This document shows, one piece after another, positions 1-64,000 of a DNA stretch of 64,000 nt. This DNA comes from Pigmentiphaga aceris. GTDB taxonomy: Bacteria > Pseudomonadota > Gammaproteobacteria > Burkholderiales > Burkholderiaceae_B. Location: positions 4,588,001 through 4,652,000 of the forward strand of contig NZ_CP043046.1 of assembly GCF_008119665.1 (NCBI RefSeq). Reading direction: 5' to 3'. Below the pieces are notes generated by a model. It was not told the origin of the DNA, did no database searches, and saw nothing but the letters and a program-made list of their open reading frames with translations. The translations under genes were made by a program, and so were the position numbers. Numbering within the stretch: position 1 is the first letter of the stretch; each line of letters opens with the position of its first letter.

Positions 1-1739
1 TGCAGGCCGATGATGTTGTTGATGTGCTCAAGGTGATGGTCGTAGCGACCTACCGTGCCGCACAGCATGGCGTCGGCGTCACCCAGCTTGACCATCAACG
101 ACGCGATCAAGGTGTTCGAGCGGCGCACTGCTGCCTTGGCGGCGTCGGGCGTGATGCCGTCGCGTGCCATCTTCTCGTGATAGGCCTCCCAGTACTGGCG
201 GAAGCGCGGATCGTCTTCGGGGTTCACGACGTCGACGTTTTCGCCCAGCTTGATGCGCAGGCCAGCCTTGCGTACGCGGGCTTCGATGACAGCCGGACGA
301 CCGATCAGGATCGGACGTGCCAGTTGTTCGTCGATGACGACTTGCACGGCGCGCAGCACGCGTTCGTCTTCACCTTCGGCGTAGGCGACGCGCTTGGTTT
401 CGGCCTTGGCGGCAGCGAACACCGGGCGCATGAACATGCCGGTTTGGTAAACGAAACGGGTCAGGCTTTCGCGATAGGCAGCGTAGTCTTCGATCGGGCG
501 GGTTGCCACACCGGACTCTTGTGCGGCGCGAGCCACGGCCGGGGCAATGCGCAATATCAGGCGCGCGTCGAAGGGCGTCGGGATCAGGTAGTCGGGGCCG
601 AACACCAGTTCCTGGCCGGGGTAGGCAGCGGCCACTTCGTCGCTGGTCTCGGCCTTGGCCAAGTCAGCGATTTCGCGCACGCATGCAAGCTTCATTTCCT
701 GCGTGATCTTGGTCGCGCCGCAATCCAGGGCGCCACGGAAGATGTACGGGAAGCACAGCACGTTGTTGACTTGGTTCGGGTAGTCCGAACGGCCGGTCGC
801 GATGATGCAGTCCGGGCGGATGGCCTTGGCCAGTTCCGGGCGGATTTCAGGTTCCGGGTTGGCCAGTGCCAGGATGATCGGCTGACGCGCCATGGTCTTG
901 ACCATGTCGGCGGTCAGCACACCAGGAGCCGAGCAGCCCAGGAACACGTCAGCACCATTGACCACGTCGGCCAGCGTGCGCGCGTCGGTCTTCTGTGCGT
1001 AGCGTGCCTTGGACGGATCGAGGTTGCCCGGGCGGCCTTCGTAGATCACACCCTTGGAATCGACCATGAAGATGTTCTCGCGCTTCACGCCGAGACCAAC
1101 CATCACGTCGACGCAGGCAATGGCAGCTGCGCCCGCGCCCGACACGGCGATCTTCACGTCACCGATTTCTTTGTTGACCAGTTCCAGGCCGTTCAGCAGT
1201 GCAGCCGACGAGATGATCGCGGTGCCGTGCTGGTCGTCGTGGAAGACCGGAATGTTCAGGCGCTCGCTCAGCTTCTGTTCGATGTAGAAGCACTCGGGGG
1301 CCTTGATGTCTTCCAGGTTGATACCGCCCAGCGTGGGTTCCAGCGAGGCGATGATTTCGACCAGATTGTCGGGATCGCGCTCGGCCAGTTCGATGTCGAA
1401 CACATCCACGCCAGCAAACTTCTTGAACAGGCAGCCCTTGCCTTCCATCACCGGCTTGCCGGCCAGCGGACCGATGTCGCCCAGGCCCAGCACGGCCGTG
1501 CCGTTGGTGATCACGCCAACCAGATTGCCACGCGAGGTGAACTCGTAGGCCAGCGACGGGTCGGCCTGAATGTCCAGGCACGGATAGGCAACGCCGGGCG
1601 AGTAGGCCAGCGACAAGTCGCGCTGGTTGACCAGCGGCTTGGTCGGCGTGACCGAAATCTTGCCCTTGCTCGGAGAGCGGTGATATTCACGCGCTGCGTC
1701 GCGGAGCGCTTTTTCTGCGTCTGAAAGGGGGGAGGACAC
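1..1739 (-). CDS. maeB: NADP-dependent malic enzyme (partial, C-terminus outside window)
   Basis: Oxidative decarboxylation of malate to pyruvate, giving NADPH in the cytoplasm. The start is GTG at 1739-1737; an in-frame TAG lies three codons upstream and there is no ATG nearby, so GTG is the only sensible start. About 579 codons are present. The N-terminus carries the bacterial malic enzyme block ([20 protein letters not shown], then SPGVAYPCL), followed by the malate-binding and NAD(P)-binding domains ([37 protein letters not shown]). The last visible residues ([16 protein letters not shown]) fall in the phosphotransacetylase-like C-terminal domain of MaeB-type enzymes. Such proteins are usually about 760 residues, so roughly 180 residues lie beyond position 1. 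NADP rather than NAD preference is inferred from the MaeB domain layout. It appears monocistronic; the next gene upstream (1907-2557, same strand) has its own terminator. Confidence 0.95.
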
Positions 1740-1847
1740 GATGGACTACCTTTGGTGTTGCTTTCGTAAGGATCAGAAAGATACCCCGAACTGGCCGCTC
1801 CCGCGACGTCAACACCGCTGGCCGGTGATGATTTTTTTATTGAGAAT

Positions 1848-1880
1848 GAAAAAGCCGCGCCGCCTCCCGGCTGCGCGGCT
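1848..1880 (-). terminator. Rho-independent terminator after the 1907-2557 gene
   Basis: On the minus strand, arms AGCCGCGC (1873-1880) and GCGCGGCT (1853-1860) pair perfectly across a 12-base loop and are followed by a T run. It sits 27 bases past the stop codon of the hypothetical gene and separates it from maeB. Confidence 0.7.
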
Positions 1881-1906
1881 GCTTGTGCACTTGCAGCAAA
1901 AAGGGG

Positions 1907-2557
1907 TCAATCGTATTTTTCGGGCAGGATGATGTGATCCACATAGCCCAGGCGGTAGATCGTGCGAATGGCGCGATCGGCGTCACAGGCTCGGGGCTGA
2001 ACCGGACAAGGCAGCGTTCGCCCTCCCCCTTCTTCCAACGTGCAATCCTCGTCGTCAACGTCACCCCACAGCCCACCCTTGCGCGGCCGGAACATCCAGC
2101 GGATGTAGCCACGATTGGCAGCCAGCCACATCAGCTCTTCACGGTCAGGCGCGTCGGCGACGACCACGTGTTCCTGGCCCGGCTCCTGATCGGGATATTC
2201 ACCAAAGGCGCGATAACAGGCCAGCGTTTCGCTGTCGGTGGCCCCCAGTCGCCACCACGGCCGGCCCACCAGCCGTTCGACATCCCAGGCACCAAGCTGC
2301 CAAGCTGCATCGAGCATGGCCTGATCGACCGATTCGACCGAGTCCCAGCGCTGGTTGATCTGCATGGCCGACCCTGCAACCGGGCGGCTGGGGGTGGGAA
2401 TGCCGGGGATGGAGACGGGCGTCTCCTTGCCGAATCCGTGCCAATGCAGGATGAGAATCATCGGCGTGTCCGCCTTGGCGGCGGCTGCCACGGTTACCGC
2501 GAAAAGCGGCAGGCCCATGGCGGTGCTGTGCGCCGAAATCGTGTCGAAGATCTCCAT
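1907..2557 (-). CDS. Conserved hypothetical protein, 216 aa
   Basis: I do not recognise a family. The protein is 216 residues and the ATG at 2557 is preceded by a good ribosome site (GGGAG, five bases before the start). The N-terminal 40 residues are mildly hydrophobic (MGLPLFAVTVAAAAKADTPM, then ILILHWHGFG), but a clean signal peptide is not evident. The middle is rich in Trp and acidic residues (WDSVESVDQAMLDAAWQLGA; LVGRPWWRLGA). The C-terminus is rich in Asp/Glu/Gly and ends EKYD. It is a single-gene unit with its own terminator, between maeB and an FAD oxidoreductase on the same strand. Codon use looks like the neighbours, so it is probably a resident gene. No catalytic motif was seen and no function is proposed. 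Confidence 0.7.
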   Translation of the reverse strand: MEIFDTISAHSTAMGLPLFAVTVAAAAKADTPMILILHWHGFGKETPVSIPGIPTPSRPVAGSAMQINQRWDSVESVDQAMLDAAWQLGAWDVERLVGRPWWRLGATDSETLACYRAFGEYPDQEPGQEHVVVADAPDREELMWLAANRGYIRWMFRPRKGGLWGDVDDEDCTLEEGGGRTLPCPVQPRACDADRAIRTIYRLGYVDHIILPEKYD

Positions 2558-2665
2558 GGAAGCTCCCGAGTCGATGCGTGGACGACGATTTCACTGTAGA
2601 CCTCGACCTCGGGGCGTGCAAGACGACTCATCCGCAATGCAACACTCGGTTGACGAACGTAGCGC

Positions 2666-3991
2666 CTAGGCGTGGGCGGGCTGATCGCGCTTGCGACCAT
2701 CCCACCTGTCACCAAGTTCATAGGCGGCGGTGGCCAGCGGAACCAGTGCACGCTGCGACGCGCCCAGCGGGTTGCCGACAAAGCGGCCACCGTCGAAAGC
2801 GCAGGCGGGCGCATGTTTAGCGGCGATCTTGCGGGCGATGCAGAAACCGAGATAGGTCATCAAGGCCACGCCGTTGCCGTTGCAGCCCACGGCGTAATGA
2901 ATGCCGTCTTCCTCGCCAATGTGCGACAGCTTGTCGAAGGTCATGGCGACCCGCCCCTTCCAGGAATGCGATAGCCGCACGCCATGCAGTTGCGGCCACA
3001 CGGCCAGCAGCTTCTTGTACATGCGGGCAGCGGCTTCTGCCTCGCTGATGTCGAACACGGCCGGACGCGAGCCGAACAGAATGCGCTGACCGTCAGGAGA
3101 TGGCCGGGTATAGAACAGGTTCAGTTTGGAATCGCTGATCATCACGCGGCGCGGGTTGATGGCATCCATCAAGCCGGGCGGCAATACATCAGTCGCGATC
3201 TGATAGCTGGTCACCGGTACCAGGCGTCGCTGCAAATAGGGAGACGCGCTACCGGTATAGCCGTTCGTGGCCATCACGACATGACGGGTATGGATCGTGC
3301 CTCGACCGCTCTTGACCTCGAAGCCCGCGCCACGCCGAATGACTTGCTGAACCGGCGCATGAGAATGCAGCGTGGCCCCCCGCGTGCGAGCCAGCTGGCG
3401 CAAACTGCGATGGTATTTGGCGGTATGCAGGCCACCGTAGTCGTCAACCAGAATGCCACCGTAGTAATAGTTGGTTCCGACCAATGCAGCTTGCGCCGTG
3501 CGATCGATGTCATGCACCTGCACGCCGGTACGTGCATGCAGCAGCGCGCCCTGGGCTTGCAGTCGCGTGTAGTGCTGCGGCGTGTAGGCACCAAAGAAGC
3601 GGCCGGGGAACGCCAGGTCGGCATCCAGCTGATTGGTCTGCACCAGGTCTTTGATGAACTGGAAGCTGCGCAAGGACTCATCCAGCAGACGCTGCCGCCG
3701 CTCTTCCGACACGCCCTTGATGGCATTGCTGACCACCAGCTTCTGGCCGCTGGACACCATGCCACCGCTGCGGGTGCTGCCACCGATACCCAGTTCTTTT
3801 TCGTCCAGCACGGCCACCGACAGGCCGCGCCCGGCCAGCTCGATTGCGGCGGAAAGCCCGCAGTAGCCACTGCCGACGATCACCACATCGGCATCACCGG
3901 GCAAAGCCGCCATGGCGGTTTCCGGCGGGGCGGCATCCCACCAGTAGGGGTCGGTCTTGAAATCCGGCGAATAGCACGACTCAGTCGACAT
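2666..3991 (-). CDS. FAD-dependent oxidoreductase (DAO / PuuB-like)
   Basis: A 441-residue flavoprotein of the D-amino-acid oxidase superfamily, probably oxidising a secondary amine or amino acid. Residues about 34-60 hold the FAD dinucleotide-binding fold (DVVIVGSGYCGLSAAIELAG) ending in an acidic residue (VLDEKELG). It is followed by the GGSTRSGGMVSSGQ segment typical of PuuB/OrdL-type gamma-glutamylputrescine or sarcosine oxidases. The C-terminus has GCNGNGVALMTYLG, the usual second FAD contact. Length is normal for the family (about 430). It lies divergent from a LysR regulator (4113-5093) across 121 bases, so that regulator probably controls it. A glutamylputrescine oxidase role is one option, but no other puu genes are near, so the substrate is open. 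Confidence 0.88.
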   Translation of the reverse strand: MSTESCYSPDFKTDPYWWDAAPPETAMAALPGDADVVIVGSGYCGLSAAIELAGRGLSVAVLDEKELGIGGSTRSGGMVSSGQKLVVSNAIKGVSEERRQRLLDESLRSFQFIKDLVQTNQLDADLAFPGRFFGAYTPQHYTRLQAQGALLHARTGVQVHDIDRTAQAALVGTNYYYGGILVDDYGGLHTAKYHRSLRQLARTRGATLHSHAPVQQVIRRGAGFEVKSGRGTIHTRHVVMATNGYTGSASPYLQRRLVPVTSYQIATDVLPPGLMDAINPRRVMISDSKLNLFYTRPSPDGQRILFGSRPAVFDISEAEAAARMYKKLLAVWPQLHGVRLSHSWKGRVAMTFDKLSHIGEEDGIHYAVGCNGNGVALMTYLGFCIARKIAAKHAPACAFDGGRFVGNPLGASQRALVPLATAAYELGDRWDGRKRDQPAHA

Positions 3992-4112
3992 GATGGCTCT
4001 GCAAGAAAGGTAAGGGGTAGGCGCGTGGGGTCTGAAAAATTCTAGGTACGCGCTACTATCCGGTCAAATATCAGTTTTTCGACTCACTATTCAAACGGGA
4101 TATACATTAGTC

Positions 4113-5093
4113 ATGGCCAACAAGGTCCCGGTGAACCAACGACAGATCGAAGCATTCCGGGTCGTCATGCAGCGCGGCACCATGACCGGCGCGGCAGAAG
4201 CCTTGAAGACCTCGCAGCCCACCATCAGCCGCCTGATCGCCGAGCTGGAAGCAGCCACCGGGCTGACACTGTTTGCACGCCTGGGCAATCGCCTGCAGGC
4301 AAGCGCGGCCGGGCTGGCGTTCTACCGCGAAGTCGAATTGAGTTTCATCGGTCTGGACAAGCTCACCCAGACCGCCCATGAAATTGCGCGCTTCGGCTCG
4401 GGACGCCTGCGCATTGCCGCCGCGCCGGTGCTGGCGCTGGGCGTGTTGCCGGCCGTCATCGCACAATTCAGGCAGGCCTACCCCACCGTATTGGTGGCGC
4501 TGGAAATGCGCAGTGAATCGACCATCAGGCGCTGGGTGTCTTCCGCGAATTGCGATGTGGGATTCGCTACGGCGCTGCCCGACACCAGCGGTGGCAAGTC
4601 AGACCTGATCTACACGGCACCGGGCGTGTGTGTGTTGCCGGCGGGGCATCGATTGGCAAGCCGCAGCACCTTGTCGGCCACGGACCTGCGCGATGAACCG
4701 CTGATATTTCCTTCACACGCCGACATGACGCGCACCGCGCTGGACCAGGCGTTTCAGCAAGCGGGTGTGACGCAACTTCCCGCCATCGAGACGCCCTACG
4801 GGGCCACGATCTGTTCGCTGGTTGCGCACGGCGCAGGCGTCGGAATCGTCAATCCGCTGGCTGCCGCGGCGCATGATCAGGACGATGTGGTTTACCGGCC
4901 CTTCACACCCGACATCGTGTTTTCGGGGTACGCCGTTCACCCGGACAGCCAGGAGGTGAATGCGCTGGCACGGGTGTTTGCCGACATGGTGCGCGATCAC
5001 GTTGCGGGCCTGCTGGCGCGTTTTGACGTTCAGAAAATCGGCAGACGAAAGCGCCCTGTGGGCAAAAAACCGCGTGATGCAGCCCCGGATTGA
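4113..5093 (+). CDS. LysR-family transcriptional regulator
   Basis: A 326-residue LysR-type regulator. Residues 8-67 form the winged helix-turn-helix (RQIEAFRVVMQRGTMTGAAE, then ALKTSQPTISRLIAELE); residues about 95-300 form the periplasmic-binding-like effector domain (GRLRIAAAPVLALGVLPAVI). The HTH resembles the OccR/NocR-type branch that responds to amino acid derivatives, which would fit control of the divergent FAD oxidoreductase. The C-terminal tail is lysine/arginine rich (GRRKRPVGKKPRDAAPD). The start at 4113 is ATG. The 121-base intergenic region should hold the operator, but no clear T-N11-A palindrome was singled out. Confidence 0.9.
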   Translation: MANKVPVNQRQIEAFRVVMQRGTMTGAAEALKTSQPTISRLIAELEAATGLTLFARLGNRLQASAAGLAFYREVELSFIGLDKLTQTAHEIARFGSGRLRIAAAPVLALGVLPAVIAQFRQAYPTVLVALEMRSESTIRRWVSSANCDVGFATALPDTSGGKSDLIYTAPGVCVLPAGHRLASRSTLSATDLRDEPLIFPSHADMTRTALDQAFQQAGVTQLPAIETPYGATICSLVAHGAGVGIVNPLAAAAHDQDDVVYRPFTPDIVFSGYAVHPDSQEVNALARVFADMVRDHVAGLLARFDVQKIGRRKRPVGKKPRDAAPD

Positions 5094-5117
5094 CGTAACC
5101 GACGAAGCGGCAGATAG

Positions 5118-5130
5118 TTGCCAAAAGCAA
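5118..5130. promoter_or_regulatory. Possible MarR-type operator
   Basis: TTGC-N5-GCAA (TTGCCAAAAGCAA) is a short inverted repeat 13 bases before the ATG of the MarR gene at 5144. The layout resembles the classic marO core (TTGCC...GGCAA), so autoregulation is plausible. The motif is short and could be chance. Confidence 0.35.
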
Positions 5131-5143
5131 ATACCTGGCTACC

Positions 5144-5584
5144 ATGACGTCCGATGCCCTGCACGAACGCGCGCTGACCGTCCGCCGCTTCAACCGTTTT
5201 TATACGCGCCAGATCGGGGTGCTGCACGAACATCTGCTGCACAGCAGTTTCTCGCTGACCGAACTTCGCATTTTGTTCGAACTGGCACAACAGGAATCGC
5301 TGACCGCCACCGATCTCTGCCGTGAACTTGGCCTCGATCCCGGCTACCTGAGCCGGGTGATTGCAGGTTTCGAAAAGCAGGGCTTGATCGAAAAAACGCG
5401 CAGCCCTCATGACGGGCGCGCGATGCAGCTGAGCCTGACCACCCTGGGTCGGGACACCTACACGCCCTTGAGCCAGGCCTCGCAGCAGGAAGTGGTCGAG
5501 ATGCTCGCCAAGCTTTCATCAGACGAACAGCGGCAACTGATCGACGCCATGCACAGCATTGAAAGCTTGCTGAGCAGGCCCTGA
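5144..5584 (+). CDS. MarR-family transcriptional regulator
   Basis: A 146-residue winged-helix regulator of normal MarR length. The dimerisation helix is at the N-terminus (ALTVRRFNRFYTRQIGVLHE). The DNA-binding region follows (LTEADL-type helix TDLCRELGLDPGYLSRVIAG) with the wing KTRSPHDGRAMQLSLT, the conserved D-x-R of the MarR wing. There is no fused acetyltransferase domain, unlike many LDPGYLSR-type proteins. The gene lies 23 bases upstream of an EamA-type transporter and is likely cotranscribed with it, so the regulator may answer to a compound that the transporter exports. Confidence 0.9.
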   Translation: MTSDALHERALTVRRFNRFYTRQIGVLHEHLLHSSFSLTELRILFELAQQESLTATDLCRELGLDPGYLSRVIAGFEKQGLIEKTRSPHDGRAMQLSLTTLGRDTYTPLSQASQQEVVEMLAKLSSDEQRQLIDAMHSIESLLSRP

Positions 5585-5607
5585 CGGGGACACCGGGGGG
5601 CACACGC

Positions 5608-6498
5608 GTGAGCAACACCCGATTTCTTGCAATTGTCGCGGCCGCCGCAACCGGCGTGCTGGTGGGCGCGGCCATGGTGTCCACACGCAGCCTGACCAGC
5701 GCCGCGCCGCCGGTCACCATTGCTTTTCTGCGCTACCTGATAGGTGTGGTGATGCTGGGGCTGCCGGTGCTGCTGGCGCACCGTATACGCTTTGCGGGCA
5801 AGGACGCGGCCGCCATCGCCGCGCTGGGCGTCTTGCAGTTCGCCGTGTTGATCGTTCTGCTGAACATTGCCTTGGGCAGCCTGTCGGCGGCAACGTGTGC
5901 ATTGATCTTCTCGACCATGCCGCTCGTCACCTTGTGCTTGGCGGTAGGTCTGAGACAAGAACGTTTCAGCATGGCGCGATTGGCTGGCGTGAGCCTGGCC
6001 GTTGCCGGCGTGGCGGTGCTGTTGCAGGCCACGCTGAAGCAGGATGGCTCGGGCAGCAGCGACATGACGGCCATGGCTGCCTTGATTGGTGCCACGCTGA
6101 TCGGCGCAATCTGCAGCATGCTGTATCGACCCTATGTGCAACGTTATGCCGCCCTGCCCGTCAGCGCACTGGCCATGCTGGCCGCCGTACTCTTCCTGGC
6201 CTGCCTGTGCGTGGCAACCGGGCAGCCGCTTGCGCCATCACTGAACGCGGTGCAGTGGGGGCACATCGGCTTCATCGGTCTGGCCAGCGGCGTGGGTTAT
6301 TTCTGCTGGCTATGGGCGCTGAGCCAACTGGACGCCAGTCGCGTCGTCGCCTTCCAGGCACTGGGGCCCATCACCGCCGCCGCCATCGAACTGCTGCTGA
6401 CGCGTGCGATGCCGTCCTGGACACAATGGTTGTCGATGATCCTGGTGATCGCAGGCTTGAGATTGGCCAGCGTCACACGCGCCAAACGAACCGCATAG
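5608..6498 (+). CDS. EamA/DMT-family inner-membrane transporter
   Basis: A 296-residue very hydrophobic protein with about ten transmembrane helices in two homologous halves, the standard layout of drug/metabolite transporters (EamA). The start is GTG at 5608 behind a G-rich ribosome site. The first half runs from the N-terminal helix (FLAIVAAAATGVLVGAAMV) to about residue 140; the second repeat ends near MILVIAGLRLASVTRAKR. It is probably an exporter of amino acids or metabolites. It follows the MarR gene by 23 bases and precedes a Fur-regulated MFS gene. Confidence 0.87.
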   Translation: MSNTRFLAIVAAAATGVLVGAAMVSTRSLTSAAPPVTIAFLRYLIGVVMLGLPVLLAHRIRFAGKDAAAIAALGVLQFAVLIVLLNIALGSLSAATCALIFSTMPLVTLCLAVGLRQERFSMARLAGVSLAVAGVAVLLQATLKQDGSGSSDMTAMAALIGATLIGAICSMLYRPYVQRYAALPVSALAMLAAVLFLACLCVATGQPLAPSLNAVQWGHIGFIGLASGVGYFCWLWALSQLDASRVVAFQALGPITAAAIELLLTRAMPSWTQWLSMILVIAGLRLASVTRAKRTA

Positions 6499-6510
6499 AT
6501 GCTCGCTATT

Positions 6511-6525
6511 TGATAGTAATTCTCA
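6511..6525 (+). promoter_or_regulatory. Fur box upstream of MFS gene
   Basis: TGATAGTAATTCTCA matches 12 of the 14 specified positions of the 7-1-7 Fur consensus TGATAATNATTATCA. It ends 23 bases before the ATG at 6549, a position where bound Fur-Fe would block transcription. Control of the MFS gene by iron is therefore expected. Confidence 0.75.
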
Positions 6526-6548
6526 ACTAGAATGGCGTCTCTTTTCAG

Positions 6549-7820
6549 ATGGCCTTGCGTATGAGTCCCCGCACCCCCACACCCGCCCCCTTTTCCCTGC
6601 GCCCGCTGCTGGCCGCCAACATGGCCTGCACCATGGCCATGATGGCCTTTGTGTCCCTGATCGGTCCGATCGTGCGCCAGGTGGGCTTGATGGCCTGGCA
6701 AGCCGGCGCAGCAGTGACGGTGGGCGGGGTGTTGTGGATGCTGCTGGCGCGTCCGTGGGGGGCGGCCAGCGACAAACATGGACGCCGCAAGATTCTGCTG
6801 CTGGGTGTCGGCGGTTTTGTGCTGTCGTACTGGGCCATGGCAGCGGTGATCGATGTGTCCTTGCGGATGATGCCGGCTGCGCTGCTGGTGTTCATCGGGC
6901 TGGTCATCACGCGCGGGGCCATCGGTGCGTTCTACGGCGCGATCCCGACTGCAGGCATGGCGCTGGTCGCCGACCACGTTCCGCCCATGAAGCGCGCGGG
7001 TGCCATGGCGTCGCTGGGTGCGGCCAATGCCGTCGGCATGGTGGTCGGCCCGGCGCTTGCCGCCATGCTGGCGCAACACAGCCTGAGTCTGCCCCTGTAC
7101 CTGACGGGCCTGCTGCCGATCATCGCCTTTGTCATTCTGTGGATGGCATTGCCGCGCACCACGCCGGTTCAACACCCGCAACGCGCAACGCTCAAGCTCA
7201 ACGATGTGCGCCTGCGTCGGCCAATGGCGGTGGCCTTCACGGCAATGTTCTGCGTGGCCGTTGCGCAAATCACCGTGGGCTTCTTTGCGATCGACCGTCT
7301 TGGTCTGGTCGGCCCGGCAGCAGCCAAGGCAGCCGGCATTGCATTGACAGCGGTTGGTGTGTCCCTGGTGCTGTCGCAAATGCTGGTGCGCAAGCTGAAG
7401 TGGCAACCGCAGCGCATGATCTACGTCGGAGGCCTGGTCGCCGCAATCGGCTTCGGTGCCGTGGCGCTGGCTGAATCGGCTCCGGTGCTGTGGGCTTGCT
7501 ACTTCGTTGCTGCAGCGGGCATGGGCTGGATATTCCCAGCGTTCTCCGCGCTGGCTGCGAACTCGGTGGAAGCGCATGAGCAAGGTGCTGCCGCAGGCAC
7601 CGTCGGCGCAGCTCAAGGACTGGGCATCGTGGTCGGCCCATTGGTGGGCACGGTGCTGTACAGCGTGTCGCCGGGCACACCGTATCTGATGGTGGGCGCA
7701 ATGTTGGCGGCAGTGGCGGTATGGCCGACGGCAGATGCCATGCCACCAGCGGGCAAGGCCGATAACAACACTGACAAGCCCGCAGAAAAAGCCGGCGACA
7801 AGCCTGAAACCGTCGCGTAG
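6549..7820 (+). CDS. MFS transporter, probably iron-regulated (siderophore exporter-like)
   Basis: A 423-residue major facilitator with about twelve transmembrane helices and the loop 2-3 signature (GAASDKHGRRKILLLG). The ATG at 6549 is used here; a second in-frame ATG at 6561 is possible, and neither has a strong ribosome site. The protein has a long hydrophilic, Lys/Asp-rich C-terminal tail (residues about 400-423, GKADNNTDKPAEKAGDKPET). A Fur box lies directly upstream, so expression should rise under iron starvation. Siderophore exporters of this type (for example AlcS in Bordetella) are Fur-controlled MFS proteins, but no siderophore biosynthesis gene is in view, so export of a siderophore is inference. 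Confidence 0.88.
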   Translation: MALRMSPRTPTPAPFSLRPLLAANMACTMAMMAFVSLIGPIVRQVGLMAWQAGAAVTVGGVLWMLLARPWGAASDKHGRRKILLLGVGGFVLSYWAMAAVIDVSLRMMPAALLVFIGLVITRGAIGAFYGAIPTAGMALVADHVPPMKRAGAMASLGAANAVGMVVGPALAAMLAQHSLSLPLYLTGLLPIIAFVILWMALPRTTPVQHPQRATLKLNDVRLRRPMAVAFTAMFCVAVAQITVGFFAIDRLGLVGPAAAKAAGIALTAVGVSLVLSQMLVRKLKWQPQRMIYVGGLVAAIGFGAVALAESAPVLWACYFVAAAGMGWIFPAFSALAANSVEAHEQGAAAGTVGAAQGLGIVVGPLVGTVLYSVSPGTPYLMVGAMLAAVAVWPTADAMPPAGKADNNTDKPAEKAGDKPETVA

Positions 7821-7921
7821 ACCGAAATCTAGGCCGACACCTGGGCCGAATCTCAAACCGAATTCAGGTTGCTGCCTGCACGCCAGCCTGCGATGCTCAG
7901 GCCCCCACCCAAGGAGACACC

Positions 7922-8626
7922 ATGCGCAAGGCAGCAACCATTGGACTGATCGGCGGCATGAGCTGGGAAAGCTCATCCGAGTATTACCGCATCATCAATC
8001 AGGAAGTTCGCACACGCCTGGGCGGCGTGCACTCGGCACGCAGCCTGATGTTCTCGGTGGATTTCGGCGAGATCGAACACCTGCAGCATGCCGGCGATTG
8101 GGAAGCACTGAGCGCAGAAATGATCGACGCCGCACAGCGCCTTGAACGCGGCGGTGCCGATTTCATTCTGATCTGCACCAACACCATGCACCGCATGGCC
8201 AATGAAGTCGCGGCCAGCGTGTCGATTCCGCTGCTGCACATCGCCGACCCGACCGCCGCCCAGATCAAGGCAGCAGGACACCAACGCGTGGGCCTGTTGG
8301 GCACGGCGTTCACGATGGAACAGGATTTCTACAAAGGCCGCCTGGCAGACCAGTTCGGGCTGGATGTATTGGTGCCCGATTACGCCGACCGCGCCACCGT
8401 GCACAAGATCATCTACGAAGAACTGGTGGCCGGCAAAGTGCTGGAATCGTCGCGCGAGGCTTATCGCGGCGTGATCGCCCGGCTGATCGAACGCGGTGCC
8501 GAAGCGATCATCCTGGGCTGCACGGAAATCATGTTGCTGGTTAAGCCCGAGGACAGCAGCGTGCCCTTGTTCGACACGACCACCCTGCACGCGCTTGCCG
8601 CCGTGGATCGGTCACTGGCGGGCTGA
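7922..8626 (+). CDS. Aspartate/glutamate racemase family protein
   Basis: A 234-residue cofactor-independent amino acid racemase of the Asp/Glu/hydantoin family, close to the YgeA type. The N-terminal GLIGGMSWESSSEYYRIINQ block is characteristic. The two catalytic cysteines are visible: Cys85 in ICTNTMH and Cys200 in GCTEI. A strong ribosome site (AAGGAGACACC) precedes the ATG. The enzyme converts L- to D-amino acids, or acts on a related substrate such as homoserine or lysine in YgeA relatives. It stands alone; the next gene (msrA) is convergent, with only 6 bases between the stop codons. Confidence 0.92.
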   Translation: MRKAATIGLIGGMSWESSSEYYRIINQEVRTRLGGVHSARSLMFSVDFGEIEHLQHAGDWEALSAEMIDAAQRLERGGADFILICTNTMHRMANEVAASVSIPLLHIADPTAAQIKAAGHQRVGLLGTAFTMEQDFYKGRLADQFGLDVLVPDYADRATVHKIIYEELVAGKVLESSREAYRGVIARLIERGAEAIILGCTEIMLLVKPEDSSVPLFDTTTLHALAAVDRSLAG

Positions 8627-8632
8627 CCCGTT

Positions 8633-9382
8633 TTACGCCGAGCGCACCAGCACCGGTTTATCTTGATACTGGGCCGGAAACACCTTCTTCAACTGCTCGA
8701 TCTTCGGCTGATCGTTGATCACGATGTAAGGATGATTCGGGTGTCTGACCAGGAAGTCCTGGTGATAGTCATCGGCGGGATAAAACACCTTGTCTGGCTC
8801 GATCGTCGTCGCAATCTTCTGACGGAACAGTTTGGTCTGGTCGAGCTGCGCGATGTAGCGCTCGGCAACCCGACGCTGTTCCGCATCGACCGGGAAGATG
8901 GTGGACCGGTACTGCGTGCCGGTATCCGGGCCCTGGCGGTTCAGCTCGGTCGGGTTGTGGACGACTGAGAAGAAGATCTGCAGCAAGGTGCCGTAGCTGA
9001 CCTGGCTTGGGTCGTAGCTGATCTTCACCGCTTCTGCATGACCGGTTCTGCCGCTGCCTATCGCGTCGTAATTGGCGGTTTTTGCATCGCCACCTGCATA
9101 ACCCGACACCGCATTGCGCACGCCTTTGACGTGCTGATAAACCGCCTGCACGCCCCAGAAACAACCGCCCGCGATCACCGCAACGGCTTCTTTTGCGCCT
9201 GATGTAGCCACTACATCATCTGAGGGTGACGGAATCACCGTGACCAGCTCGGCAGCAGAAGCCGGCAACGCCCGCCAGGCAGCCACGGCACCCAGGCAAG
9301 GTAGCGCCGCGAGCAAGACCCGTCGACGCACGTCGATCGGGGCCGAAGAAACAAGGATGGCATCGCGACGAGGGCTGCGCAT
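8633..9382 (-). CDS. msrA: Exported peptide-methionine (S)-S-oxide reductase
   Basis: Reduces methionine-S-sulfoxide in proteins. The catalytic motif GCFWG is at residues 73-77 (nucleophile Cys74), followed by the family blocks YAGGDAKTANYDAIGSGRTG (110s) and HNPTELNRQGPDTGTQYRS. The first 43 residues form an export signal: a twin-arginine region (DVRRRVLLAALP), a hydrophobic stretch, and a likely cleavage site ASA-AE. Twin-arginine export is possible but not certain. The only other Cys (Cys29) is in the signal peptide, so the mature protein has a single Cys and no resolving cysteine. There is no msrB domain or neighbour. The protein is longer than cytoplasmic MsrA because of the leader. Confidence 0.93.
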   Translation of the reverse strand: MRSPRRDAILVSSAPIDVRRRVLLAALPCLGAVAAWRALPASAAELVTVIPSPSDDVVATSGAKEAVAVIAGGCFWGVQAVYQHVKGVRNAVSGYAGGDAKTANYDAIGSGRTGHAEAVKISYDPSQVSYGTLLQIFFSVVHNPTELNRQGPDTGTQYRSTIFPVDAEQRRVAERYIAQLDQTKLFRQKIATTIEPDKVFYPADDYHQDFLVRHPNHPYIVINDQPKIEQLKKVFPAQYQDKPVLVRSA

Positions 9383-9494
9383 GGATTCAGAATCCTGGAG
9401 AAGTGCCGGGCACCGTGTGCCCGATCAGACGTGAAGGTGAGACAAGAAAAGCTTGCACGCGTTCACTTGTTCACGTGACGGGAGACTGCGCGCG

Positions 9495-9899
9495 TCAGCC
9501 GACCAGCTGCGCCAAGGCACGCTGTGCGTAACGGGTGGACGTGGTCAGTTGCTTGGGTAACGCATCCAGCGCGAACCAGCCGATGGCCGCGTGTTTCTCG
9601 GGTTCGACCACGCGTGGCGTGCCCGTGAAGGCCGAGGTCAGGTACACCGGGGCCAGCCAGTGCTCGCCCTTGTCCGCATCGATCTGATCGACTACGCACA
9701 ACAGCTTGATGTCGTGCAGCTCGATACCCAATTCTTCATTGATCTCGCGGCGCACGGCTAGCTCTACCGGCTCCAGGAAGTCGACCTTGCCGCCCGGCAG
9801 ACCCCAGCAGCCGGCTTCGGGTTCACGCAGGCGTTGGATCAACAGAATCTTGCCGTCTTGCACGATGGCTGCACCGCAACCAAGTCGGGGTTCTTGCAT
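9495..9899 (-). CDS. Nudix hydrolase
   Basis: A 134-residue protein with a complete Nudix box (GGKVDFLEPVELAVRREINE followed by ELGIEL), matching G-x5-E-x7-REU-x2-EE-x-GU. It hydrolyses nucleoside diphosphate linked substrates, such as oxidised nucleotides or ADP-sugars; the substrate cannot be read from sequence. The start is placed at ATG 9899-9897 (MQEPRLGCGAAI) because AGGAA lies just upstream; a longer in-frame reading to 9977 would run into the end of hipA. It lies 74 bases downstream of hipA on the same strand and may be read through from it. Confidence 0.9.
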   Translation of the reverse strand: MQEPRLGCGAAIVQDGKILLIQRLREPEAGCWGLPGGKVDFLEPVELAVRREINEELGIELHDIKLLCVVDQIDADKGEHWLAPVYLTSAFTGTPRVVEPEKHAAIGWFALDALPKQLTTSTRYAQRALAQLVG

Positions 9900-9973
9900 G
9901 GAATATTCCTTGTGGGTCGGGGCGCGGTCGGCAGCACAGCACCAGCCGCTGTTGCTGATCCCGCGCGCTGTTG

Positions 9974-11296
9974 TCAACGCCTTCCGAGCAGTTCCGAGCG
10001 CCCGATTTTTTCGGCCTTTGCGGGCTTGATCGGTAAAGGGTCTGAGAATCCGGCCGCAGCAATAGGATTGTCCAGGCTGGGCAGGCTCCAGGTCTTCTGC
10101 AGCCGCAGGCTGTTCATGCCGTCATTCCACGCATGCAACATGCGTTTGCCGGTTTCGTGAAAAGCCGCGTGCTGTCGCGCGGCGTCAATGACTTGCGGCG
10201 TGACGTGAACGATAGCGTCGCAAATTCGCTCGACGCGTTCGCGTGTCTCTGCCGGCATCACGTTGCAGCGCGTTTGCAGGAAGCGTTCCAGTGCTTTGCC
10301 AGGCATCCAGGTACTGCACCCGTCGACAGGCATGCCAGGCGGGTTCTTGGCGTAATCGTCGTAGACCGTGATGGTCAGCATGTCGTAGATCGGGGCCAGC
10401 TGGATCTGCTTATCCTCGCCGTAAAGCAGGGCAATGTTCTTGGTGTGGCAATCGGCATTGCGCAGGGCATACGTCAACAGCAGCAGATCGGCCAATTGGG
10501 ACAGCGCGGCGTTCTGTTGTTCGGGCTGCGCAACCACGTCCTTGATGCGGCCAACGACCCGCTCCCAGGTGGATTCGTACTTCTGTTCGGGACGCAGCGT
10601 AAGCAGGCTGCACAGATCTTCCATGCCCTTGCGGGTACAGCCATCGTCCTCGATGTCGAAGCGGTGCACGACCAGGGCCTGACCGTCTTCGGACACCTCG
10701 GTAGCGGCAGTTGGGAAGCCTGCCTGGCGCGACACTTCCATGCAAAGGTGCTCGTTCAAGGCAATGCCCGGCAGCCGGGAAGTCGTCCCCTTGATGATGT
10801 AGCGGTCGGTAGCCAGAGTGCCTTTGCCGTGCTCGCCCAGCGTGCTCGGGGAAAGAAACTTTGGAACGACCCCGGAAACGCCAGACACTGCATGCCGTCG
10901 GACAAGCTCGACAAAAGCTTCCTCGGAGTTGTCGCCACGCAGGACGCCGTTCAAGTCAAAAGGCACGGGGGCTTGTGTGGGATCGGCACCGGGCGTTGCA
11001 AGTTTGACGCGCCCAATGGCATTGCGTCCAACCACGGACAGCAGGTTCAGCGGCGAAGCCCCTACGTGTGGGCCAAGCTGTTCCTGAAGAATCGACAGCA
11101 GGAAACCCTCGGGCAGATTCATCCTGAAAAGAGGATGCAGTTCAGGGTAGACGTAGGATTCGGTGCGCACCGGCATCAGCAGGGAGACGAACTGATCGGG
11201 CGCGACGTCCGGGTGGTAGGTCATCACATGACGAAAGCCGTCGGTGGATTCCAAGGTGGCAACCGGCTTGTCATGTACATACACATGCAGCTTCAT
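9974..11296 (-). CDS. hipA: HipA-family serine/threonine kinase toxin
   Basis: A 440-residue HipA-type kinase. E. coli HipA phosphorylates glutamyl-tRNA synthetase and causes persistence; the target here is not known. The N-terminal domain (1-100) includes the LPEGFLLSIL segment. A Gly/Ser-rich loop SGVSGVVPKF (138-147) precedes the ATP-binding lysine (RYIIKG, Lys169). The catalytic loop is NADCHTKN (280-287) and the metal-binding Asp is in APIYDML (Asp305). All expected kinase elements are present, so it should be active. The ATG overlaps the hipB stop codon by four bases (ATGA), showing translational coupling with the antitoxin gene. Confidence 0.93.
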   Translation of the reverse strand: MKLHVYVHDKPVATLESTDGFRHVMTYHPDVAPDQFVSLLMPVRTESYVYPELHPLFRMNLPEGFLLSILQEQLGPHVGASPLNLLSVVGRNAIGRVKLATPGADPTQAPVPFDLNGVLRGDNSEEAFVELVRRHAVSGVSGVVPKFLSPSTLGEHGKGTLATDRYIIKGTTSRLPGIALNEHLCMEVSRQAGFPTAATEVSEDGQALVVHRFDIEDDGCTRKGMEDLCSLLTLRPEQKYESTWERVVGRIKDVVAQPEQQNAALSQLADLLLLTYALRNADCHTKNIALLYGEDKQIQLAPIYDMLTITVYDDYAKNPPGMPVDGCSTWMPGKALERFLQTRCNVMPAETRERVERICDAIVHVTPQVIDAARQHAAFHETGKRMLHAWNDGMNSLRLQKTWSLPSLDNPIAAAGFSDPLPIKPAKAEKIGRSELLGRR

Positions 11297-11595
11297 GAGG
11301 TGCGGCTCCGACGCACCACGTTCCCCTCGTCAGGTGCCTGGGCTTGCCGCTGACGCTCTGCCAATGCGTCGTCCAGGGTGAAGGTGCGTTGCGTCGGCAC
11401 GAAAGAAAGTTCATGCCCCAGGACTTCCAGCAACCGAAGCAACTTGCGGGAACCGAACTCTGCCACGCCCCCGGTTTCAAACCGCGCAAGCGTTGACTGG
11501 CCAAGACCACTGAGGGCAGCCAATTGCTTTTGTGTCATGCCGCGAGCCTGCCGCAACTGCGCGACAGTGCGCCCGAGGGACTGCAGGTTGTCCAT
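11293..11595 (-). CDS. hipB: HipB-family antitoxin, Xre-type HTH
   Basis: A 100-residue protein with a Cro/C1-type helix-turn-helix at residues about 8-62 (TVAQLRQARGMTQKQLAALS, then GLGQSTLARFETGG). The rest is a short polar tail (DEGNVVRRSRTS). It should bind and neutralise HipA and repress its own promoter. The first operator copy begins three bases upstream of its ATG, and three more lie within the next 200 bases. It is the first gene of the hipBA operon. Confidence 0.92.
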   Translation of the reverse strand: MDNLQSLGRTVAQLRQARGMTQKQLAALSGLGQSTLARFETGGVAEFGSRKLLRLLEVLGHELSFVPTQRTFTLDDALAERQRQAQAPDEGNVVRRSRTS

Positions 11596-11597
11596 AT

Positions 11598-11611
11598 GCT
11601 GTATTTGCTAT
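11598..11611 (+). promoter_or_regulatory. hipBA operator copy 1
   Basis: GCTGTATTTGCTAT, reference copy of a 14-base motif found four times between hipB and the methyltransferase gene. It abuts the hipB start codon. Confidence 0.75.
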
Positions 11612-11669
11612 GTTGATCAGGTAAGGATGCAGTGCTTCCAACATAAAAACAAGATTTTGACATTTAAAT

Positions 11670-11683
11670 ATAGCAAATACAGC
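11670..11683 (-). promoter_or_regulatory. hipBA operator copy 2 (inverted)
   Basis: ATAGCAAATACAGC, the exact reverse complement of copy 1, separated from it by 58 bases. Confidence 0.75.
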
Positions 11684-11706
11684 AACTTTGACGACGTCTG
11701 AAATTT

Positions 11707-11720
11707 GCTGTATTTGCCAT
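11707..11720 (+). promoter_or_regulatory. hipBA operator copy 3
   Basis: GCTGTATTTGCCAT, one mismatch to copy 1 and the same orientation; 23 bases beyond copy 2. Confidence 0.72.
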
Positions 11721-11778
11721 AAAGCAGATTAGAAAACCAGATAAATTCTTGGACCAATCGGCAAAACCCAAACTTTTT

Positions 11779-11792
11779 ATAGCAAATAAAGC
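11779..11792 (-). promoter_or_regulatory. hipBA operator copy 4 (inverted)
   Basis: ATAGCAAATAAAGC, one mismatch to copy 2, same orientation as copy 2, and again 58 bases from its partner (copy 3). Confidence 0.7.
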
Positions 11793-11856
11793 ATCAAATC
11801 CGCAGCCTCGGAAGATGCAATACTGGCACTTCAGCAGCCTGCGCCACCGACCATCC

Positions 11857-12486
11857 ATGACACTTTCCCCCGACACCCTGCGCCAGATCAGTGACCTGAC
11901 CCGCACGCATTATCAAGACTCTGCCGAGAGCTTCCGCGAAGGCACGGCCGACCACGATGTCAGTCAGAACATTGCCGCCCTGCTGCGACATATCGAAGGC
12001 ACCGAGCCTTTCACCATCATGGATTTCGGCTGCGGACCGGGGCGTGATCTGAAGACCTTCAGCGGGCTTGGACACCGTGCAGTCGGGCTGGATGGCACCG
12101 AACGTTTTGTCGAGATGGCACGCGACGATTCTGGCTGTGAGGTGTGGCACCAGGACTTCCTGGCGCTGGACCTGCCCGATGCATACTTCGACGGCATCTT
12201 CGCCAACGCGGTGCTGTTCCACATTCCTGCGCAAGAGTTGCCGCGTGTGCTTGGACAACTGCGCGCCACCTTGAAGCCGCGTGGTGTGCTGTTCTGCTCG
12301 AACCCGCGTGGTGACAATCAGGAAGGCTGGAATCGCGGCCGTTATGGTTCATATCACGACCTGGCGGCGTGGCGTGACTTCATGACAACGGCCGGGTTTG
12401 AAGAACTTGAACACTATTACCGGCCGACCGGTTTGCCGCTGGACCAGCAACCGTGGCTGGCCAGCGTGTGGCGGCGCGTGGGCTAA
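11857..12486 (+). CDS. Class I SAM-dependent methyltransferase
   Basis: A 209-residue Rossmann methyltransferase. The SAM-binding motif I is MDFGCGPGRDLKTF (residues 55-68), followed by an acidic residue region (GLDGTERFVEMA) and motif IV (DGIFANAVLFHIP). The C-terminal part (HDLAAWRDFMTTAGFEELEH) is typical of small-molecule or biosynthetic methyltransferases of the UbiE/type 11 group. The start is set at ATG 11857 (MTLSPDTLRQ); an in-frame ATG at 11815 is possible and would extend into the AT-rich hipB operator region. It is divergent from hipBA and could be affected by HipB binding. Substrate unknown. Confidence 0.87.
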   Translation: MTLSPDTLRQISDLTRTHYQDSAESFREGTADHDVSQNIAALLRHIEGTEPFTIMDFGCGPGRDLKTFSGLGHRAVGLDGTERFVEMARDDSGCEVWHQDFLALDLPDAYFDGIFANAVLFHIPAQELPRVLGQLRATLKPRGVLFCSNPRGDNQEGWNRGRYGSYHDLAAWRDFMTTAGFEELEHYYRPTGLPLDQQPWLASVWRRVG

Positions 12487-12606
12487 GGCCAGAGCCAACA
12501 GCCATCGTGCTGCGCCGGTCAATGTGCATTGCCGGCGCAGCAGCACGACCTTGAAACCCTTGTTGAGCAAAAGCGCTACGGACAAAAGTTCTGTTGAACA
12601 AACGCC

Positions 12607-13746
12607 TTACTGGACCACAGTCGCCGGCGTGCGCTGCATCGGCGACTCGTCCGCAGATTCAGTCACCACCTCCGGCATCGACGCCACATGCACCACCCGC
12701 GTCGGGAACGCAAAGCTCACGCCCATTTCAGCCAGGCCATCCATCAATCGGAAATTGAGCGCCTGCTGGATGTCCATGTAAGCGTTGTAGCCCGGGTCGA
12801 GCACGATGTAGACCGTCTCGAAATCCAGGCTGCTTTCGCCAAAGCCCTTCAAGTGCGAGCGGTCGAAACGCGTCTTCGGAATGTCGCGCACGATGCGCTC
12901 GACCAGCTGCGGAATCTGCTTGGCCTGCTCCGAGGTGCAGGTCCGCGTGACCTTGAACTCAAACACAATGCGGCGTTCGGCCAGGCGCTTGTAGTTCTGA
13001 ATGGTGGCACCCAGCATGGCGGTGTTTGCCATCACGATCTGCTCGCCGCCCAGGCTGCGAATGCGCGTGGTCTTCAAGCCCACGTGTTCGACGGTACCTG
13101 CCAGGGAACCGACGACAATGAAGTCACCCACCTCGAATGGCTTGTCGACGGCAATCGACAGCGAGGCAAACAGGTCACCCAGAATGTTCTGCACGGCCAG
13201 TGCCACCGCAATGCCGCCCACCCCCAGGCTGGCGACAAAGGCGGTGATATTGACGCCCAGGTTCGACAGCATGGCCAGCAGCACGATCGCCCACAGCAAT
13301 ACCTTGGCACCCCACATCAGCAGCGAGGACAGCGCGCTCAGCTGCGCGGGCTGACCGCTGGCCCGCCCTTTCAGATAATGCGTCATGCCAAGGCTGATTG
13401 CCCGGCTTCCCCACAGCGCCACCTGCAACACCACCACCACGAACCACAGACTGCTTATCCGATCTGCCCAGCGTGCCGGCAATTCAAGCATGCCCGCCCC
13501 GATCAGGATGGCTGCCAAGCCGATCAGAAAATTGCTGGTTCCGCCAACCACCAGCGCCGCCACGGCGCTGAACAGCGAATCAGACCGCGAGGCGGCGGCA
13601 GTAAATCGGCGGCGCAGGAAACTGACGCCCGCGCGCAGCACCACAAAACTGAGCGAAGCCACGCATAAGGCGAACAGCCAACTCAGCAAGGGAATGCCAA
13701 GGAATGAAGTGTCGTTGAATAGGTCAGTGATGAAGCTGCTGTTCAT
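12607..13746 (-). CDS. MscS-family mechanosensitive channel
   Basis: A 379-residue small-conductance mechanosensitive channel-like protein of the inner membrane. Transmembrane helices occupy residues about 10-190, ending in the pore-lining helix (GVNITAFVASLGVGGIAVAL). The beta domain follows (NILGDLFASLSIAVDKPFEV, GDFIVVGSLAGTVEHVGLKT, TRIRSLGGEQIVMANTAMLG). The C-terminal mixed domain includes FDRSHLKGFGESSLDFETVY. The start is placed at ATG 13746 (MNSSFITDLF), which has an AAGGA ribosome site about 11 bases upstream; a TTG start 48 bases earlier is less likely. It protects against hypo-osmotic shock. Confidence 0.92.
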   Translation of the reverse strand: MNSSFITDLFNDTSFLGIPLLSWLFALCVASLSFVVLRAGVSFLRRRFTAAASRSDSLFSAVAALVVGGTSNFLIGLAAILIGAGMLELPARWADRISSLWFVVVVLQVALWGSRAISLGMTHYLKGRASGQPAQLSALSSLLMWGAKVLLWAIVLLAMLSNLGVNITAFVASLGVGGIAVALAVQNILGDLFASLSIAVDKPFEVGDFIVVGSLAGTVEHVGLKTTRIRSLGGEQIVMANTAMLGATIQNYKRLAERRIVFEFKVTRTCTSEQAKQIPQLVERIVRDIPKTRFDRSHLKGFGESSLDFETVYIVLDPGYNAYMDIQQALNFRLMDGLAEMGVSFAFPTRVVHVASMPEVVTESADESPMQRTPATVVQ

Positions 13747-14127
13747 GCGGCGGGGGGTCCTTTCTGAAAACATGCGTGGGCTGACACACCGCAAGCGGTG
13801 GCGAGCAGATATCCGGGCAGCACAAGGGCGTGACGGAAACGGGGAAGGCGCTTTGCTTGCTTAGCGATGCAAATGCAGAGGCCAGTGCAGATGGCTCGCA
13901 CGGCGTTCGTCGCCTGCAAAGACTTGGGGCAGACCTGCTGGTCGCCGCCTTCATGGATCGCCTTTGAAACAGGCGGGTCCTGCGAATGCCGGTACAAAAA
14001 CCGACTCGCCTTGAAACGCAACGTGGCGAACACGGCGACAGATGGCGTTTCCACCGCACAGCGGGGAAACCGGGTTGAACCAAGGCGGAGCGCACCATAC
14101 CAACGGAGCGCTCCGTATCCTGGGGAC
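13747..14127. other. Intergenic stretch without a supported gene
   Basis: 381 bases between two leftward genes. Overlapping open frames on both strands lack a ribosome site and look compositionally random. One feature stands out: CGGAGCGCTCCG at 14104-14115, a perfect 12-base palindrome just past the stop of the 14128-14484 gene. It has no T run, so it is not a clear terminator. Confidence 0.5.
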
Positions 14128-14484
14128 TTACTGCGTCAACTGCTCGTAGCAACTCGCGTAATAGTCGGCCTCGAATTCCTCGGCCGCCTTCTTGCGCGCG
14201 TCGGGCGTGTCGCGGCGCGTTTGCACGAAGGCATCGGTGATCATCTCGCGCGCCAGCGGGACCGTGCCCTTGGGCATGTCTTCTGTCGCGCGCATCACCT
14301 CTTCCATCGGCACATCACGCTGACGCGCCTCCATGAATGAACGCGCCATCGTGGCCACGTTCAAGCAGGTCTTGCGGGCGTTTTCCGGGCTGGTGGCTGC
14401 CTGTGCGCTGAAGGCAAGCATGAAACCTGCCAACACGAACAAACCACGCTGGCCGGCACCAGCCAGACGGGACGCGTACAGCAT
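14128..14484 (-). CDS. Small secreted protein of unknown function
   Basis: A 118-residue protein with a signal peptide (GLFVLAGFMLAFSAQA, cleavage after AQA at about residue 29). The mature part is about 90 residues, helical and charged, with exactly two cysteines (CLNVATMARSF near its start and YYASCYEQLTQ at the end) that could form one disulfide in the periplasm. The family is not recognised. It follows the ppiC gene by two bases (14487 to 14484) and is clearly cotranscribed with it. Confidence 0.75.
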   Translation of the reverse strand: MLYASRLAGAGQRGLFVLAGFMLAFSAQAATSPENARKTCLNVATMARSFMEARQRDVPMEEVMRATEDMPKGTVPLAREMITDAFVQTRRDTPDARKKAAEEFEADYYASCYEQLTQ

Positions 14485-14486
14485 GA

Positions 14487-14768
14487 TCAGTCTTTACGTG
14501 CGGTGACTTCGAGCAGGTGATAACCGAACTGGGTCTTCACCGGGCCTTGAACCACGTTCACCGGGGCGCTGAACACGACTTCGTCGAATTCCTTGACCAT
14601 CTGGCCGCGGCCGAAGGTGCCCAGGTTGCCACCGTCACGCTTGGACGGGCAGCTGGAGTTGTCCTTCGCCACTTGCGCGAAGTCAGCGCCGCCTTCGATG
14701 GCAGCCTTCAGTTCGTTGCACTTCTCTTCCGTGGACACCAGGATGTGGCGGGCGGTAGCTTGGGCCAT
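14487..14768 (-). CDS. ppiC: Parvulin-type peptidyl-prolyl isomerase
   Basis: A 93-residue stand-alone parvulin, the same size as E. coli PpiC. It catalyses cis-trans isomerisation of prolyl bonds and has no signal peptide, so it is cytoplasmic. Family motifs are ARHILVSTEEKCNEL at the N-terminus, CPSKRDGGNLGTFGRGQMVK in the middle, and KTQFGYHLLEV at the end. It is the first gene of a two-gene unit with the small secreted protein downstream. Confidence 0.94.
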   Translation of the reverse strand: MAQATARHILVSTEEKCNELKAAIEGGADFAQVAKDNSSCPSKRDGGNLGTFGRGQMVKEFDEVVFSAPVNVVQGPVKTQFGYHLLEVTARKD

Positions 14769-14848
14769 GAGTCTTGCTCCTAAAAATTGAACCCTAGAGA
14801 GTAACGCACTCGCGGCAATCGCCGCTCACCGCGCGCAAAAGCGCCCTT

Positions 14849-15967
14849 TCAACACAGTGAATACAGCGTCTCCGATGACACCCGCGCCAGCACCAAGCGC
14901 TCTTCCAAGGTGGTGGAAATCGCATACTCGGGCGACGTGGTGTCGCGCATCACCGGTTCGACAATGGTGTCGCCATGGCAGCTGATGATGGCTGCGACAA
15001 CAGGCGTGTTCGCGTTGCTGCCCCGCCGCACCACAATGGCAGCTTCACCCGATGCCAATTGCACGAAGCAGCCCGGCGGGAAGATGCCGAATTCTTTGAT
15101 CAGCAAGGCGGCAAGCGGATGGCCTTGGCTTTGCAGATATAGCTCGCGCGCCACCTGTTGCGCAGGAATGGCACCCCGATCAGCCCGCCATGCATGCTTG
15201 GCGGCGAACTGGTCGGCGAAACGCAGAATCTGTGCACCATCGGTTGGTGTTTCGATGCCACGCGGGTAACCCTGTCCACTCATCTCTTCGTGGTGCTGCT
15301 CGACCTTGGCAAGCCACTCTTCGTCTACCAATCCCACTTCGCGCAGCATGGCTGCACTGGTCAACGGGTGGGCATGGATCAAGGCGCGATGCGCATCCGT
15401 CAGGGGATCGAGCCGGCCCGCAAGCGTGCCCTGCAGCTCGATGATCGACAGGTTCATGGTCAACGCGGCACACACCAGTCGCAGATGCCGCGTCATCGAC
15501 CAGCCCAGACGCCGCGCCAGCACACTGCAGACCGTGGCGACGTGCAAGGAGTGCACCGAACCATAGATGGCAAAGCGCGTGTAGTCGTGACGAATGATCA
15601 GGAAGATCAGCTGATCCACATTGCGCTCGGTGAGGCTGGCAACGGCCTCTGCAATACCGCGAATGCGCGCGATGAAATCAGCCTCTTCGGGGTGGCTCAG
15701 CAACCATGCCAGCTCCAGTTTCAAAGAGGCGTATCGAACCGGCAACGGCGGCGGCACCTCGACCTCGCCCGTTGGTTTGCTGGCATCTCTGAGATGGACG
15801 CAGCCACCACGCGCAATCAGGTTTTCAAGGATTGAATCGTTCGCGAGAAGATGGCCACGCGCAAGCAGCAATTGCCCCTCGGCGTCATGCACATCCCAAG
15901 GCAGCGGCATGCCCGAACGCACATCCAGCGACGGAATCTCCGCAAGTAAAACCGATCTGATCTGCAC
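14849..15967 (-). CDS. HD-GYP-like domain protein with degenerate HD motif
   Basis: A 372-residue protein related to HD-GYP cyclic-di-GMP phosphodiesterases. The GTG at 15967-15965 is chosen because AGAGG lies six bases upstream; a TTG eight codons earlier is possible. The N-terminal 90 residues form a small domain (LPWDVHDAEGQLLLARGHLL). The core runs from about 120 to 270. The GYP half is preserved (QHHEEMSGQGYPRG; DGAQILRFADQFAA), but where an active enzyme has LHDIGK this one reads LTMNLSIIEL, so the His-Asp metal pair is missing. It is probably a catalytically dead sensor or scaffold. It is a single gene, divergent from the PheA-like gene. Confidence 0.8.
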   Translation of the reverse strand: MQIRSVLLAEIPSLDVRSGMPLPWDVHDAEGQLLLARGHLLANDSILENLIARGGCVHLRDASKPTGEVEVPPPLPVRYASLKLELAWLLSHPEEADFIARIRGIAEAVASLTERNVDQLIFLIIRHDYTRFAIYGSVHSLHVATVCSVLARRLGWSMTRHLRLVCAALTMNLSIIELQGTLAGRLDPLTDAHRALIHAHPLTSAAMLREVGLVDEEWLAKVEQHHEEMSGQGYPRGIETPTDGAQILRFADQFAAKHAWRADRGAIPAQQVARELYLQSQGHPLAALLIKEFGIFPPGCFVQLASGEAAIVVRRGSNANTPVVAAIISCHGDTIVEPVMRDTTSPEYAISTTLEERLVLARVSSETLYSLC

Positions 15968-16202
15968 AGCAATCCTCTGTGGTCCGGCCAACCTCCACAG
16001 GTCTACAGCCGACTGAAGCGCGAGATGCTATCGATTGATTGCGCGTATTTTGTGACTGGCAAGCAGAGTTGAGCCTTGCCAGCAGAGTATTGCGCTGTAG
16101 GACTGACAGGTTGACGAAGAGACGCCATTGGGACATTCCGTGACCCAACCGCCGGGACCTGCCGGTTTTTTTCACGATGGAAAAATCCTTGGAGTCACAG
16201 TG

Positions 16203-17057
16203 ATGATAATTTCTGCTCCTGGCTTCCTGTCTGAAAACCGTTCCCTCATGAGCACCCACACTTCAGCTTCGGTTGGCTACATTGGTCCGCCAGGCTCCTG
16301 GACTCACCAGGCATGTCTCGACCTTTTCAACGACCAGCCACTGGTACCGCTATCGCGCGAGGATCTGTTCGAGCGCTACAGCAAAGGTGAGATCGCATGC
16401 ATTTGCGTGCCGGTGGCGACCTCTGTCGTAGGCGTCACCCCTTACCTGGACGATGTGCTTGCATTACCCGTGCTGACGGTCGTCGCCGAGTACCCGAAGA
16501 TGCTTGGCTACAGCCTGCTGGTGCGACCCGGAACCAGGCGGGAAGACATCACCGACGTGTTTGCGCACCCGGTTGCACTTGAAGAAGTGAAACCCTGGCT
16601 TGACCGCGAGATGCCTCATGTGCGCAGGATTCAGGCAAGCAGCGGAGGCGCGGCAGCGCAAACGGTCGCCAACAGCGCAGGGCTGGACAAGGCGTCTCTG
16701 GGCCCGATGGTTGGCAGCTCGCTTTATTCGCTGGTGTCGCTGGAAGATGGCATTGAAGAAGGCCCGCACAACGTCACGCGCTGGTGGGTGCTGGGCCGCG
16801 ATGTGCCCGCGCCCAGCGGGCACGACAAGACCTCGTTGCTGGTGGACACGTCGGACGATCAGTTCGGTGCCGTGCTCGCCTTGCTTGCCAATGCTCGCGT
16901 GCAGATCCTGACCATCTATGAACGTCCGAGCAAGCAGACGCTGGACACGCATCGTTATCTCATCGAGGTAGCGGGCCATGCGGAAGACGATCATCTGGCT
17001 GCGTTGCTTGCGCAGCACGCCGTCTTCCGTGTGCTGGGGTCCTATCCAAGAAAGTGA
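16203..17057 (+). CDS. Prephenate dehydratase-like protein with ACT domain
   Basis: A 284-residue protein with the PheA layout: a prephenate dehydratase domain in two lobes (residues about 24-205) and an ACT regulatory domain (about 213-280, LLVDTSDDQFGAVLALLANA, then VQILTIYERPSK). The opening motif GYIGPPGSWTHQACLDLF matches LGPEGTYSHQAA-type loops but diverges. The catalytic Thr-Arg-Phe motif appears as NVTRWWVLG, so Thr and Arg remain while Phe is Trp. ATG 16203 has GGAG eight bases upstream; ATG 16248 (MSTHTSASVGYIG) is an alternative start. There is no chorismate mutase domain. It may make phenylpyruvate or act on a related substrate. It is not in an aromatic amino acid operon. Confidence 0.78.
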   Translation: MIISAPGFLSENRSLMSTHTSASVGYIGPPGSWTHQACLDLFNDQPLVPLSREDLFERYSKGEIACICVPVATSVVGVTPYLDDVLALPVLTVVAEYPKMLGYSLLVRPGTRREDITDVFAHPVALEEVKPWLDREMPHVRRIQASSGGAAAQTVANSAGLDKASLGPMVGSSLYSLVSLEDGIEEGPHNVTRWWVLGRDVPAPSGHDKTSLLVDTSDDQFGAVLALLANARVQILTIYERPSKQTLDTHRYLIEVAGHAEDDHLAALLAQHAVFRVLGSYPRK

Positions 17058-17088
17058 AGCGCAACAACAAGGCCTGCATTCTGCAAGA

Positions 17089-18000
17089 TCAATAATTCGA
17101 CGACTTGTTCAGACTGGCCCACAGATGCGCCGCTGCCATGGTTCGGTGGGGTCGATAACGGGCCAGCAGCGTCTCGGCTGCGGCAATGCTTGGGCGCGTC
17201 TCATGGCCCCATAAATTGGCGATGGCGGCACGCACGGCAACGTCGCCGTGCAGCGAACAGTCTGCATATCCATAACCACGCAGCAAGGCGTAATTCACGG
17301 TCCACGGCCCGATCCCTTTGACCGCGAGCAATGCCGCGCAAATGGTATCCAGCGAGTTGGCCGGGCTTTCCTGAAGATCGATCTGCCCGCTTGCAAGCAA
17401 GTCGGCCAACCTTAACAAAGTCTCTGCCTTGGCGCGCGAGAACTGCCGTGACGTCAGTGCCTCGATATCGATGCGTGCCGCGTCCGCCGGACTCGGATAA
17501 CAGATCAGTCCACTGCTGTGGGGCTGGCCCGCCAGTCGGATGAAACTGCGCCGCAAGGACACCGCAAACGCCACGTTGATCTGCTGGCCCATGATGGCCC
17601 AGGTGAGCGCCTCGAAGATCGACGCCGACTGTGCAATGCGCAAGCCCTGCTGGCGTGCGGTCAAGGGACCGAATACCGGGTCTGTCTCGACGAAGGCCAG
17701 GAACGCGGCCGGATCGATATGCAGCCCCAGCATGCTGGCTGCAATGTGTTTGGCCTGCGACTGCATGGCGATGTTGATCGGTGCATCGGACAGCGCCACG
17801 CAGCAAGCTTGCTCAAGGGACGTGTCGAGCGCGATGTCGATGACTGTCGGCACATCACCGAGCAACACTGCTTTCTTGATCTGTTTTGTTATCGGCGTGT
17901 CGCTGACGATTTCGGACAAGGCATCCTTGTCTCGGGCGTGAAAATTCAATATATCCGCAACGATGTAGCCGCGCGGCAGAGGCAGCGTGAAATCGAACAT
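17089..18000 (-). CDS. alkA: DNA-3-methyladenine glycosylase II (AlkA-like)
   Basis: A 303-residue base-excision repair glycosylase that removes alkylated purines. The N-terminal AlkA domain occupies residues 1-115. The helix-hairpin-helix/GPD region has ALTWAIMGQQINVAFAVSLR (131-150) and the hairpin LLAVKGIGPWTVNY (224-237). The catalytic Asp lies in YADCSLHGDV (Asp247 or Asp253; alignment needed). The start at ATG 18000 gives MFDFTLPLPR, the usual AlkA opening. It follows ogt by 14 bases on the same strand, so the two alkylation repair genes form an operon. Confidence 0.92.
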   Translation of the reverse strand: MFDFTLPLPRGYIVADILNFHARDKDALSEIVSDTPITKQIKKAVLLGDVPTVIDIALDTSLEQACCVALSDAPINIAMQSQAKHIAASMLGLHIDPAAFLAFVETDPVFGPLTARQQGLRIAQSASIFEALTWAIMGQQINVAFAVSLRRSFIRLAGQPHSSGLICYPSPADAARIDIEALTSRQFSRAKAETLLRLADLLASGQIDLQESPANSLDTICAALLAVKGIGPWTVNYALLRGYGYADCSLHGDVAVRAAIANLWGHETRPSIAAAETLLARYRPHRTMAAAHLWASLNKSSNY

Positions 18001-18014
18001 TGATGCAGAAATAC

Positions 18015-18554
18015 TCACCACGCCAACACGGTCTGTGCAGGAGCCACACGTCCGCGAGCATCGTCGCGATCTGACGAATGTCCTTCCAAGGCAAGCAGCA
18101 TTTCCTTCGCCTTCAGCCCGCCAGCAAACCCGGTAAGCGCACCCGTCGAGCCGATCACACGATGGCACGGCGCAATGATGGAAATGGGATTGCGGCCATT
18201 GGCGGCACCAACCGCCCGCACCGCAGCGGGCCGGCCGATCTGTCGGGCAATGTCGCCGTAGGTTCTGGTCTGCCCGAAAGGAATGGTCAGCAACGCCGCC
18301 CAGACCTCTTTCTGAAACTCGGTGCCTTGAAAGTCGAGCGGCAGGTCGAACACATCGCGACGCCGCTCGAAATACTCGGCCAATTGCTGTGCGGTCTGGT
18401 TCAGCACCGCATTGTTCCGGTTCTCGCTCATGGGCTGCAGCATGACGCGATTCTCGCGTTCCACTTCCCACAAGACACCCGCCAGCGCGGGGCCTTTCGC
18501 GATCAGCTTCAGTTGTTTGACTGGCGAATCGACCCACATGTATTCGTAGGACAC
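18015..18554 (-). CDS. ogt: Methylated-DNA-[protein]-cysteine S-methyltransferase
   Basis: A 179-residue suicide repair protein that takes the methyl group from O6-methylguanine onto Cys130 of PCHRVIG. The DNA-binding helix (GQTRTYGDIARQIGRPAAVR) and the conserved GLKAKEMLLALEG end are present. It is single-domain Ogt type, with no Ada N-terminal zinc domain. A 20-residue polar tail (SSDRDDARGRVAPAQTVLAW) extends past the usual end. It is the first gene of a two-gene operon with alkA, so direct reversal and base excision of alkylation damage are coexpressed. There is no Ada-like regulator in view. Confidence 0.94.
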   Translation of the reverse strand: MSYEYMWVDSPVKQLKLIAKGPALAGVLWEVERENRVMLQPMSENRNNAVLNQTAQQLAEYFERRRDVFDLPLDFQGTEFQKEVWAALLTIPFGQTRTYGDIARQIGRPAAVRAVGAANGRNPISIIAPCHRVIGSTGALTGFAGGLKAKEMLLALEGHSSDRDDARGRVAPAQTVLAW

Positions 18555-18638
18555 ATCAGCTCCTTAGGCGCAAGGTCATGCCTGAACCCGGCAATGGTGG
18601 GCAGAAGCTGATGGTAGCCCCGATGGTCGCTTCCTCTA

Positions 18639-19874
18639 TCAGCGCACCGATTTCGTCTTCGGCAAGAAGGCCGTCGCAATCCCCAACAGCGGCAGATAGG
18701 ACGTCAGGTTATACACCCACACCAAGCCGTGTGAATCAGCCAGCCTGCCCAGCTCTGCCGCCCCGATGCCGCTGATGCCGAACATCAAGCCGAACATCAA
18801 CCCCGACACCATGCCGACCCGGCCGGGCACGGCTTCCTGCGCGTAGACCACCAAGGCTGCGAAGGCCGACGACATCACCAGACCGATGGTGATGACCAGC
18901 GCTGCCGTCCAGAACAGATTGGCATACGGCAGCGCCAACGCAAACGGTGCCACCCCCAGGAACGATACCCAGATGACCGCCTTGCGGCCGATGCGGTCCC
19001 CCACTGGTCCACCAAAGAACGTCCCCGCCGCCACGGCGGCCAGGAACATGAACAGGTACAGCTGGCTTTGCTGAACCGTCAGGCTGAAGCGTTCGATCAG
19101 ATAGAACGTGAAGTAATTCGTGAAGGCGGCAATGTAGACAAACTTCGCAAACATCAGCACGCCAACCACCAGGATCGCACGCACGATCTCTTTACGGCCC
19201 AGCCCGACGGCGTGACCCCGGCTCAGGCTCTTTGCACGGGCTTGCCCATGACGCAGCGTCCAGCCAGTCAACGTAAGCCCCACCGCAATCGCCAGCAATG
19301 CGGCCAACATGAACCACGCAATTGCCGACTGTCCGTAAGGCACCACAATCGCTGCGGCAAGCAGCGGCCCGATGGCCGAGCCGGTATTGCCGCCAACCTG
19401 GAAGGTGGACTGTGCGGTGCCGAAGCGACCCCCCGACGCCATGCGCGCTACCCGGGAAGCTTCCGGGTGGAATGTTGCCGAGCCTACTCCCACCACCGCA
19501 GCGGCCAGCAGCAACATGGGATAGCTGCCTGCGAACGCCAACATGCCGATGCCAACCAGTGTTGCCAGCATGCCTATCGGCAACAGGTAAGGCTTGGGAT
19601 GCTTGTCGGTATACAGCCCGATCCACGGTTGCAAGAGCGATGCCGTGATCTGATAGACCAACGCAATCCAGCCAATCTGCCCGAACGTGAGCGAATACTG
19701 GGTCTTCAGCATTGGATAGACCGACGGCAGCAAAGCCTGAATCAGATCGTTGAGCAAATGCGCGAACGCGGCAGCGCCCACGATGCGGATCAAGAAACCT
19801 TGTGGCGGTGGTGTTTGGGAGACGTCGACAGGGGGGACGGCTGCGGCCTGAAGCGCAGAAGAGGAGCCGGACAT
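18639..19874 (-). CDS. fsr: MFS efflux pump, fosmidomycin resistance (Fsr) family
   Basis: A 411-residue twelve-helix major facilitator close to Fsr. Characteristic blocks: AFAHLLNDLIQALLPSVYPM at the first helix, GVGSATFHPEASRVARMASG in helices 4-5, and FGTAQSTFQVGGNTGSAIGP. These FHPEAS and GGN(T/S)G motifs are typical of Fsr-type pumps. The first 25 residues are a Pro/Ala-rich cytoplasmic leader. It is divergent from an AraC regulator (20009-20812) across 134 bases that hold an inverted repeat, so the regulator probably controls it. Fosmidomycin is the drug that named the family; the natural substrate is unknown. Confidence 0.92.
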   Translation of the reverse strand: MSGSSSALQAAAVPPVDVSQTPPPQGFLIRIVGAAAFAHLLNDLIQALLPSVYPMLKTQYSLTFGQIGWIALVYQITASLLQPWIGLYTDKHPKPYLLPIGMLATLVGIGMLAFAGSYPMLLLAAAVVGVGSATFHPEASRVARMASGGRFGTAQSTFQVGGNTGSAIGPLLAAAIVVPYGQSAIAWFMLAALLAIAVGLTLTGWTLRHGQARAKSLSRGHAVGLGRKEIVRAILVVGVLMFAKFVYIAAFTNYFTFYLIERFSLTVQQSQLYLFMFLAAVAAGTFFGGPVGDRIGRKAVIWVSFLGVAPFALALPYANLFWTAALVITIGLVMSSAFAALVVYAQEAVPGRVGMVSGLMFGLMFGISGIGAAELGRLADSHGLVWVYNLTSYLPLLGIATAFLPKTKSVR

Positions 19875-19938
19875 GTTGGGTGGCCTTCTATTATTGTTGC
19901 CTGCATCAGTCGCGAAAAACGGCCTGGGCAGAGACGAT

Positions 19939-19973
19939 AGACAGAATTGTAGGAAGCGACATAAAGTCTGTCT
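19939..19973. repeat. Inverted repeat between fsr and the AraC gene
   Basis: AGACAGA (19939-19945) and TCTGTCT (19967-19973) are perfect inverted arms around a 21-base spacer in the divergent promoter region. It could be an operator for the AraC protein, but the arms are short. Confidence 0.35.
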
Positions 19974-20008
19974 TACGCAATCTGCCTAACTGTCTTCGCA
20001 AAAGAGAC

Positions 20009-20812
20009 ATGCCAAGCTCCGCTGAAACCGCCCACATGCGCGACATGCTGGCGCAAGTCGAGAATACGTCTTCGCCAGTGACGTGTCGGGCCACCGACTA
20101 CGAATACGACCGGGTGATGGAACCTCATTCCCACACCCGGCACCAGCTTGTCTACGCGGTGCATGGGGTGATGAGCGTGCGCACCCAGACCGGTTACTGG
20201 GTCATCCCACCAAGTCGCGGGTTGTGGATTCCAGCGGGCACGACCCACGCCGTGCGGTGCATCGGCGAAGTCCATATGCGCAGCCTGTACGTTCGGCAAG
20301 ACGCCGCCCCCGGGCTGATCACCATGTGTTGCGCAGTCGGCATATCGCCGTTGATGCGCGAGTTGATCCGTGCGGCGGCCGAGGTGTCACACCCCTATGC
20401 GCCTGATTCACGCGATGGACGGCTGATGCGCCTGTTGCTGGATGAGCTGCACGCACTGCCAGTGCTGCCCCTGCATCTGCCCATGCCCACTGACCCGCGC
20501 GCACTGCGCATCTGCAAGGCCTTGGAACAGCAGCCAGATGACCCGTCTACCCTGGCGGACTGGGCTGGGCGACTGGCGGTGGATGTGAAGACGATCCAGC
20601 GGCTGTTTGCCGCGCAGACCGGCATGACGTTCGGGCGCTGGCGTCAGCAGGCTCGGCTGCTACGGGCCTTGGAGTTGATCGCCAGCGGGGAGAAGATCAT
20701 TGATGTGGCGCTTGCGCTGGGGTACGAAAGCCCTGGGGCGTTTGCGACGATGTTCAGAAAGCAGTTCGGGCTGGCACCAAGTCAGTTTTTTGAAGCGGCG
20801 GATTCAAATTGA
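20009..20812 (+). CDS. AraC-family transcriptional regulator
   Basis: A 267-residue regulator. Residues 20-110 form a cupin sensor (MEPHSHTRHQLVYAVHGVMS; PPSRGLWIPAGTTHAV). Residues about 165-265 form the double helix-turn-helix (STLADWAGRLAVDVKTIQRL, FAAQTGMTFGRWRQQARLLR), ending in the family signature ALGYESPGAFATMFRKQFG. The HSHxR/WIPAGxxH type often represses or activates a neighbouring MFS pump, which fits its position divergent from fsr. The start is set at ATG 20009 with AAAGAGAC upstream; longer in-frame readings would enter fsr. Confidence 0.92.
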   Translation: MPSSAETAHMRDMLAQVENTSSPVTCRATDYEYDRVMEPHSHTRHQLVYAVHGVMSVRTQTGYWVIPPSRGLWIPAGTTHAVRCIGEVHMRSLYVRQDAAPGLITMCCAVGISPLMRELIRAAAEVSHPYAPDSRDGRLMRLLLDELHALPVLPLHLPMPTDPRALRICKALEQQPDDPSTLADWAGRLAVDVKTIQRLFAAQTGMTFGRWRQQARLLRALELIASGEKIIDVALALGYESPGAFATMFRKQFGLAPSQFFEAADSN

Positions 20813-20918
20813 AGCGTGGCAGCATGGCCTGGCCGCAGGACACGCCGTCATCAATGGTTTGCCTGACTTGCATCGGGATGCATACATCGACTGAGACACT
20901 GCGGTGTCGCACCATCCG

Positions 20919-22148
20919 CTAACGCGCCGTCGACGCAGGCAGCCACCGCGCGAACACCGCCGCCGCCACGATGCCGAGTACACCCACCCCGAAAGCCGCG
21001 GCACCCAGCGATGCCAAGGCCGTCACCGACGACAGCATCACCGGCCCGCCACAGGCCCCCAGGTCGGCAATCAGGCGCCAGATACCCAGGAACTGGTTGC
21101 GCGCGTTGGGCGGTGCCGCATCCGCACCAAGCGTCATTACAATGCCGGAGCCGATCCCGTTGCCGAATCCCAGCAGCAGGGACACCAGCACAAAGCTGGT
21201 GACGGTTTCAGTGAACGGAATCGCCATCAGGCTGCCGCCCATCAGCAGCGTGCACGGAATGGCGATCCACAGGCGACCGTACCGATCCATCACCTTGCCC
21301 GCCGGGTAGAACACCGACATATCGACGGCGGCGACCAGCCCGTAGACCAGGGATGCCGTGGCCGCGTCCATGCCAAGGTGGCTGGCCCAGAGCGGAATGA
21401 CGACCTGACGCGAGGTTCGCAGCGCACTGATGAGCATGACGCCCACGCCGAGCGTGGCATAGACACCCCGATGACTGCGTGCAATCTGCGCCACGCCGAT
21501 CCGCCCAGGGCCACGGGCCGAGGGCGAGGGCCTGACGATGTCGGGTGCCGAAACGGCGATGACGCCCGCGCCGAGCATGGCTGCGATGGCGACCCAGTAG
21601 GCTCCGTCCAGGCCCATCAGGAAGATCAGTCCCGCCCCCGCGAAAGGGCCGAGAAACGCGCCGATGCGGGTGGTGCCCGCCAGGGTGGACAAGGCGCGCG
21701 CCCGGTAGGCCGTGGGAACACTTTCGATCAGATAGCTCTGGCGGGCGAGCTGGAAGATGGATTGGGCGACCCCTTGCATCAGCATGGCGATCACCATCAC
21801 CCACAAGTGCGGCACGGTGACCACCAGCAGCAAGCCGAGCACGCTGATCAGTGCTGCTCCCGTCAATGCTCGCCGCTCTCCCAGCCGGTCGGTGATCAGC
21901 GATGCGGGAATGTTGCCGAGCAGCGAGCCAATGCCGATCAGCGCTGCGATCAGGCCCGCCATGGCAACGGAGGCCCCCAGATCGCGCGCGGTAAGCGCGA
22001 TCACCGGCAGAATCGCACCATTGCTCAGGCCATACAGCAAGGACGGCCCGAACACGGGAATCAGGATCTTCTTCCAATCGATCGTATCGTCTTGCTGCAT
22101 CGGCGAGTCGGAGGGCGCGGTATCGGACAGCATGGTACCGGTACGCAT
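20919..22148 (-). CDS. MFS transporter in the apionate-type operon
   Basis: A 409-residue major facilitator with twelve helices (ILIPVFGPSLLYGLSNGAIL; LGNIPASLITDRLGERRALT holds the helix 2-3 signature). The start is set at ATG 22148; ATGs at 22133 and 22100 are also possible. It is the last gene of the leftward operon apnO - RuBisCO-like protein - kinase - MFS, 38 bases past the kinase stop. Its place suggests uptake of the acid sugar, or export of a by-product. The family fit alone does not show the substrate. Confidence 0.87.
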   Translation of the reverse strand: MRTGTMLSDTAPSDSPMQQDDTIDWKKILIPVFGPSLLYGLSNGAILPVIALTARDLGASVAMAGLIAALIGIGSLLGNIPASLITDRLGERRALTGAALISVLGLLLVVTVPHLWVMVIAMLMQGVAQSIFQLARQSYLIESVPTAYRARALSTLAGTTRIGAFLGPFAGAGLIFLMGLDGAYWVAIAAMLGAGVIAVSAPDIVRPSPSARGPGRIGVAQIARSHRGVYATLGVGVMLISALRTSRQVVIPLWASHLGMDAATASLVYGLVAAVDMSVFYPAGKVMDRYGRLWIAIPCTLLMGGSLMAIPFTETVTSFVLVSLLLGFGNGIGSGIVMTLGADAAPPNARNQFLGIWRLIADLGACGGPVMLSSVTALASLGAAAFGVGVLGIVAAAVFARWLPASTAR

Positions 22149-22186
22149 GGCCAGATCGGGCGAAAAGATCGCACGTTTGTGTTGGG

Positions 22187-23560
22187 CTACGGCATGACAA
22201 TCCCATCGCGTGCCAGACCAAAGAAATCTTCCAGCCCGATCTGCCCGCCCTTGAGCACCAGCTCCAGCCCCTCCCGGACCGGATGCGATGACCAGGCACG
22301 GCACAAGGGTGCGCCCGGCGTCAGTTCGGCCGCTACCGTCAAGGCGTCGATATCCAGCATGCTCATCACTTCGCCAGAGCTGTCACCGCCGGCAATGACC
22401 ACGCGTTTCAATGGACGTTGATCGACAATGCCCTGCATCACGGCGGCAAGCGCCTGCCCGACCTTGCGTGCCGCATCCGAGCGCGACAGGCCAGCCTTGG
22501 TGGCGATTTCGTCGAAATTCACGACAGCGCTGTCGTTGGGGCCTTCTGCGCTGAAGATCAAAGGACTCCCCCCTGCGTCCAACACGCCCACGGCCAGAGC
22601 GACCAGGCGGGCGATTTCCTCGGCATAGCTGCTTTCTTTCAGCGCCTGATCCAGCGCCATGCGTTCGACCGTGAACCCGTTGTCACGCGCCCAGGCAATC
22701 TGGCCGGCGGTAACCGGCGAGCAGCTTCCGCTGACAGCGGCAATGCTGCGCACAGGCGCGGCACGCGGCAGCGCCACGTCCTTGGCAACCCAGCCCTGCG
22801 CGCGCCAGTAGGCGGTCAGCGCATACGGCAAGCCTGACGAAGACGCGCTGAACACGCCTTCTCCGCGCTGCTCCCACACCAGCCGGCCTGCTTCCACCAG
22901 CGTTTCATCATTCAACACGTCGATGAATACGGTGGGAACATCGTCTCCGCGCAGGTCGTTCAATTGTGCCGCCGCCGACCCATCGGCAAGCGCCACCATG
23001 TCGATCAGTTCAATGCGCCGCGTGGTCTGCTTGCCCAGGTGCAGACGCAAGTCCGCCTCGGCCATCGGGGTGACCGGGTGACGCGACATCGTGGGATGCC
23101 TGTCGATCCGATGAGCAACGCCCTTGACGGCCGCGAACAGATTGCCGAAGGCCTGATAACGCTTCAGCCGAGGCACACCCACAATGCTGGGTGACCAGTT
23201 TTGCCTGGCATGCTGCACGCCCAATTCGGTGGCACAGCCGATGGACCCGGTCGTGGGTGACGAATCGAAGGTCGAACACACTTTGTAGTGCAACACCGGC
23301 GGATTGAGCGCCGCCAATGACGAAAACGCAGCGGGCAATTCTCGCCGCATCCATGCTGGGTCACGACCGCGTGAGGAACCTGCGATGCCCACGCAGCGGG
23401 CGGTCGGAAAACGCGCCGCCAGCGCGGGGGTTGGCGGCGTCAGAAACAGTACCGTTTCGATGCCAGCCATGGTCATGGCCTCCATCGCATCGGTCGACCC
23501 GGTGAAGTCATCACCGTAGTAGGCTAGCAGCAGTCCTGGCGGAAGCGCCGATGCCGTCAT
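22187..23560 (-). CDS. oiaK: Four-carbon acid sugar kinase family (DUF1537), 3-oxo-isoapionate kinase-like
   Basis: A 457-residue kinase of the OtnK/DUF1537 family. The N-terminal signature LLAYYGDDFTGSTDAMEAMT (residues 9-28) and the C-terminal nucleotide-binding region (GPNDSAVVNF; VIAGGDSSGEVMSMLDIDAL) are clear. Its ATG overlaps the stop of the RuBisCO-like gene by four bases (ATGA), showing coupling. In known D-apionate pathways, OiaK phosphorylates 3-oxo-isoapionate and the product is split by a RuBisCO-like enzyme; the presence of both with an ApnO-type dehydrogenase supports that role. The gene symbol is inferred from context; another acid-sugar substrate remains possible. Confidence 0.85.
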   Translation of the reverse strand: MTASALPPGLLLAYYGDDFTGSTDAMEAMTMAGIETVLFLTPPTPALAARFPTARCVGIAGSSRGRDPAWMRRELPAAFSSLAALNPPVLHYKVCSTFDSSPTTGSIGCATELGVQHARQNWSPSIVGVPRLKRYQAFGNLFAAVKGVAHRIDRHPTMSRHPVTPMAEADLRLHLGKQTTRRIELIDMVALADGSAAAQLNDLRGDDVPTVFIDVLNDETLVEAGRLVWEQRGEGVFSASSSGLPYALTAYWRAQGWVAKDVALPRAAPVRSIAAVSGSCSPVTAGQIAWARDNGFTVERMALDQALKESSYAEEIARLVALAVGVLDAGGSPLIFSAEGPNDSAVVNFDEIATKAGLSRSDAARKVGQALAAVMQGIVDQRPLKRVVIAGGDSSGEVMSMLDIDALTVAAELTPGAPLCRAWSSHPVREGLELVLKGGQIGLEDFFGLARDGIVMP

Positions 23561-24801
23561 TTCCAGAACTCCAGCGCGCGCGCCAATACCGGCACCTGGG
23601 CAGCACGCGCTGCGAGGGATTCCCCAGCCATTGCCGCATCCCATGAAGCACGCAGCGCCTCGACTCCCGCTGACACACCCTGCGGGTGACCGAAGATGCC
23701 GCCCCCCGCCGTGTGGATCAGGTCGGCGCAGCCGATGGCCGCGTAGGTGTCGTGTGCCTGCAAGCCGGTCTGACCAGAACTGAATACCGGCATGGCGGGC
23801 ATGTCGACACCCGGCATGACCGGGGCCAGCACCGCACGTGCCGCCGCGATCACACTGTCATCAGGTTCACTGAATTTGTTGCGCAGGCCATTCACATGCA
23901 GATGGTCGGCACCTGCCAGACGCCAGATTTTCTGCAGCGGCGCATAGTCGAAACCCAGCGCTGGCGAGCGCGACAGCGCCCCCCAGCCGGCACGATGCCC
24001 GTGAATCGGCAACTGAGAATGTCGGCGCAGTTCATGCAGCCCCACCAGTCCGACCGCATTCAGGCACACCATCACGCAGGTGCCGCCGTGCGCCAGCACA
24101 ATGTCGTGGCGGCGTCGCATGCGATCCAGATCGCCCGTCAGGTTGAAGGCCACCATGGCCTTCTTGCCCGTGCGCGCAGCATGGTCGTTGACCACATCCA
24201 TTACCAGCCGCACCCGGTCTTCGAACGGGCAATGCGGGCCATCGGCCTGCAGCTCATCATCTTTGATGAAGTCGATACCGCCCGCCACCAGTTCACGAAC
24301 CTGCTGGGCGGTTTCTTCAGGCGACAGGCCCACGCTGGGCTTGATGATGGTGCCGATCAGCGGCCCGGTCTGCACGCCGGCAAGCCCACGTGTGCCCTGG
24401 ATGCCGAACGCCGGACCGGGGTAGGCAGCGGCGAACGACAGAGGCAATTGCAGATCGAGCAGACGCAGACCGGTGACCGAACGCAGTTCATACAAGTTGC
24501 CCGCCACCGTGGCCATCAAGGTCGGCAGGCAAGCGCCCAGGTTCTCGATCGGCCAGGACAGTTCCAGCAGACACTGGGTGTAGACCGACGACACCTTCGG
24601 GGTCGGCAGACTAGGCGTGGGGCTGGTGCCCAGCACCTCCAGGCGCTCTACCCGCGCCCCGGAACGGGCTTTCAATTCCGGGGTTTCGGTCGGCAGCGCC
24701 ACGAAGGTGCCGCTGGACTGTTCACCAGCGATGGTGTCGGCGGCACGTGCGGGATCACCGCCCGTCTCGAACCAATAGCTGGCGTAAATGCGTTCGGCCA
24801 T
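23557..24801 (-). CDS. RuBisCO-like protein (RLP), 3-oxo-isoapionate-4-phosphate transcarboxylase/decarboxylase-like
   Basis: A 414-residue member of the RuBisCO large-subunit superfamily. ATG 24801 has AGGAA just upstream. Landmarks: GTIIKPSVGLS (Lys154, like RuBisCO Lys175), GGIDFIKDDE (Lys180, Asp182, Glu183, like the carbamylated Lys201 and metal ligands 203/204), HGHRAGWGAL (268-277), a loop with NGLRNKFSE (Lys309, perhaps Lys334), SSGQTG and TAGGGIFGHPQG for phosphate. These equivalences are by eye. It is flanked by ApnO- and OiaK-like genes, as in D-apionate catabolism, where RLPs called OiaT or OiaX split or decarboxylate 3-oxo-isoapionate 4-phosphate. No erythrulose-phosphate isomerase genes are near, which leans towards OiaT. 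It is not a carbon-fixing RuBisCO: no small subunit or phosphoribulokinase is seen. Confidence 0.88.
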   Translation of the reverse strand: MAERIYASYWFETGGDPARAADTIAGEQSSGTFVALPTETPELKARSGARVERLEVLGTSPTPSLPTPKVSSVYTQCLLELSWPIENLGACLPTLMATVAGNLYELRSVTGLRLLDLQLPLSFAAAYPGPAFGIQGTRGLAGVQTGPLIGTIIKPSVGLSPEETAQQVRELVAGGIDFIKDDELQADGPHCPFEDRVRLVMDVVNDHAARTGKKAMVAFNLTGDLDRMRRRHDIVLAHGGTCVMVCLNAVGLVGLHELRRHSQLPIHGHRAGWGALSRSPALGFDYAPLQKIWRLAGADHLHVNGLRNKFSEPDDSVIAAARAVLAPVMPGVDMPAMPVFSSGQTGLQAHDTYAAIGCADLIHTAGGGIFGHPQGVSAGVEALRASWDAAMAGESLAARAAQVPVLARALEFWK

Positions 24802-24836
24802 CGCGTATTCCTTGCGTTGTGCTTGGACAGGGAAGA

Positions 24837-25667
24837 TCAGGTAATGCGACGGATGCTTTCTGCGATTTCGTCGCGATCGAAGACCTTGATCCAATCGTCA
24901 CGCATCAAGCGGGGCTTGCCGAAGGTGATGGCCTTGTTGCATGCGTCCGAGAACGCACCTGGAATCTCATTGAAGATCACCGCGCCCAGGATGTTCATGT
25001 GACCCAGCAGGAAATCACGGGCGCATTTCTCGGGCACCCCACGACGCACCGTTTCGTCCATGGCTTCGCGCATCACGGCCAGCAAGGTGGCGCAGACCGT
25101 CTCGGACAGACCCGGCTCCAGCAAGGCCATCTGATCGACCGTCAGGCGGTAGGAATCCTTGATGGGCTGGTAGATGGTCTTGGCCACGTCTTCACCCAGG
25201 TCGAAGGCCGACTCCGGGCCTTGCATCAGTGCGCTGGTGATGGACTGGCGCGCTGCCACACCGCCGAAGTAGTCGCGTCGGGCGGCTTCTTCCACTTCGT
25301 CGTTGTAGATCGTCGGGTGGCACGGATGGCTGACGAAATACGTCAGGTCTTTTCGATCCGGCAGATGACCCGCAAATGGCGCGGCAGCATCCAGCAGCAT
25401 GATCATCGTGCCCGGCTTGAGCTGATCCGAAATCTTGTGCGCGACCTTGCCGATAATGGTGTCGGGCACGGCGAGGATCACCACATCGGCATCGGCCAAC
25501 GCCACGCTTTCCTCAACGCAGTCCAATCCCAGTTCGTCCTTGAGTCGCTTGCGACCGGCTTCGCCAGGTTCGACGTGGTGCACCCGATAGTCCGACTTCA
25601 ACAGGTTCTTCGACAGGCGAACGCCCATCTTGCCGCCCGCACCGAACAAAGCAATGGTCTCTTTCAA
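24837..25667 (-). CDS. apnO: D-apionate oxidoisomerase-like NAD(P)-dependent dehydrogenase
   Basis: A 276-residue dehydrogenase, first gene of the operon. The start is TTG at 25667-25665: GGAG lies six bases before it, and the protein then opens METIAL-style directly into the NAD(P)-binding loop FGAGGKMGVRLSKNL (residues 8-22). A second block, DADVVILAVPDTIIGKVAHK, completes the Rossmann fold, and VSHPCHPTIYNDE near residue 115 is a likely active-site region. The helical C-terminus resembles 6-phosphogluconate dehydrogenase relatives. This layout matches ApnO, which converts D-apionate to 3-oxo-isoapionate, and the next two genes fit the following steps. The shared 14-base motif lies 59 bases upstream. 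Confidence 0.83.
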   Translation of the reverse strand: MKETIALFGAGGKMGVRLSKNLLKSDYRVHHVEPGEAGRKRLKDELGLDCVEESVALADADVVILAVPDTIIGKVAHKISDQLKPGTMIMLLDAAAPFAGHLPDRKDLTYFVSHPCHPTIYNDEVEEAARRDYFGGVAARQSITSALMQGPESAFDLGEDVAKTIYQPIKDSYRLTVDQMALLEPGLSETVCATLLAVMREAMDETVRRGVPEKCARDFLLGHMNILGAVIFNEIPGAFSDACNKAITFGKPRLMRDDWIKVFDRDEIAESIRRIT

Positions 25668-25722
25668 GATTGTCTCCAGCAGACTGAAAAGGTGCCGCTC
25701 TGAACAAAACACAGATCGGCTC

Positions 25723-25747
25723 AAGTGGTGTGATGAGTAGACCACTT
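25723..25747. promoter_or_regulatory. Putative GntR operator upstream of apnO
   Basis: AAGTGGT (25723-25729) and ACCACTT (25741-25747) are perfect inverted arms around 11 bases. Inside is TGGTGTGATGAGTA (25726-25739), found again in reverse complement before the ABC operon at 26669-26682. It sits between apnO and the GntR gene. Confidence 0.7.
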
Positions 25748-25878
25748 AAATAAAATATTGGATGCTCGGGTTTTCCATAGACGCAGTATTGCCCCGTGTT
25801 TTCCTGCCGTCACATGACCGGGAACCCTGTGATAAGGTCATCAGCCACCCCGGTATGACGACCCATTGGAGAGACCAG

Positions 25879-26595
25879 ATGAATGAGCCGATCCGCCGCC
25901 GAAAGATTTTTCAAGAGGTTCACGATCGCCTCATGGAACGGATTCGTTCCGGTGCGTTTCAGCCCAATGCGCAGCTTCCCTCAGAGCGAGAACTGATGGA
26001 GGAATACGGTGTGGGTCGCCCTGCCGTGCGCGAGGCTCTGCAGGCGCTGCATCGCTCAGGTGTGGTCGAGATCGTCCATGGCGAACGCGCACGGGTGGTG
26101 GTGCCGACGGCGGAACGCCTGATGTCTCAGCTGGCCACCGGGGCCATGCACTTGCTGCGCACGCAGGCCGGCGCGCTGGAACACTTCAAGGAATTGCGCG
26201 TCTTCCTGGAGACAGGGACTGCGCGCCTGGCCGCAGAACGCGCATCTGAAGAAGACATCGCCAAACTGCGCCTGACGATTGCGCGACACCGGGCAGCCAT
26301 CGCCAACGCCGAGCGCTTCATCGAGCTCGACAATGCCTTCCATCGGGAAATCGCCGGCATCAGCGGCAACCCGATCTTTCCGTCCATCGTGGACGCCATG
26401 TTCCAATGGGCCAGCGAGTACTACCGGTCCTTGGTTCGCGCGCCAGGTGCGGAAGCGCTAACGCTGGCTGAACATGAACGCATCGTGGATGCAATCGCGG
26501 CACACGACCCGGCCGGTGCCGCCAGCGCGATGGAAGCCCACTTGAATCGCGCCAACAAGCTTTATCGGCAGATCATCACGGCCTCTACTTCTTGA
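25879..26595 (+). CDS. GntR-family regulator, FadR/NanR subfamily
   Basis: A 238-residue regulator. The winged HTH occupies residues about 8-75 (IFQEVHDRLMERIRSGAFQP; PSERELMEEYGVGRPAVREA; LQALHRSGVVEIVHGERARV). The C-terminal FCD ligand domain (about 95-230) has the helical pattern ELRVFLETGTARLAAERASE and the metal-binding type histidines (LDNAFHREIAG; EHERIVDAIAAHDP; MEAHLNRA). The start at ATG 25879 has GGAGA eight bases upstream. It lies between the apnO operon (leftward) and the ABC transporter operon (rightward), and a shared motif precedes both, so it is the likely regulator of both. The ligand is probably an acid sugar or pathway intermediate. Confidence 0.92.
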   Translation: MNEPIRRRKIFQEVHDRLMERIRSGAFQPNAQLPSERELMEEYGVGRPAVREALQALHRSGVVEIVHGERARVVVPTAERLMSQLATGAMHLLRTQAGALEHFKELRVFLETGTARLAAERASEEDIAKLRLTIARHRAAIANAERFIELDNAFHREIAGISGNPIFPSIVDAMFQWASEYYRSLVRAPGAEALTLAEHERIVDAIAAHDPAGAASAMEAHLNRANKLYRQIITASTS

Positions 26596-26625
26596 AGGCT
26601 GCGCTTACTCCGCACTGCTCCCCTC

Positions 26626-26649
26626 GTGTAATCGTAACCACCATTACAC
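26626..26649. repeat. Inverted repeat before the ABC operon
   Basis: GTGTAAT (26626-26632) and ATTACAC (26643-26649) are perfect arms around 10 bases. It lies 19 bases upstream of the shared 14-base motif and downstream of the GntR gene stop. There is no T run, so it is more likely a protein-binding site than a terminator. Confidence 0.45.
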
Positions 26650-26668
26650 TTTATCGACTCAGATGGCA

Positions 26669-26682
26669 TACTCATCACACCA
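26669..26682 (-). promoter_or_regulatory. Putative GntR operator upstream of ABC operon
   Basis: TACTCATCACACCA is the exact reverse complement of 25726-25739. Relative to its gene it has the same orientation as the apnO copy, and it ends 62 bases before the ATG at 26745 (59 bases for apnO). TGG lies two or three bases before the core in both copies. Confidence 0.7.
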
Positions 26683-26744
26683 GCTCATGACCGTTTGATG
26701 TATTGCGTGCACTTGCTCCCCACAAGCCGACAAAGGACAAACCC

Positions 26745-28337
26745 ATGAAGAAAACGATGTTGCGTACCCTGATCAGCGCCGGTGTGATGGCGATGGCAGG
26801 ACTGGCTGCCAGCCCTGCCATAGCGCAGGCAGATGCGCAGTCCACCTTGCGTATCGTGCCCACCACCAACATCACGGTGCTGGACCCGATCTGGACCACC
26901 GCCTACGCGTCACGCAACTTCGGCTACATGGTATACGACACGCTTTTCGGCACCGACGCCGAGGGCAATATCAAGCCGCAGATGGTGGACACCTGGACGG
27001 TGTCCGACGACCGCAAGACCTGGACGTTCAAGCTGCGCGCCGGTCTGGAGTTTTCTGATGGCACGCCGGTCACGGGTGAAGACGTGGTGTCTTCCATCAA
27101 GCGCTGGGCCAGCCGCGACAGCTTCGGCGGCCTGATGGCCAAGAGCGTCGATGCGTATGAGGCTCCTGACGCCAACACCTTTGTCATCAAGCTCAACGAG
27201 CCCTTCGGCATGGTGTTGGAAGCCCTGGGCAAGCCTTCGTCGAACGTGCTGTTCATCATGCCCAAGCGTCTTGCCGACACCCCGGGTGACACGCAACTGA
27301 AGGAAGTCGTCGGATCCGGCCCGTATCTGTTCAACGCCGACGAGTTCCGCCCCGGCGAACGCGTGGTGTTCGTGAAGAACCCCAAGTACAAGCCGCGCAG
27401 CGATCAGCCTTCCGGCACCGCAGGTGCCAAGAATGTCTACACGAACCGTGTGGAATGGGTCATCATCCGCGACCCGCAGACGGCCATGAATGCGCTGCTC
27501 AACGGCGAAGTCGACATCTACGAACAGCCTGCATTCGACCAGTACCCCACGCTGAAGGCCAACGCCGACATCCAACTGGCGGAAGCGGTCATCGCAGGCA
27601 GCCAGTTCATGCTGCGCTTCAATTTCCTGCAACCGCCTTTCGACAATGAAAAGGTACGTCGCGCGGCCATGCTGGCGCTGGGCCAGGACGCTATCTTGCG
27701 CACCCAGGTCGGTTCGCCCGAACTGTCGAAGTATTGCAAAAGCCTGTTCCCGTGCGGCACTCCTTACGAATCGCAGAACACAGGTGACTACACCGGCATC
27801 GCCAACCCGCAGAAGGCCAAGGCGCTGCTGGCCGAGGCAGGTTACAAGGGTGAACCGGTTGTGCTGCTGCGCCCCACCGACAACCCCACCATCGGCAAAC
27901 TGCCACTGGTCGCCAAGCAGCAACTGGAACAAGCCGGTTTCAAGGTGGACATGCAGGCCATGGACTGGCAGTCGCTGGTATCACGCCGCGCTCGCAAGGA
28001 CGCGCCCAAGGCAGGCGGCTGGAGCGCCTTCATGACCTCGTGGTCAGCGTCCGACATTCTGAACCCACTGACCATGGCACCGATGAACGCCACCGGCGAG
28101 AAGGGCTGGTTCGGCTGGTTGGAAGATGCCAAGCTGGAAGAGATCAAGCGCAAGTTCGCGATGGCGCAAACGCCGGAAGAAAAGAAGAAGTTCGCTGAAG
28201 AAGCGCAGTTGCGTGCGGTGGAAGTCGTGTCGCACGTGCCGGTCGGCCAGTACAGCCAGCCGGTAGCCATGCGCAAGAACATCAGCGGATTGCTGCCTTC
28301 CGGCGCGCAGATCTACTGGAACATCAAGAAGCAGTGA
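26745..28337 (+). CDS. ABC transporter substrate-binding protein, dipeptide/oligopeptide family 5
   Basis: A 530-residue periplasmic binding protein. The signal peptide is residues 1-28 (LISAGVMAMAGLAASPAIAQ, cleavage after AIA or AQA). The family 5 fold follows: TWTVSDDRKTWTFKLRAGLE with FSDGTPVTGEDV, LKEVVGSGPYLF, and the late block KAKALLAEAGYKGEPVVLLR. Length is normal for DppA/GsiB-type proteins. ATG 26745 has AAAGGA upstream; an earlier in-frame start is unlikely. It heads a five-gene unit (binding protein, two permeases, fused ATPase, amidase) under the putative GntR site. Bound substrate unknown; family members take peptides, glutathione, nickel or opines. Confidence 0.92.
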   Translation: MKKTMLRTLISAGVMAMAGLAASPAIAQADAQSTLRIVPTTNITVLDPIWTTAYASRNFGYMVYDTLFGTDAEGNIKPQMVDTWTVSDDRKTWTFKLRAGLEFSDGTPVTGEDVVSSIKRWASRDSFGGLMAKSVDAYEAPDANTFVIKLNEPFGMVLEALGKPSSNVLFIMPKRLADTPGDTQLKEVVGSGPYLFNADEFRPGERVVFVKNPKYKPRSDQPSGTAGAKNVYTNRVEWVIIRDPQTAMNALLNGEVDIYEQPAFDQYPTLKANADIQLAEAVIAGSQFMLRFNFLQPPFDNEKVRRAAMLALGQDAILRTQVGSPELSKYCKSLFPCGTPYESQNTGDYTGIANPQKAKALLAEAGYKGEPVVLLRPTDNPTIGKLPLVAKQQLEQAGFKVDMQAMDWQSLVSRRARKDAPKAGGWSAFMTSWSASDILNPLTMAPMNATGEKGWFGWLEDAKLEEIKRKFAMAQTPEEKKKFAEEAQLRAVEVVSHVPVGQYSQPVAMRKNISGLLPSGAQIYWNIKKQ

Positions 28338-28405
28338 CGCCAGCATGGGCGCCAATCGGCGCCCTGCTCGGCCCCGATATTTTCACTGAGTTCTAGGTCT
28401 GCCCC

Positions 28406-29347
28406 ATGTTGAACTTCCTCGGCAAGCGCTTGCTTGCCACGCTTCCTGTGCTGCTGGTCGTCGCCATCGCGGTGTTCATGATCATCCGCCTGACACCCGG
28501 CGACCCGGCCGCGATCATTGGCGGCGACAGCGCCACCACAGAAGACCTGAACCGAATCCGCATGCAGCTCGGCCTGACCGAACCCCTGTGGACGCAATTT
28601 GCCATCTGGGCGCGCGGTGTGATCACCGGCGACTTCGGCTTCTCGTACTTCTTGAACAAGCCCGTCAGCACGCTGATCCTTCAGCGTATGGAACCCACGC
28701 TGTGCCTGGCTGCCGGCACGCTGCTGATGGCGGTATTGATTTCCCTGCCGCTTGGCACCTTGTCCGCATGGCGCATGGGTGGCTGGCTGGACCGCATCGT
28801 GATGGGCTTCTCCGTCACCGGCTTCTCCGTCCCGGTGTTTGTCATCGGCTACATACTGATTTATGTCTTTGCGCTTGAACTGCGCTGGTTCCCGGTACAG
28901 GGCTACAGCCGGATTGCCGATGGCATCGGTCCGTGGGCAATCAAGCTGCTGCTGCCTTGCCTGACGCTGGCCGTGACCTATGTTGCGCTGCTGTCGCGGG
29001 TGACACGTGCCGCAGTCAGCGAGGCGCTGACCGAGGACTACATCCGCACGGCACGCGCCAAGGGCGTGACCGAATGGACGGTGCTGGGTCATCACGCGCT
29101 GCGCAATGCAGCCGTGCCGGTCGTCACCGTGATCGGCATGAGCGCAGCGATGCTGATGGGCGGCGTGGTGGTGACGGAAACGGTCTTCGCCATTCCTGGT
29201 CTGGGACAACTGACGGTGGACGCCGTGCTCAGCCGCGACTTCCCGGTGCTTCAGGGCGTGGTCTTGTTCTTTGCACTGGTCTACGTGCTGCTGAACCTGC
29301 TCGTCGACCTGAGCTATCTGATCCTTGACCCCCGAATCCGCTACTGA
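28406..29347 (+). CDS. ABC transporter permease, DppB type
   Basis: A 313-residue inner-membrane permease with six predicted helices. The N-terminal TM (LLATLPVLLVVAIAVFMIIR) is followed by the family motif LTPGDPAAIIGGDSATTEDL and MQLGLTEPLWTQF. The EAA loop that contacts the ATPase is EDYIRTARAKGVTEWTVLGH, then HALRNAA. It lies 68 bases past the binding-protein gene and pairs with the DppC-type permease downstream. Confidence 0.93.
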   Translation: MLNFLGKRLLATLPVLLVVAIAVFMIIRLTPGDPAAIIGGDSATTEDLNRIRMQLGLTEPLWTQFAIWARGVITGDFGFSYFLNKPVSTLILQRMEPTLCLAAGTLLMAVLISLPLGTLSAWRMGGWLDRIVMGFSVTGFSVPVFVIGYILIYVFALELRWFPVQGYSRIADGIGPWAIKLLLPCLTLAVTYVALLSRVTRAAVSEALTEDYIRTARAKGVTEWTVLGHHALRNAAVPVVTVIGMSAAMLMGGVVVTETVFAIPGLGQLTVDAVLSRDFPVLQGVVLFFALVYVLLNLLVDLSYLILDPRIRY

Positions 29348-29375
29348 CATTCGTTATTGACATAGCAAAGCCACA

Positions 29376-30251
29376 ATGACATCAACCTACCAAAAGCTCT
29401 GGCGCAACGTATCCATTCGCGCTGGCTTCGGCACGTTGGCAGTGCTGGTGCTGCTTGCCATTGCCACGCCACTGTTGGGCACCATCGATCCGGTCGCCAT
29501 GGACGCCACGTTCATCTCGGTAGCCGCTGGCACCAAAGGCATGTTCACCTTGCCCGACGGCACCCAGATCGCCCACACCTTCTGGATGGGCAGTGACCCG
29601 ATCGGACGTGACGTCTGGAGCCGTGTGCTGTATGGCACGCGCATCTCGCTGATCGTGGGCATTGCCACCGCGATGGTGGCCGTGTGCATCGGCTGCGTAC
29701 TCGGCATGCTCGCAGGTTACTTCCGCGCCTTGGACGCCGTGCTGATGCGGATCATGGACGGCCTGATGGCGATCCCGTCCGTGTTGCTGGCGATCACACT
29801 GGTGGCCACATTGGGGGCCAGCCTGACGACCGTGATTCTTGCCATCGCCGTGCCGGAAATTCCACGCGTGACCCGCCTGGTTCGCGCGCTGGTGCTGAGC
29901 CTGCGTGAAGAACCCTTTGTCGAAGCGGCCCGAGCACTGGGCACACGCGACGCGTCCATTCTCTGGCGCGACATCCTGCCCAATTCGCTGGCCCCGCTGA
30001 TCGTGCAAAGCACCTTCATTGCTGCGTCGGCAATTCTCACCGAGGCCATTCTCAGCTTCCTTGGCCTGGGCTTGCCTGCTGACATCCCGACCTGGGGCAA
30101 CATCATGGCCGAAGGCCGCGTGCAGTTCACGCAGTCGCCTGGCAACGTGCTGTTCCCTGCCCTGTTCCTGGTGCCCACGGTACTTGCCATCAATATGTTC
30201 GGAGACGGCCTGCGGGACGTGCTGGACCCCAAGTTCGCAAAACGCCTATGA
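29376..30251 (+). CDS. ABC transporter permease, DppC type
   Basis: A 291-residue second permease of the same transporter. The N-terminal TM and the motif HTFWMGSDPIGRDVWSRVLY are typical of DppC/OppC proteins. The EAA loop is EPFVEAARALGTRDASILWR, then DILPNSLAPLIVQ, and the end SFLGLGLPADIPTWGNIMAE is conserved. It begins 28 bases after the DppB-type stop and overlaps the ATPase gene start by four bases. Confidence 0.93.
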   Translation: MTSTYQKLWRNVSIRAGFGTLAVLVLLAIATPLLGTIDPVAMDATFISVAAGTKGMFTLPDGTQIAHTFWMGSDPIGRDVWSRVLYGTRISLIVGIATAMVAVCIGCVLGMLAGYFRALDAVLMRIMDGLMAIPSVLLAITLVATLGASLTTVILAIAVPEIPRVTRLVRALVLSLREEPFVEAARALGTRDASILWRDILPNSLAPLIVQSTFIAASAILTEAILSFLGLGLPADIPTWGNIMAEGRVQFTQSPGNVLFPALFLVPTVLAINMFGDGLRDVLDPKFAKRL

Positions 30252-31864
30252 CCGAATCAATTCTGGAAGTACGCGGGTTGCAGGTAGCGCTGCCATCCGA
30301 TGCAGATCGCCCCTATGCCATCGAGTCGATGGACATTTCCATCCCGGCAGGACGCACACTGTGCATCGTGGGTGAATCCGGCTCGGGAAAATCGGTGCTG
30401 GCCACGACTGTGCTGGGCCTGCTTGCCAAGGGTTTGACCGTCAAGTCGGGCAGCATCAGACTGGCTGGCGAAGCCTTGGTAGACGGAGGCGTGCCCATCC
30501 CGCAAAAACGTTTGCGCGAGCTTCGCGGCACCGGCATGGGCATGGTGTTCCAAGAGCCGATGACAGCCCTGAACCCGGTGCACACCTGCGGCGAGCAAGT
30601 TGACGAACTGCTGCGCACCCACACTGACTGGAACGCAAGCGCCCGCAAGGCGCGCATTCTGGAAATTTTCGAGCGCGTGCGCCTGCCCTCGCCCGAGCGC
30701 ATCTATGCAAGCTACCCGCACCAGTTGTCGGGTGGCCAGCGCCAGCGCATCGTGATCGCCATGGCGATCATCCTGAAGCCACGCCTGCTGATCTGCGATG
30801 AACCCACGACTGCGCTGGACGTCACCACGCAGGCCGAGATTCTGAAGCTGATTGCGGAACTACAGGCCGAACAGAACAGCGCCGTGCTGTTCATCACGCA
30901 CGACATGGGTGTCGTGGCCGAGATCGCCGACGACATTCTGGTCATGCATCGGGGCGTGGTCGTGGAACAAGGAACCTGCGATCAGGTGCTGCGCGCACCG
31001 AGTCAGGCCTATACCCGCATGCTGCTGGACGCCGTGCCGGGCATGACGCCGCCCGCACCGCGCGAGCTGCCTGGCGGCCCGGCGCTGCTGGCTGGCCGCA
31101 ACGTCGGCAAGACCTACATCCGTCGCGACTGGCTTGGCCGCGCCAAGCCCACCCAGGCATTGCAGGAAACCAGCGTGTCGGTGCACCAGGGCGAAACGGT
31201 TGGCGTGGTGGGCGAATCAGGCTCGGGCAAATCGACGTTTGCCCGCTGCCTGATTCGCTTGATCGAACCTACAGACGGTGTGGTGCACTGGGCAGGCAAG
31301 GAAGTGCAATCCTTGAAGGAATCCGAGCTACGCCCGCTGCGCTCGCAGGTGCAGGTGGTGTTCCAGGACCCGAACCGTTCGCTGAACCCGCGTCGCACCA
31401 TTGGTTCGTCCATGGTAGAAGGCGCGATGAACTTCGGCATGAGCGCAGCGCAGGCGCAGGCCAAGGTCGAGGAACTGATGGACCGCATCCAGCTGCCACG
31501 CACTGCGCTGGAACGCTATCCACACCAGTTCTCGGGTGGACAACGCCAGCGTATTGCCATCGCACGCGCACTAGCCTGCCATCCCAAGGTATTGGTGGCC
31601 GACGAGGCCGTGTCGGCGCTGGACGTGTCAGTGCAAGCCCAGATTCTGGACTTGCTGCGCGAAATTCAGCGCGACCTGGGTATCGGCATTCTGTTCATCA
31701 CCCACGACCTTCGCGTAGCGGCGCAGCTATGCGACCGCGTGGTGGTCATGCGGTCCGGCCGCGTCGTGGAACAAGGGCAGACGGCCAGCGTATTCGGCAA
31801 CCCATCTGAAGACTACACGCGCGCCTTGCTTGCGGCGGCGCCATCAACCAACTTTTCGTCATAG
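30248..31864 (+). CDS. ABC transporter fused ATP-binding protein, DppD-DppF type
   Basis: A 538-residue cytoplasmic protein with two complete ABC ATPase modules in one chain, as in GsiA. Module 1 (about 5-260): Walker A GESGSGKS, signature LSGGQRQRI, Walker [14 protein letters not shown]. Module 2 (about 280-535): Walker A GESGSGKS, signature FSGGQRQRIAIARA, Walker B VLVADEAVSALDVSV, where the usual Pro after Glu is Ala. Both modules keep the Walker Glu, so both sites may be active. It powers the two permeases upstream; the neighbouring second transporter (33390-38535) has its two ATPases as separate genes. Confidence 0.93.
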   Translation: MTESILEVRGLQVALPSDADRPYAIESMDISIPAGRTLCIVGESGSGKSVLATTVLGLLAKGLTVKSGSIRLAGEALVDGGVPIPQKRLRELRGTGMGMVFQEPMTALNPVHTCGEQVDELLRTHTDWNASARKARILEIFERVRLPSPERIYASYPHQLSGGQRQRIVIAMAIILKPRLLICDEPTTALDVTTQAEILKLIAELQAEQNSAVLFITHDMGVVAEIADDILVMHRGVVVEQGTCDQVLRAPSQAYTRMLLDAVPGMTPPAPRELPGGPALLAGRNVGKTYIRRDWLGRAKPTQALQETSVSVHQGETVGVVGESGSGKSTFARCLIRLIEPTDGVVHWAGKEVQSLKESELRPLRSQVQVVFQDPNRSLNPRRTIGSSMVEGAMNFGMSAAQAQAKVEELMDRIQLPRTALERYPHQFSGGQRQRIAIARALACHPKVLVADEAVSALDVSVQAQILDLLREIQRDLGIGILFITHDLRVAAQLCDRVVVMRSGRVVEQGQTASVFGNPSEDYTRALLAAAPSTNFSS

Positions 31865-31915
31865 CACACAGATCCGGCGCGATCTGTTGTTCTTGAAACC
31901 TGCACGGAGAATGAA

Positions 31916-33388
31916 TTGAGCTTGGCAATGACCTGGGAAGAATGGTGTGCCCACGATGCGGTGGGCTTGGCACAACGCGTGAAAAAGGGCGAAGTCAGCG
32001 CAGCCGAGTTGGCGGCGCAGGCGGTCGAGGGCATCCGCAAGCTCAACCCCACGCTCGACGCGGTGGTTCAGGTCTTCGACGACGCCGTTGCCGACCCTGC
32101 CGTCGATGGCACGAATCTGGACGGCGTTTTTGGTGGCGCGCCTTTCCTGATGAAAGACCTGGGGCCCACGGTCAAGGGCAGGCTGCAGGAATTCGGCTCG
32201 AAACTGATGCAGGGCAACCGGCCGACTGAAGACGCCTTCCTGACCAGCAAGATTCGCAACGCCGGCCTGAACATCATCGGCCGCACGACCACGCCGGAAT
32301 TCGGTGTGTGCAGCTCGTCGGAAAACGACTTGCACGTCACCCGCAATCCCTGGAATACCGACTACACCACCTGCGGGTCTTCCGCAGGCACGGCTGCAAT
32401 GGTGGGCGCAGGCGTGCTGCCGCTGTCGCACGGGACCGACGGCGGCGGGTCCATCCGCATTCCCGCAGGCTGCAACGGCACTCTGGGGTTGAAGGTGTCA
32501 CGTGGCGTGTATTCGCTGGCGCCCAACCTGTCGGACCTGACCGGACTGGTGTCGATCCAGGGTTGCCTGAGCAGCACCGTGCGCGACACGGCCGCGTTCG
32601 TGGACAACTGCCGGGGCGGCGCACCGGGTGAATTCATGCCCTTCTGGTCGCCGGAAGAACCGTACAGCGAACTGATCAAGCGTGATCCGGGTCGCCTGCG
32701 CATCGCCATGTCGCACGAATGGGGCGACTATCGGGCGGTGCCGCACTTCGTGGCCGAGCTGGAACGCGTCGGACGCTTCCTCGAAAGCCTGGGTCACCAC
32801 GTCGAGTGGGCCTTGCCCGAAGTCGACTTCCGCGCAGCCTTCCAGGCGCAGACGCAGTGCTACATCGGCAACTTTGCCCAGGTAATCGCCGGCCACATGG
32901 AACGGCTTGGCCTTGACCAGCCGCCGCGTGACCTGCTTGAGCCGATCGACATCAAGATCTGGGAAGAAGGCCGCGACATCTCGTACAGCGAGCGCTACCA
33001 GATGCAGAAGGTGTTCAATACCACGTCGCGCGCGTTCGGCCGCTTCTTCGAAGACTGGGACATCATCCTGACGCCCGTGGTCGCATTGCCCACACCGAAG
33101 GTTGGCGAAAGCCAGAACCTTACGACCAGCACCAACCCGTCAGTGCTCGACTGGTTCGACATCAACTGGCGCAACTTTGCCTTCACCCCGCTTGGCAATC
33201 TGTGCAGCATGCCCGGCATTTCCATGCCGCTCGCGCGTCAGGAAAGCGGCTTGCCGCTGGGTATCCAAGCGCAGACACGGATGGCCAATGATGGCTTGCT
33301 GTTGCAGCTGGCAGCCCAGATCGAACGCGCGATCGACGGAAAGTGGAATGGCGGACAGCGGCCCGAGTGGCACGTGACGAATAAATAA
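31916..33388 (+). CDS. Amidase-signature family hydrolase
   Basis: A 490-residue amidase that hydrolyses a C-N amide bond. The Ser-cisSer-Lys triad is visible: Lys80 (GGAPFLMKDLG), cis-Ser155 (CGSSAGTAAM) and nucleophile Ser179 (GTDGGGSIRIPAG). The start is TTG 31916 with GGAGA just before it; ATG 31928 is an alternative. No signal peptide is seen, so it acts in the cytoplasm, after import. It follows the ATPase gene by 51 bases and ends two bases before the stop of a convergent gene. Its place suggests that the imported compound is an amide that this enzyme opens. Confidence 0.92.
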   Translation: MSLAMTWEEWCAHDAVGLAQRVKKGEVSAAELAAQAVEGIRKLNPTLDAVVQVFDDAVADPAVDGTNLDGVFGGAPFLMKDLGPTVKGRLQEFGSKLMQGNRPTEDAFLTSKIRNAGLNIIGRTTTPEFGVCSSSENDLHVTRNPWNTDYTTCGSSAGTAAMVGAGVLPLSHGTDGGGSIRIPAGCNGTLGLKVSRGVYSLAPNLSDLTGLVSIQGCLSSTVRDTAAFVDNCRGGAPGEFMPFWSPEEPYSELIKRDPGRLRIAMSHEWGDYRAVPHFVAELERVGRFLESLGHHVEWALPEVDFRAAFQAQTQCYIGNFAQVIAGHMERLGLDQPPRDLLEPIDIKIWEEGRDISYSERYQMQKVFNTTSRAFGRFFEDWDIILTPVVALPTPKVGESQNLTTSTNPSVLDWFDINWRNFAFTPLGNLCSMPGISMPLARQESGLPLGIQAQTRMANDGLLLQLAAQIERAIDGKWNGGQRPEWHVTNK

Positions 33389-33389
33389 G

Positions 33390-34265
33390 TCACTGCGACT
33401 GCATTGGGTCGACAGGTAACAGCGGCGGGCTGGGTCGGGGAACATCCAGCACCGAACTGAAAAGCTGCTGCGTGTAGGCATGCGTCGGGTTAGCGAAGAC
33501 CGTCGCCGTAGCACCAGCCTCGACCACTTGCCCGTTACGCATCACCAGCACACGATCGGACATATGCCCGACCACCGCCAGGTTGTGGCTGATCAGAATC
33601 AGCGCCAGATTCAGATCCTTGCGTAGCGCCAGCAGCAGATTCAATATCTGCGCTTGCACCGATACATCCAGTGCCGACGTCGGCTCGTCGCAGATGATCA
33701 GACGCGGTTTGACGGCCAGGGCGCGTGCGATCGCCACGCGCTGGCGCTGTCCGCCTGACAGCGCGTGCGGATAGGAACGCAACACGCGTGCAGGCAGACC
33801 CACTTGTTCAAGCAGGCGCACGATGGCGGCTTGGCGGGTGCTGGCGTCCAGCGCGGTGTTGTGCAAGCGCAGGGGAAGGTCCAGCAATTGTGCAACGGTG
33901 TAAGCCGGATTCAGTGACCCGTAGGGGTCTTGGAATACCGGTTGAACAATGCTTGCAATCCGCTTGCGATCCAGGTTTGCAATGGGCTGCCCCAGCAGCG
34001 ACACGCTACCTGCGCTGGGTCGATCCAGGCCCAGTAGAAGCCGGGCAAGCGTGCTTTTCCCCGACCCCGATTCGCCCACGATGCCGACAATCTCCCCTGG
34101 CCCGATCGACAGCGACACCTTGTCCAGCGCCGTGAACGGCGTGGCCGCGCGCGGCAGTATGCGGCGGACGGTGTAGTGTCTGGTCAGGTTGATGGCGTCC
34201 AGAATGCGCGCAGAAACCTGTGTGTTGGCGGCATGGTCATCCTGGGTGAAAACCTGTGTGTTCAT
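33390..34265 (-). CDS. ABC transporter ATP-binding protein, DppF/OppF type
   Basis: A 291-residue ATPase. Walker A GESGSGKSTLARLLLGL, signature ALSGGQRQRVAIARAL, Walker B LIICDEPTSALDVSVQ, and the switch His in LILISHNLAV. The N-terminal 40 residues are variable and the start at ATG 34265 ([10 protein letters not shown]) overlaps the previous gene stop by four bases. It is the last gene of a five-gene leftward transporter operon. The C-terminal extension that holds the oligopeptide-type finger in some OppF is short here. Confidence 0.93.
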   Translation of the reverse strand: MNTQVFTQDDHAANTQVSARILDAINLTRHYTVRRILPRAATPFTALDKVSLSIGPGEIVGIVGESGSGKSTLARLLLGLDRPSAGSVSLLGQPIANLDRKRIASIVQPVFQDPYGSLNPAYTVAQLLDLPLRLHNTALDASTRQAAIVRLLEQVGLPARVLRSYPHALSGGQRQRVAIARALAVKPRLIICDEPTSALDVSVQAQILNLLLALRKDLNLALILISHNLAVVGHMSDRVLVMRNGQVVEAGATATVFANPTHAYTQQLFSSVLDVPRPSPPLLPVDPMQSQ

Positions 34266-35269
34266 ACGCGCGCCTCGAACGGGGCATAACAGCGTCGTGT
34301 GTGTGCCGCGCCAATGGCGATCAGGTCTGGCGGCACGTTGTTGCACACGGGTGCGGCATGCGCACATCGGGGTGCGAATGCGCATTGCGTGGGCGGCTCA
34401 AGCAGCGCTGGGACCACGCCAGGGATGACTGCCAGTGGCTGTCCGGGGGCACGGGAGCCCCCCATGGGCAGACAGTCCAGCAGCCCTTGCGTGTACGGAT
34501 GGCCGGCGTGCCGAAGCACGGTATCGGTTCGACCGGACTCCACAATCTGTCCCGCATACATGACAGACACGCGATCGGTGTAGTGGGCGACCAGGCCCAG
34601 GTCGTGGGTGATCAGCAGAATGGCCAGACCCATTTCCTGTTGCAGTGTTTTCAGCAGATCGAGAATCTGCTTTTGCACGGTGACGTCCAAGGCTGTGGTC
34701 GGCTCGTCAGCAACGATCAGATCGGGCCCGCACATCAGTGCCATGGCGATCAGCACACGCTGGCGCATGCCACCGGACAACTCGTGCGGATACTGTTCAA
34801 GCCGGCGCGCAGCATCGCCAATGCCGACTTTTTCCAGCAGATGCAGCGCGCATGCCTGAGCCTGCGCTCGCTCGCCGCGCCGATGGCTGAGATAGACCGC
34901 ACGCAGCTGAGCACCGATAGTAAAAGTAGGATTGAGCGCAGTCATGGGTTCCTGAAACACCATGGAAATGCGGTCGCCACGCAAGCGGTTGATCGCCCGA
35001 TCACCGACCGACAGCAGGTCATGGCCATCGAAAGCCATGCGGTCGGCGCGAACCTTTGCGCCGTGCGGCAGCAGCTTGAGCAGGCTCAGCGCGGTCAAGG
35101 ACTTGCCACAGCCGCTCTCACCGACCAACCCGAGTGTTTCACCTTTATCGATGCGCAGGTCGATGCCGCGTACCGCATGCAACAGCCCTGCACGTGTGGG
35201 CAAGGTGATGTGCAGATTCCGCACGTCGAGCGTGGCCTGCGTCGCGTTGCTGATATCAATCGTACTCAT
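34262..35269 (-). CDS. ABC transporter ATP-binding protein, DppD/OppD type
   Basis: A 335-residue ATPase. Walker [18 protein letters not shown], signature [16 protein letters not shown], Walker [17 protein letters not shown]. The C-terminal oligopeptide/dipeptide extension has the Cys-rich pattern [19 protein letters not shown], typical of DppD proteins that carry an iron-sulfur cluster or zinc site. It overlaps the upstream permease gene by four bases and the downstream ATPase gene by four bases. Confidence 0.94.
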
Positions 35270-36084
35270 GTCTGCCGCCGCGTCCGCAGTCCATCACCCA
35301 CCAGGTTGATACCAAGCACCAGCAGTGCAAGCGCAGCCCCCGGCAACGCAATCAACCAGGGGCTGAAGAACATGAATGATTTGGCCTCTGACAGCATCAA
35401 GCCCCAGGACGGAAACGGGGCCGGTACACCCAGGCCCAGGAACGACAAGGCGGCTTCCACCAGAATGGCGTGGGCCATTTCCACCGATGCAATGACCAAG
35501 AGCGGTCCCCGCACGTTGGGCAGAATTTCCTTGATGAGAATGTGCAGATTCGAGCAACCCAGCGCACGCGCAGCGGTGACGTAGTCGGCCTGTCGCAGTT
35601 GCAGCGCAGCGCTGCGTGCCACCACGGCAAAGTGATCCCACAGCAGCAAGCCCAACACCAGAATCACGGTCGTCAGCGAGTTGCCCGTGACCGACACGAT
35701 GGCAAGCGCGGCCAGCACGATGGGCATGCTGATGCGCGTGTTGATCAGGAAACTGATGACGGCATCGGTGACGCCACCGAAGTAGCCCGCAAGCAGGCCA
35801 AGGGTGATGCCGATGAAACCGGACACCAGCACGACTGCCACGCCGATGCCCAGCGAAATGCGTGCACCGTAGACCAGTCTGGCAAGGTAGTCACGACCAA
35901 GCTGATCGGTGCCAAGCACATGCGCAGACAGCGTCTTGTCATGCCAGAACGGCTGCGACAGGCGCTGACCAAGTGACTGCGTGAACGGATCATTGGGCAG
36001 CACCAACGGGCCGAGCACCGCAATGATGGCCAGCACGATGATGATGGCGATGCCAAGCTTGAAGCCCCAGCGTTTGGACATCAT
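35266..36084 (-). CDS. ABC transporter permease, DppC type
   Basis: A 272-residue inner-membrane permease. LSAHVLGTDQLGRDYLARLV is the DppC/OppC landmark; the EAA loop is QADYVTAARALGCSNLHILI, then KEILPNV. SFLGLGVPAPFPSWGLMLSE near the end is conserved. It overlaps both neighbouring genes of the operon by four bases, so the operon is tightly coupled. Confidence 0.93.
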   Translation of the reverse strand: MMSKRWGFKLGIAIIIVLAIIAVLGPLVLPNDPFTQSLGQRLSQPFWHDKTLSAHVLGTDQLGRDYLARLVYGARISLGIGVAVVLVSGFIGITLGLLAGYFGGVTDAVISFLINTRISMPIVLAALAIVSVTGNSLTTVILVLGLLLWDHFAVVARSAALQLRQADYVTAARALGCSNLHILIKEILPNVRGPLLVIASVEMAHAILVEAALSFLGLGVPAPFPSWGLMLSEAKSFMFFSPWLIALPGAALALLVLGINLVGDGLRTRRQT

Positions 36085-37004
36085 GAGGCGGCCCGTTTCA
36101 TTCGGGGGTCGAGCAAGGTGTTGATCACATCACTAAGGAAGGTCAGCACGATGTAGGTCAGCGAGATCATCAGCACAACCGCCTGGATCACGGGCATGTC
36201 AGAACGGATCATCGACTGCCAGGCCAGATAACCAATGCCGTGTATGGCAAAGATGGATTCGATCACAATGGATCCGCCCAACATGAAGCCGAACTGCACG
36301 GCTCCCAAGGACACCACCGGCAGCAGTGCATTGCGCAGCGCACTGACGAACAAAATCTTGAAGGTGGGCAAGCCCATTGCCCGTGCGGTGCGGATGTAGT
36401 CCGACTCCAGTGCGTCGATCATGCCGCTGCGCGTCAGGCGGGTCAGTGCGGGCAAGGCGTACAGGCTAAGAGCTACCGTGGGCAGCACAAGGTGCGCCGC
36501 GGAACTGCTGCCGGAAATCGGCAGCCAACGTAGTTGCACGCCAAAAAAAATGATCAGCACCAAAGCGGCCCAAAAACTTGGTACGGCCTGCACCACCACG
36601 ACAATCAGCGACACAATGCGGTCGGCCCAGCCTCCCCGCCTGGCGGCAGCCAGCACGCCAGCCGGCACCGCGATCAGCAAGGCCAGCAAGATGGCGGTGA
36701 AGGCCAGCATGGCGGTAACGCCGACGCGATCCGTCAACATCTTGCTGACGGGTTCACCCGTCAGTTGCGAGGTTCCCAGGTCGCCCTGCACCAGCCGCGC
36801 GAGATACGCGGCGTAGCGCTCGGGCAAGGGGCGGTCCAGCCCGTAGCGGATGCGCAGGGCTTGCAGATCGGCTTCGGTGGCACTGTCACCGGCAAGCGCC
36901 AGCGCAGGATCGACCGCCACGTTGGACAAGGTGAAACACAGCAACGACACGGTGATCGCGACCATGAGCGCCAGGCCCATGCGTCGCAAAAGCAAAGAGA
37001 GCAT
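36081..37004 (-). CDS. ABC transporter permease, DppB type
   Basis: A 307-residue permease. The N-terminal helix (MGLALMVAITVSLLCFTLSN) precedes a periplasmic loop (LQALRIRYGLDRPLPERYAA). The EAA loop is SDYIRTARAMGLPTFKILFV, with SALRNALLPVVSLGA. It lies seven bases after the binding-protein gene stop (37012) and overlaps the DppC-type gene by four bases. Confidence 0.93.
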   Translation of the reverse strand: MLSLLLRRMGLALMVAITVSLLCFTLSNVAVDPALALAGDSATEADLQALRIRYGLDRPLPERYAAYLARLVQGDLGTSQLTGEPVSKMLTDRVGVTAMLAFTAILLALLIAVPAGVLAAARRGGWADRIVSLIVVVVQAVPSFWAALVLIIFFGVQLRWLPISGSSSAAHLVLPTVALSLYALPALTRLTRSGMIDALESDYIRTARAMGLPTFKILFVSALRNALLPVVSLGAVQFGFMLGGSIVIESIFAIHGIGYLAWQSMIRSDMPVIQAVVLMISLTYIVLTFLSDVINTLLDPRMKRAAS

Positions 37005-37011
37005 TCAAGTA

Positions 37012-38535
37012 CTACTTTGCTGCCCAGCCCAGCTGGTAGTAGCGCGGGATGCCATCGGGCGATGGCACGTATTGAAGTCGCTTGTCGCTGACGTAACCCA
37101 CCACAATGGTGTGCATGGGCACGAAGTAGGCACGTTCGGAGGCCAGCTTGATCGCGCGGCCATAGGCGGCTTTGCGGGCGGCCGGGTCGATGGCATTGTC
37201 GGCGAGCTTCACGATGTCACGAATCTCTGCGTCGTAAAAGCCGTCTTGCGGACTGAAGTTGAAGAAGGCGCTGAGCGACGCCGAGGTGTCGAACATCGAG
37301 GACGATCCCCAGTCGCCATACCAGAGGTCCAGCTTGCCTTCGCGCCATTTGCTGAAGCTGGCGCGCGATTGCAGCATTTCCAGGTTGGCGTCGATGCCCA
37401 CCGCCGCCAGATAGGCTTTGACGGCCTCGGCACGCGGCTTGTCGCGGAACGAAGAAAGACTGACCTTGAATCCCTTGGGATAACCAGCCTGGGCAAGCAG
37501 TTCGCGGGCTTTTGCCGGGTTGTAGTCGTAGGTCACGGCAGCGGCTTCATCGCAGCCAAACTGCAGCGGATGGCACAGCGTCGTCAACAGGCGACCTTCC
37601 CCGCCCAGCAAGGTGTCGACGATTTTCTTGCGGTCGATGGCGTGGTTGATGGCCTGCCTGACCTTCACGTCTTTCAGCGGACTGCTTTCCCCGCTGGCAC
37701 GGCCACGTGCATCCAGCAAAATCGTAGCGATGGTCAGCGTCGAACCAAACTGGGATTTCAGATTCGGGACTGCTTGCAGCTGATTGATTTGATCGGCCGA
37801 TACATTCCAGGTCCAGTCGACGCCACCGCCCATCAATTCGGCAATACGCGTGGACTCATCGGGAATCACGCGAACGGTGATGCGATCCAGTTTGGCATTT
37901 CCCTTGGCACCACCAAAATACGCCTTATTCTTTTCGAGAATATATTCATTCCCGCGTGCGGAAGCCAGTTTGAAAGGACCGGTCCCAATAGGCTGCTTGC
38001 CAAAAGCGGGCTGGCCGACTTTCTCGAAATATGCTTTGGGGAAAATCGACAGCGAACCCGAGATGAATTCAAGCGCAGCGGGGAATGCCGCCTTGGAAAC
38101 GATGCGAACTTTATGGCTGTCCACCTTTTCCACCCGCTCGATCCAGTCTAGCCAGCTGGTGGAACGCGCGCCGGAATCAGGGCGGGCGTAATGGGTCAGG
38201 GTGAAGACCACGTCGTCGGCCGTGAAGGCGTCGCCGTTGTGGAAGGTCACGCCCTGGCGCAGGTCGAATTCCCAGGTCTTGTCGTTGATACGCCGCCACG
38301 CCGTGGCCAAGGATGCGGTGTATTCGCCGCTGGCCAGATCACGTTCGATCAAGGTGTCGAATATCTGTTTCGACGCAACGATACCTTCGCGCGCGGTGCT
38401 CAGATATGCGTCGAAACTGGGCATTTCTTCGGTTAAGGCGATGACCGCAGTGTTGTCTTGCGGGCCTGCGTACGCAGCCGCCGATAAGCCTAATGTGGCA
38501 ACCAGTGCGCACTGCAATAGGGTTTTGTTGAACAT
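37012..38535 (-). CDS. ABC transporter substrate-binding protein, dipeptide/oligopeptide family 5
   Basis: A 507-residue periplasmic binding protein with signal peptide 1-23 (LLQCALVATLGLSAAAYAG). Family 5 landmarks include EFDLRQGVTFHNGDAFTADD, FGKQPIGTGPFKLASARGNE and ARELLAQAGYPKGFKVSLSS. It heads the five-gene leftward transporter operon (binding protein, two permeases, two ATPases), which is separate from the GntR-linked transporter: the protein is only a distant relative of the one at 26745 and no 14-base motif was found before it. It is divergent from the M20 amidohydrolase gene (38755), 219 bases away, so a shared substrate is likely. Confidence 0.92.
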   Translation of the reverse strand: MFNKTLLQCALVATLGLSAAAYAGPQDNTAVIALTEEMPSFDAYLSTAREGIVASKQIFDTLIERDLASGEYTASLATAWRRINDKTWEFDLRQGVTFHNGDAFTADDVVFTLTHYARPDSGARSTSWLDWIERVEKVDSHKVRIVSKAAFPAALEFISGSLSIFPKAYFEKVGQPAFGKQPIGTGPFKLASARGNEYILEKNKAYFGGAKGNAKLDRITVRVIPDESTRIAELMGGGVDWTWNVSADQINQLQAVPNLKSQFGSTLTIATILLDARGRASGESSPLKDVKVRQAINHAIDRKKIVDTLLGGEGRLLTTLCHPLQFGCDEAAAVTYDYNPAKARELLAQAGYPKGFKVSLSSFRDKPRAEAVKAYLAAVGIDANLEMLQSRASFSKWREGKLDLWYGDWGSSSMFDTSASLSAFFNFSPQDGFYDAEIRDIVKLADNAIDPAARKAAYGRAIKLASERAYFVPMHTIVVGYVSDKRLQYVPSPDGIPRYYQLGWAAK

Positions 38536-38754
38536 GAGAATATCGGTGGCCGGGCGATTGAAGACGGCAGATAGTAGAACAACAGGTTATGAAAGAGCGC
38601 GTTATGTTTAGCCGATTTAGCTATGTCCATATTCCAAAATAATAATCATGTGGCGAACCTTTGTTTGCCATAATCGCGCCTCGTTTTTTGCGCCGTGGTT
38701 CATCTGGTCAGCCACTGAATCCCAGGTGCGCGCACCCTGTCCAGGAACTCAGAA

Positions 38755-39924
38755 ATGTCAGCTGTTGAATTCGCGCTCGATGATGCCGTTACCGAAGCGG
38801 GGGTATGGCGCCGTCATTTTCACGCCACACCGGAACTGCGTTACGAAGAGCATGCAACGGCTGCGTTTATCGCCGACAAGCTGCGCGCCTTCGGCTTCGA
38901 TCGGGTTGAAACCGGCATCGGTAAAACCGGGGTGGTGGGCCTGCTGAAAGGCAAGCGCAGCGGCCCCGGTCGCAATGTGGGTCTGCGCGCAGACATGGAT
39001 GCCTTGCCGATTCTGGAAGCCAACGAGGTCGCGCACAAATCCACCAACATTGGCGTGATGCACGCCTGTGGGCACGACGGCCACAGCGCAAGCCTGCTTG
39101 CCGCAGCGCGCTATCTGTCGGTATCGCGCGATTTCGCTGGCAGTGCGGTGTTCATCTTCCAGCCTGCGGAAGAAGGCGGTGCCGGCGGCAAGGCCATGAT
39201 CGAAGATGGCTTGTTCGATCGCTTCGAAGTGGACGAGGTCTATGGCTTGCACAACATGCCCAACCTTGCGCTGGGCAAGTTCTCGACCACAGTCGGCCCC
39301 GTCACCTCGGCGTCGGACCGTTTTGCGATCGAGATCGAAGGACGTGGCAGCCATGCGTCGCGTCCGCAGGAAGGCATCGATACGGTGATCGTGGGCACCC
39401 AGATCGTCAACGCCTTGCAGACCATCGTGTCGCGCAACGTGCACCCGCATGAAAGCGCGGTGGTGTCGGTCACGATGTTCCAGGCCGGCCAGACCGACAA
39501 CGTGATCCCGCAGACAGCACTGTTGCGCGGTACGGTCAGGACCTTCAATCCCGCAGTTCAAGACCTCGTCGAACGGCGTCTGAAAGAGGTGGTAACAGGT
39601 GTGGCGGGCCTGTTCGGCGCGCAGGCCACGGTCACCTACCTGCGTGACTACCCCGTCACCTTCAATCACGCGGAAAGCACGGCGCACGCGGTACGTATTG
39701 CTCAGGGCTTGGTGGGTGCGGCGTCCGTCGAAGCGGCCATGAAACCTGTCATGGGCGGCGAGGATTTCTCGTTCATGCTGCAAAAGAAGCCGGGTGCGTT
39801 CGTCTTCTTCGGCAACGGCCCGTCGTCCGGCCTGCACACGCCTACCTATGATTTCAACGATCAGGCAATTGCGTCGGCTGCCGCATTCTGGGTGCGCCTG
39901 GTTCAAGACCGCACTGCCGCATGA
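38755..39924 (+). CDS. M20-family metallo-amidohydrolase (hippurate hydrolase-like)
   Basis: A 389-residue amidohydrolase that removes an N-acyl group from an amino acid or similar amide. Metal ligands: HACGHDGH (His103, Cys105, His107), then the EE pair in FQPAEEGGAGG, plus GLHNMPNLALGKF and the late MGGEDFSFMLQKKPGAF. ATG 38755 has AGGA upstream. It overlaps the following molybdopterin oxidoreductase gene by four bases (ATGA), an unusual pair. It is divergent from the second dipeptide transporter, so the substrate may come through it. Confidence 0.93.
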   Translation: MSAVEFALDDAVTEAGVWRRHFHATPELRYEEHATAAFIADKLRAFGFDRVETGIGKTGVVGLLKGKRSGPGRNVGLRADMDALPILEANEVAHKSTNIGVMHACGHDGHSASLLAAARYLSVSRDFAGSAVFIFQPAEEGGAGGKAMIEDGLFDRFEVDEVYGLHNMPNLALGKFSTTVGPVTSASDRFAIEIEGRGSHASRPQEGIDTVIVGTQIVNALQTIVSRNVHPHESAVVSVTMFQAGQTDNVIPQTALLRGTVRTFNPAVQDLVERRLKEVVTGVAGLFGAQATVTYLRDYPVTFNHAESTAHAVRIAQGLVGAASVEAAMKPVMGGEDFSFMLQKKPGAFVFFGNGPSSGLHTPTYDFNDQAIASAAAFWVRLVQDRTAA

Positions 39925-42254
39925 GCCTGACCCGGCATCCATCATTGGCGCATTGGGGGGCTTTCACGGCGGTTGTCGAGTCTGGCCGCCTGATCAATTG
40001 CGAGCCTTTTGACGCGGACGCATCCCCATCCCCGATGCTGGGGTCGATTGCCGAAATGGTGCACTCGCCGCTGCGGGTGAAGCGTCCGTCGGTGCGTCGC
40101 GGCTGGTTGATCGAGAACAGCGGGGAAAAAGGCGATGGTAAGCACAATCACAACCGCAACCGTGAAGGCGACGAGTATGTGGAAGTATCCTGGGACCACG
40201 CGCTGGATCTGGTTGCCGGCGAACTAACCCGCGTGCGCCGTGACCACGGGCCTGGCGGAATATTCGGCGGATCTTATGGCTGGTCGTCAGCCGGGCGCGT
40301 GCATCACGCCCGCAGCCTGATCCGCAGGTTCCTGTTCCAAGGCGGCGGGTGCGTCGATCAGGTCGGCAACTACAGCTGGGGCGCTGCACAGTTCCTGCTG
40401 CCCCACGTCATCGGCACGACAAGCCCGGTAAGCGGGGATGTGACCGATTGGGCCAGCGTGCTTGGTCACACTCGCCTGATCATCGCCTTTGGCGGCATGC
40501 CTTTGAAGAATGCTCAGGTCACCTCGGGTGGCGCGGGGCTGCACAACCTGCCCGGCTGGCTGGCAAAGGCCCAGCAGGCCGGTATCGCACTCGTGGTGGT
40601 CAGCCCCACACGCGCAGATATTCCCGAGGGCGTTGACGCGCTGTGGGTACCCATCCGGCCCAACACCGACACCGCGCTGATGCTGGGCATGGCCCACACC
40701 TTGTTGTCGGAAGGACGGCATGACGCGGCATTTGTGCAGAGCCATTGCGCAGGCTTTCCAGAATGGGCCGATTATCTGCAAGGCAGACACGACGGGCAGG
40801 TCAAAGATGCGCAGTGGGCCGCTTCTATCACCGGCATCGCACCCGACACCATCGTGTCCTTGGCCCGCCGCCTGGTTGCCCAGCGCAGCCTGCTGACAGC
40901 AGCATGGGCGCTGCAACGCGCCGAACATGGCGAACAACCGTATTGGGCCGTCATTGCGCTGGCTGCGTTGGTGGGGCAGATCGGCCTGCCGGGTGGCGGT
41001 TTCGCCTTCGGTCATGCCTCGCTCAACAATATCGGCCAACCTCGTCGCCCCCTGCCCGGCCCCGAAGTTCCGGTGCCTGCCAACCCGGCCAAGCTGGCCA
41101 TTCCCGTGGCCCGCATCACCGACATGCTTCTGGCCCCTGGCGCACCGTATGCGTTCAATGGTGCCGAGTATCACTACCCGGACATCAAGCTGATCTACTG
41201 GGCGGGGGGCAATCCGTTCCATCATCATCAAGACCAGAACCGTTTGCGGCAGGCCTGGCAAAAGCCCGAGACCATCATCGTGCACGAGTCGTGGTGGACA
41301 CCGCTTGCACGCCGCGCCGACATCGTGCTGCCCGCCACCACCTCACTTGAACGCTGTGACGTGGGTGGCTCGACTCGTGACCCTTACGTTTTTGCCATGC
41401 ATCGTGCACTGGAACCGCAGGGCGAGGCACGCAACGATTTTGATATCTTCGCCGCCCTGGCACGCCGTGCCGGATTTGAAGACACCTTCACCGCCGGGCG
41501 CGACGAAATGGCGTGGTGCCGTCATGTGTATGAGGGCATGCGCGCCGGGTGCGCCGACAAGGGCGTGAAGCTGCCCGAGTTCGACGCCTTCTGGGCACAC
41601 GGGCACGCCGAGCTGCCGCCACCCGAATCCGACTACGTGCTGTTCGACGCGTTTCGACGCGACCCCATCGCTCATCCGCTGAAGACGCCTTCGGGGCGGA
41701 TCGAACTGCACTCAAAGGTCATTGCAGGCTTCCGCTACGACGACTGCCCCGGCCACCCCGCGTGGTTGCCGCCCCGCGAATGGCTGGGTGCCAAGCTAGC
41801 CAACAAATGGCCGCTGCACCTGCTGAGCAATCAGCCCAAGCACCGACTGCATAGCCAGATGGACCCGACGGTCTTGTCGCGTGAAGGCAAGATCAATGGC
41901 CGTGAGCCGATTGCGATCCACCCCGATGACGCCGCGAAACGTGGCATTGCAGACGGCGATCTGGTGCGTGTGCATAACGATCGCGGCGCATGCCTGGCCG
42001 GTGCCCGACTTGATGCAGGCCTGCTGCCCGGCGTGGTGATCATGGCCACCGGCGCATGGTCCGACCCAGACGGCAGCCTGGATCGCCACGGCAATCCCAA
42101 CGCGTTGACTGCCGACATCGGCACGTCGCGCCTGGCCCAAGGGCCGAGTGCTCAATCGGCCTTGGTAGATGTCGAGCCGTACACTCAGCCCGCACCCACG
42201 ATGCGCGCCTGGGATCTGCCCGATGTGCACCCAGCCGACCCGACCCATATTTGA
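39921..42254 (+). CDS. Molybdopterin-dependent oxidoreductase, BisC/TorZ/DmsA type
   Basis: A 777-residue DMSO-reductase family enzyme that reduces S- or N-oxides. It has no N-terminal iron-sulfur cysteine motif and no twin-arginine signal, so it is cytoplasmic and single-cofactor, like biotin sulfoxide reductase (BisC). Landmarks: the Ser metal-ligand region SYGWSSAGRVHHARSLIRRF, GGMPLKNAQVTSGGAG, VHESWWTPLARRADIVLPAT, and the C-terminal dinucleotide-binding domain (LLSNQPKHRLHSQMDP; NGREPIAIHPDDAAKRGIAD). BisC relatives reduce biotin sulfoxide and free methionine-S-sulfoxide. It is translationally coupled to the M20 amidohydrolase gene, suggesting a pathway for an N-acylated S- or N-oxide. 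Confidence 0.9.
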   Translation: MSLTRHPSLAHWGAFTAVVESGRLINCEPFDADASPSPMLGSIAEMVHSPLRVKRPSVRRGWLIENSGEKGDGKHNHNRNREGDEYVEVSWDHALDLVAGELTRVRRDHGPGGIFGGSYGWSSAGRVHHARSLIRRFLFQGGGCVDQVGNYSWGAAQFLLPHVIGTTSPVSGDVTDWASVLGHTRLIIAFGGMPLKNAQVTSGGAGLHNLPGWLAKAQQAGIALVVVSPTRADIPEGVDALWVPIRPNTDTALMLGMAHTLLSEGRHDAAFVQSHCAGFPEWADYLQGRHDGQVKDAQWAASITGIAPDTIVSLARRLVAQRSLLTAAWALQRAEHGEQPYWAVIALAALVGQIGLPGGGFAFGHASLNNIGQPRRPLPGPEVPVPANPAKLAIPVARITDMLLAPGAPYAFNGAEYHYPDIKLIYWAGGNPFHHHQDQNRLRQAWQKPETIIVHESWWTPLARRADIVLPATTSLERCDVGGSTRDPYVFAMHRALEPQGEARNDFDIFAALARRAGFEDTFTAGRDEMAWCRHVYEGMRAGCADKGVKLPEFDAFWAHGHAELPPPESDYVLFDAFRRDPIAHPLKTPSGRIELHSKVIAGFRYDDCPGHPAWLPPREWLGAKLANKWPLHLLSNQPKHRLHSQMDPTVLSREGKINGREPIAIHPDDAAKRGIADGDLVRVHNDRGACLAGARLDAGLLPGVVIMATGAWSDPDGSLDRHGNPNALTADIGTSRLAQGPSAQSALVDVEPYTQPAPTMRAWDLPDVHPADPTHI

Positions 42255-42271
42255 TTTTTCAGGAGAACACG

Positions 42272-42739
42272 ATGAGTGTCCAAGCATTGGCACCGGTAGA
42301 TGCCACTGACGTGCAACAAGTTCGAGATTGGTTCAAGGCCTTGTCCGACCAGGTTCAGGCGGTGGATTACGCAGCCGCCCGATATCTTTTCGCCGACGAT
42401 TTCGTGGCCTTCGGCACCTTCACCAATTTCGTGTCAGGCCAGGCACTTGCCGAAAAGAACCAGTGGCGCAACGTGTGGTCCACCATCGACGGTTTCACAT
42501 GGCGTCTGAATGACATTCACGCCTTCGTGTCGCCCGACCGCCTGTTTGCCGTGGGCCTGGCAGTATGGGATTCGACCGGCTACCACCCCGACGGCAAACC
42601 CTTTGATCGTCCGGGACGCGCAACCGTGTCGTTTGCACGTGAAACCGTGGGCGCGCCGTGGGTAGCCACCCACACCCACATGTCGCTGTTCCGGGACACG
42701 CCCAGCGTGTCCCACGGCAACAAGCCCGTAAAGAGCTAA
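42272..42739 (+). CDS. NTF2-like / SnoaL-fold protein
   Basis: A 155-residue protein with an NTF2-like cone fold. The N-terminal helix (VQQVRDWFKALSDQVQAVDY) is followed by the DFVAFGTFTNFVSGQALAEK turn and a curved sheet ending ETVGAPWVATHTHMSLFRDT. Members of this fold act as small-molecule isomerases, dehydratases or binding proteins. A strong AGGAG precedes ATG 42272, 17 bases past the bisC-like stop, so it is the third gene of that operon. Confidence 0.82.
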   Translation: MSVQALAPVDATDVQQVRDWFKALSDQVQAVDYAAARYLFADDFVAFGTFTNFVSGQALAEKNQWRNVWSTIDGFTWRLNDIHAFVSPDRLFAVGLAVWDSTGYHPDGKPFDRPGRATVSFARETVGAPWVATHTHMSLFRDTPSVSHGNKPVKS

Positions 42740-42747
42740 GACCGCGC

Positions 42748-43710
42748 TTAGGCCAGGTGCTGCTTGAGGTGCGCGACCACATCATCGCGCGCCTGGCGTG
42801 CCTGCGGCAGGATGCGTGTCATGGCAATGAACCCGTGCGGCACGCCAGGATACACGCGCGGCACGATTTTTTGACCGGCCGACCCAAGTCGCTTGGTCAG
42901 ATTCAAGGTGTCATCCAACAAAGGATCGAGCGCCGCCGCCAGCAGCAACAGCGGCGGTAGATTGCTCACGTCTGCGTACAGCGGTGCCACGCCGGGATCT
43001 TGCCGGCTGTCGGTGTATTGATCCCAGAACCAGTTCAGTTTCTCGGTGGACAAGCCGAAACGCCCGTCGCCCAGATCCCGGTGCGAATCAGAATCGTGAT
43101 TGGCCGACAACATGCCGTAAACGATGACGCCGGTCTTCACAAACGCATCGGCCTCGTCGCGCAGGCGCAGCAAGGCATTGAGCGCCAGATTGCCACCTGC
43201 CGAATCACCGCCGACCGCAATGCGCTCGGCATCCAGACCCAGCACATCTGCCTGATCGCGCAACCATTTCAATGCGCCAATGACCTGCTCGATCGCCACC
43301 GGATAACGCGCCTCGGGCGACAGCGCATATTCAAGTCCTACCGTGACGATGCCCGCATCGTTGGCGATTTCGCGCTTCCAGCGATCCAGGCTGTTGATAT
43401 CGCCCTGCGCAAACCCGCCGCCATGCACGTGCAGATAGGCAGGCAACGCAGCACTTGCGGTTGATGCGGGGTAATACAAACGCACCTTCACCGGATGCGC
43501 CAGGTGCGTCAGTTCATGCTCGACGATGCGGCCAACGTCAGGCACCGGTTCGTTCAGAAAACGCTGGAAAATTCGATTGGTTTCGCGCGACTCGGCCAGC
43601 GGCTGGGTCAGCACGTTCGATGCAGCAATACCTGCTGCCTTGACCTGTGCCTGCGCCTCTTTCACCTCGGGAGCGAGTGTAGGCACGGTGGTGTCTGCCT
43701 GTTGATTCAT
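42748..43710 (-). CDS. Alpha/beta hydrolase, HSL-type esterase
   Basis: A 320-residue carboxylesterase of the hormone-sensitive lipase family. The oxyanion motif is HVHGGGFAQGD (residues 94-103) and the nucleophile is Ser170 in GGDSAGGN. The acid and base are likely in ALDPLLDDT and VPHGFIAM. There is no signal peptide, so it is cytoplasmic. It converges with the NTF2-like gene (8 bases between stops) and follows the SDR gene (stop 43744) by 33 bases, so esterase and SDR probably share a transcript. Confidence 0.92.
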   Translation of the reverse strand: MNQQADTTVPTLAPEVKEAQAQVKAAGIAASNVLTQPLAESRETNRIFQRFLNEPVPDVGRIVEHELTHLAHPVKVRLYYPASTASAALPAYLHVHGGGFAQGDINSLDRWKREIANDAGIVTVGLEYALSPEARYPVAIEQVIGALKWLRDQADVLGLDAERIAVGGDSAGGNLALNALLRLRDEADAFVKTGVIVYGMLSANHDSDSHRDLGDGRFGLSTEKLNWFWDQYTDSRQDPGVAPLYADVSNLPPLLLLAAALDPLLDDTLNLTKRLGSAGQKIVPRVYPGVPHGFIAMTRILPQARQARDDVVAHLKQHLA

Positions 43711-43743
43711 AGCGTGAGCCTTGGAAAGATGGAAAATGTGGAT

Positions 43744-44523
43744 TCAGAACGTGCCGCGATAGTCGCCGCCGTCGATCAACAGATTCTGGCCGGTGATGAA
43801 GCCGGCGTGCGCAGAGCACAAGAACGCGCAGTAATTGCCCAGTTCGTCCGGGTCGCCGAAACGCTTGCTGGGGTTGCCGTCTGCGCGACGCTGCCAGATC
43901 GTGTCGAAGGATTCCTTGCCTTCCTCGGCAAGTTTTTCGACGTGATGAATCTGCGCGCCCGTGGCAAAGATGCCGGGCAGCAGATTGTTCACGGTCACAT
44001 TGCGATGCGCATGCTGGCGGGCAATGCCGGCAACGAACCCCACCAGCCCGGAACGCGCGGCGTTCGACAACCCCAGTTCGGCGTGGGCCGCCTTCACGCT
44101 GCGCGACACGATGTTCACGATACGGCCGAAGCCGCGTTCGGCCATGCCATCGAAGGTGCCGCGAATCATCTCGATGGGGGCCAGCATCATCAGATCGATG
44201 CCGCTGATCCAGTCGTCCCGATTCCAGTTGCGGAAGTCGCCCGGCGGCTTGCCGCCAGCGTTGTTCACCAGGATGTCGGGGTTTGGGCAGGCACCCAGCA
44301 CGGCGGCTCGGCCATCCGGGCTGGTGACGTCGGCGGCAACGATGTGCACAGTTGCCCCGGTATCGTTGCGGATGGCATTGGCGGTGTCTTGCAAAGTCTG
44401 CGCATCGCGCGCCACGATGGTGAGCTCAACCCCTGCGCGCGCCAAGGCATACGCACAACTTCTTCCCAAGCCCTTGCTCGCGCCAGTAACCAGGGCGCGA
44501 CGCCCTGCGATATTCAAATCCAT
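43744..44523 (-). CDS. SDR-family oxidoreductase without the YxxxK motif
   Basis: A 259-residue short-chain dehydrogenase/reductase fold protein. The cofactor loop is TGASKGLGRSCAYALARAG (13-31) and NNAG is at 87-90. Ser140 of the catalytic triad is present (NIVSRS), but where Tyr-x-x-x-Lys is expected the protein reads SNAAR (153-157), so Tyr is Ser and Lys is Arg. The GG of the last block (LLIDGGDYRG) is normal. Either it uses other residues or it has a binding role. It is the first gene of a two-gene leftward unit with the HSL-type esterase. Confidence 0.88.
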   Translation of the reverse strand: MDLNIAGRRALVTGASKGLGRSCAYALARAGVELTIVARDAQTLQDTANAIRNDTGATVHIVAADVTSPDGRAAVLGACPNPDILVNNAGGKPPGDFRNWNRDDWISGIDLMMLAPIEMIRGTFDGMAERGFGRIVNIVSRSVKAAHAELGLSNAARSGLVGFVAGIARQHAHRNVTVNNLLPGIFATGAQIHHVEKLAEEGKESFDTIWQRRADGNPSKRFGDPDELGNYCAFLCSAHAGFITGQNLLIDGGDYRGTF

Positions 44524-44650
44524 GTCGTTTCATGCCGGCAAACTACGGTCATGAAGCTTAGGCAAAACCGACAGACTTGCCAAGCGCGCTTAAGCCTGAA
44601 TATCGGTTTTACGCGGTGTTTTTATTATTCTATGAGCATCAGGCCTGACC

Positions 44651-45067
44651 TCAGATTTTGGCATCACCACTTGGTGGCGCATATTGCTCAATCACCTGCT
44701 GCTCGGTAAGCATTGGCGTCTTATTAGCTAATGCGTAATACGCAGGTTTCTTGTCGATGTATATCTGCGTCGCAATTTCAAAATCGTCGGATTCGAATGC
44801 CCCGGCAGGAACGAAGTATTCCCCCGTTGCCAGCAGCTTGTAGTACAGATGGGTTCCGCATTGCTTGCAAAAGGCCCGCTCTGCCCACTCCGAAGAAGCG
44901 TAGACAGCGATCTGATCGGTTCCATTGAATGTAACGTTTGGCCCGCAATGCGCAGCAAGCAAAGGCCCACCGCCCCACCTGCGGCAAAAACCACAATGGC
45001 AGGCCCCGATTTCTTTTGCTTGAGCTGCGGAGAAGCTGACCGCACCGCATAAACAATGACCATTCAT
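44651..45067 (-). CDS. GFA-family (glutathione-dependent formaldehyde-activating-like) zinc protein
   Basis: A 138-residue protein with the GFA fold. Zinc ligands: HCLCGAV (Cys5, Cys7), CHCGFCRRW (Cys23, 25, 28) and CKQCGTHLY (Cys67, 70). AGGA lies eight bases before ATG 45067 (MNGHCLCGAV); an ATG six bases upstream is also possible. Relatives bind glutathione or act on small aldehydes; the substrate is unknown. The gene is visibly lower in GC than its neighbours (the 60-base line at 44701-44760 has 27 G+C), which suggests a later arrival. Confidence 0.88.
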   Translation of the reverse strand: MNGHCLCGAVSFSAAQAKEIGACHCGFCRRWGGGPLLAAHCGPNVTFNGTDQIAVYASSEWAERAFCKQCGTHLYYKLLATGEYFVPAGAFESDDFEIATQIYIDKKPAYYALANKTPMLTEQQVIEQYAPPSGDAKI

Positions 45068-45265
45068 ATACATATTCCTAGTAGAGATTAAGCAGAATCT
45101 TATCTCTGATTGGATGCCATACATACGGTACGAACCCTTGCGAGCCGACGCCTGCCGCGCCGGGCTGATCAAGGAATTGAAAACAGAGAATCGACACGAT
45201 TATTTATTGCGACTTGCAGATACAACATCGCCACGCGCCCCTGGCGGGATCACCAGACGCGGGCT

Positions 45266-45700
45266 TCACGCGTCTTCGTCAATAGCAGAACCAAGTCGTC
45301 TGCCAAGCAGCAAGCACTCCATTGCTGCAATAAAGGAATGTCCGCCCAGGTAGAGCTTGCCGTCCGGGTAGGTATAGAAATAGTACGCACCGCCATCGGC
45401 AACCAGCACCATCATGTGATTGTGGTGAGCTTCGGCCACAGCAAACAGCGATGGCAAGGACTTATGCCAGTCAGCGACTTCCTCGTGTTGATCCGTGTGA
45501 GGCGCAGAGAAAAAGCACACGTCGCTGCTTGCCATCTCTTCCCCTCGCCCGCACTGCCCCACTTCCAGTCCGCCGAACTCACGGAAAATTGACTGGGCAA
45601 TGTCAGCGGCGGTATGGCCTGCGCCCAGCACATTGCAAGACTCGCGGCTGAAGCCGGCGTTTTCGAACAAGGGGCGAATGCTTGAGGGGATGGGGGTCAT
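45266..45700 (-). CDS. SUKH-3-like immunity protein, orphan
   Basis: A 144-residue protein that fits the SUKH-3 (SMI1/KNR4 superfamily) pattern: FENAGFSRESCNVLGAGHT, AQSIFREFGGLEVG, SLPSLFAVAEAHHNHMMVLV, YYFYTYPDGKLYLGGHSFIA and AAMECLLLGRRLG. Such proteins neutralise nuclease or deaminase toxins delivered by contact systems. No toxin gene, Rhs repeat or PAAR domain is seen nearby, so this is an orphan. It lies just upstream of tRNA-Leu on the same strand in a lower-GC patch. Assignment is by eye. Confidence 0.6.
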   Translation of the reverse strand: MTPIPSSIRPLFENAGFSRESCNVLGAGHTAADIAQSIFREFGGLEVGQCGRGEEMASSDVCFFSAPHTDQHEEVADWHKSLPSLFAVAEAHHNHMMVLVADGGAYYFYTYPDGKLYLGGHSFIAAMECLLLGRRLGSAIDEDA

Positions 45701-45764
45701 TGGTTGGGTCTCGGGTTTGGGGCCAAATCAAACAGCCATCACAAAGAAAAACCGCAAGAAAAAA

Positions 45765-45790
45765 GCCGCTAACTCGTGAGAGCTAGCGGC
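45765..45790 (-). terminator. Rho-independent terminator after tRNA-Leu
   Basis: GCCGCTAACTC and GAGCTAGCGGC pair (one mismatch) around a 4-base loop. On the minus strand the stem is followed by a T run (TTTTTT at 45764-45759), 11 bases past the tRNA 3' end. Confidence 0.85.
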
Positions 45791-45800
45791 TTTTCAAATT

Positions 45801-45885
45801 TGGTGCCCGAGGCCGGAATCGAACCGGCACGCCTTGCGGCGGGGGATTTTGAGTCCCCTGCGTCTACCAATTTCACCACCCGGGC
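45801..45885 (-). tRNA. tRNA-Leu (CAA anticodon)
   Basis: An 85-base tRNA including encoded CCA. The acceptor GCCCGGG pairs with the 3' CTCGGGC (one G-U type position), and the long variable arm is typical of Leu. The anticodon loop is CTCAAAA, giving CAA, which reads UUG. The T loop GGTTCGATTCC is intact. Folded by eye on the minus strand. Confidence 0.93.
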
Positions 45886-46079
45886 AGGTTGCAGTCATTG
45901 ACGGTTCGGAACCAAGTCCAGGCCATAGGTTTGTAAGCCACCTACTGCCACCACCAACTGCTGAGATGCGTTGTTGCGCACCCCGTGAAGCCACGCATTA
46001 TAAGCATGAATTTGCCACTTCGTCACGCCGAACGCATTGAAGCGGTATCATTGCCGGCTTTTCTCAGGATTCTGCTGCC

Positions 46080-48409
<2,330 letters not shown>

Positions 48410-48471
48410 CGCTTACGGTCAGCTACAATCCCACGCTTAACTAGACGCAAGTCATTGATTACGGAGACAAA

Positions 48472-48822
48472 ATGTCGATTTCTTCCACGCTCGGCGCGGT
48501 CGTTGCTCAAGCGGCGCCTGCCGCCGGCGGCGAAAGCGCGCTGATGGGCATGTTGCCCATCGCCCTGATGTTCGTTGTGCTGTATTTCCTGATGATTCGT
48601 CCGCAGATGAAGCGTCAGAAGGAACAGAAGGCCCTGATCGCCGCGCTCGCCAAGGGCGAAGAAGTCATTGCCGCTGGTGGTCTGGCTGGCCGCATTACCA
48701 AGGTTAGCGATGCATTCATCACGCTCGACATCGGCCGCGACGAGAACAAGCCGGTCGAAATCGTGGTGCAGAAGGCTGCTGTGGCTACCGTGTTGCCCAA
48801 GGGCACGCTGAAGACCCTGTAA
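48472..48822 (+). CDS. yajC: Preprotein translocase auxiliary subunit YajC
   Basis: A 116-residue single-pass inner-membrane protein. The TM is residues about 28-46 (LPIALMFVVLYFLMIRPQMK) and the cytoplasmic part has the family core GEEVIAAGGLAGRITKVSDA, DIGRDENKPVEIVVQKAAVA. It binds SecDF to form the SecDF-YajC complex. It precedes secD by 164 bases that hold two hairpins. Confidence 0.95.
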   Translation: MSISSTLGAVVAQAAPAAGGESALMGMLPIALMFVVLYFLMIRPQMKRQKEQKALIAALAKGEEVIAAGGLAGRITKVSDAFITLDIGRDENKPVEIVVQKAAVATVLPKGTLKTL

Positions 48823-48880
48823 TCGACTGCGGTGGCAGCCTGACGAATCGTCATGGCTGCCCGTGCACGCTTAAAGAGGC

Positions 48881-48936
48881 GGGCCGGCTTGTCCGGCCCC
48901 TTCGTTCGAAGGGCCCGTGCAATGCCCGGGCCCTTC
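48881..48936 (+). terminator. Two tandem hairpins between yajC and secD
   Basis: First hairpin: GGGCCGG (48881-48887) and CCGGCCC (48893-48899), 5-base loop. Second: GAAGGGCCCG (48908-48917) and CGGGCCCTTC (48927-48936), 9-base loop, perfect. Neither is followed by a strong T run. They may attenuate transcription or protect the yajC mRNA end. Confidence 0.45.
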
Positions 48937-48986
48937 TCGTGTTTGTCGGCGCGCCGATCGTGGGCGTTTCCGAATCTGGATGACAC

Positions 48987-50858
48987 ATGAATCGCTATCC
49001 CCTTTGGAAGTACATCATGATCGCCGTGGCGGTCGTGATCAGCATCCTTTACACGCTGCCGAATTTCTTCGGTGAGTCGCCCGCGGTCCAGGTGTCCAGC
49101 GCCAAGACAACCGTCAAGGTCGATCCGGCAATGATGACGCGCGTCGGACAGATCCTCGACGCCGCGAAGCTGACCAACACCGGTTTGTATTTCGACCAGA
49201 ATGGCCCGGTTGGCACGGTGCGTGCCCGCCTTCAGAACACCGACGCCCAGCTGCGTGCCAAGGACTTGCTTGAGCGCGAGCTGAACCCGAATCCGACTGA
49301 CCCCAGCTACATCGTGGCGCTGAACCTGCTGTCGGCTTCGCCGTCCTGGTTGACCGCCATCCATGCGCTGCCGATGTACCTTGGTCTGGATCTGCGTGGT
49401 GGTGTGCACTTCCTGCTGCAAGTCGACATGAAGGGCGCGCTGACCAAGCGTTATGACTCCCTGACCAGCGACATTCGCACGCAACTGCGCGACAAGAACG
49501 TGCGCAACGCCGGCATCAACCGCGTTGGCGACACGATCGAAATCGTGTTCCGTGACGACGACTCGCGTGGTCGTGCCCGTGACGTGCTGCGTGACAACCT
49601 GCCCGACCTGCAAGTGGTCGAGCAAAATGCTGGCACCGACTTCAAGCTGATCGGCTCGCTGACCGCAGCGTCCGTGAAGGCCGCGCAAGACAGCGCACTG
49701 CGCCAGAACATCACCACCTTGCACAACCGGATCAACGAACTCGGCGTGGCCGAGCCGATCATCCAGCAGCAAGGTGCCGATCGTATCGTGGTGCAGTTGC
49801 CGGGCGTGCAGGACGTGGCCAAGGCCAAGGACATCCTGGGCCGTACCGCCACGCTGGAAGTGCGTCTGGTCGACGATTCACCTGAAGCCCAGGCCGCATT
49901 GGCGGGCGGCACCGTGCCGTTTGGCCTGGAGCGCTACAGCGAACGTGATGGCCGTCCGGTACTGGTGCGTCGTCAGATTGTGCTGACCGGTGAAAACCTG
50001 CAGGATGCCCAGGCCGGCTTCGACAGCCAGAGCCAGCAGCCCGCTGTTCACCTGACGCTCGACGCCAAGGGTTCGCGCATCTTCCGCGACGTGACCCGCG
50101 ACAACGTCAACAAGCGCATGGCCATTCTGCTGTTCGAGAAGGGCAAGGGCGAAGTGGTGACGGCTCCTGTGATCCGTGGCGAAATCGCTGGTGGTCGCGT
50201 GCAGATTTCCGGCAGCATGACCTCGGCTGAAGCTAGCGACACCGCACTGCTGCTGCGCGCAGGTTCGCTTGCTGCGCCGATGGAGATCATCGAAGAACGC
50301 ACCATTGGCCCGAGCCTGGGTGCCGACAACATCAAGAAGGGCTTTGACGCCACGATGTACGGCTTCATCGCCGTGTCGGTCTTCATCATCGTCTACTACA
50401 TGCTGTTCGGTGTGTTCTCGGCCATTGCGCTGTCGGTCAACCTGTTGATGCTGCTGGCCGTGCTGTCGATGCTGCAAGCCACGCTGACGCTGCCGGGTAT
50501 CGCGGCTATTGCCTTCACGCTGGGCATGGCCATCGACTCCAACGTGCTGATCAACGAACGTATCCGCGAGGAACTGCGCAACGGGGTAACGCCGCAGCAG
50601 GCCATCCACCTTGGCTTTGACCGCGCGTGGGGCACGATTCTGGACTCCAACATCACCACGCTGATCGCCGGTGTGGCGCTGCTTGCCTTCGGCTCCGGCC
50701 CGGTGCGCGGCTTCGCGGTGGTCCATTGCATCGGTATCGCTACCTCGATGTTCACGTCTGTGATGGTCTTCCGCGCCATGGCCAACCTCTGGTACGGCCG
50801 CAAGAAGAAGCTGACGAAGCTGTCGATCGGCACCGTCTGGAAACCCACTAAGGTCTGA
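48987..50858 (+). CDS. secD: Protein translocase subunit SecD
   Basis: A 623-residue inner-membrane protein with six transmembrane helices and large periplasmic P1 domains that use the proton gradient to help late export. TM1 is at residues 9-28 (YIMIAVAVVISILYTLPNFF); LGLDLRGGVHFLLQVDMKGA opens the P1 head; TM2-6 start near ASTMYGFIAVSVFIIVYYML-type residues 455 and end about 600 (LLAFGSGPVRGFAVVHCIGI). The pair with secF one base downstream is the usual layout. Confidence 0.97.
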   Translation: MNRYPLWKYIMIAVAVVISILYTLPNFFGESPAVQVSSAKTTVKVDPAMMTRVGQILDAAKLTNTGLYFDQNGPVGTVRARLQNTDAQLRAKDLLERELNPNPTDPSYIVALNLLSASPSWLTAIHALPMYLGLDLRGGVHFLLQVDMKGALTKRYDSLTSDIRTQLRDKNVRNAGINRVGDTIEIVFRDDDSRGRARDVLRDNLPDLQVVEQNAGTDFKLIGSLTAASVKAAQDSALRQNITTLHNRINELGVAEPIIQQQGADRIVVQLPGVQDVAKAKDILGRTATLEVRLVDDSPEAQAALAGGTVPFGLERYSERDGRPVLVRRQIVLTGENLQDAQAGFDSQSQQPAVHLTLDAKGSRIFRDVTRDNVNKRMAILLFEKGKGEVVTAPVIRGEIAGGRVQISGSMTSAEASDTALLLRAGSLAAPMEIIEERTIGPSLGADNIKKGFDATMYGFIAVSVFIIVYYMLFGVFSAIALSVNLLMLLAVLSMLQATLTLPGIAAIAFTLGMAIDSNVLINERIREELRNGVTPQQAIHLGFDRAWGTILDSNITTLIAGVALLAFGSGPVRGFAVVHCIGIATSMFTSVMVFRAMANLWYGRKKKLTKLSIGTVWKPTKV

Positions 50859-50859
50859 C

Positions 50860-51801
50860 ATGGAATTTTTCCGCATTCGAAAGACCATACCGTTCATGCG
50901 GTATGCGCTGATCCTGAACCTGATCAGCCTGGTCACCTTCCTGGCCGCCGTCTTCTTCATCGCCACCAAGGGCTTCCACCTGTCCATCGAGTTCACCGGT
51001 GGCACGGTGATGGAAGTGGCCTACCCGCAGGCTCCCGAGCTGGACAAAGTCCGCACGGTGATCTCGGGCCAGGGCTACAGCGACTTCCAGGTGCAGAACT
51101 TCGGCACCTCGCGCGACGTGATGATTCGCCTGCCGATTCAGGCGGGCAAGGAATCCGCCACGCAAAGCCAGGAAGTGCTGGCTGCTCTGAAGGTCGCGGA
51201 TCCAACGGTGGAACTGCGCCGCGTGGAATTCGTCGGCCCGCAGATCGGCAAGGAACTGGCACATGACGGCCTGATGGCGCTTGCCTTCGTGGTGATCGGC
51301 ATCGTGATCTACCTGGCCTTCCGCTTCGAGTGGAAGTTCGCACTGGCCGGCGTGGTCGCCAACCTGCACGACGTGGTGATCATTCTGGGCTTCTTCGCGT
51401 TCTTCCAGTGGGAGTTCTCGTTGCCGGTGCTGGCGGCCATTCTGGCGGTGCTGGGCTACTCGGTGAACGAGTCGGTGGTGATCATGGATCGTATCCGTGA
51501 AAACTTCCGCAAGTACCGCAAGGCCAGCGTGAAGGAAGTGATCGACAGCGCTATTACCGCCACGATCTCGCGCACGATCATCACCCACGGCTCGACCCAG
51601 TTGATGATCCTGGCCATGCTGTTCTTCGGCGGTCCGACCCTGCACTACTTCTCAATGGCCATCACCATCGGCATCTGGTTCGGTATCTATTCGTCGGTGT
51701 TCGTGGCGGCATCCATCGCGATGTGGCTGGGCGTGACCCGCGAAGACATGATCAAGCCGGTGAAGAAGGAAGGCGAGAAAGGCGGCGAAGTGGTCGGCTG
51801 A
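50860..51801 (+). CDS. secF: Protein translocase subunit SecF
   Basis: A 313-residue partner of SecD with six helices. TM1 is residues 12-34 (FMRYALILNLISLVTFLAAV); HLSIEFTGGTVMEVAYPQAP is the P1 start; the pore-side helices include VVANLHDVVIILGFFAFFQW and SVNESVVIMDRIRENFRKYR. The C-terminal tail is Lys/Glu-rich (KPVKKEGEKGGEVVG). It starts one base after the secD stop and ends the queA-secF run; a terminator follows at 51907. Confidence 0.97.
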   Translation: MEFFRIRKTIPFMRYALILNLISLVTFLAAVFFIATKGFHLSIEFTGGTVMEVAYPQAPELDKVRTVISGQGYSDFQVQNFGTSRDVMIRLPIQAGKESATQSQEVLAALKVADPTVELRRVEFVGPQIGKELAHDGLMALAFVVIGIVIYLAFRFEWKFALAGVVANLHDVVIILGFFAFFQWEFSLPVLAAILAVLGYSVNESVVIMDRIRENFRKYRKASVKEVIDSAITATISRTIITHGSTQLMILAMLFFGGPTLHYFSMAITIGIWFGIYSSVFVAASIAMWLGVTREDMIKPVKKEGEKGGEVVG

Positions 51802-51906
51802 TGTCGGTCGCGGCAAGCGTGCGCCACGCGCCGTTTGCCGACTTGCCGTAGAAGACCCCACCAGGACAGCCCCCTCCAAAATCAGGGGGTGCTCCGCTGG
51901 ATCGAA

Positions 51907-51946
51907 CGGGCTGGTTCCGGGTTTGTATCGGAACCAGCCCGTTTTT
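51907..51946 (+). terminator. Rho-independent terminator after secF
   Basis: A perfect 13-base stem: CGGGCTGGTTCCG (51907-51919) with CGGAACCAGCCCG (51929-51941), 9-base loop, then TTTTT. It ends the secDF transcript and insulates the FecI-like gene downstream. Confidence 0.92.
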
Positions 51947-51998
51947 CATTTCAGCTTGGGGAAGGCCCTGAACCGGCGATGATGCATTTCAAGAGTGG

Positions 51999-52017
51999 GA
52001 CGCATTCTCATCACAAG
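51999..52017 (+). promoter_or_regulatory. Possible weak Fur box before the FecI-like gene
   Basis: The segment around ATTCTCATCA matches the right half of Fur boxes, but only about 9 of 19 consensus positions overall. Position (about 85 bases before the GTG at 52100) is right for a FecI-type gene, which is usually Fur-controlled. Tentative. Confidence 0.3.
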
Positions 52018-52099
52018 GTAAGATTCCGGTTTCCTTGATTTGTCAGTCTGGACACAGCCCTGCCTGGGAAGGCCTGTTGTTTAAGACCGTGGCCGGACT

Positions 52100-52618
52100 G
52101 TGCTGACCCGCTATTACCGAGACTTGCTGAACTTCTGCCTGCGCAAGGCCAGAGACCGCGACACCGCGGCCGATCTGGCGCAGGAGAGCTTCGCACGTGT
52201 GCTCAAGATGCAGCAGGCTGGTCAGGCCATCCTCAGTCCAGCGGCCTTGTTGCGCCAAGTTGCCACCACCGCCAAAATCGATCTGGACCGCCGCACGGCT
52301 GTGCGACAAGCCGACAGCCTCGACGACCTTGACGACCTCAGCCATCCCGCCGGGCCGCGTCACCTGCAGCCAGAAGAAGCCTACGCATCTTCGCAGGCGG
52401 TACAGGCTTATCTCCAGGCCATCGACACCTTGCCGCCCCGCTGCCGGGAAGCTTTCAGCCTGTATGTGTTCGATGGTCTGTCCAAGCAGGAGATCGCCGA
52501 CCGGATGGGCGTGTCGCTCAGCATGGTCAAGCAATATGTGACCCGTGCCAAAGCCGTGTGTGAAACATGCAGGCAAGCGCTGGCTGCCACGGAAAATGCC
52601 GACAAGCCGAAACCATGA
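52100..52618 (+). CDS. ECF sigma factor, FecI type
   Basis: A 172-residue extracytoplasmic-function sigma factor. Region 2 starts at once (MLTRYYRDLLNFCLRKARDR, then DTAADLAQESFARVLKMQQA); region 4 is LPPRCREAFSLYVFDGLSKQ, with EIADRMGVSLSMVKQYVTRA as the HTH. GTG 52100 is the start. It should transcribe the TonB receptor gene downstream when released by the FecR protein. It is followed by fecR-like and receptor genes, in the classic order. Confidence 0.93.
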   Translation: MLTRYYRDLLNFCLRKARDRDTAADLAQESFARVLKMQQAGQAILSPAALLRQVATTAKIDLDRRTAVRQADSLDDLDDLSHPAGPRHLQPEEAYASSQAVQAYLQAIDTLPPRCREAFSLYVFDGLSKQEIADRMGVSLSMVKQYVTRAKAVCETCRQALAATENADKPKP

Positions 52619-52678
52619 GCCACTATCGCGTTTCTTCAGGTGTCCGTTCGACCGGACCTGTGCGCTTCCATTCCTGAG

Positions 52679-53818
52679 ATGAGTCATCCCACGCCCCCAG
52701 TTGCGCGCCCCGACGCCTCATTCGATGAGGAGCGGGAGATGCGCGAGCACGACGCCTTCATGCGCACGCTCGATCCGGCGATCGCGGCGGCGGCCGAGTG
52801 GCATACCCGCCGGGAAGATGGGCTCGACGCCACTGATGAGGCGCAATTCCAGCAATGGCTGGCTGCCGACCCAGCCCATCTGAATGCCTACCGTCAGTTG
52901 GACCAGGGCTTCACCGTCTTGCGCAGCCTGGGGGACGAGCAAGCTGCGCAGCGCCGCGCGCAATCGTTGCCTGAGTCCGTCGCCTCGGCAGATGCCCCCA
53001 CAGACATTCCTGCCACGACTCGGCCGCGCACCAATCGTCGACCTGCGCGGTCGCGCCTGGCCTGGCTCATGCCCAGCCCGGCTGCACTCGTGCTGGGATG
53101 CTTGCTGCTCCTGTCTGCGGGCATTGGCTGGCATTTGTGGCACGAGCCAAGCTTCACGCAGCACTACGCCACCCAGGCGGGGCAGCGCATCACCACCACC
53201 TTGCCGGACGGCAGCGAACTGGTGCTGGATGTGAAGACACGAGCCGAAGTCGCCCTGTACCGGGACCGACGCGAAGTCCGCCTGGACGAGGGCCAGATGA
53301 TGTTCACGGTCTCACCAAACCCGGCCAAGCCCTTCCGCGTACTGGCCGGCCCCGCCAGCATCACCGTCGTCGGTACCCGTTTTTCGGTGCGTTACGACAC
53401 CACCGGCAGCAAGGCGGGCACCGTGGAAGTTGCCGTCGAGGAAGGCCGGGTGGCAGTCGATGGCACCACCTCCCTCGCCACGCGCATCGGAACGATGCTG
53501 GGTGCCGGCCAGGCGGTTCAGGTCACCGCAAACGGGATCGTCGGCGAGGTGGCTGCCGTACCGGTCTCCAGCGTGGCGCCGTGGCGCAAGGGACAACTGC
53601 GCTTCTCCGATACCCCGCTGTCCCGCGCCATCGAAGAGATGGAGCGTTACGGCCCCACCGGCCTGGTGGTCACGGACCCGAAGGTGGCCGATCTGCGCCT
53701 GGGCGGCAGCTTCGAGATCGCCCGCCCCGATACCCTGGCCCAGGTACTTCCGCGCATCCTGCCGGTGAAACTCAGGCCTCGCGACGATGGCAAACGGGAA
53801 GTCGTTGGCACGCGTTGA
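52679..53818 (+). CDS. FecR-family anti-sigma/signal protein
   Basis: A 379-residue inner-membrane regulator. The cytoplasmic N-terminus has the DUF4880/FecR motif (AAAAEWHTRREDGLDATDEA; QFQQWLAADPAHLNAYRQLD). One TM near residues 137-158 (PAALVLGCLLLLSAGIGWHL) is followed by the periplasmic FecR domain (TTLPDGSELVLDVKTRAEVA, VRLDEGQMMFTV) and a secretin/STN-like end (PLSRAIEEMERYGPTGLVVT). The start ATG 52679 (MSHPTPPVAR) is preferred; a GTG at 52640 is an alternative, and neither has a good ribosome site. It relays receptor occupancy to the sigma factor. Confidence 0.9.
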   Translation: MSHPTPPVARPDASFDEEREMREHDAFMRTLDPAIAAAAEWHTRREDGLDATDEAQFQQWLAADPAHLNAYRQLDQGFTVLRSLGDEQAAQRRAQSLPESVASADAPTDIPATTRPRTNRRPARSRLAWLMPSPAALVLGCLLLLSAGIGWHLWHEPSFTQHYATQAGQRITTTLPDGSELVLDVKTRAEVALYRDRREVRLDEGQMMFTVSPNPAKPFRVLAGPASITVVGTRFSVRYDTTGSKAGTVEVAVEEGRVAVDGTTSLATRIGTMLGAGQAVQVTANGIVGEVAAVPVSSVAPWRKGQLRFSDTPLSRAIEEMERYGPTGLVVTDPKVADLRLGGSFEIARPDTLAQVLPRILPVKLRPRDDGKREVVGTR

Positions 53819-53928
53819 AGACATCAAAAAAATTTAGCCGACCGAGGTGTCCGTTTCAGGGGGGTGTGCGTCTTTAACGGTAGTGGGAATTGTTTTCGTT
53901 CTCTTTGCCATCCAAGGAAGCCACCTTC

Positions 53929-56439
53929 ATGCGTTACCCGCAGTCCACTCGTTTCCACCCAGCGCCGCTGGCGCTTGCCATTGCCCTGGCGCTGTCCGTG
54001 CCCGCATTGGCTCACGCGCAAGCCATCACGGACGCACGGCCCATTGCTCTTTCTATTGCCGCACAGCCGCTGGGCGATGCGCTGAACGAACTGGGTGCCG
54101 CCCTCGGCATGTCCTCCGTGGCGTTTTCGCATGTGCTCGTTGCCGGCAAGACGGCACCCGCCATCCAGGGATCGATGACTGCCCGGCAAGCGCTGGATCG
54201 ACTGTTGGCGGGAACGGGCCTGGTTGGCACCATCAGCAACGGCGTGCTGACCGTGCAGCAGGCACCGCAGACTGGCCCGGCCACGCTTGCGCCGGTGACG
54301 GTCACCGCGCCAGTTGGTCACGACGATGCGACTGAGGGCACAGGTTCGTATGTCGCCCAGTCCTCGACCGTCGGCAGCAAGATGGGCCTGTCTCTGCGCG
54401 AGGTGCCGCAGTCCGTGTCGGTGGTCACCCGCCAGCAGATCGAGGATTTGGGCCTGACGACGCTGCCTGACGCCCTCAAGGCCATGCCGGGCGTGACCGG
54501 CTTCCAGGGTGCCATGCTGACCGACCGGGCGCTTGCACGCGGTTTCGAGGTCGGCATGACCAACATGCGGGTGGACGGCGGGGCAGGCGTCGATCGCGGT
54601 TACGGCATCGACAACGACATGGCGTTCTACGACCGCGTGGAAGTGCTGCGGGGTGCCGACGGTCTGTTCGGCGGCAACGGCGAGCCTGGCGGTGTCATCA
54701 ATCTGGTGCGCAAGCGTCCCACCCGTGAAACCCAGACGATTGTTCAAGCCCAGTATGGAAGCTACAACTTCAAACGTGCCGACATTGATGTGAGCGGGCC
54801 TTTGACCGAGGACGGTCGCATACGCGGTCGTGCCGTCCTGGCCCGCGAAGACAAGCGTTTCTTCTTCGACGTGGCCGAGAGCGAACGTACCTTAGCGTAC
54901 GGCATTCTGGAAGCCGACCTGACGCCTGACACTACCGTGACCCTGGGTGCCAGCTACGTCAAACGCGACTCGTCCGTCCAGGGTTACGGCCTGCCCCGTG
55001 CCAGCACCGGTGAAGACCTCAGACTGCCGCATACTATCTTCCTCAGCGGTGCCAATGACCACGCTGACAAAAGTATCAAGACGGTCTTCGGGCAAGTCGC
55101 CCATCGTTTCAACGAAGACTGGCGGCTGGACCTGGCCGTGAACCACGAGCGCGCCACGCAGGATCGATACGACCACTATTTCTTCGGTGCCCCGAACCTG
55201 AACACCGGTTACGGCACCTACAGCAATGGCACCAACCTCCAGAACGAGACGTGGCAAAACAGCTCGTTGGATGCATCCCTGAAAGGCCGCTTCGGGCTGC
55301 TTGGACGCCAGCATGACGTGATACTCGGTGCCGACTGGTCACGCTTTAAACTGGACACGGATTTCCTGCGGCACGAGCCCTATGTCACCGCAAGGATTCC
55401 CAACATCTACGCGTTCGACCCCTACGATTACCGTCAGCCGTCGTCTCCGATGACGATGTACCGGCGATACAGTCTGCCTCAGCAACAGGCCGGCATCTAC
55501 GGATCGGTCCGGTTTCACGTCACGGATCCCTTGCACCTCATCGCAGGCGGCCGCCTGAGCCGTTATCACTACCGCTTTGAATTCAACAGCGTGAACGCCA
55601 GCGGCACACCGACGAGTACCTCAATCACCGACTACCGCGATGAGAATGTCTTCACTCCCTACCTGGCTGCGACCTACGACCTAAACCAGACCTGGACTGC
55701 CTACGCCAGTCTGGCTGAGACCTTCAAGTCCCAAGCCAGCTCCCTGGCGGGACCGGAACCTGGACGTCCGCTGGATCCGATCACCGGCAGGAATTACGAA
55801 GTCGGCGTCAAGGGCAGTCATCTGGGAGGACGACTGCAAAGTGCGTTTGCCTTCTATCGCATCAATAGAGAGGGCGAAGCCGTACGCGACCCCAACTACC
55901 GCGCCAGCAATGGTCCGATGGGCAGTAGCTGCTGCTACCTGGGCACGGGTCAGGTGGTAAGCGAGGGCTTCGATGCCGAGCTGAGCGGCGAACCCCTTCG
56001 TGACCTGCACGTCTCGCTGAGCTACAGCTACAACGACAACCGCAACGAAAACGCGGCGGGGCAACCGCGCTTCAATGGCCTGAACCCCGAGCACTTGGTC
56101 AAGGCTTTTGCCTCGTATCGTCTCCAGGGTTCCCTGAGCCGCTGGAAGCTTGGCGGCGGCATCACCGCGCAAAGCAAGACCTTTGTGAACGATTTCGCGT
56201 ATGTGCGAAATGGCGATGGCACGGTCAGCAACCAGACCGCCCCATACCGCTTCATCCAGCGTGGCTACATTCTGGCGAGCGCCCACCTCGATTACACGAT
56301 CAACAGCCGGTGGACGGCGTCGTTGAACGTGAACAACCTGTTCGACAAGCGGTACTACAGCACCATTGGCACGCTCGACTACGGCAGCTTCTACGGTACG
56401 CCTCGCACAGCCATGCTGACCCTGCGCGGCCGCTTCTGA
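53929..56439 (+). CDS. TonB-dependent siderophore receptor with STN signalling domain
   Basis: An 836-residue outer-membrane receptor. Signal peptide 1-31 (LALAIALALSVPALAHAQ). The N-terminal STN domain (about 40-115, LSIAAQPLGDALNELGAALG) contacts FecR. A TonB-box-like stretch LAPVTVTAPVG precedes the plug (SLREVPQSVSVVTRQQIEDL; DRVEVLRGADGLFGGNGEPG). The barrel ends in RTAMLTLRGRF, the C-terminal Phe used for outer-membrane insertion. AAGGA precedes ATG 53929. Together with the FecI- and FecR-like genes it is a full surface-signalling unit. The plug resembles ferric-siderophore (FpvA/FoxA-like) receptors; the ligand is unknown. Confidence 0.95.
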   Translation: MRYPQSTRFHPAPLALAIALALSVPALAHAQAITDARPIALSIAAQPLGDALNELGAALGMSSVAFSHVLVAGKTAPAIQGSMTARQALDRLLAGTGLVGTISNGVLTVQQAPQTGPATLAPVTVTAPVGHDDATEGTGSYVAQSSTVGSKMGLSLREVPQSVSVVTRQQIEDLGLTTLPDALKAMPGVTGFQGAMLTDRALARGFEVGMTNMRVDGGAGVDRGYGIDNDMAFYDRVEVLRGADGLFGGNGEPGGVINLVRKRPTRETQTIVQAQYGSYNFKRADIDVSGPLTEDGRIRGRAVLAREDKRFFFDVAESERTLAYGILEADLTPDTTVTLGASYVKRDSSVQGYGLPRASTGEDLRLPHTIFLSGANDHADKSIKTVFGQVAHRFNEDWRLDLAVNHERATQDRYDHYFFGAPNLNTGYGTYSNGTNLQNETWQNSSLDASLKGRFGLLGRQHDVILGADWSRFKLDTDFLRHEPYVTARIPNIYAFDPYDYRQPSSPMTMYRRYSLPQQQAGIYGSVRFHVTDPLHLIAGGRLSRYHYRFEFNSVNASGTPTSTSITDYRDENVFTPYLAATYDLNQTWTAYASLAETFKSQASSLAGPEPGRPLDPITGRNYEVGVKGSHLGGRLQSAFAFYRINREGEAVRDPNYRASNGPMGSSCCYLGTGQVVSEGFDAELSGEPLRDLHVSLSYSYNDNRNENAAGQPRFNGLNPEHLVKAFASYRLQGSLSRWKLGGGITAQSKTFVNDFAYVRNGDGTVSNQTAPYRFIQRGYILASAHLDYTINSRWTASLNVNNLFDKRYYSTIGTLDYGSFYGTPRTAMLTLRGRF

Positions 56440-56460
56440 TCTGAACTAAGTCTTAAAAAA

Positions 56461-56486
56461 AGCGCCCGCACCCGGGCGCTTTTTTC
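56461..56486 (+). terminator. Rho-independent terminator after TonB receptor
   Basis: AGCGCCCG (56461-56468) pairs with CGGGCGCT (56473-56480), 4-base loop, followed by a run of six T. Strong. Confidence 0.92.
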
Positions 56487-56519
56487 TATGCTCTGGGTTT
56501 TCCCGCTGGAAGACCAAGC

Positions 56520-57200
56520 ATGTCCGTTTCAGGCAAACGCATTCGCGTGTGGGACCTTCCCACGCGCCTCTTCCATTGGCTGCTGGCCACCTGTGTGATC
56601 GGTGCCTTCGTCTGTATCAAGGTAGGCGGCCTGTGGGTCGACTACCACTTCCTGTTTGGCTACGCCGCGCTGTCGCTGATTCTGTTCCGCCTGATCTGGG
56701 GCATTGTCGGCCCGCCGCGCGCCCGTTTCATCAACTTCGTGCGCGGCCCGGCAACGGTATGGGCGTATCTGCGTGGCCGCCTGCCCGACCAGCGTGGGCA
56801 CAGCCCGCTAGGTGCCTTGTCAGTGGTGGCGATGCTGCTGGCCTTCAGCTTTCAGACGGTCAGCGGCCTGTTCACCAACGACGACATCATGAGCGAAGGG
56901 CCGCTGGTGGCACGAATCTCGAAAGAGACCTCGGATTGGATTTCCAGCCTGCATCATTCCAACGAATGGATCATGATCGGGCTGGTCGGTCTGCACATCG
57001 CCGCAGTAGCGTATTACGTGCTGGTGCAACGCAAGCGCATCGTGACCGCGATGATCACAGGCGACGACACCGCTTTGCCCGGCGATACCCGCGAGTCGAC
57101 ACCGGATAACGCTTCAGTCAGGGTACGTGGGCTGGTGGTGGCGCTGGTATCGGTGGGGATTGTGTGGTCGATTGTGCGTTTTGGGCCGGGCGGGTTCTGA
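56520..57200 (+). CDS. Cytochrome b561-family protein
   Basis: A 226-residue integral membrane di-heme cytochrome b with four main helices. RVWDLPTRLFHWLLATCVIG holds the first heme His in helix 1; YHFLFGYAALSLILFRLIWG helix 2; SPLGALSVVAMLLAFSFQTV helix 3 and HHSNEWIMIGLVGLHIAAVA helix 4 carry further His ligands. A fifth hydrophobic segment ends the protein. Such proteins pass electrons between the quinone pool and soluble carriers. It converges with a cytochrome c' gene, 76 bases between their stops; the two are a likely functional pair. Confidence 0.93.
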   Translation: MSVSGKRIRVWDLPTRLFHWLLATCVIGAFVCIKVGGLWVDYHFLFGYAALSLILFRLIWGIVGPPRARFINFVRGPATVWAYLRGRLPDQRGHSPLGALSVVAMLLAFSFQTVSGLFTNDDIMSEGPLVARISKETSDWISSLHHSNEWIMIGLVGLHIAAVAYYVLVQRKRIVTAMITGDDTALPGDTRESTPDNASVRVRGLVVALVSVGIVWSIVRFGPGGF

Positions 57201-57206
57201 ATAAAA

Positions 57207-57236
57207 AAACCCACCAGCCAATGGCATGGTGGGTTT
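57207..57236 (-). terminator. Rho-independent terminator after cytochrome c' gene
   Basis: AAACCCACCA (57207-57216) pairs with TGGTGGGTTT (57227-57236) with a nested GCC/GGC stem. On the minus strand it is followed by a T run. It may also serve the converging cytochrome b561 gene. Confidence 0.85.
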
Positions 57237-57276
57237 GATCGAGCCAGGCTAGAAGCCTGCGTCTACTCAAACCGGA

Positions 57277-57741
57277 TCAACGATTCCGGAAGCTGTCGTG
57301 GCACGCCTTGCAGCTTTGTCCCACGGCACCGTAGGCAGCCTTCACCTGGGCCAGATCGCCGCTCTTGGCAGCATCGTCAAGCTTGGCCATGGCGGTTTGC
57401 ATATTGGTTGCCGCTTGCTGGAACTTCGGCGTTTCTTTCCAGACGTCGTCACGCGCCTTGCCACCCTCGGTACCCGGACCAAAGGCTTCCCAGGGCAAGG
57501 CGGCCAGCTGCGTCAACAGGGCCGTCTGCTTCTGCACGGCAGCAGCATCGAACGGTGCCTGTTCACGAACCACCGGGGCCAGGCGACCGAACTGGGTGCC
57601 CAGCACGGACAGCGCCGATTGGCGGTACTTGATTGCGTCTTCAGGCTTCGCAAACGCGGACTGCGCCGATGCCGACGTGGCACCCAGCACAAGCAAGAGC
57701 GAGGTACAGGCCGTGGTCAGGATATAAGCGGTTCTTTTCAT
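57277..57741 (-). CDS. Cytochrome c' family (c556) periplasmic monoheme cytochrome
   Basis: A 154-residue exported four-helix cytochrome. Signal peptide 1-27 (LTTACTSLLLVLGATSASAQ). The heme motif CKACH is near the C-terminus (QSCKACHDSFRNR), the usual place in the c'/c556 class; the helical bundle starts AFAKPEDAIKYRQSALSVLG. ATG 57741 is set by AAGGA six bases upstream; an ATG six bases earlier is possible. It probably exchanges electrons with the neighbouring cytochrome b561, or binds NO like other c' proteins. Confidence 0.93.
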   Translation of the reverse strand: MKRTAYILTTACTSLLLVLGATSASAQSAFAKPEDAIKYRQSALSVLGTQFGRLAPVVREQAPFDAAAVQKQTALLTQLAALPWEAFGPGTEGGKARDDVWKETPKFQQAATNMQTAMAKLDDAAKSGDLAQVKAAYGAVGQSCKACHDSFRNR

Positions 57742-57883
57742 CGACATTCCTTGTAGAAAGAGGCTTGGGCAGACACAAGCATCAGAAAGGGGCAACTGAA
57801 GCGCACGGCTTCCGCACATGCGCATCCTACGGGCAAAACATGGCTTTTTGCTACCCCACCCTACCCACGGACTTGTCACTAGC

Positions 57884-58816
57884 TTATGGCACGCTGTGTC
57901 GGTCCTGAGCAGCTACGGTCAGACCGCGCACGATATGTTCAAGCAAGGCGCGGGCGGCAGGCGAAATCGGGCGGCCAGCCCGGCTCACCACGTGCAGCCC
58001 ACCTTGGTTCAGCAACACGTTCTGCATGGGCAATGCGGCCAGCTCAAGGCTGGCCAGATCGCCAGGAATAGCCACGGTCGGCATCAGTGCATAACCAATG
58101 CCGGTGGCGGCGAACTGCCATAGCGCCTTGAACGAGGACGTCGTCAACACGTTGCGCAACCGGATCTGCTCACTGATTTCGGCGGCCTGAATATGCTGGC
58201 GCACCCCAAACCCTTCCTGCATGGTCGCGCCGGGATAAGGCATCAGGTCGGCCAGTGTCAGCGGCTCGCGTTGCCGGGTCAGCGGATGATCGCGACGCAC
58301 AATGGCGCGTATGGGTTCCGGCCGGGAGTAATGCGTGTGCAGACGCGCATCCGCCGGAGGCTCGAACACCATGCCGATGTAGGCACGTCCATCGATAATG
58401 CGCTGGGCAATCTCCGTGGTGCGGGCAACATCGATATCCAGCGTCACTTCCGGGTAGCTCAGCCAATAGCCGCGCAACACCTGAGACACCAGCAACTCGA
58501 TGAAACCTTCCCCCACCAGCAGGTCGACGTGACCACGTTCGGCGTGACGCAGGCTGTCGATCTCGGCGAAGAAGTGCTCTTCGTTGTTCTGCCGCCGTTT
58601 CAGGTGGGCAGCCAGTACCAGACCCGCCTCGGTGGCCACCACGCCACGACCGCGCCGTTCCAGTAGCGGGATGCCGCAATCGACTTCCAATGCAGCAACT
58701 GCCCTGCTGATCGCGGATGGGTCCATGTTCAATGCCTCGGCTGCACCTCGGACCGAACCGGTACGAATCACCTGCATGAAGTATTGGCTGCGCCGACTGT
58801 CGAGTTTTTCGTCCAT
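57884..58816 (-). CDS. LysR-family transcriptional regulator
   Basis: A 310-residue LysR-type regulator. HTH at residues 8-65 (SRRSQYFMQVIRTGSVRGAA; EALNMDPSAISRAVAALEVD) and effector domain about 95-300 (GHVDLLVGEGFIELLVSQVL). ATG 58816 has AAGGA eight bases upstream. It is divergent from the DUF3100 and M20 genes (59091 on) across 274 bases, which should contain its operator, so it probably controls their expression. Confidence 0.93.
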   Translation of the reverse strand: MDEKLDSRRSQYFMQVIRTGSVRGAAEALNMDPSAISRAVAALEVDCGIPLLERRGRGVVATEAGLVLAAHLKRRQNNEEHFFAEIDSLRHAERGHVDLLVGEGFIELLVSQVLRGYWLSYPEVTLDIDVARTTEIAQRIIDGRAYIGMVFEPPADARLHTHYSRPEPIRAIVRRDHPLTRQREPLTLADLMPYPGATMQEGFGVRQHIQAAEISEQIRLRNVLTTSSFKALWQFAATGIGYALMPTVAIPGDLASLELAALPMQNVLLNQGGLHVVSRAGRPISPAARALLEHIVRGLTVAAQDRHSVP

Positions 58817-59090
58817 CCAGACATTCCTTGCAGAACAACCGCCCGCTCGGCGGGCAGAAAATAAAGTCCTGTGGCATCTGGCACACACGGAAATGCGGCT
58901 TGCCAGGGAACCACACATCGTTGCATTTTACGCAACGGTTCGTGTCATTGGTTGTCATGGATGCATGCACGCCGATCGCCGACAATTGCGCGCCGCGGTC
59001 GATCCCGAATTCGACCGCAAGACCGAAGGCGTCCACGCCTCACTGATTTCACCCCTGATTTCCCCCGATTTCCCCTCGGAGACTTAAAGC

Positions 59091-60428
59091 ATGTCCGCAG
59101 CACTGTCCGGTATGGATGCCAGCTCTCCCACCATGGCCGGGCGCATTCGCCTGATCATCGCCATCCTGCTGGTCGTTCTGATCGCGGAGTCGATCGGCAC
59201 CTTCTCGTTTGCCGTCGGCAAGGGCAAGGTCGTGTTGCAGCCCATGCTGTGGGCCATCTTCATTGGTGCCATCGTGGCCATGCTGGCGCGCCGCGCGCCG
59301 TCGCCGATCGGCATCAGCGAACAACAACAGTCCTACATCAGCGGCTACCTGCAATTCGCCCTGATGCCCTTCCTGGCCAAGCTTGGCATGATGGTCGGCG
59401 GCTCGCTGCCTTCAGTGAAGGCGGCAGGTTTCGCCCTGGTGTTCCAGGAATTCGGTCACTTCTTCGGCACCATGGCCATTGGCCTGCCGTTGGCATTGCT
59501 GCTGGGCATCAAGCGCGAAGCCATCGGCGCGACCTTCTCGGTCGGCCGTGAGCCCAGCCTGGCCATCATTGCCGAGCGCTTCGGCATGCAGTCCCCGGAA
59601 GGCCGTGGCGTGATGGCGGAATACATCACCGGCACCGTGCTGGGCGCGTTGTTCATTGGTGTGCTGGCCAGCTTGATCACCTCGTTGGGCATCTTCGACC
59701 CGCGTTCGCTGGCGATGGGTGCCGGCGTCGGGTCGGGCAGCATGATGGCCGCTGGCGTGGCGGCGATCGCGTCGCAGTACCCGCCCGAAATGGCGAAGGA
59801 AATCGGCGCACTGGCTGCTGCCGCCAACCTGCTGACCACCGTGTTCGGCGTGTACTTCACCCTCTTCATCTCGCTGCCGACCACTATCTGGCTCTATGGC
59901 AAGCTTGAGCCCGTCATCGGTCGCTTCGGCAAGCAAAAGGCCAGCGCCGAGGCAGTCGCCAATGTCGACGCCAACAGCACCAGCCACGCTGCACCGCCGA
60001 TGGGCTATGCCGACAAGCTGGTGGGCTGGTTCGCGTGCGGCCTGCTGACCCTGGTGGGCAACAAGTTCGGTTACGGCGTGCCGATCATGGACGCCCTGCC
60101 GGGCGCAATGATCATCATCGCTATCGTGATCGTTGCTGACCTGGTTTACCGCCTGCTGGGCAAGGTACCGATGGTCGCCATCCTGTCGCTGTTCGCGATG
60201 GCTGTCGGCTGCCCTGGCCTGCTGCCCTTCTCGGATGCCGCGATCGCGCTGGTCGCCAAGGTAAACTTCCTGCCATTCACCACGGTGATCCTGGCAATGG
60301 CCGGCCTGTCGATCCTGAAAGACCTGCCGGCGTTCCGCCGCCTGGGCTGGAAGATCATCGTCGTGTCGCTGGCCGCCAGCACCGGCACCTTCCTTGGCGC
60401 GACGGTTATCGCCGAGTTCTTCCACTAA
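59091..60428 (+). CDS. DUF3100 multi-pass membrane protein, probable transporter
   Basis: A 445-residue inner-membrane protein of the DUF3100 family with about ten to eleven helices in two halves (IRLIIAILLVVLIAESIGTF; FVLVFQEFGHFFGTMAIGL-type helix 4; YVGVPIMDALPG-type second half near residue 325). A polar cytoplasmic link (KQKASAEAVANVDANSTSHA) joins the halves. No proven function is known for the family. It is 12 bases upstream of an M20 amidohydrolase and divergent from LysR, a common arrangement that suggests it brings in the hydrolase substrate. Confidence 0.87.
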   Translation: MSAALSGMDASSPTMAGRIRLIIAILLVVLIAESIGTFSFAVGKGKVVLQPMLWAIFIGAIVAMLARRAPSPIGISEQQQSYISGYLQFALMPFLAKLGMMVGGSLPSVKAAGFALVFQEFGHFFGTMAIGLPLALLLGIKREAIGATFSVGREPSLAIIAERFGMQSPEGRGVMAEYITGTVLGALFIGVLASLITSLGIFDPRSLAMGAGVGSGSMMAAGVAAIASQYPPEMAKEIGALAAAANLLTTVFGVYFTLFISLPTTIWLYGKLEPVIGRFGKQKASAEAVANVDANSTSHAAPPMGYADKLVGWFACGLLTLVGNKFGYGVPIMDALPGAMIIIAIVIVADLVYRLLGKVPMVAILSLFAMAVGCPGLLPFSDAAIALVAKVNFLPFTTVILAMAGLSILKDLPAFRRLGWKIIVVSLAASTGTFLGATVIAEFFH

Positions 60429-60440
60429 AAAGGAACCGAC

Positions 60441-61616
60441 ATGGACATGAAGGCATTGCCCTGGTTGGCAGACGACACCATCGCCCGCATGACGGCGTGG
60501 CGTCGCGACTTGCACGCCCACCCCGAAACCGCTTACGAAGAACACCGTACCTCGGAAATCGTCGCCAACGCCTTGCAGGCCATGGGCATCGAGATCCATC
60601 GCGGTCTGGCGGGCACCGGCGTGGTCGGTACGCTGCGTAACGGCGACGGCCCGAGCATCGGCCTGCGCGCCGACATGGACGCGCTTGACATGACCGAACT
60701 GGGCGACAAGCCCTACATGTCGAAGACCCCCGGCAAAATGCACGGGTGCGGCCACGACGGCCACACGTCCATGTTGCTGGGCGCGGCCGAATATCTGGCC
60801 AAGCACCGCAACTTCCGTGGCACCGTGCACTTCATCTTCCAGCCTGCGGAAGAGAACGAAGGCGGTGGCAAGAAAATGATCGAAGACGGTCTGTTCGACC
60901 TCTTCCCCTGCGATTCGGTCTACGGCATGCACAACATGCCCAGCATGCCCGAAGGCATCTTCGGTGTTCGCAAAGGCCCGATCATGGCCTGCCTGGACAC
61001 CTTTGAAGTGGTCATCACCGGCAAGGGCACGCACGCCGCCCAGCCGGAACGCGGCATCGATCCGATCGTGGCCTCGTCGCAGCTGATCAACGCGCTGCAA
61101 ACCATCCCCAGCCGCCGCACCAGCGCGCTGGACGCATTGGTGGTCACGGTCACGCAGATCCACGGTGGCGACACCTGGAACGTAATCCCGGAAACCGTGG
61201 TGCTGCGCGGCACCGTGCGTTCCTTCGACCCGGACGTGCGCAACCGCGCTCAGGAATTGTTCGGCAAAGTCTGTGCGGGCGTGGCTGACACCACCGACAC
61301 CAAGATCGACGTGAACTACATGCGCGGTTATCCCGCCACGGTGAACTCGGCAGCAGAAGCCGTGATCGCCACCGAAGTCGCGACGGCGCTGGTGGGTGCA
61401 GACAAGGTAGATGCCGACTGCGTACCCAACATGGCCTCGGAAGATTTCGCGTTCATGCTGGAAGCCAAGCCGGGCGCGTATGTGTTCCTGGGTGCAGGCA
61501 AGCAGGTGGGCAAGGATGCACCGCTGCACAATCCGTACTATGACTTCAATGACGATGTGCTGGGATTGGGCGCACGTTATTGGGTAGCGTTGACGGAACG
61601 AGTGTTGAAAGCTTAA
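60441..61616 (+). CDS. M20-family metallo-amidohydrolase
   Basis: A 391-residue amidohydrolase of the hippurate/N-acyl-amino acid hydrolase group. Metal ligands: MHGCGHDGH (His101, Cys103, His105), the EE pair in FQPAEENEGGG, GMHNMPSMPEGIFG, and the late NMASEDFAFMLEAKPGAY. AAGGA precedes ATG 60441. It is 12 bases past DUF3100, so the two are one operon. It is a paralogue of the M20 gene at 38755 (similar length and motif spacing). A terminator follows at 61647. Confidence 0.93.
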   Translation: MDMKALPWLADDTIARMTAWRRDLHAHPETAYEEHRTSEIVANALQAMGIEIHRGLAGTGVVGTLRNGDGPSIGLRADMDALDMTELGDKPYMSKTPGKMHGCGHDGHTSMLLGAAEYLAKHRNFRGTVHFIFQPAEENEGGGKKMIEDGLFDLFPCDSVYGMHNMPSMPEGIFGVRKGPIMACLDTFEVVITGKGTHAAQPERGIDPIVASSQLINALQTIPSRRTSALDALVVTVTQIHGGDTWNVIPETVVLRGTVRSFDPDVRNRAQELFGKVCAGVADTTDTKIDVNYMRGYPATVNSAAEAVIATEVATALVGADKVDADCVPNMASEDFAFMLEAKPGAYVFLGAGKQVGKDAPLHNPYYDFNDDVLGLGARYWVALTERVLKA

Positions 61617-61646
61617 TCTAGCCTGAACCTTTATTTGTGACCTACC

Positions 61647-61680
61647 AAAGGCCGGATGACCGCAAGTCAGCCGGCCTTTT
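61647..61680 (+). terminator. Rho-independent terminator after M20 gene
   Basis: AAAGGCCGG (61647-61655) pairs with CCGGCCTTT (61671-61679), with an inner TGAC/GTCA stem, then TTTT. Strong. Confidence 0.88.
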
Positions 61681-61872
61681 ATCAGATAAAAATAGAAAAT
61701 CCAAAATTATTAGTGGCCGACGCAATTACGTTTAGTCATGAGCACTGAGATTCAAAATCTTCCCCGAACGCCGCGCATCGAGAAAAAGGGGACCCAGAAC
61801 TAACGTGAAAAGTTTATCGCAAATCGTCGCACCCCGCTCAAACCAACCATTATTGGCAACGATCTAAGGATT
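61681..61872. other. AT-rich leader of an acquired gene
   Basis: 192 bases that are AT-rich next to the upstream terminator. A 21-codon open frame at 61738-61803 (MSTEIQNLPRTPRIEKKGTQ) has no clear ribosome site and is probably not a gene. No att-like repeats were found by eye. Confidence 0.4.
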
Positions 61873-63273
61873 ATGGTGAAAGCAAATATTATCGCAAATG
61901 AAGACCTGGAAGCCCTGTTAGCCCTACACGAAGATCATTTCAACGACATTAAGAGCAAAAGAATCGCTCCTGCAAAACTTCAAGAAACGTTTGTCGCTTT
62001 TGCAAATTCAGACGGCGGCGATCTTTATATTGGCATAGAAGACAAAGCCGTTGCTGGCCAGCGAGTTTGTGGGCTTACAGAACCGGAGGAAGCGAACGCG
62101 ATTATCGCGACACTCCTGGAAGAAACTCAACCCGCAGTGGAAAATGTTGACATTGAATTCCTTCAAACCGAAAGAGACGGAATAATTCTTCACGTAGCAA
62201 TTCCAAAAAGCCCAAAGGTTCACTACACCGCAAGCGGCGATTGCTTTATTAGAATTAACGCCGCTAAACGAAAAATAAAAGGCGAAAGAATTACTCAGCT
62301 TGGATATTCCAAGGGTGCAGAGTTATATGAAAAAAAGGCCGTCAAAGACGTAGACCTCGATGACATAACAGACGCTGAAAGTCTCAACGACTATATGGCG
62401 AGGGTAGGAAGCAAGCTAAATCCTGAAATTTTTTTGAGAAAACAGAGACTTCTTTCTGCAGAAGGAGCAAAGAAATTTCCCAATGTGGGATGCGTGCTTC
62501 TTTTTGGAGAGGAACCACAGGCCACATTAGATACTCGCTGCGCCGTTAAAGTTTACCGTCTGCGCACTACCGAGAAAGAGTATCGAAGAGAGCAACTTGA
62601 GGAGATGCCGGTAACAATAAACGGAAACATAGAAAACATCATCAAAGAAACCATTAAAAAAGTTGCGAACTATATTGACGGAGCGGCATTCCAAGAAAAT
62701 GGAAGATTAGTTAAGCTTAGCTATCCTGCTGAGGCACTAAAAGAAATTCTTGTTAACTCAGTTTTGCACAGAGATTACAGCTTAAATGATGACATTCATG
62801 TTCGGGTCTTCGACAACCGGGTTGAAGTTCAGAGCCCTGGGCGCCTACCCGGGTACATGAGCCTAGAAAATCTTTACGAAGAGCGTTTTTCAAGAAACCC
62901 GAATCTCGTTCGAATGATGCACAACCTTCCAAACCCAGTAAATCACGATATTGGCGAAGGTCTCGATACAGCAAAAAACGAACTAAAAAAAGCTGGCCTA
63001 ATCGCGCCAGTTTTTGAGGAAAAAGAAAATGCCTTCATCGTGACTATTAAGCACCAAAAAATTGCGTCCGTTGAGGAAGTCGTACTAGCTTATCTGAATG
63101 AAAACCCTACTGCCGAACTGACAAATAAACTGGTCAGACAACTTAGTGGCGAAGACGACATGCAAAAAGTTAAATCAGCCTTGCAAAAACTGCGCGCCAA
63201 TGGACAAATAAGGCCCGTCGACGACAAAGCCAACGCCTTTAACTTTCGCTACGTAAAAACACAACTGCCTTGA
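61873..63273 (+). CDS. AlbA_2 / GHKL-ATPase domain protein (putative DNA-binding, helicase-related)
   Basis: A 466-residue protein. Residues 15-130 form an AlbA_2 (Schlafen-like) domain: HEDHFNDIKSKRIAPAKLQE, NSDGGDLYIGIEDKAVAGQR. Residues about 270-370 resemble the HATPase_c_4 domain seen with it: LKEILVNSVLHRDYSLNDDI with HVRVFDNRVEVQSPGRLP and NPVNHDIGEGLDTAKNELKK. A winged-helix-like end follows (EEVVLAYLNENPTAELTNKL). AlbA_2-ATPase genes are often accessory and some act in defence or transcription control. The gene is clearly AT-rich: the 60-base line 62281-62340 has 25 G+C, against 40 at 61081-61140. ATG 61873 has AAGGA two bases upstream; GTG 61876 is possible. Confidence 0.85.
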   Translation: MVKANIIANEDLEALLALHEDHFNDIKSKRIAPAKLQETFVAFANSDGGDLYIGIEDKAVAGQRVCGLTEPEEANAIIATLLEETQPAVENVDIEFLQTERDGIILHVAIPKSPKVHYTASGDCFIRINAAKRKIKGERITQLGYSKGAELYEKKAVKDVDLDDITDAESLNDYMARVGSKLNPEIFLRKQRLLSAEGAKKFPNVGCVLLFGEEPQATLDTRCAVKVYRLRTTEKEYRREQLEEMPVTINGNIENIIKETIKKVANYIDGAAFQENGRLVKLSYPAEALKEILVNSVLHRDYSLNDDIHVRVFDNRVEVQSPGRLPGYMSLENLYEERFSRNPNLVRMMHNLPNPVNHDIGEGLDTAKNELKKAGLIAPVFEEKENAFIVTIKHQKIASVEEVVLAYLNENPTAELTNKLVRQLSGEDDMQKVKSALQKLRANGQIRPVDDKANAFNFRYVKTQLP

Positions 63274-63306
63274 AATTTTCTTGTGCGTGTAAATCGGCGC
63301 GTCAGC

Positions 63307-64000
63307 TTAGCAAGCGATGCGCGCCACCGCCAGCCCACCCAAGGAAGTCTCTTTGTACTTGTCCATCATGTCGGCACCTGTGTCACGCATGGTGCGGATC
63401 ACCTGATCCAGCGAAATGAAATGTGTGCCGTCACCCGCCAGTGCCAACTGCGCAGCGTTGATCGCCTTGATCGATGCGATGGCATTGCGTTCAATGCATG
63501 GCACCTGCACCAAGCCGCCGACCGGATCACAGGTCAAGCCAAGGTTGTGTTCCAGGCCGATTTCGGCGGCGTTTTCGACTTGTTCCGGCGTGGCCCCCAA
63601 CACTTCTGCCAAGCCTGCCGCTGCCATCGCACAGGCAGAACCGACTTCACCCTGGCAACCTACTTCAGCCCCAGAGATGGAAGCGTTCTTCTTGCACAGA
63701 ATGCCGATTGCCGCGGCGGCCAATAGGAAGTCCACGACATCATCGTCACCGGCCGTCGACTCGAAACGCATGTAATACCGCAACACAGCGGGAATGATGC
63801 CCGCCGCGCCATTGGTAGGCGCAGTCACCACCCTGCCCCCCGCCGCATTCTCTTCGTTCACGGCCAGCGCAAACAGGTTCACCCATTGCATCGCCGACAG
63901 GGTGCTGCCGATCAGGTTCTGCTGCACAGTGGCTTGCAGACTGGTATGCAAACGGAAAGCACGACGCTTTACTTCCAACCCGCCCAGCAGGATGCCTTGC
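63307..64000 (-). CDS. sdaA: L-serine dehydratase, C-terminal part (5' end outside window)
   Basis: The C-terminal 231 codons of a one-chain L-serine ammonia-lyase, which converts serine to pyruvate and ammonia. The visible part is the alpha region: [60 protein letters not shown] and [20 protein letters not shown]. The cysteines in these blocks bind the iron-sulfur cluster. The stop is at 63307 (ends [10 protein letters not shown]). Upstream codons run off the window at 64000. Confidence 0.95.

Follow-up and report, generated by a model that had tools for sequence, protein, structure and literature searches.

A putative 19-bp operator joins an apionate-type operon and a family-5 ABC transporter-amidase operon in Pigmentiphaga aceris

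The window, by which we mean the whole 64,000-nt stretch of Pigmentiphaga aceris DNA analysed here, contains two operons that diverge at a regulatory gene (Table 1). On the minus strand, apnO is followed by the gene for a RuBisCO-like protein (RLP), oiaK and an MFS transporter gene; on the plus strand, gntR is followed by genes for a substrate-binding protein (SBP), two permeases, an ATPase and an amidase (26745-33388). Comparisons with NCBIfam, Pfam and the PDB bore out the kinds of genes that a sequence-only reading of this DNA had named. The MFS ORF overlaps oiaK, and the true start of the MFS gene probably lies inside this overlap. The PDB match of the amidase, 3a2p, is a 6-aminohexanoate-cyclic-dimer hydrolase. 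A second Dpp-type ABC operon (window 33390-36084) converges on the end of the amidase gene.

Table 1. Genes and putative operators of the locus, in window coordinates.
Feature	Position	Strand	Evidence and remarks
MFS transporter, last gene of apionate operon	20919..22304 (ORF bounds)	-	Pfam MFS_1 145.6 bits
oiaK, 3-oxo-isoapionate kinase	22187..23560	-	NCBIfam NF042436 805.5 bits, above cut-off 700
RuBisCO-like protein (RLP), OiaX/OiaT-like	23557..24801	-	PF00016 222 bits; best PDB relative 3nwr 391 bits
apnO, D-apionate oxidoisomerase-like	24837..25667	-	PDB 5t57 510 bits; PF16896 241.5 bits; presumed TTG start at 25667
Operator 1 (putative), TGGTCTACTCATCACACCA	25726..25744	-	58 nt before apnO, upstream of divergent gntR
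gntR, GntR/FCD regulator, NanR subfamily	25879..26595	+	NCBIfam NF003011 305.1 bits, above cut-off 260; E. coli NanR 6on4 147.8 bits
Operator 2 (putative), TGGCATACTCATCACACCA	26664..26682	+	62 nt before SBP gene
Family-5 substrate-binding protein (SBP)	26745..28337	+	PF00496 251 bits; best PDB relative 8vdx 318.5 bits; ATG at 26745
ABC permease, Opp/Dpp B-like	28406..29347	+	NCBIfam/Pfam comparison
ABC permease, Opp/Dpp C-like	29376..30251	+	NCBIfam/Pfam comparison
Fused double ABC ATPase, GsiA/YejF-like	30248..31864	+	NCBIfam/Pfam comparison
Amidase-signature hydrolase, NylA-like by sequence	31916..33388	+	PF01425 236.7 bits; PDB 3a2p 200 bits

Catabolic pathways for D-apiose and D-apionate were reportedly described by Carter et al. 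in Nat Chem Biol in 2018. In the window, the OiaK of the apionate operon passes its family model (Table 1). The RLP scored 443 bits against the NCBIfam OiaX model (NF042437), below the cut-off of 700, and nine other RLPs taken from other clusters, one of them from a locus that also encodes ApnL, scored 432-464 bits. Because the window RLP and these nine all fall under the cut-off, this RLP group lies outside the OiaX equivalog. Assignment of the window protein as the decarboxylase OiaX was not accepted on this score, and the earlier designation 'apionate-type RLP' claims more than membership of the family, which is as far as the evidence reaches. Products open to the RLP are L-erythrulose-phosphate and CO2, or 3-phosphoglycerate and glycolate.

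The match of ApnO to PDB 5t57 extends across all 276 residues; the chain is labelled only 'Semialdehyde dehydrogenase NAD-binding protein', and we take this structure to be part of the apionate work. The NCBIfam hits of the apnO product included no ApnO model, and the conserved place of the gene beside OiaK and the RLP supports its putative identity. ApnL had no match in the P. aceris genome at E <= 1e-10, and just 1 of 12 genomes searched has one; given this absence, the catabolic route in P. aceris seems to begin at apionate. Elsewhere in the genome there is a second RLP (50% identical; G000:C1:1598118-1599362; L055:9095-12143), whose neighbours are genes of a TRAP transporter, a gene resembling glyoxalase and a second kinase that scores 343 bits to the OiaK model, below its cut-off. 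This second locus probably serves a related but different pathway.

The sequence-only reading had drawn attention to a 14-mer, TACTCATCACACCA, at 25726-25739 on the minus strand, which recurs as its reverse complement at 26669-26682 on the plus strand. Our searches confirmed both copies and their common orientation relative to the regulated genes. No other exact copy, and none at one mismatch, was found in the window or in the 6.17-Mb genome; at two mismatches the genome holds 17 places, versus 7 for the reversed control pattern. Two details of spacing needed correction. The SBP copy does lie 62 nt before its start codon as claimed, and the apnO copy lies 58 nt rather than 59 nt before its own; the TGG described as two or three bases before the core is exactly two bases before it in both copies. 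Since this TGG is common to the two copies, we treat the unit as a 19-mer, TGGNNTACTCATCACACCA. When 1,946 pieces of 149 bp were drawn at random from the window, none matched the 19-mer with fewer than 4 mismatches; both promoter regions match it with 0. A long duplication carrying both sites was ruled out, as the two promoters have no long match beyond the 19-mer.

Our survey of other genomes was based on RLP loci, for which we took the best 80 of at least 565 matching stretches from an RLP scan of species genomes; many of them come from close relatives, so the 80 do not count as independent. At up to 2 mismatches, the pattern TGGNNTACTCATCAYACCA occurred in 34 of the 80 loci (39 sites), and over the same loci the reversed pattern gave 0 sites and eight shuffled patterns gave 0-1. 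In other genera, too, the orthologous operon is preceded by the identical 19-mer. When the search was run on the 49 RLP genomes (from 50 of the 80 loci), there were 49 matches in 36 genomes versus 4 control matches, and some of the 2-mismatch matches lay off the RLP contig.

A weight matrix extended the set to 78 sites of at least 20 bits in 53 of the 80 loci, versus 0-3 sites for 20 column permutations. Near the starts of regulon genes were 68 of these sites (MFS, 25; GntR, 16; ApnO, 14; sugar-ABC SBP, 9; RLP, 3; ApnL-like, 1); the other 10 comprised 3 at other genes and 7 without a called start in range. The matrix step is partly circular, because its refinement drew on these very 80 loci and because, among genes lying -200 to +400 nt away, those of the regulon took precedence in the assignment; the mismatch counts (34 of 80 loci) are free of this circularity. 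No site was found at 13 bits in 22 of the 80 loci, or at 20 bits in 27. Some of the loci are truncated, and others may be differently regulated.

We also searched 399 genomes of the order. With up to 1 mismatch, the 19-mer was found in 6 of them, P. aceris included (control, 2), and P. aceris alone has two sites. One of the five other sites, with 1 mismatch, adjoins a GntR ortholog (52%) in a 3-kb locus without an apn gene (L249, genome G404); none of the queried genes lies within the 3-kb loci of the other four. Thirteen other genomes of the family contain one exact 14-mer each, versus 3 control matches, and the 3-kb loci checked around these thirteen sites had no queried gene. Because of these single copies, the 14-mer by itself lacks full specificity. 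Even so, searches of the genome and of the order did not refute the proposed link by finding the motif to be common elsewhere without related genes. Taken with its placement in other genera, the 19-bp site looks like a conserved operator of the apionate regulon.

The GntR protein of the window aligns closely with E. coli NanR through the presumed recognition helix. The site consensus, TGGTATAATCATCATACCA (TGGTAT-N7-ATACCA), is an imperfect dyad made of an inverted pair of half-sites with a 7-bp spacer. E. coli NanR binds direct repeats of the form (GGTATA)3 or TGGTATAW (PMC8012715; PMC4494728), and in the usual palindrome of FadR-type regulators 3 nt separate GT from AC (PMC4494728). The TGGTAT half-site of our consensus matches the GGTATA-type repeat of NanR (PMC8012715; PMC4494728). 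A NanR-type operator of direct GGTATA repeats was rejected for this locus, since the consensus here is an inverted pair.

Many RLP loci hold apnO, RLP, oiaK and GntR genes together with a changing transporter. As judged from one scanned member of each kind of cluster, it is of the MFS kind in some, a TRAP system of the DctP type in others and a sugar ABC system of the ribose type in others again. The ribose-type ABC clusters also encode an ApnL-like protein and a dehydrogenase of the Gfo/Idh family. In nine loci (L061, L062, L063, L064, L084, L085, L086, L094 and L126), belonging to Paraburkholderia, Burkholderia and Oxalobacteraceae, the site stands before a sugar-ABC SBP gene; the SBP is of the ribose type in the one scanned. 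ApnL-like genes occur in the same nine clusters and Gfo/Idh genes in several of them.

Homologues of the family-5 ABC module occur in other genomes as well. SBP matches at E <= 1e-120 were found in at least 35 of the 399 genomes of the order, P. aceris included, a lower bound because at most 3 candidates were scored per genome, and matches at E <= 1e-150 were found in 11 of the 49 RLP genomes. Among the matches listed in the order search, the closest relative is genome G434 (73% for the SBP and 70% for the amidase), in which ApnO gave no match at E <= 1e-20. In Curvibacter, the apn genes and an SBP of 72% occur on separate contigs, and the ABC genes lack a site. In both of these genomes a MocR-type regulator gene is divergent from the SBP gene. 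Of 18 ABC-homologue loci without adjacent apn genes (L170-L181 and L227-L232), 16 had no site at 13 bits, and the two matches, in L176 and L179, lie more than 5 kb from the SBP gene; thus none of these 18 relatives has a site at the ABC operon. Several of the modules located away from apn genes carry an M81-family gene and amidases.

A second association of the ABC genes with the pathway was found in Polaromonas sp. P2-4, where the orthologous ABC genes separate apnO from RLP-oiaK-GntR. The order there, all on the plus strand, is apnO-SBP-permB-permC-ATPase-M81-amidase-...-RLP-oiaK-GntR (L182/L183), and a site, TGATGTACTCATTATACCA, stands 70 nt before apnO. Between the amidase and RLP genes are aldehyde-dehydrogenase-like ORFs, named by their resemblance to a scanned relative in L104, and then a gene for an Iso_dh-family protein. 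The window and Polaromonas amidases are only 29% identical. Several genes of this Polaromonas locus are split between frames, by decay or assembly error. The comparison of gene order in related genomes, which the sequence-only reading had proposed, has thus joined the same ABC genes to the pathway in another genus, and the combination, which had been said to match no known set, is not unprecedented.

Within the genus of P. aceris, the RLP (E <= 1e-30) and the SBP (E <= 1e-100) were each absent from 10 of 10 genomes. First-look candidates for family-5 SBPs number 38 in P. aceris versus 2-12 in the ten congeners, and this richness makes an ABC neighbour less remarkable. A window ORF at 14487-14768, which we take to be PpiC-like, and tRNA-Leu(CAA) at 45801-45885 are ~75-80 bp apart in two same-genus genomes (G008 and G009); in the window they are 31 kb apart, with a block between them. 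The spot looks like a variable or rearranged place beside a tRNA gene.

The operator, its conservation, its regulon-wide placement and the repeated association of ABC genes with the pathway were established computationally. That the apionate operon and the ABC-amidase operon belong to one regulon, as had been proposed, is very likely, given the rarity of the site in the genome, the conserved placement of the operator before the orthologous operon in other genera, the site-less ABC relatives and the Polaromonas layout, which unites the ABC genes with the pathway. For repression, the effector and release by an acid we infer the following. The NanR-subfamily GntR protein would act as a repressor by occupying the 19-bp dyads that directly precede apnO and the ABC-amidase operon, and one of the pathway's acids would release it. 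Derepression would then yield ApnO, OiaK and the RLP, which would convert D-apionate to 3-oxo-isoapionate, its 4-phosphate and the RLP product. The cell would also gain two importers, one being the MFS protein and the other the family-5 ABC system, which comes with the amidase. The operon for this ABC system and amidase, a separate module that is found elsewhere without apionate genes, would have been captured into the regulon. Our best guess for the ABC substrate is apionate itself, or else apionate conjugated as an amide or lactam, from which the amidase would free the acid. We put the probability of this whole explanation, a GntR-controlled apionate regulon with a captured ABC-amidase module, at roughly 0.8.

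Co-regulation could be real and the ABC-amidase operon could nevertheless serve an unrelated nutrient, for example peptides as a nitrogen source, that co-occurs with apionate in plant matter. The transporter had been called peptide-type, and by sequence it does belong to protein family 5, which says nothing about its substrate. The occurrence of the module without apn genes and the poor conservation of the amidase leave room for unrelated cargo, and the M81-family and amidase genes of several such modules, the MocR-type regulator divergent from two of them and the resemblance of the window amidase to a cyclic-dimer hydrolase all fit such a nutrient. However, the module is associated with the same pathway genes twice, in different layouts (the window and Polaromonas), and where a transporter of related clusters carries the operator or is embedded among the pathway genes, it is a sugar ABC, TRAP or MFS system. 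We consider an unrelated nutrient quite possible, if short of likely. Doubtful, in our estimate, is the more specific proposal that D-apionate has an unreported natural source in an amide or lactam conjugate, taken up by the family-5 ABC system, opened by the NylA-like amidase and governed by the apionate repressor; if true, such a conjugate would be a third entry into RLP metabolism besides apiose and free apionate.

It is also conceivable that the ABC genes are unaffected by the second site, which would then serve only to govern read-through out of gntR or be left over from an older promoter. A point in favour of this is that a sigma-70 consensus scan of 25600-26800 found no promoter. The SBP-side site has 23 exact bases, 9 of them beyond the 14-mer, in common with the operator of a Rhodoferax MFS operon, and 9 of 12 flanking bases are common to the Rhodoferax site; this fits a relic of an ancestral apn promoter and suggests, but does no more than suggest, that the SBP-side site derives from the promoter of an ancestral MFS gene. 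Yet of the 24 sites compared just 1 had so long a flank in common, none of the 17 specified positions is altered, and the orientation and start-codon spacing match those of the apnO copy, so that we regard read-through control or a relic as improbable. A chance or mobile repeat without regulatory meaning, to which the single 14-mers of the thirteen family genomes might point, is hardly credible and was ruled out computationally by the rarity of the site in the genome, its conservation at orthologous promoters across genera and the near-zero controls.

If the captured-module explanation holds, what is new is a transporter swap and the capture of a module into the regulon of a known kind of pathway. 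The regulon would keep its enzymes and repressor while the transporter is exchanged among sugar ABC, TRAP, MFS and family-5 ABC systems. A specific and conserved candidate operator, with a candidate repressor, can now be offered for an RLP pathway, and an otherwise orphan family-5 ABC-amidase module gains a metabolic partner that can be tested. The shared switch also hints that bacteria may import D-apionate, a branched plant sugar acid, in a form that has been overlooked. Among the matches listed in a search of the open-access literature, none dealt with an apionate operator or with the ABC-amidase link.

Known systems resemble this locus in part. As in the D-apiose and D-apionate catabolic pathways (Carter et al. 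2018, cited in PMC6302742), an ApnO-like protein, an OiaK above its cut-off and an RLP are encoded in one operon. Paraburkholderia relatives have, in addition, a ribose-type ABC system, a Gfo/Idh dehydrogenase and an ApnL, which passes its cut-off in the one scanned, whereas P. aceris has no ApnL match, its RLP is below the OiaX cut-off, and a family-5 ABC system with an amidase takes the place of a sugar ABC or TRAP system as the linked transporter. Gsi/Dpp-like modules of family-5 SBP and double ATPase have the same SBP-permease-permease-ATPase order, with an amidase nearby in several loci; unlike them, the window module carries the putative apionate operator, and those of G434 and Curvibacter are divergent from a MocR-type regulator. 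The E. coli NanR sialoregulon (PMC8012715) has a regulator of the same NCBIfam subfamily, GGTATA-type half-sites and one repressor over several operons, but its target pathway is different and NanR uses direct repeats, whereas the site here is an inverted pair whose 7-bp spacer also sets it apart from the usual FadR-type palindrome (PMC4494728).
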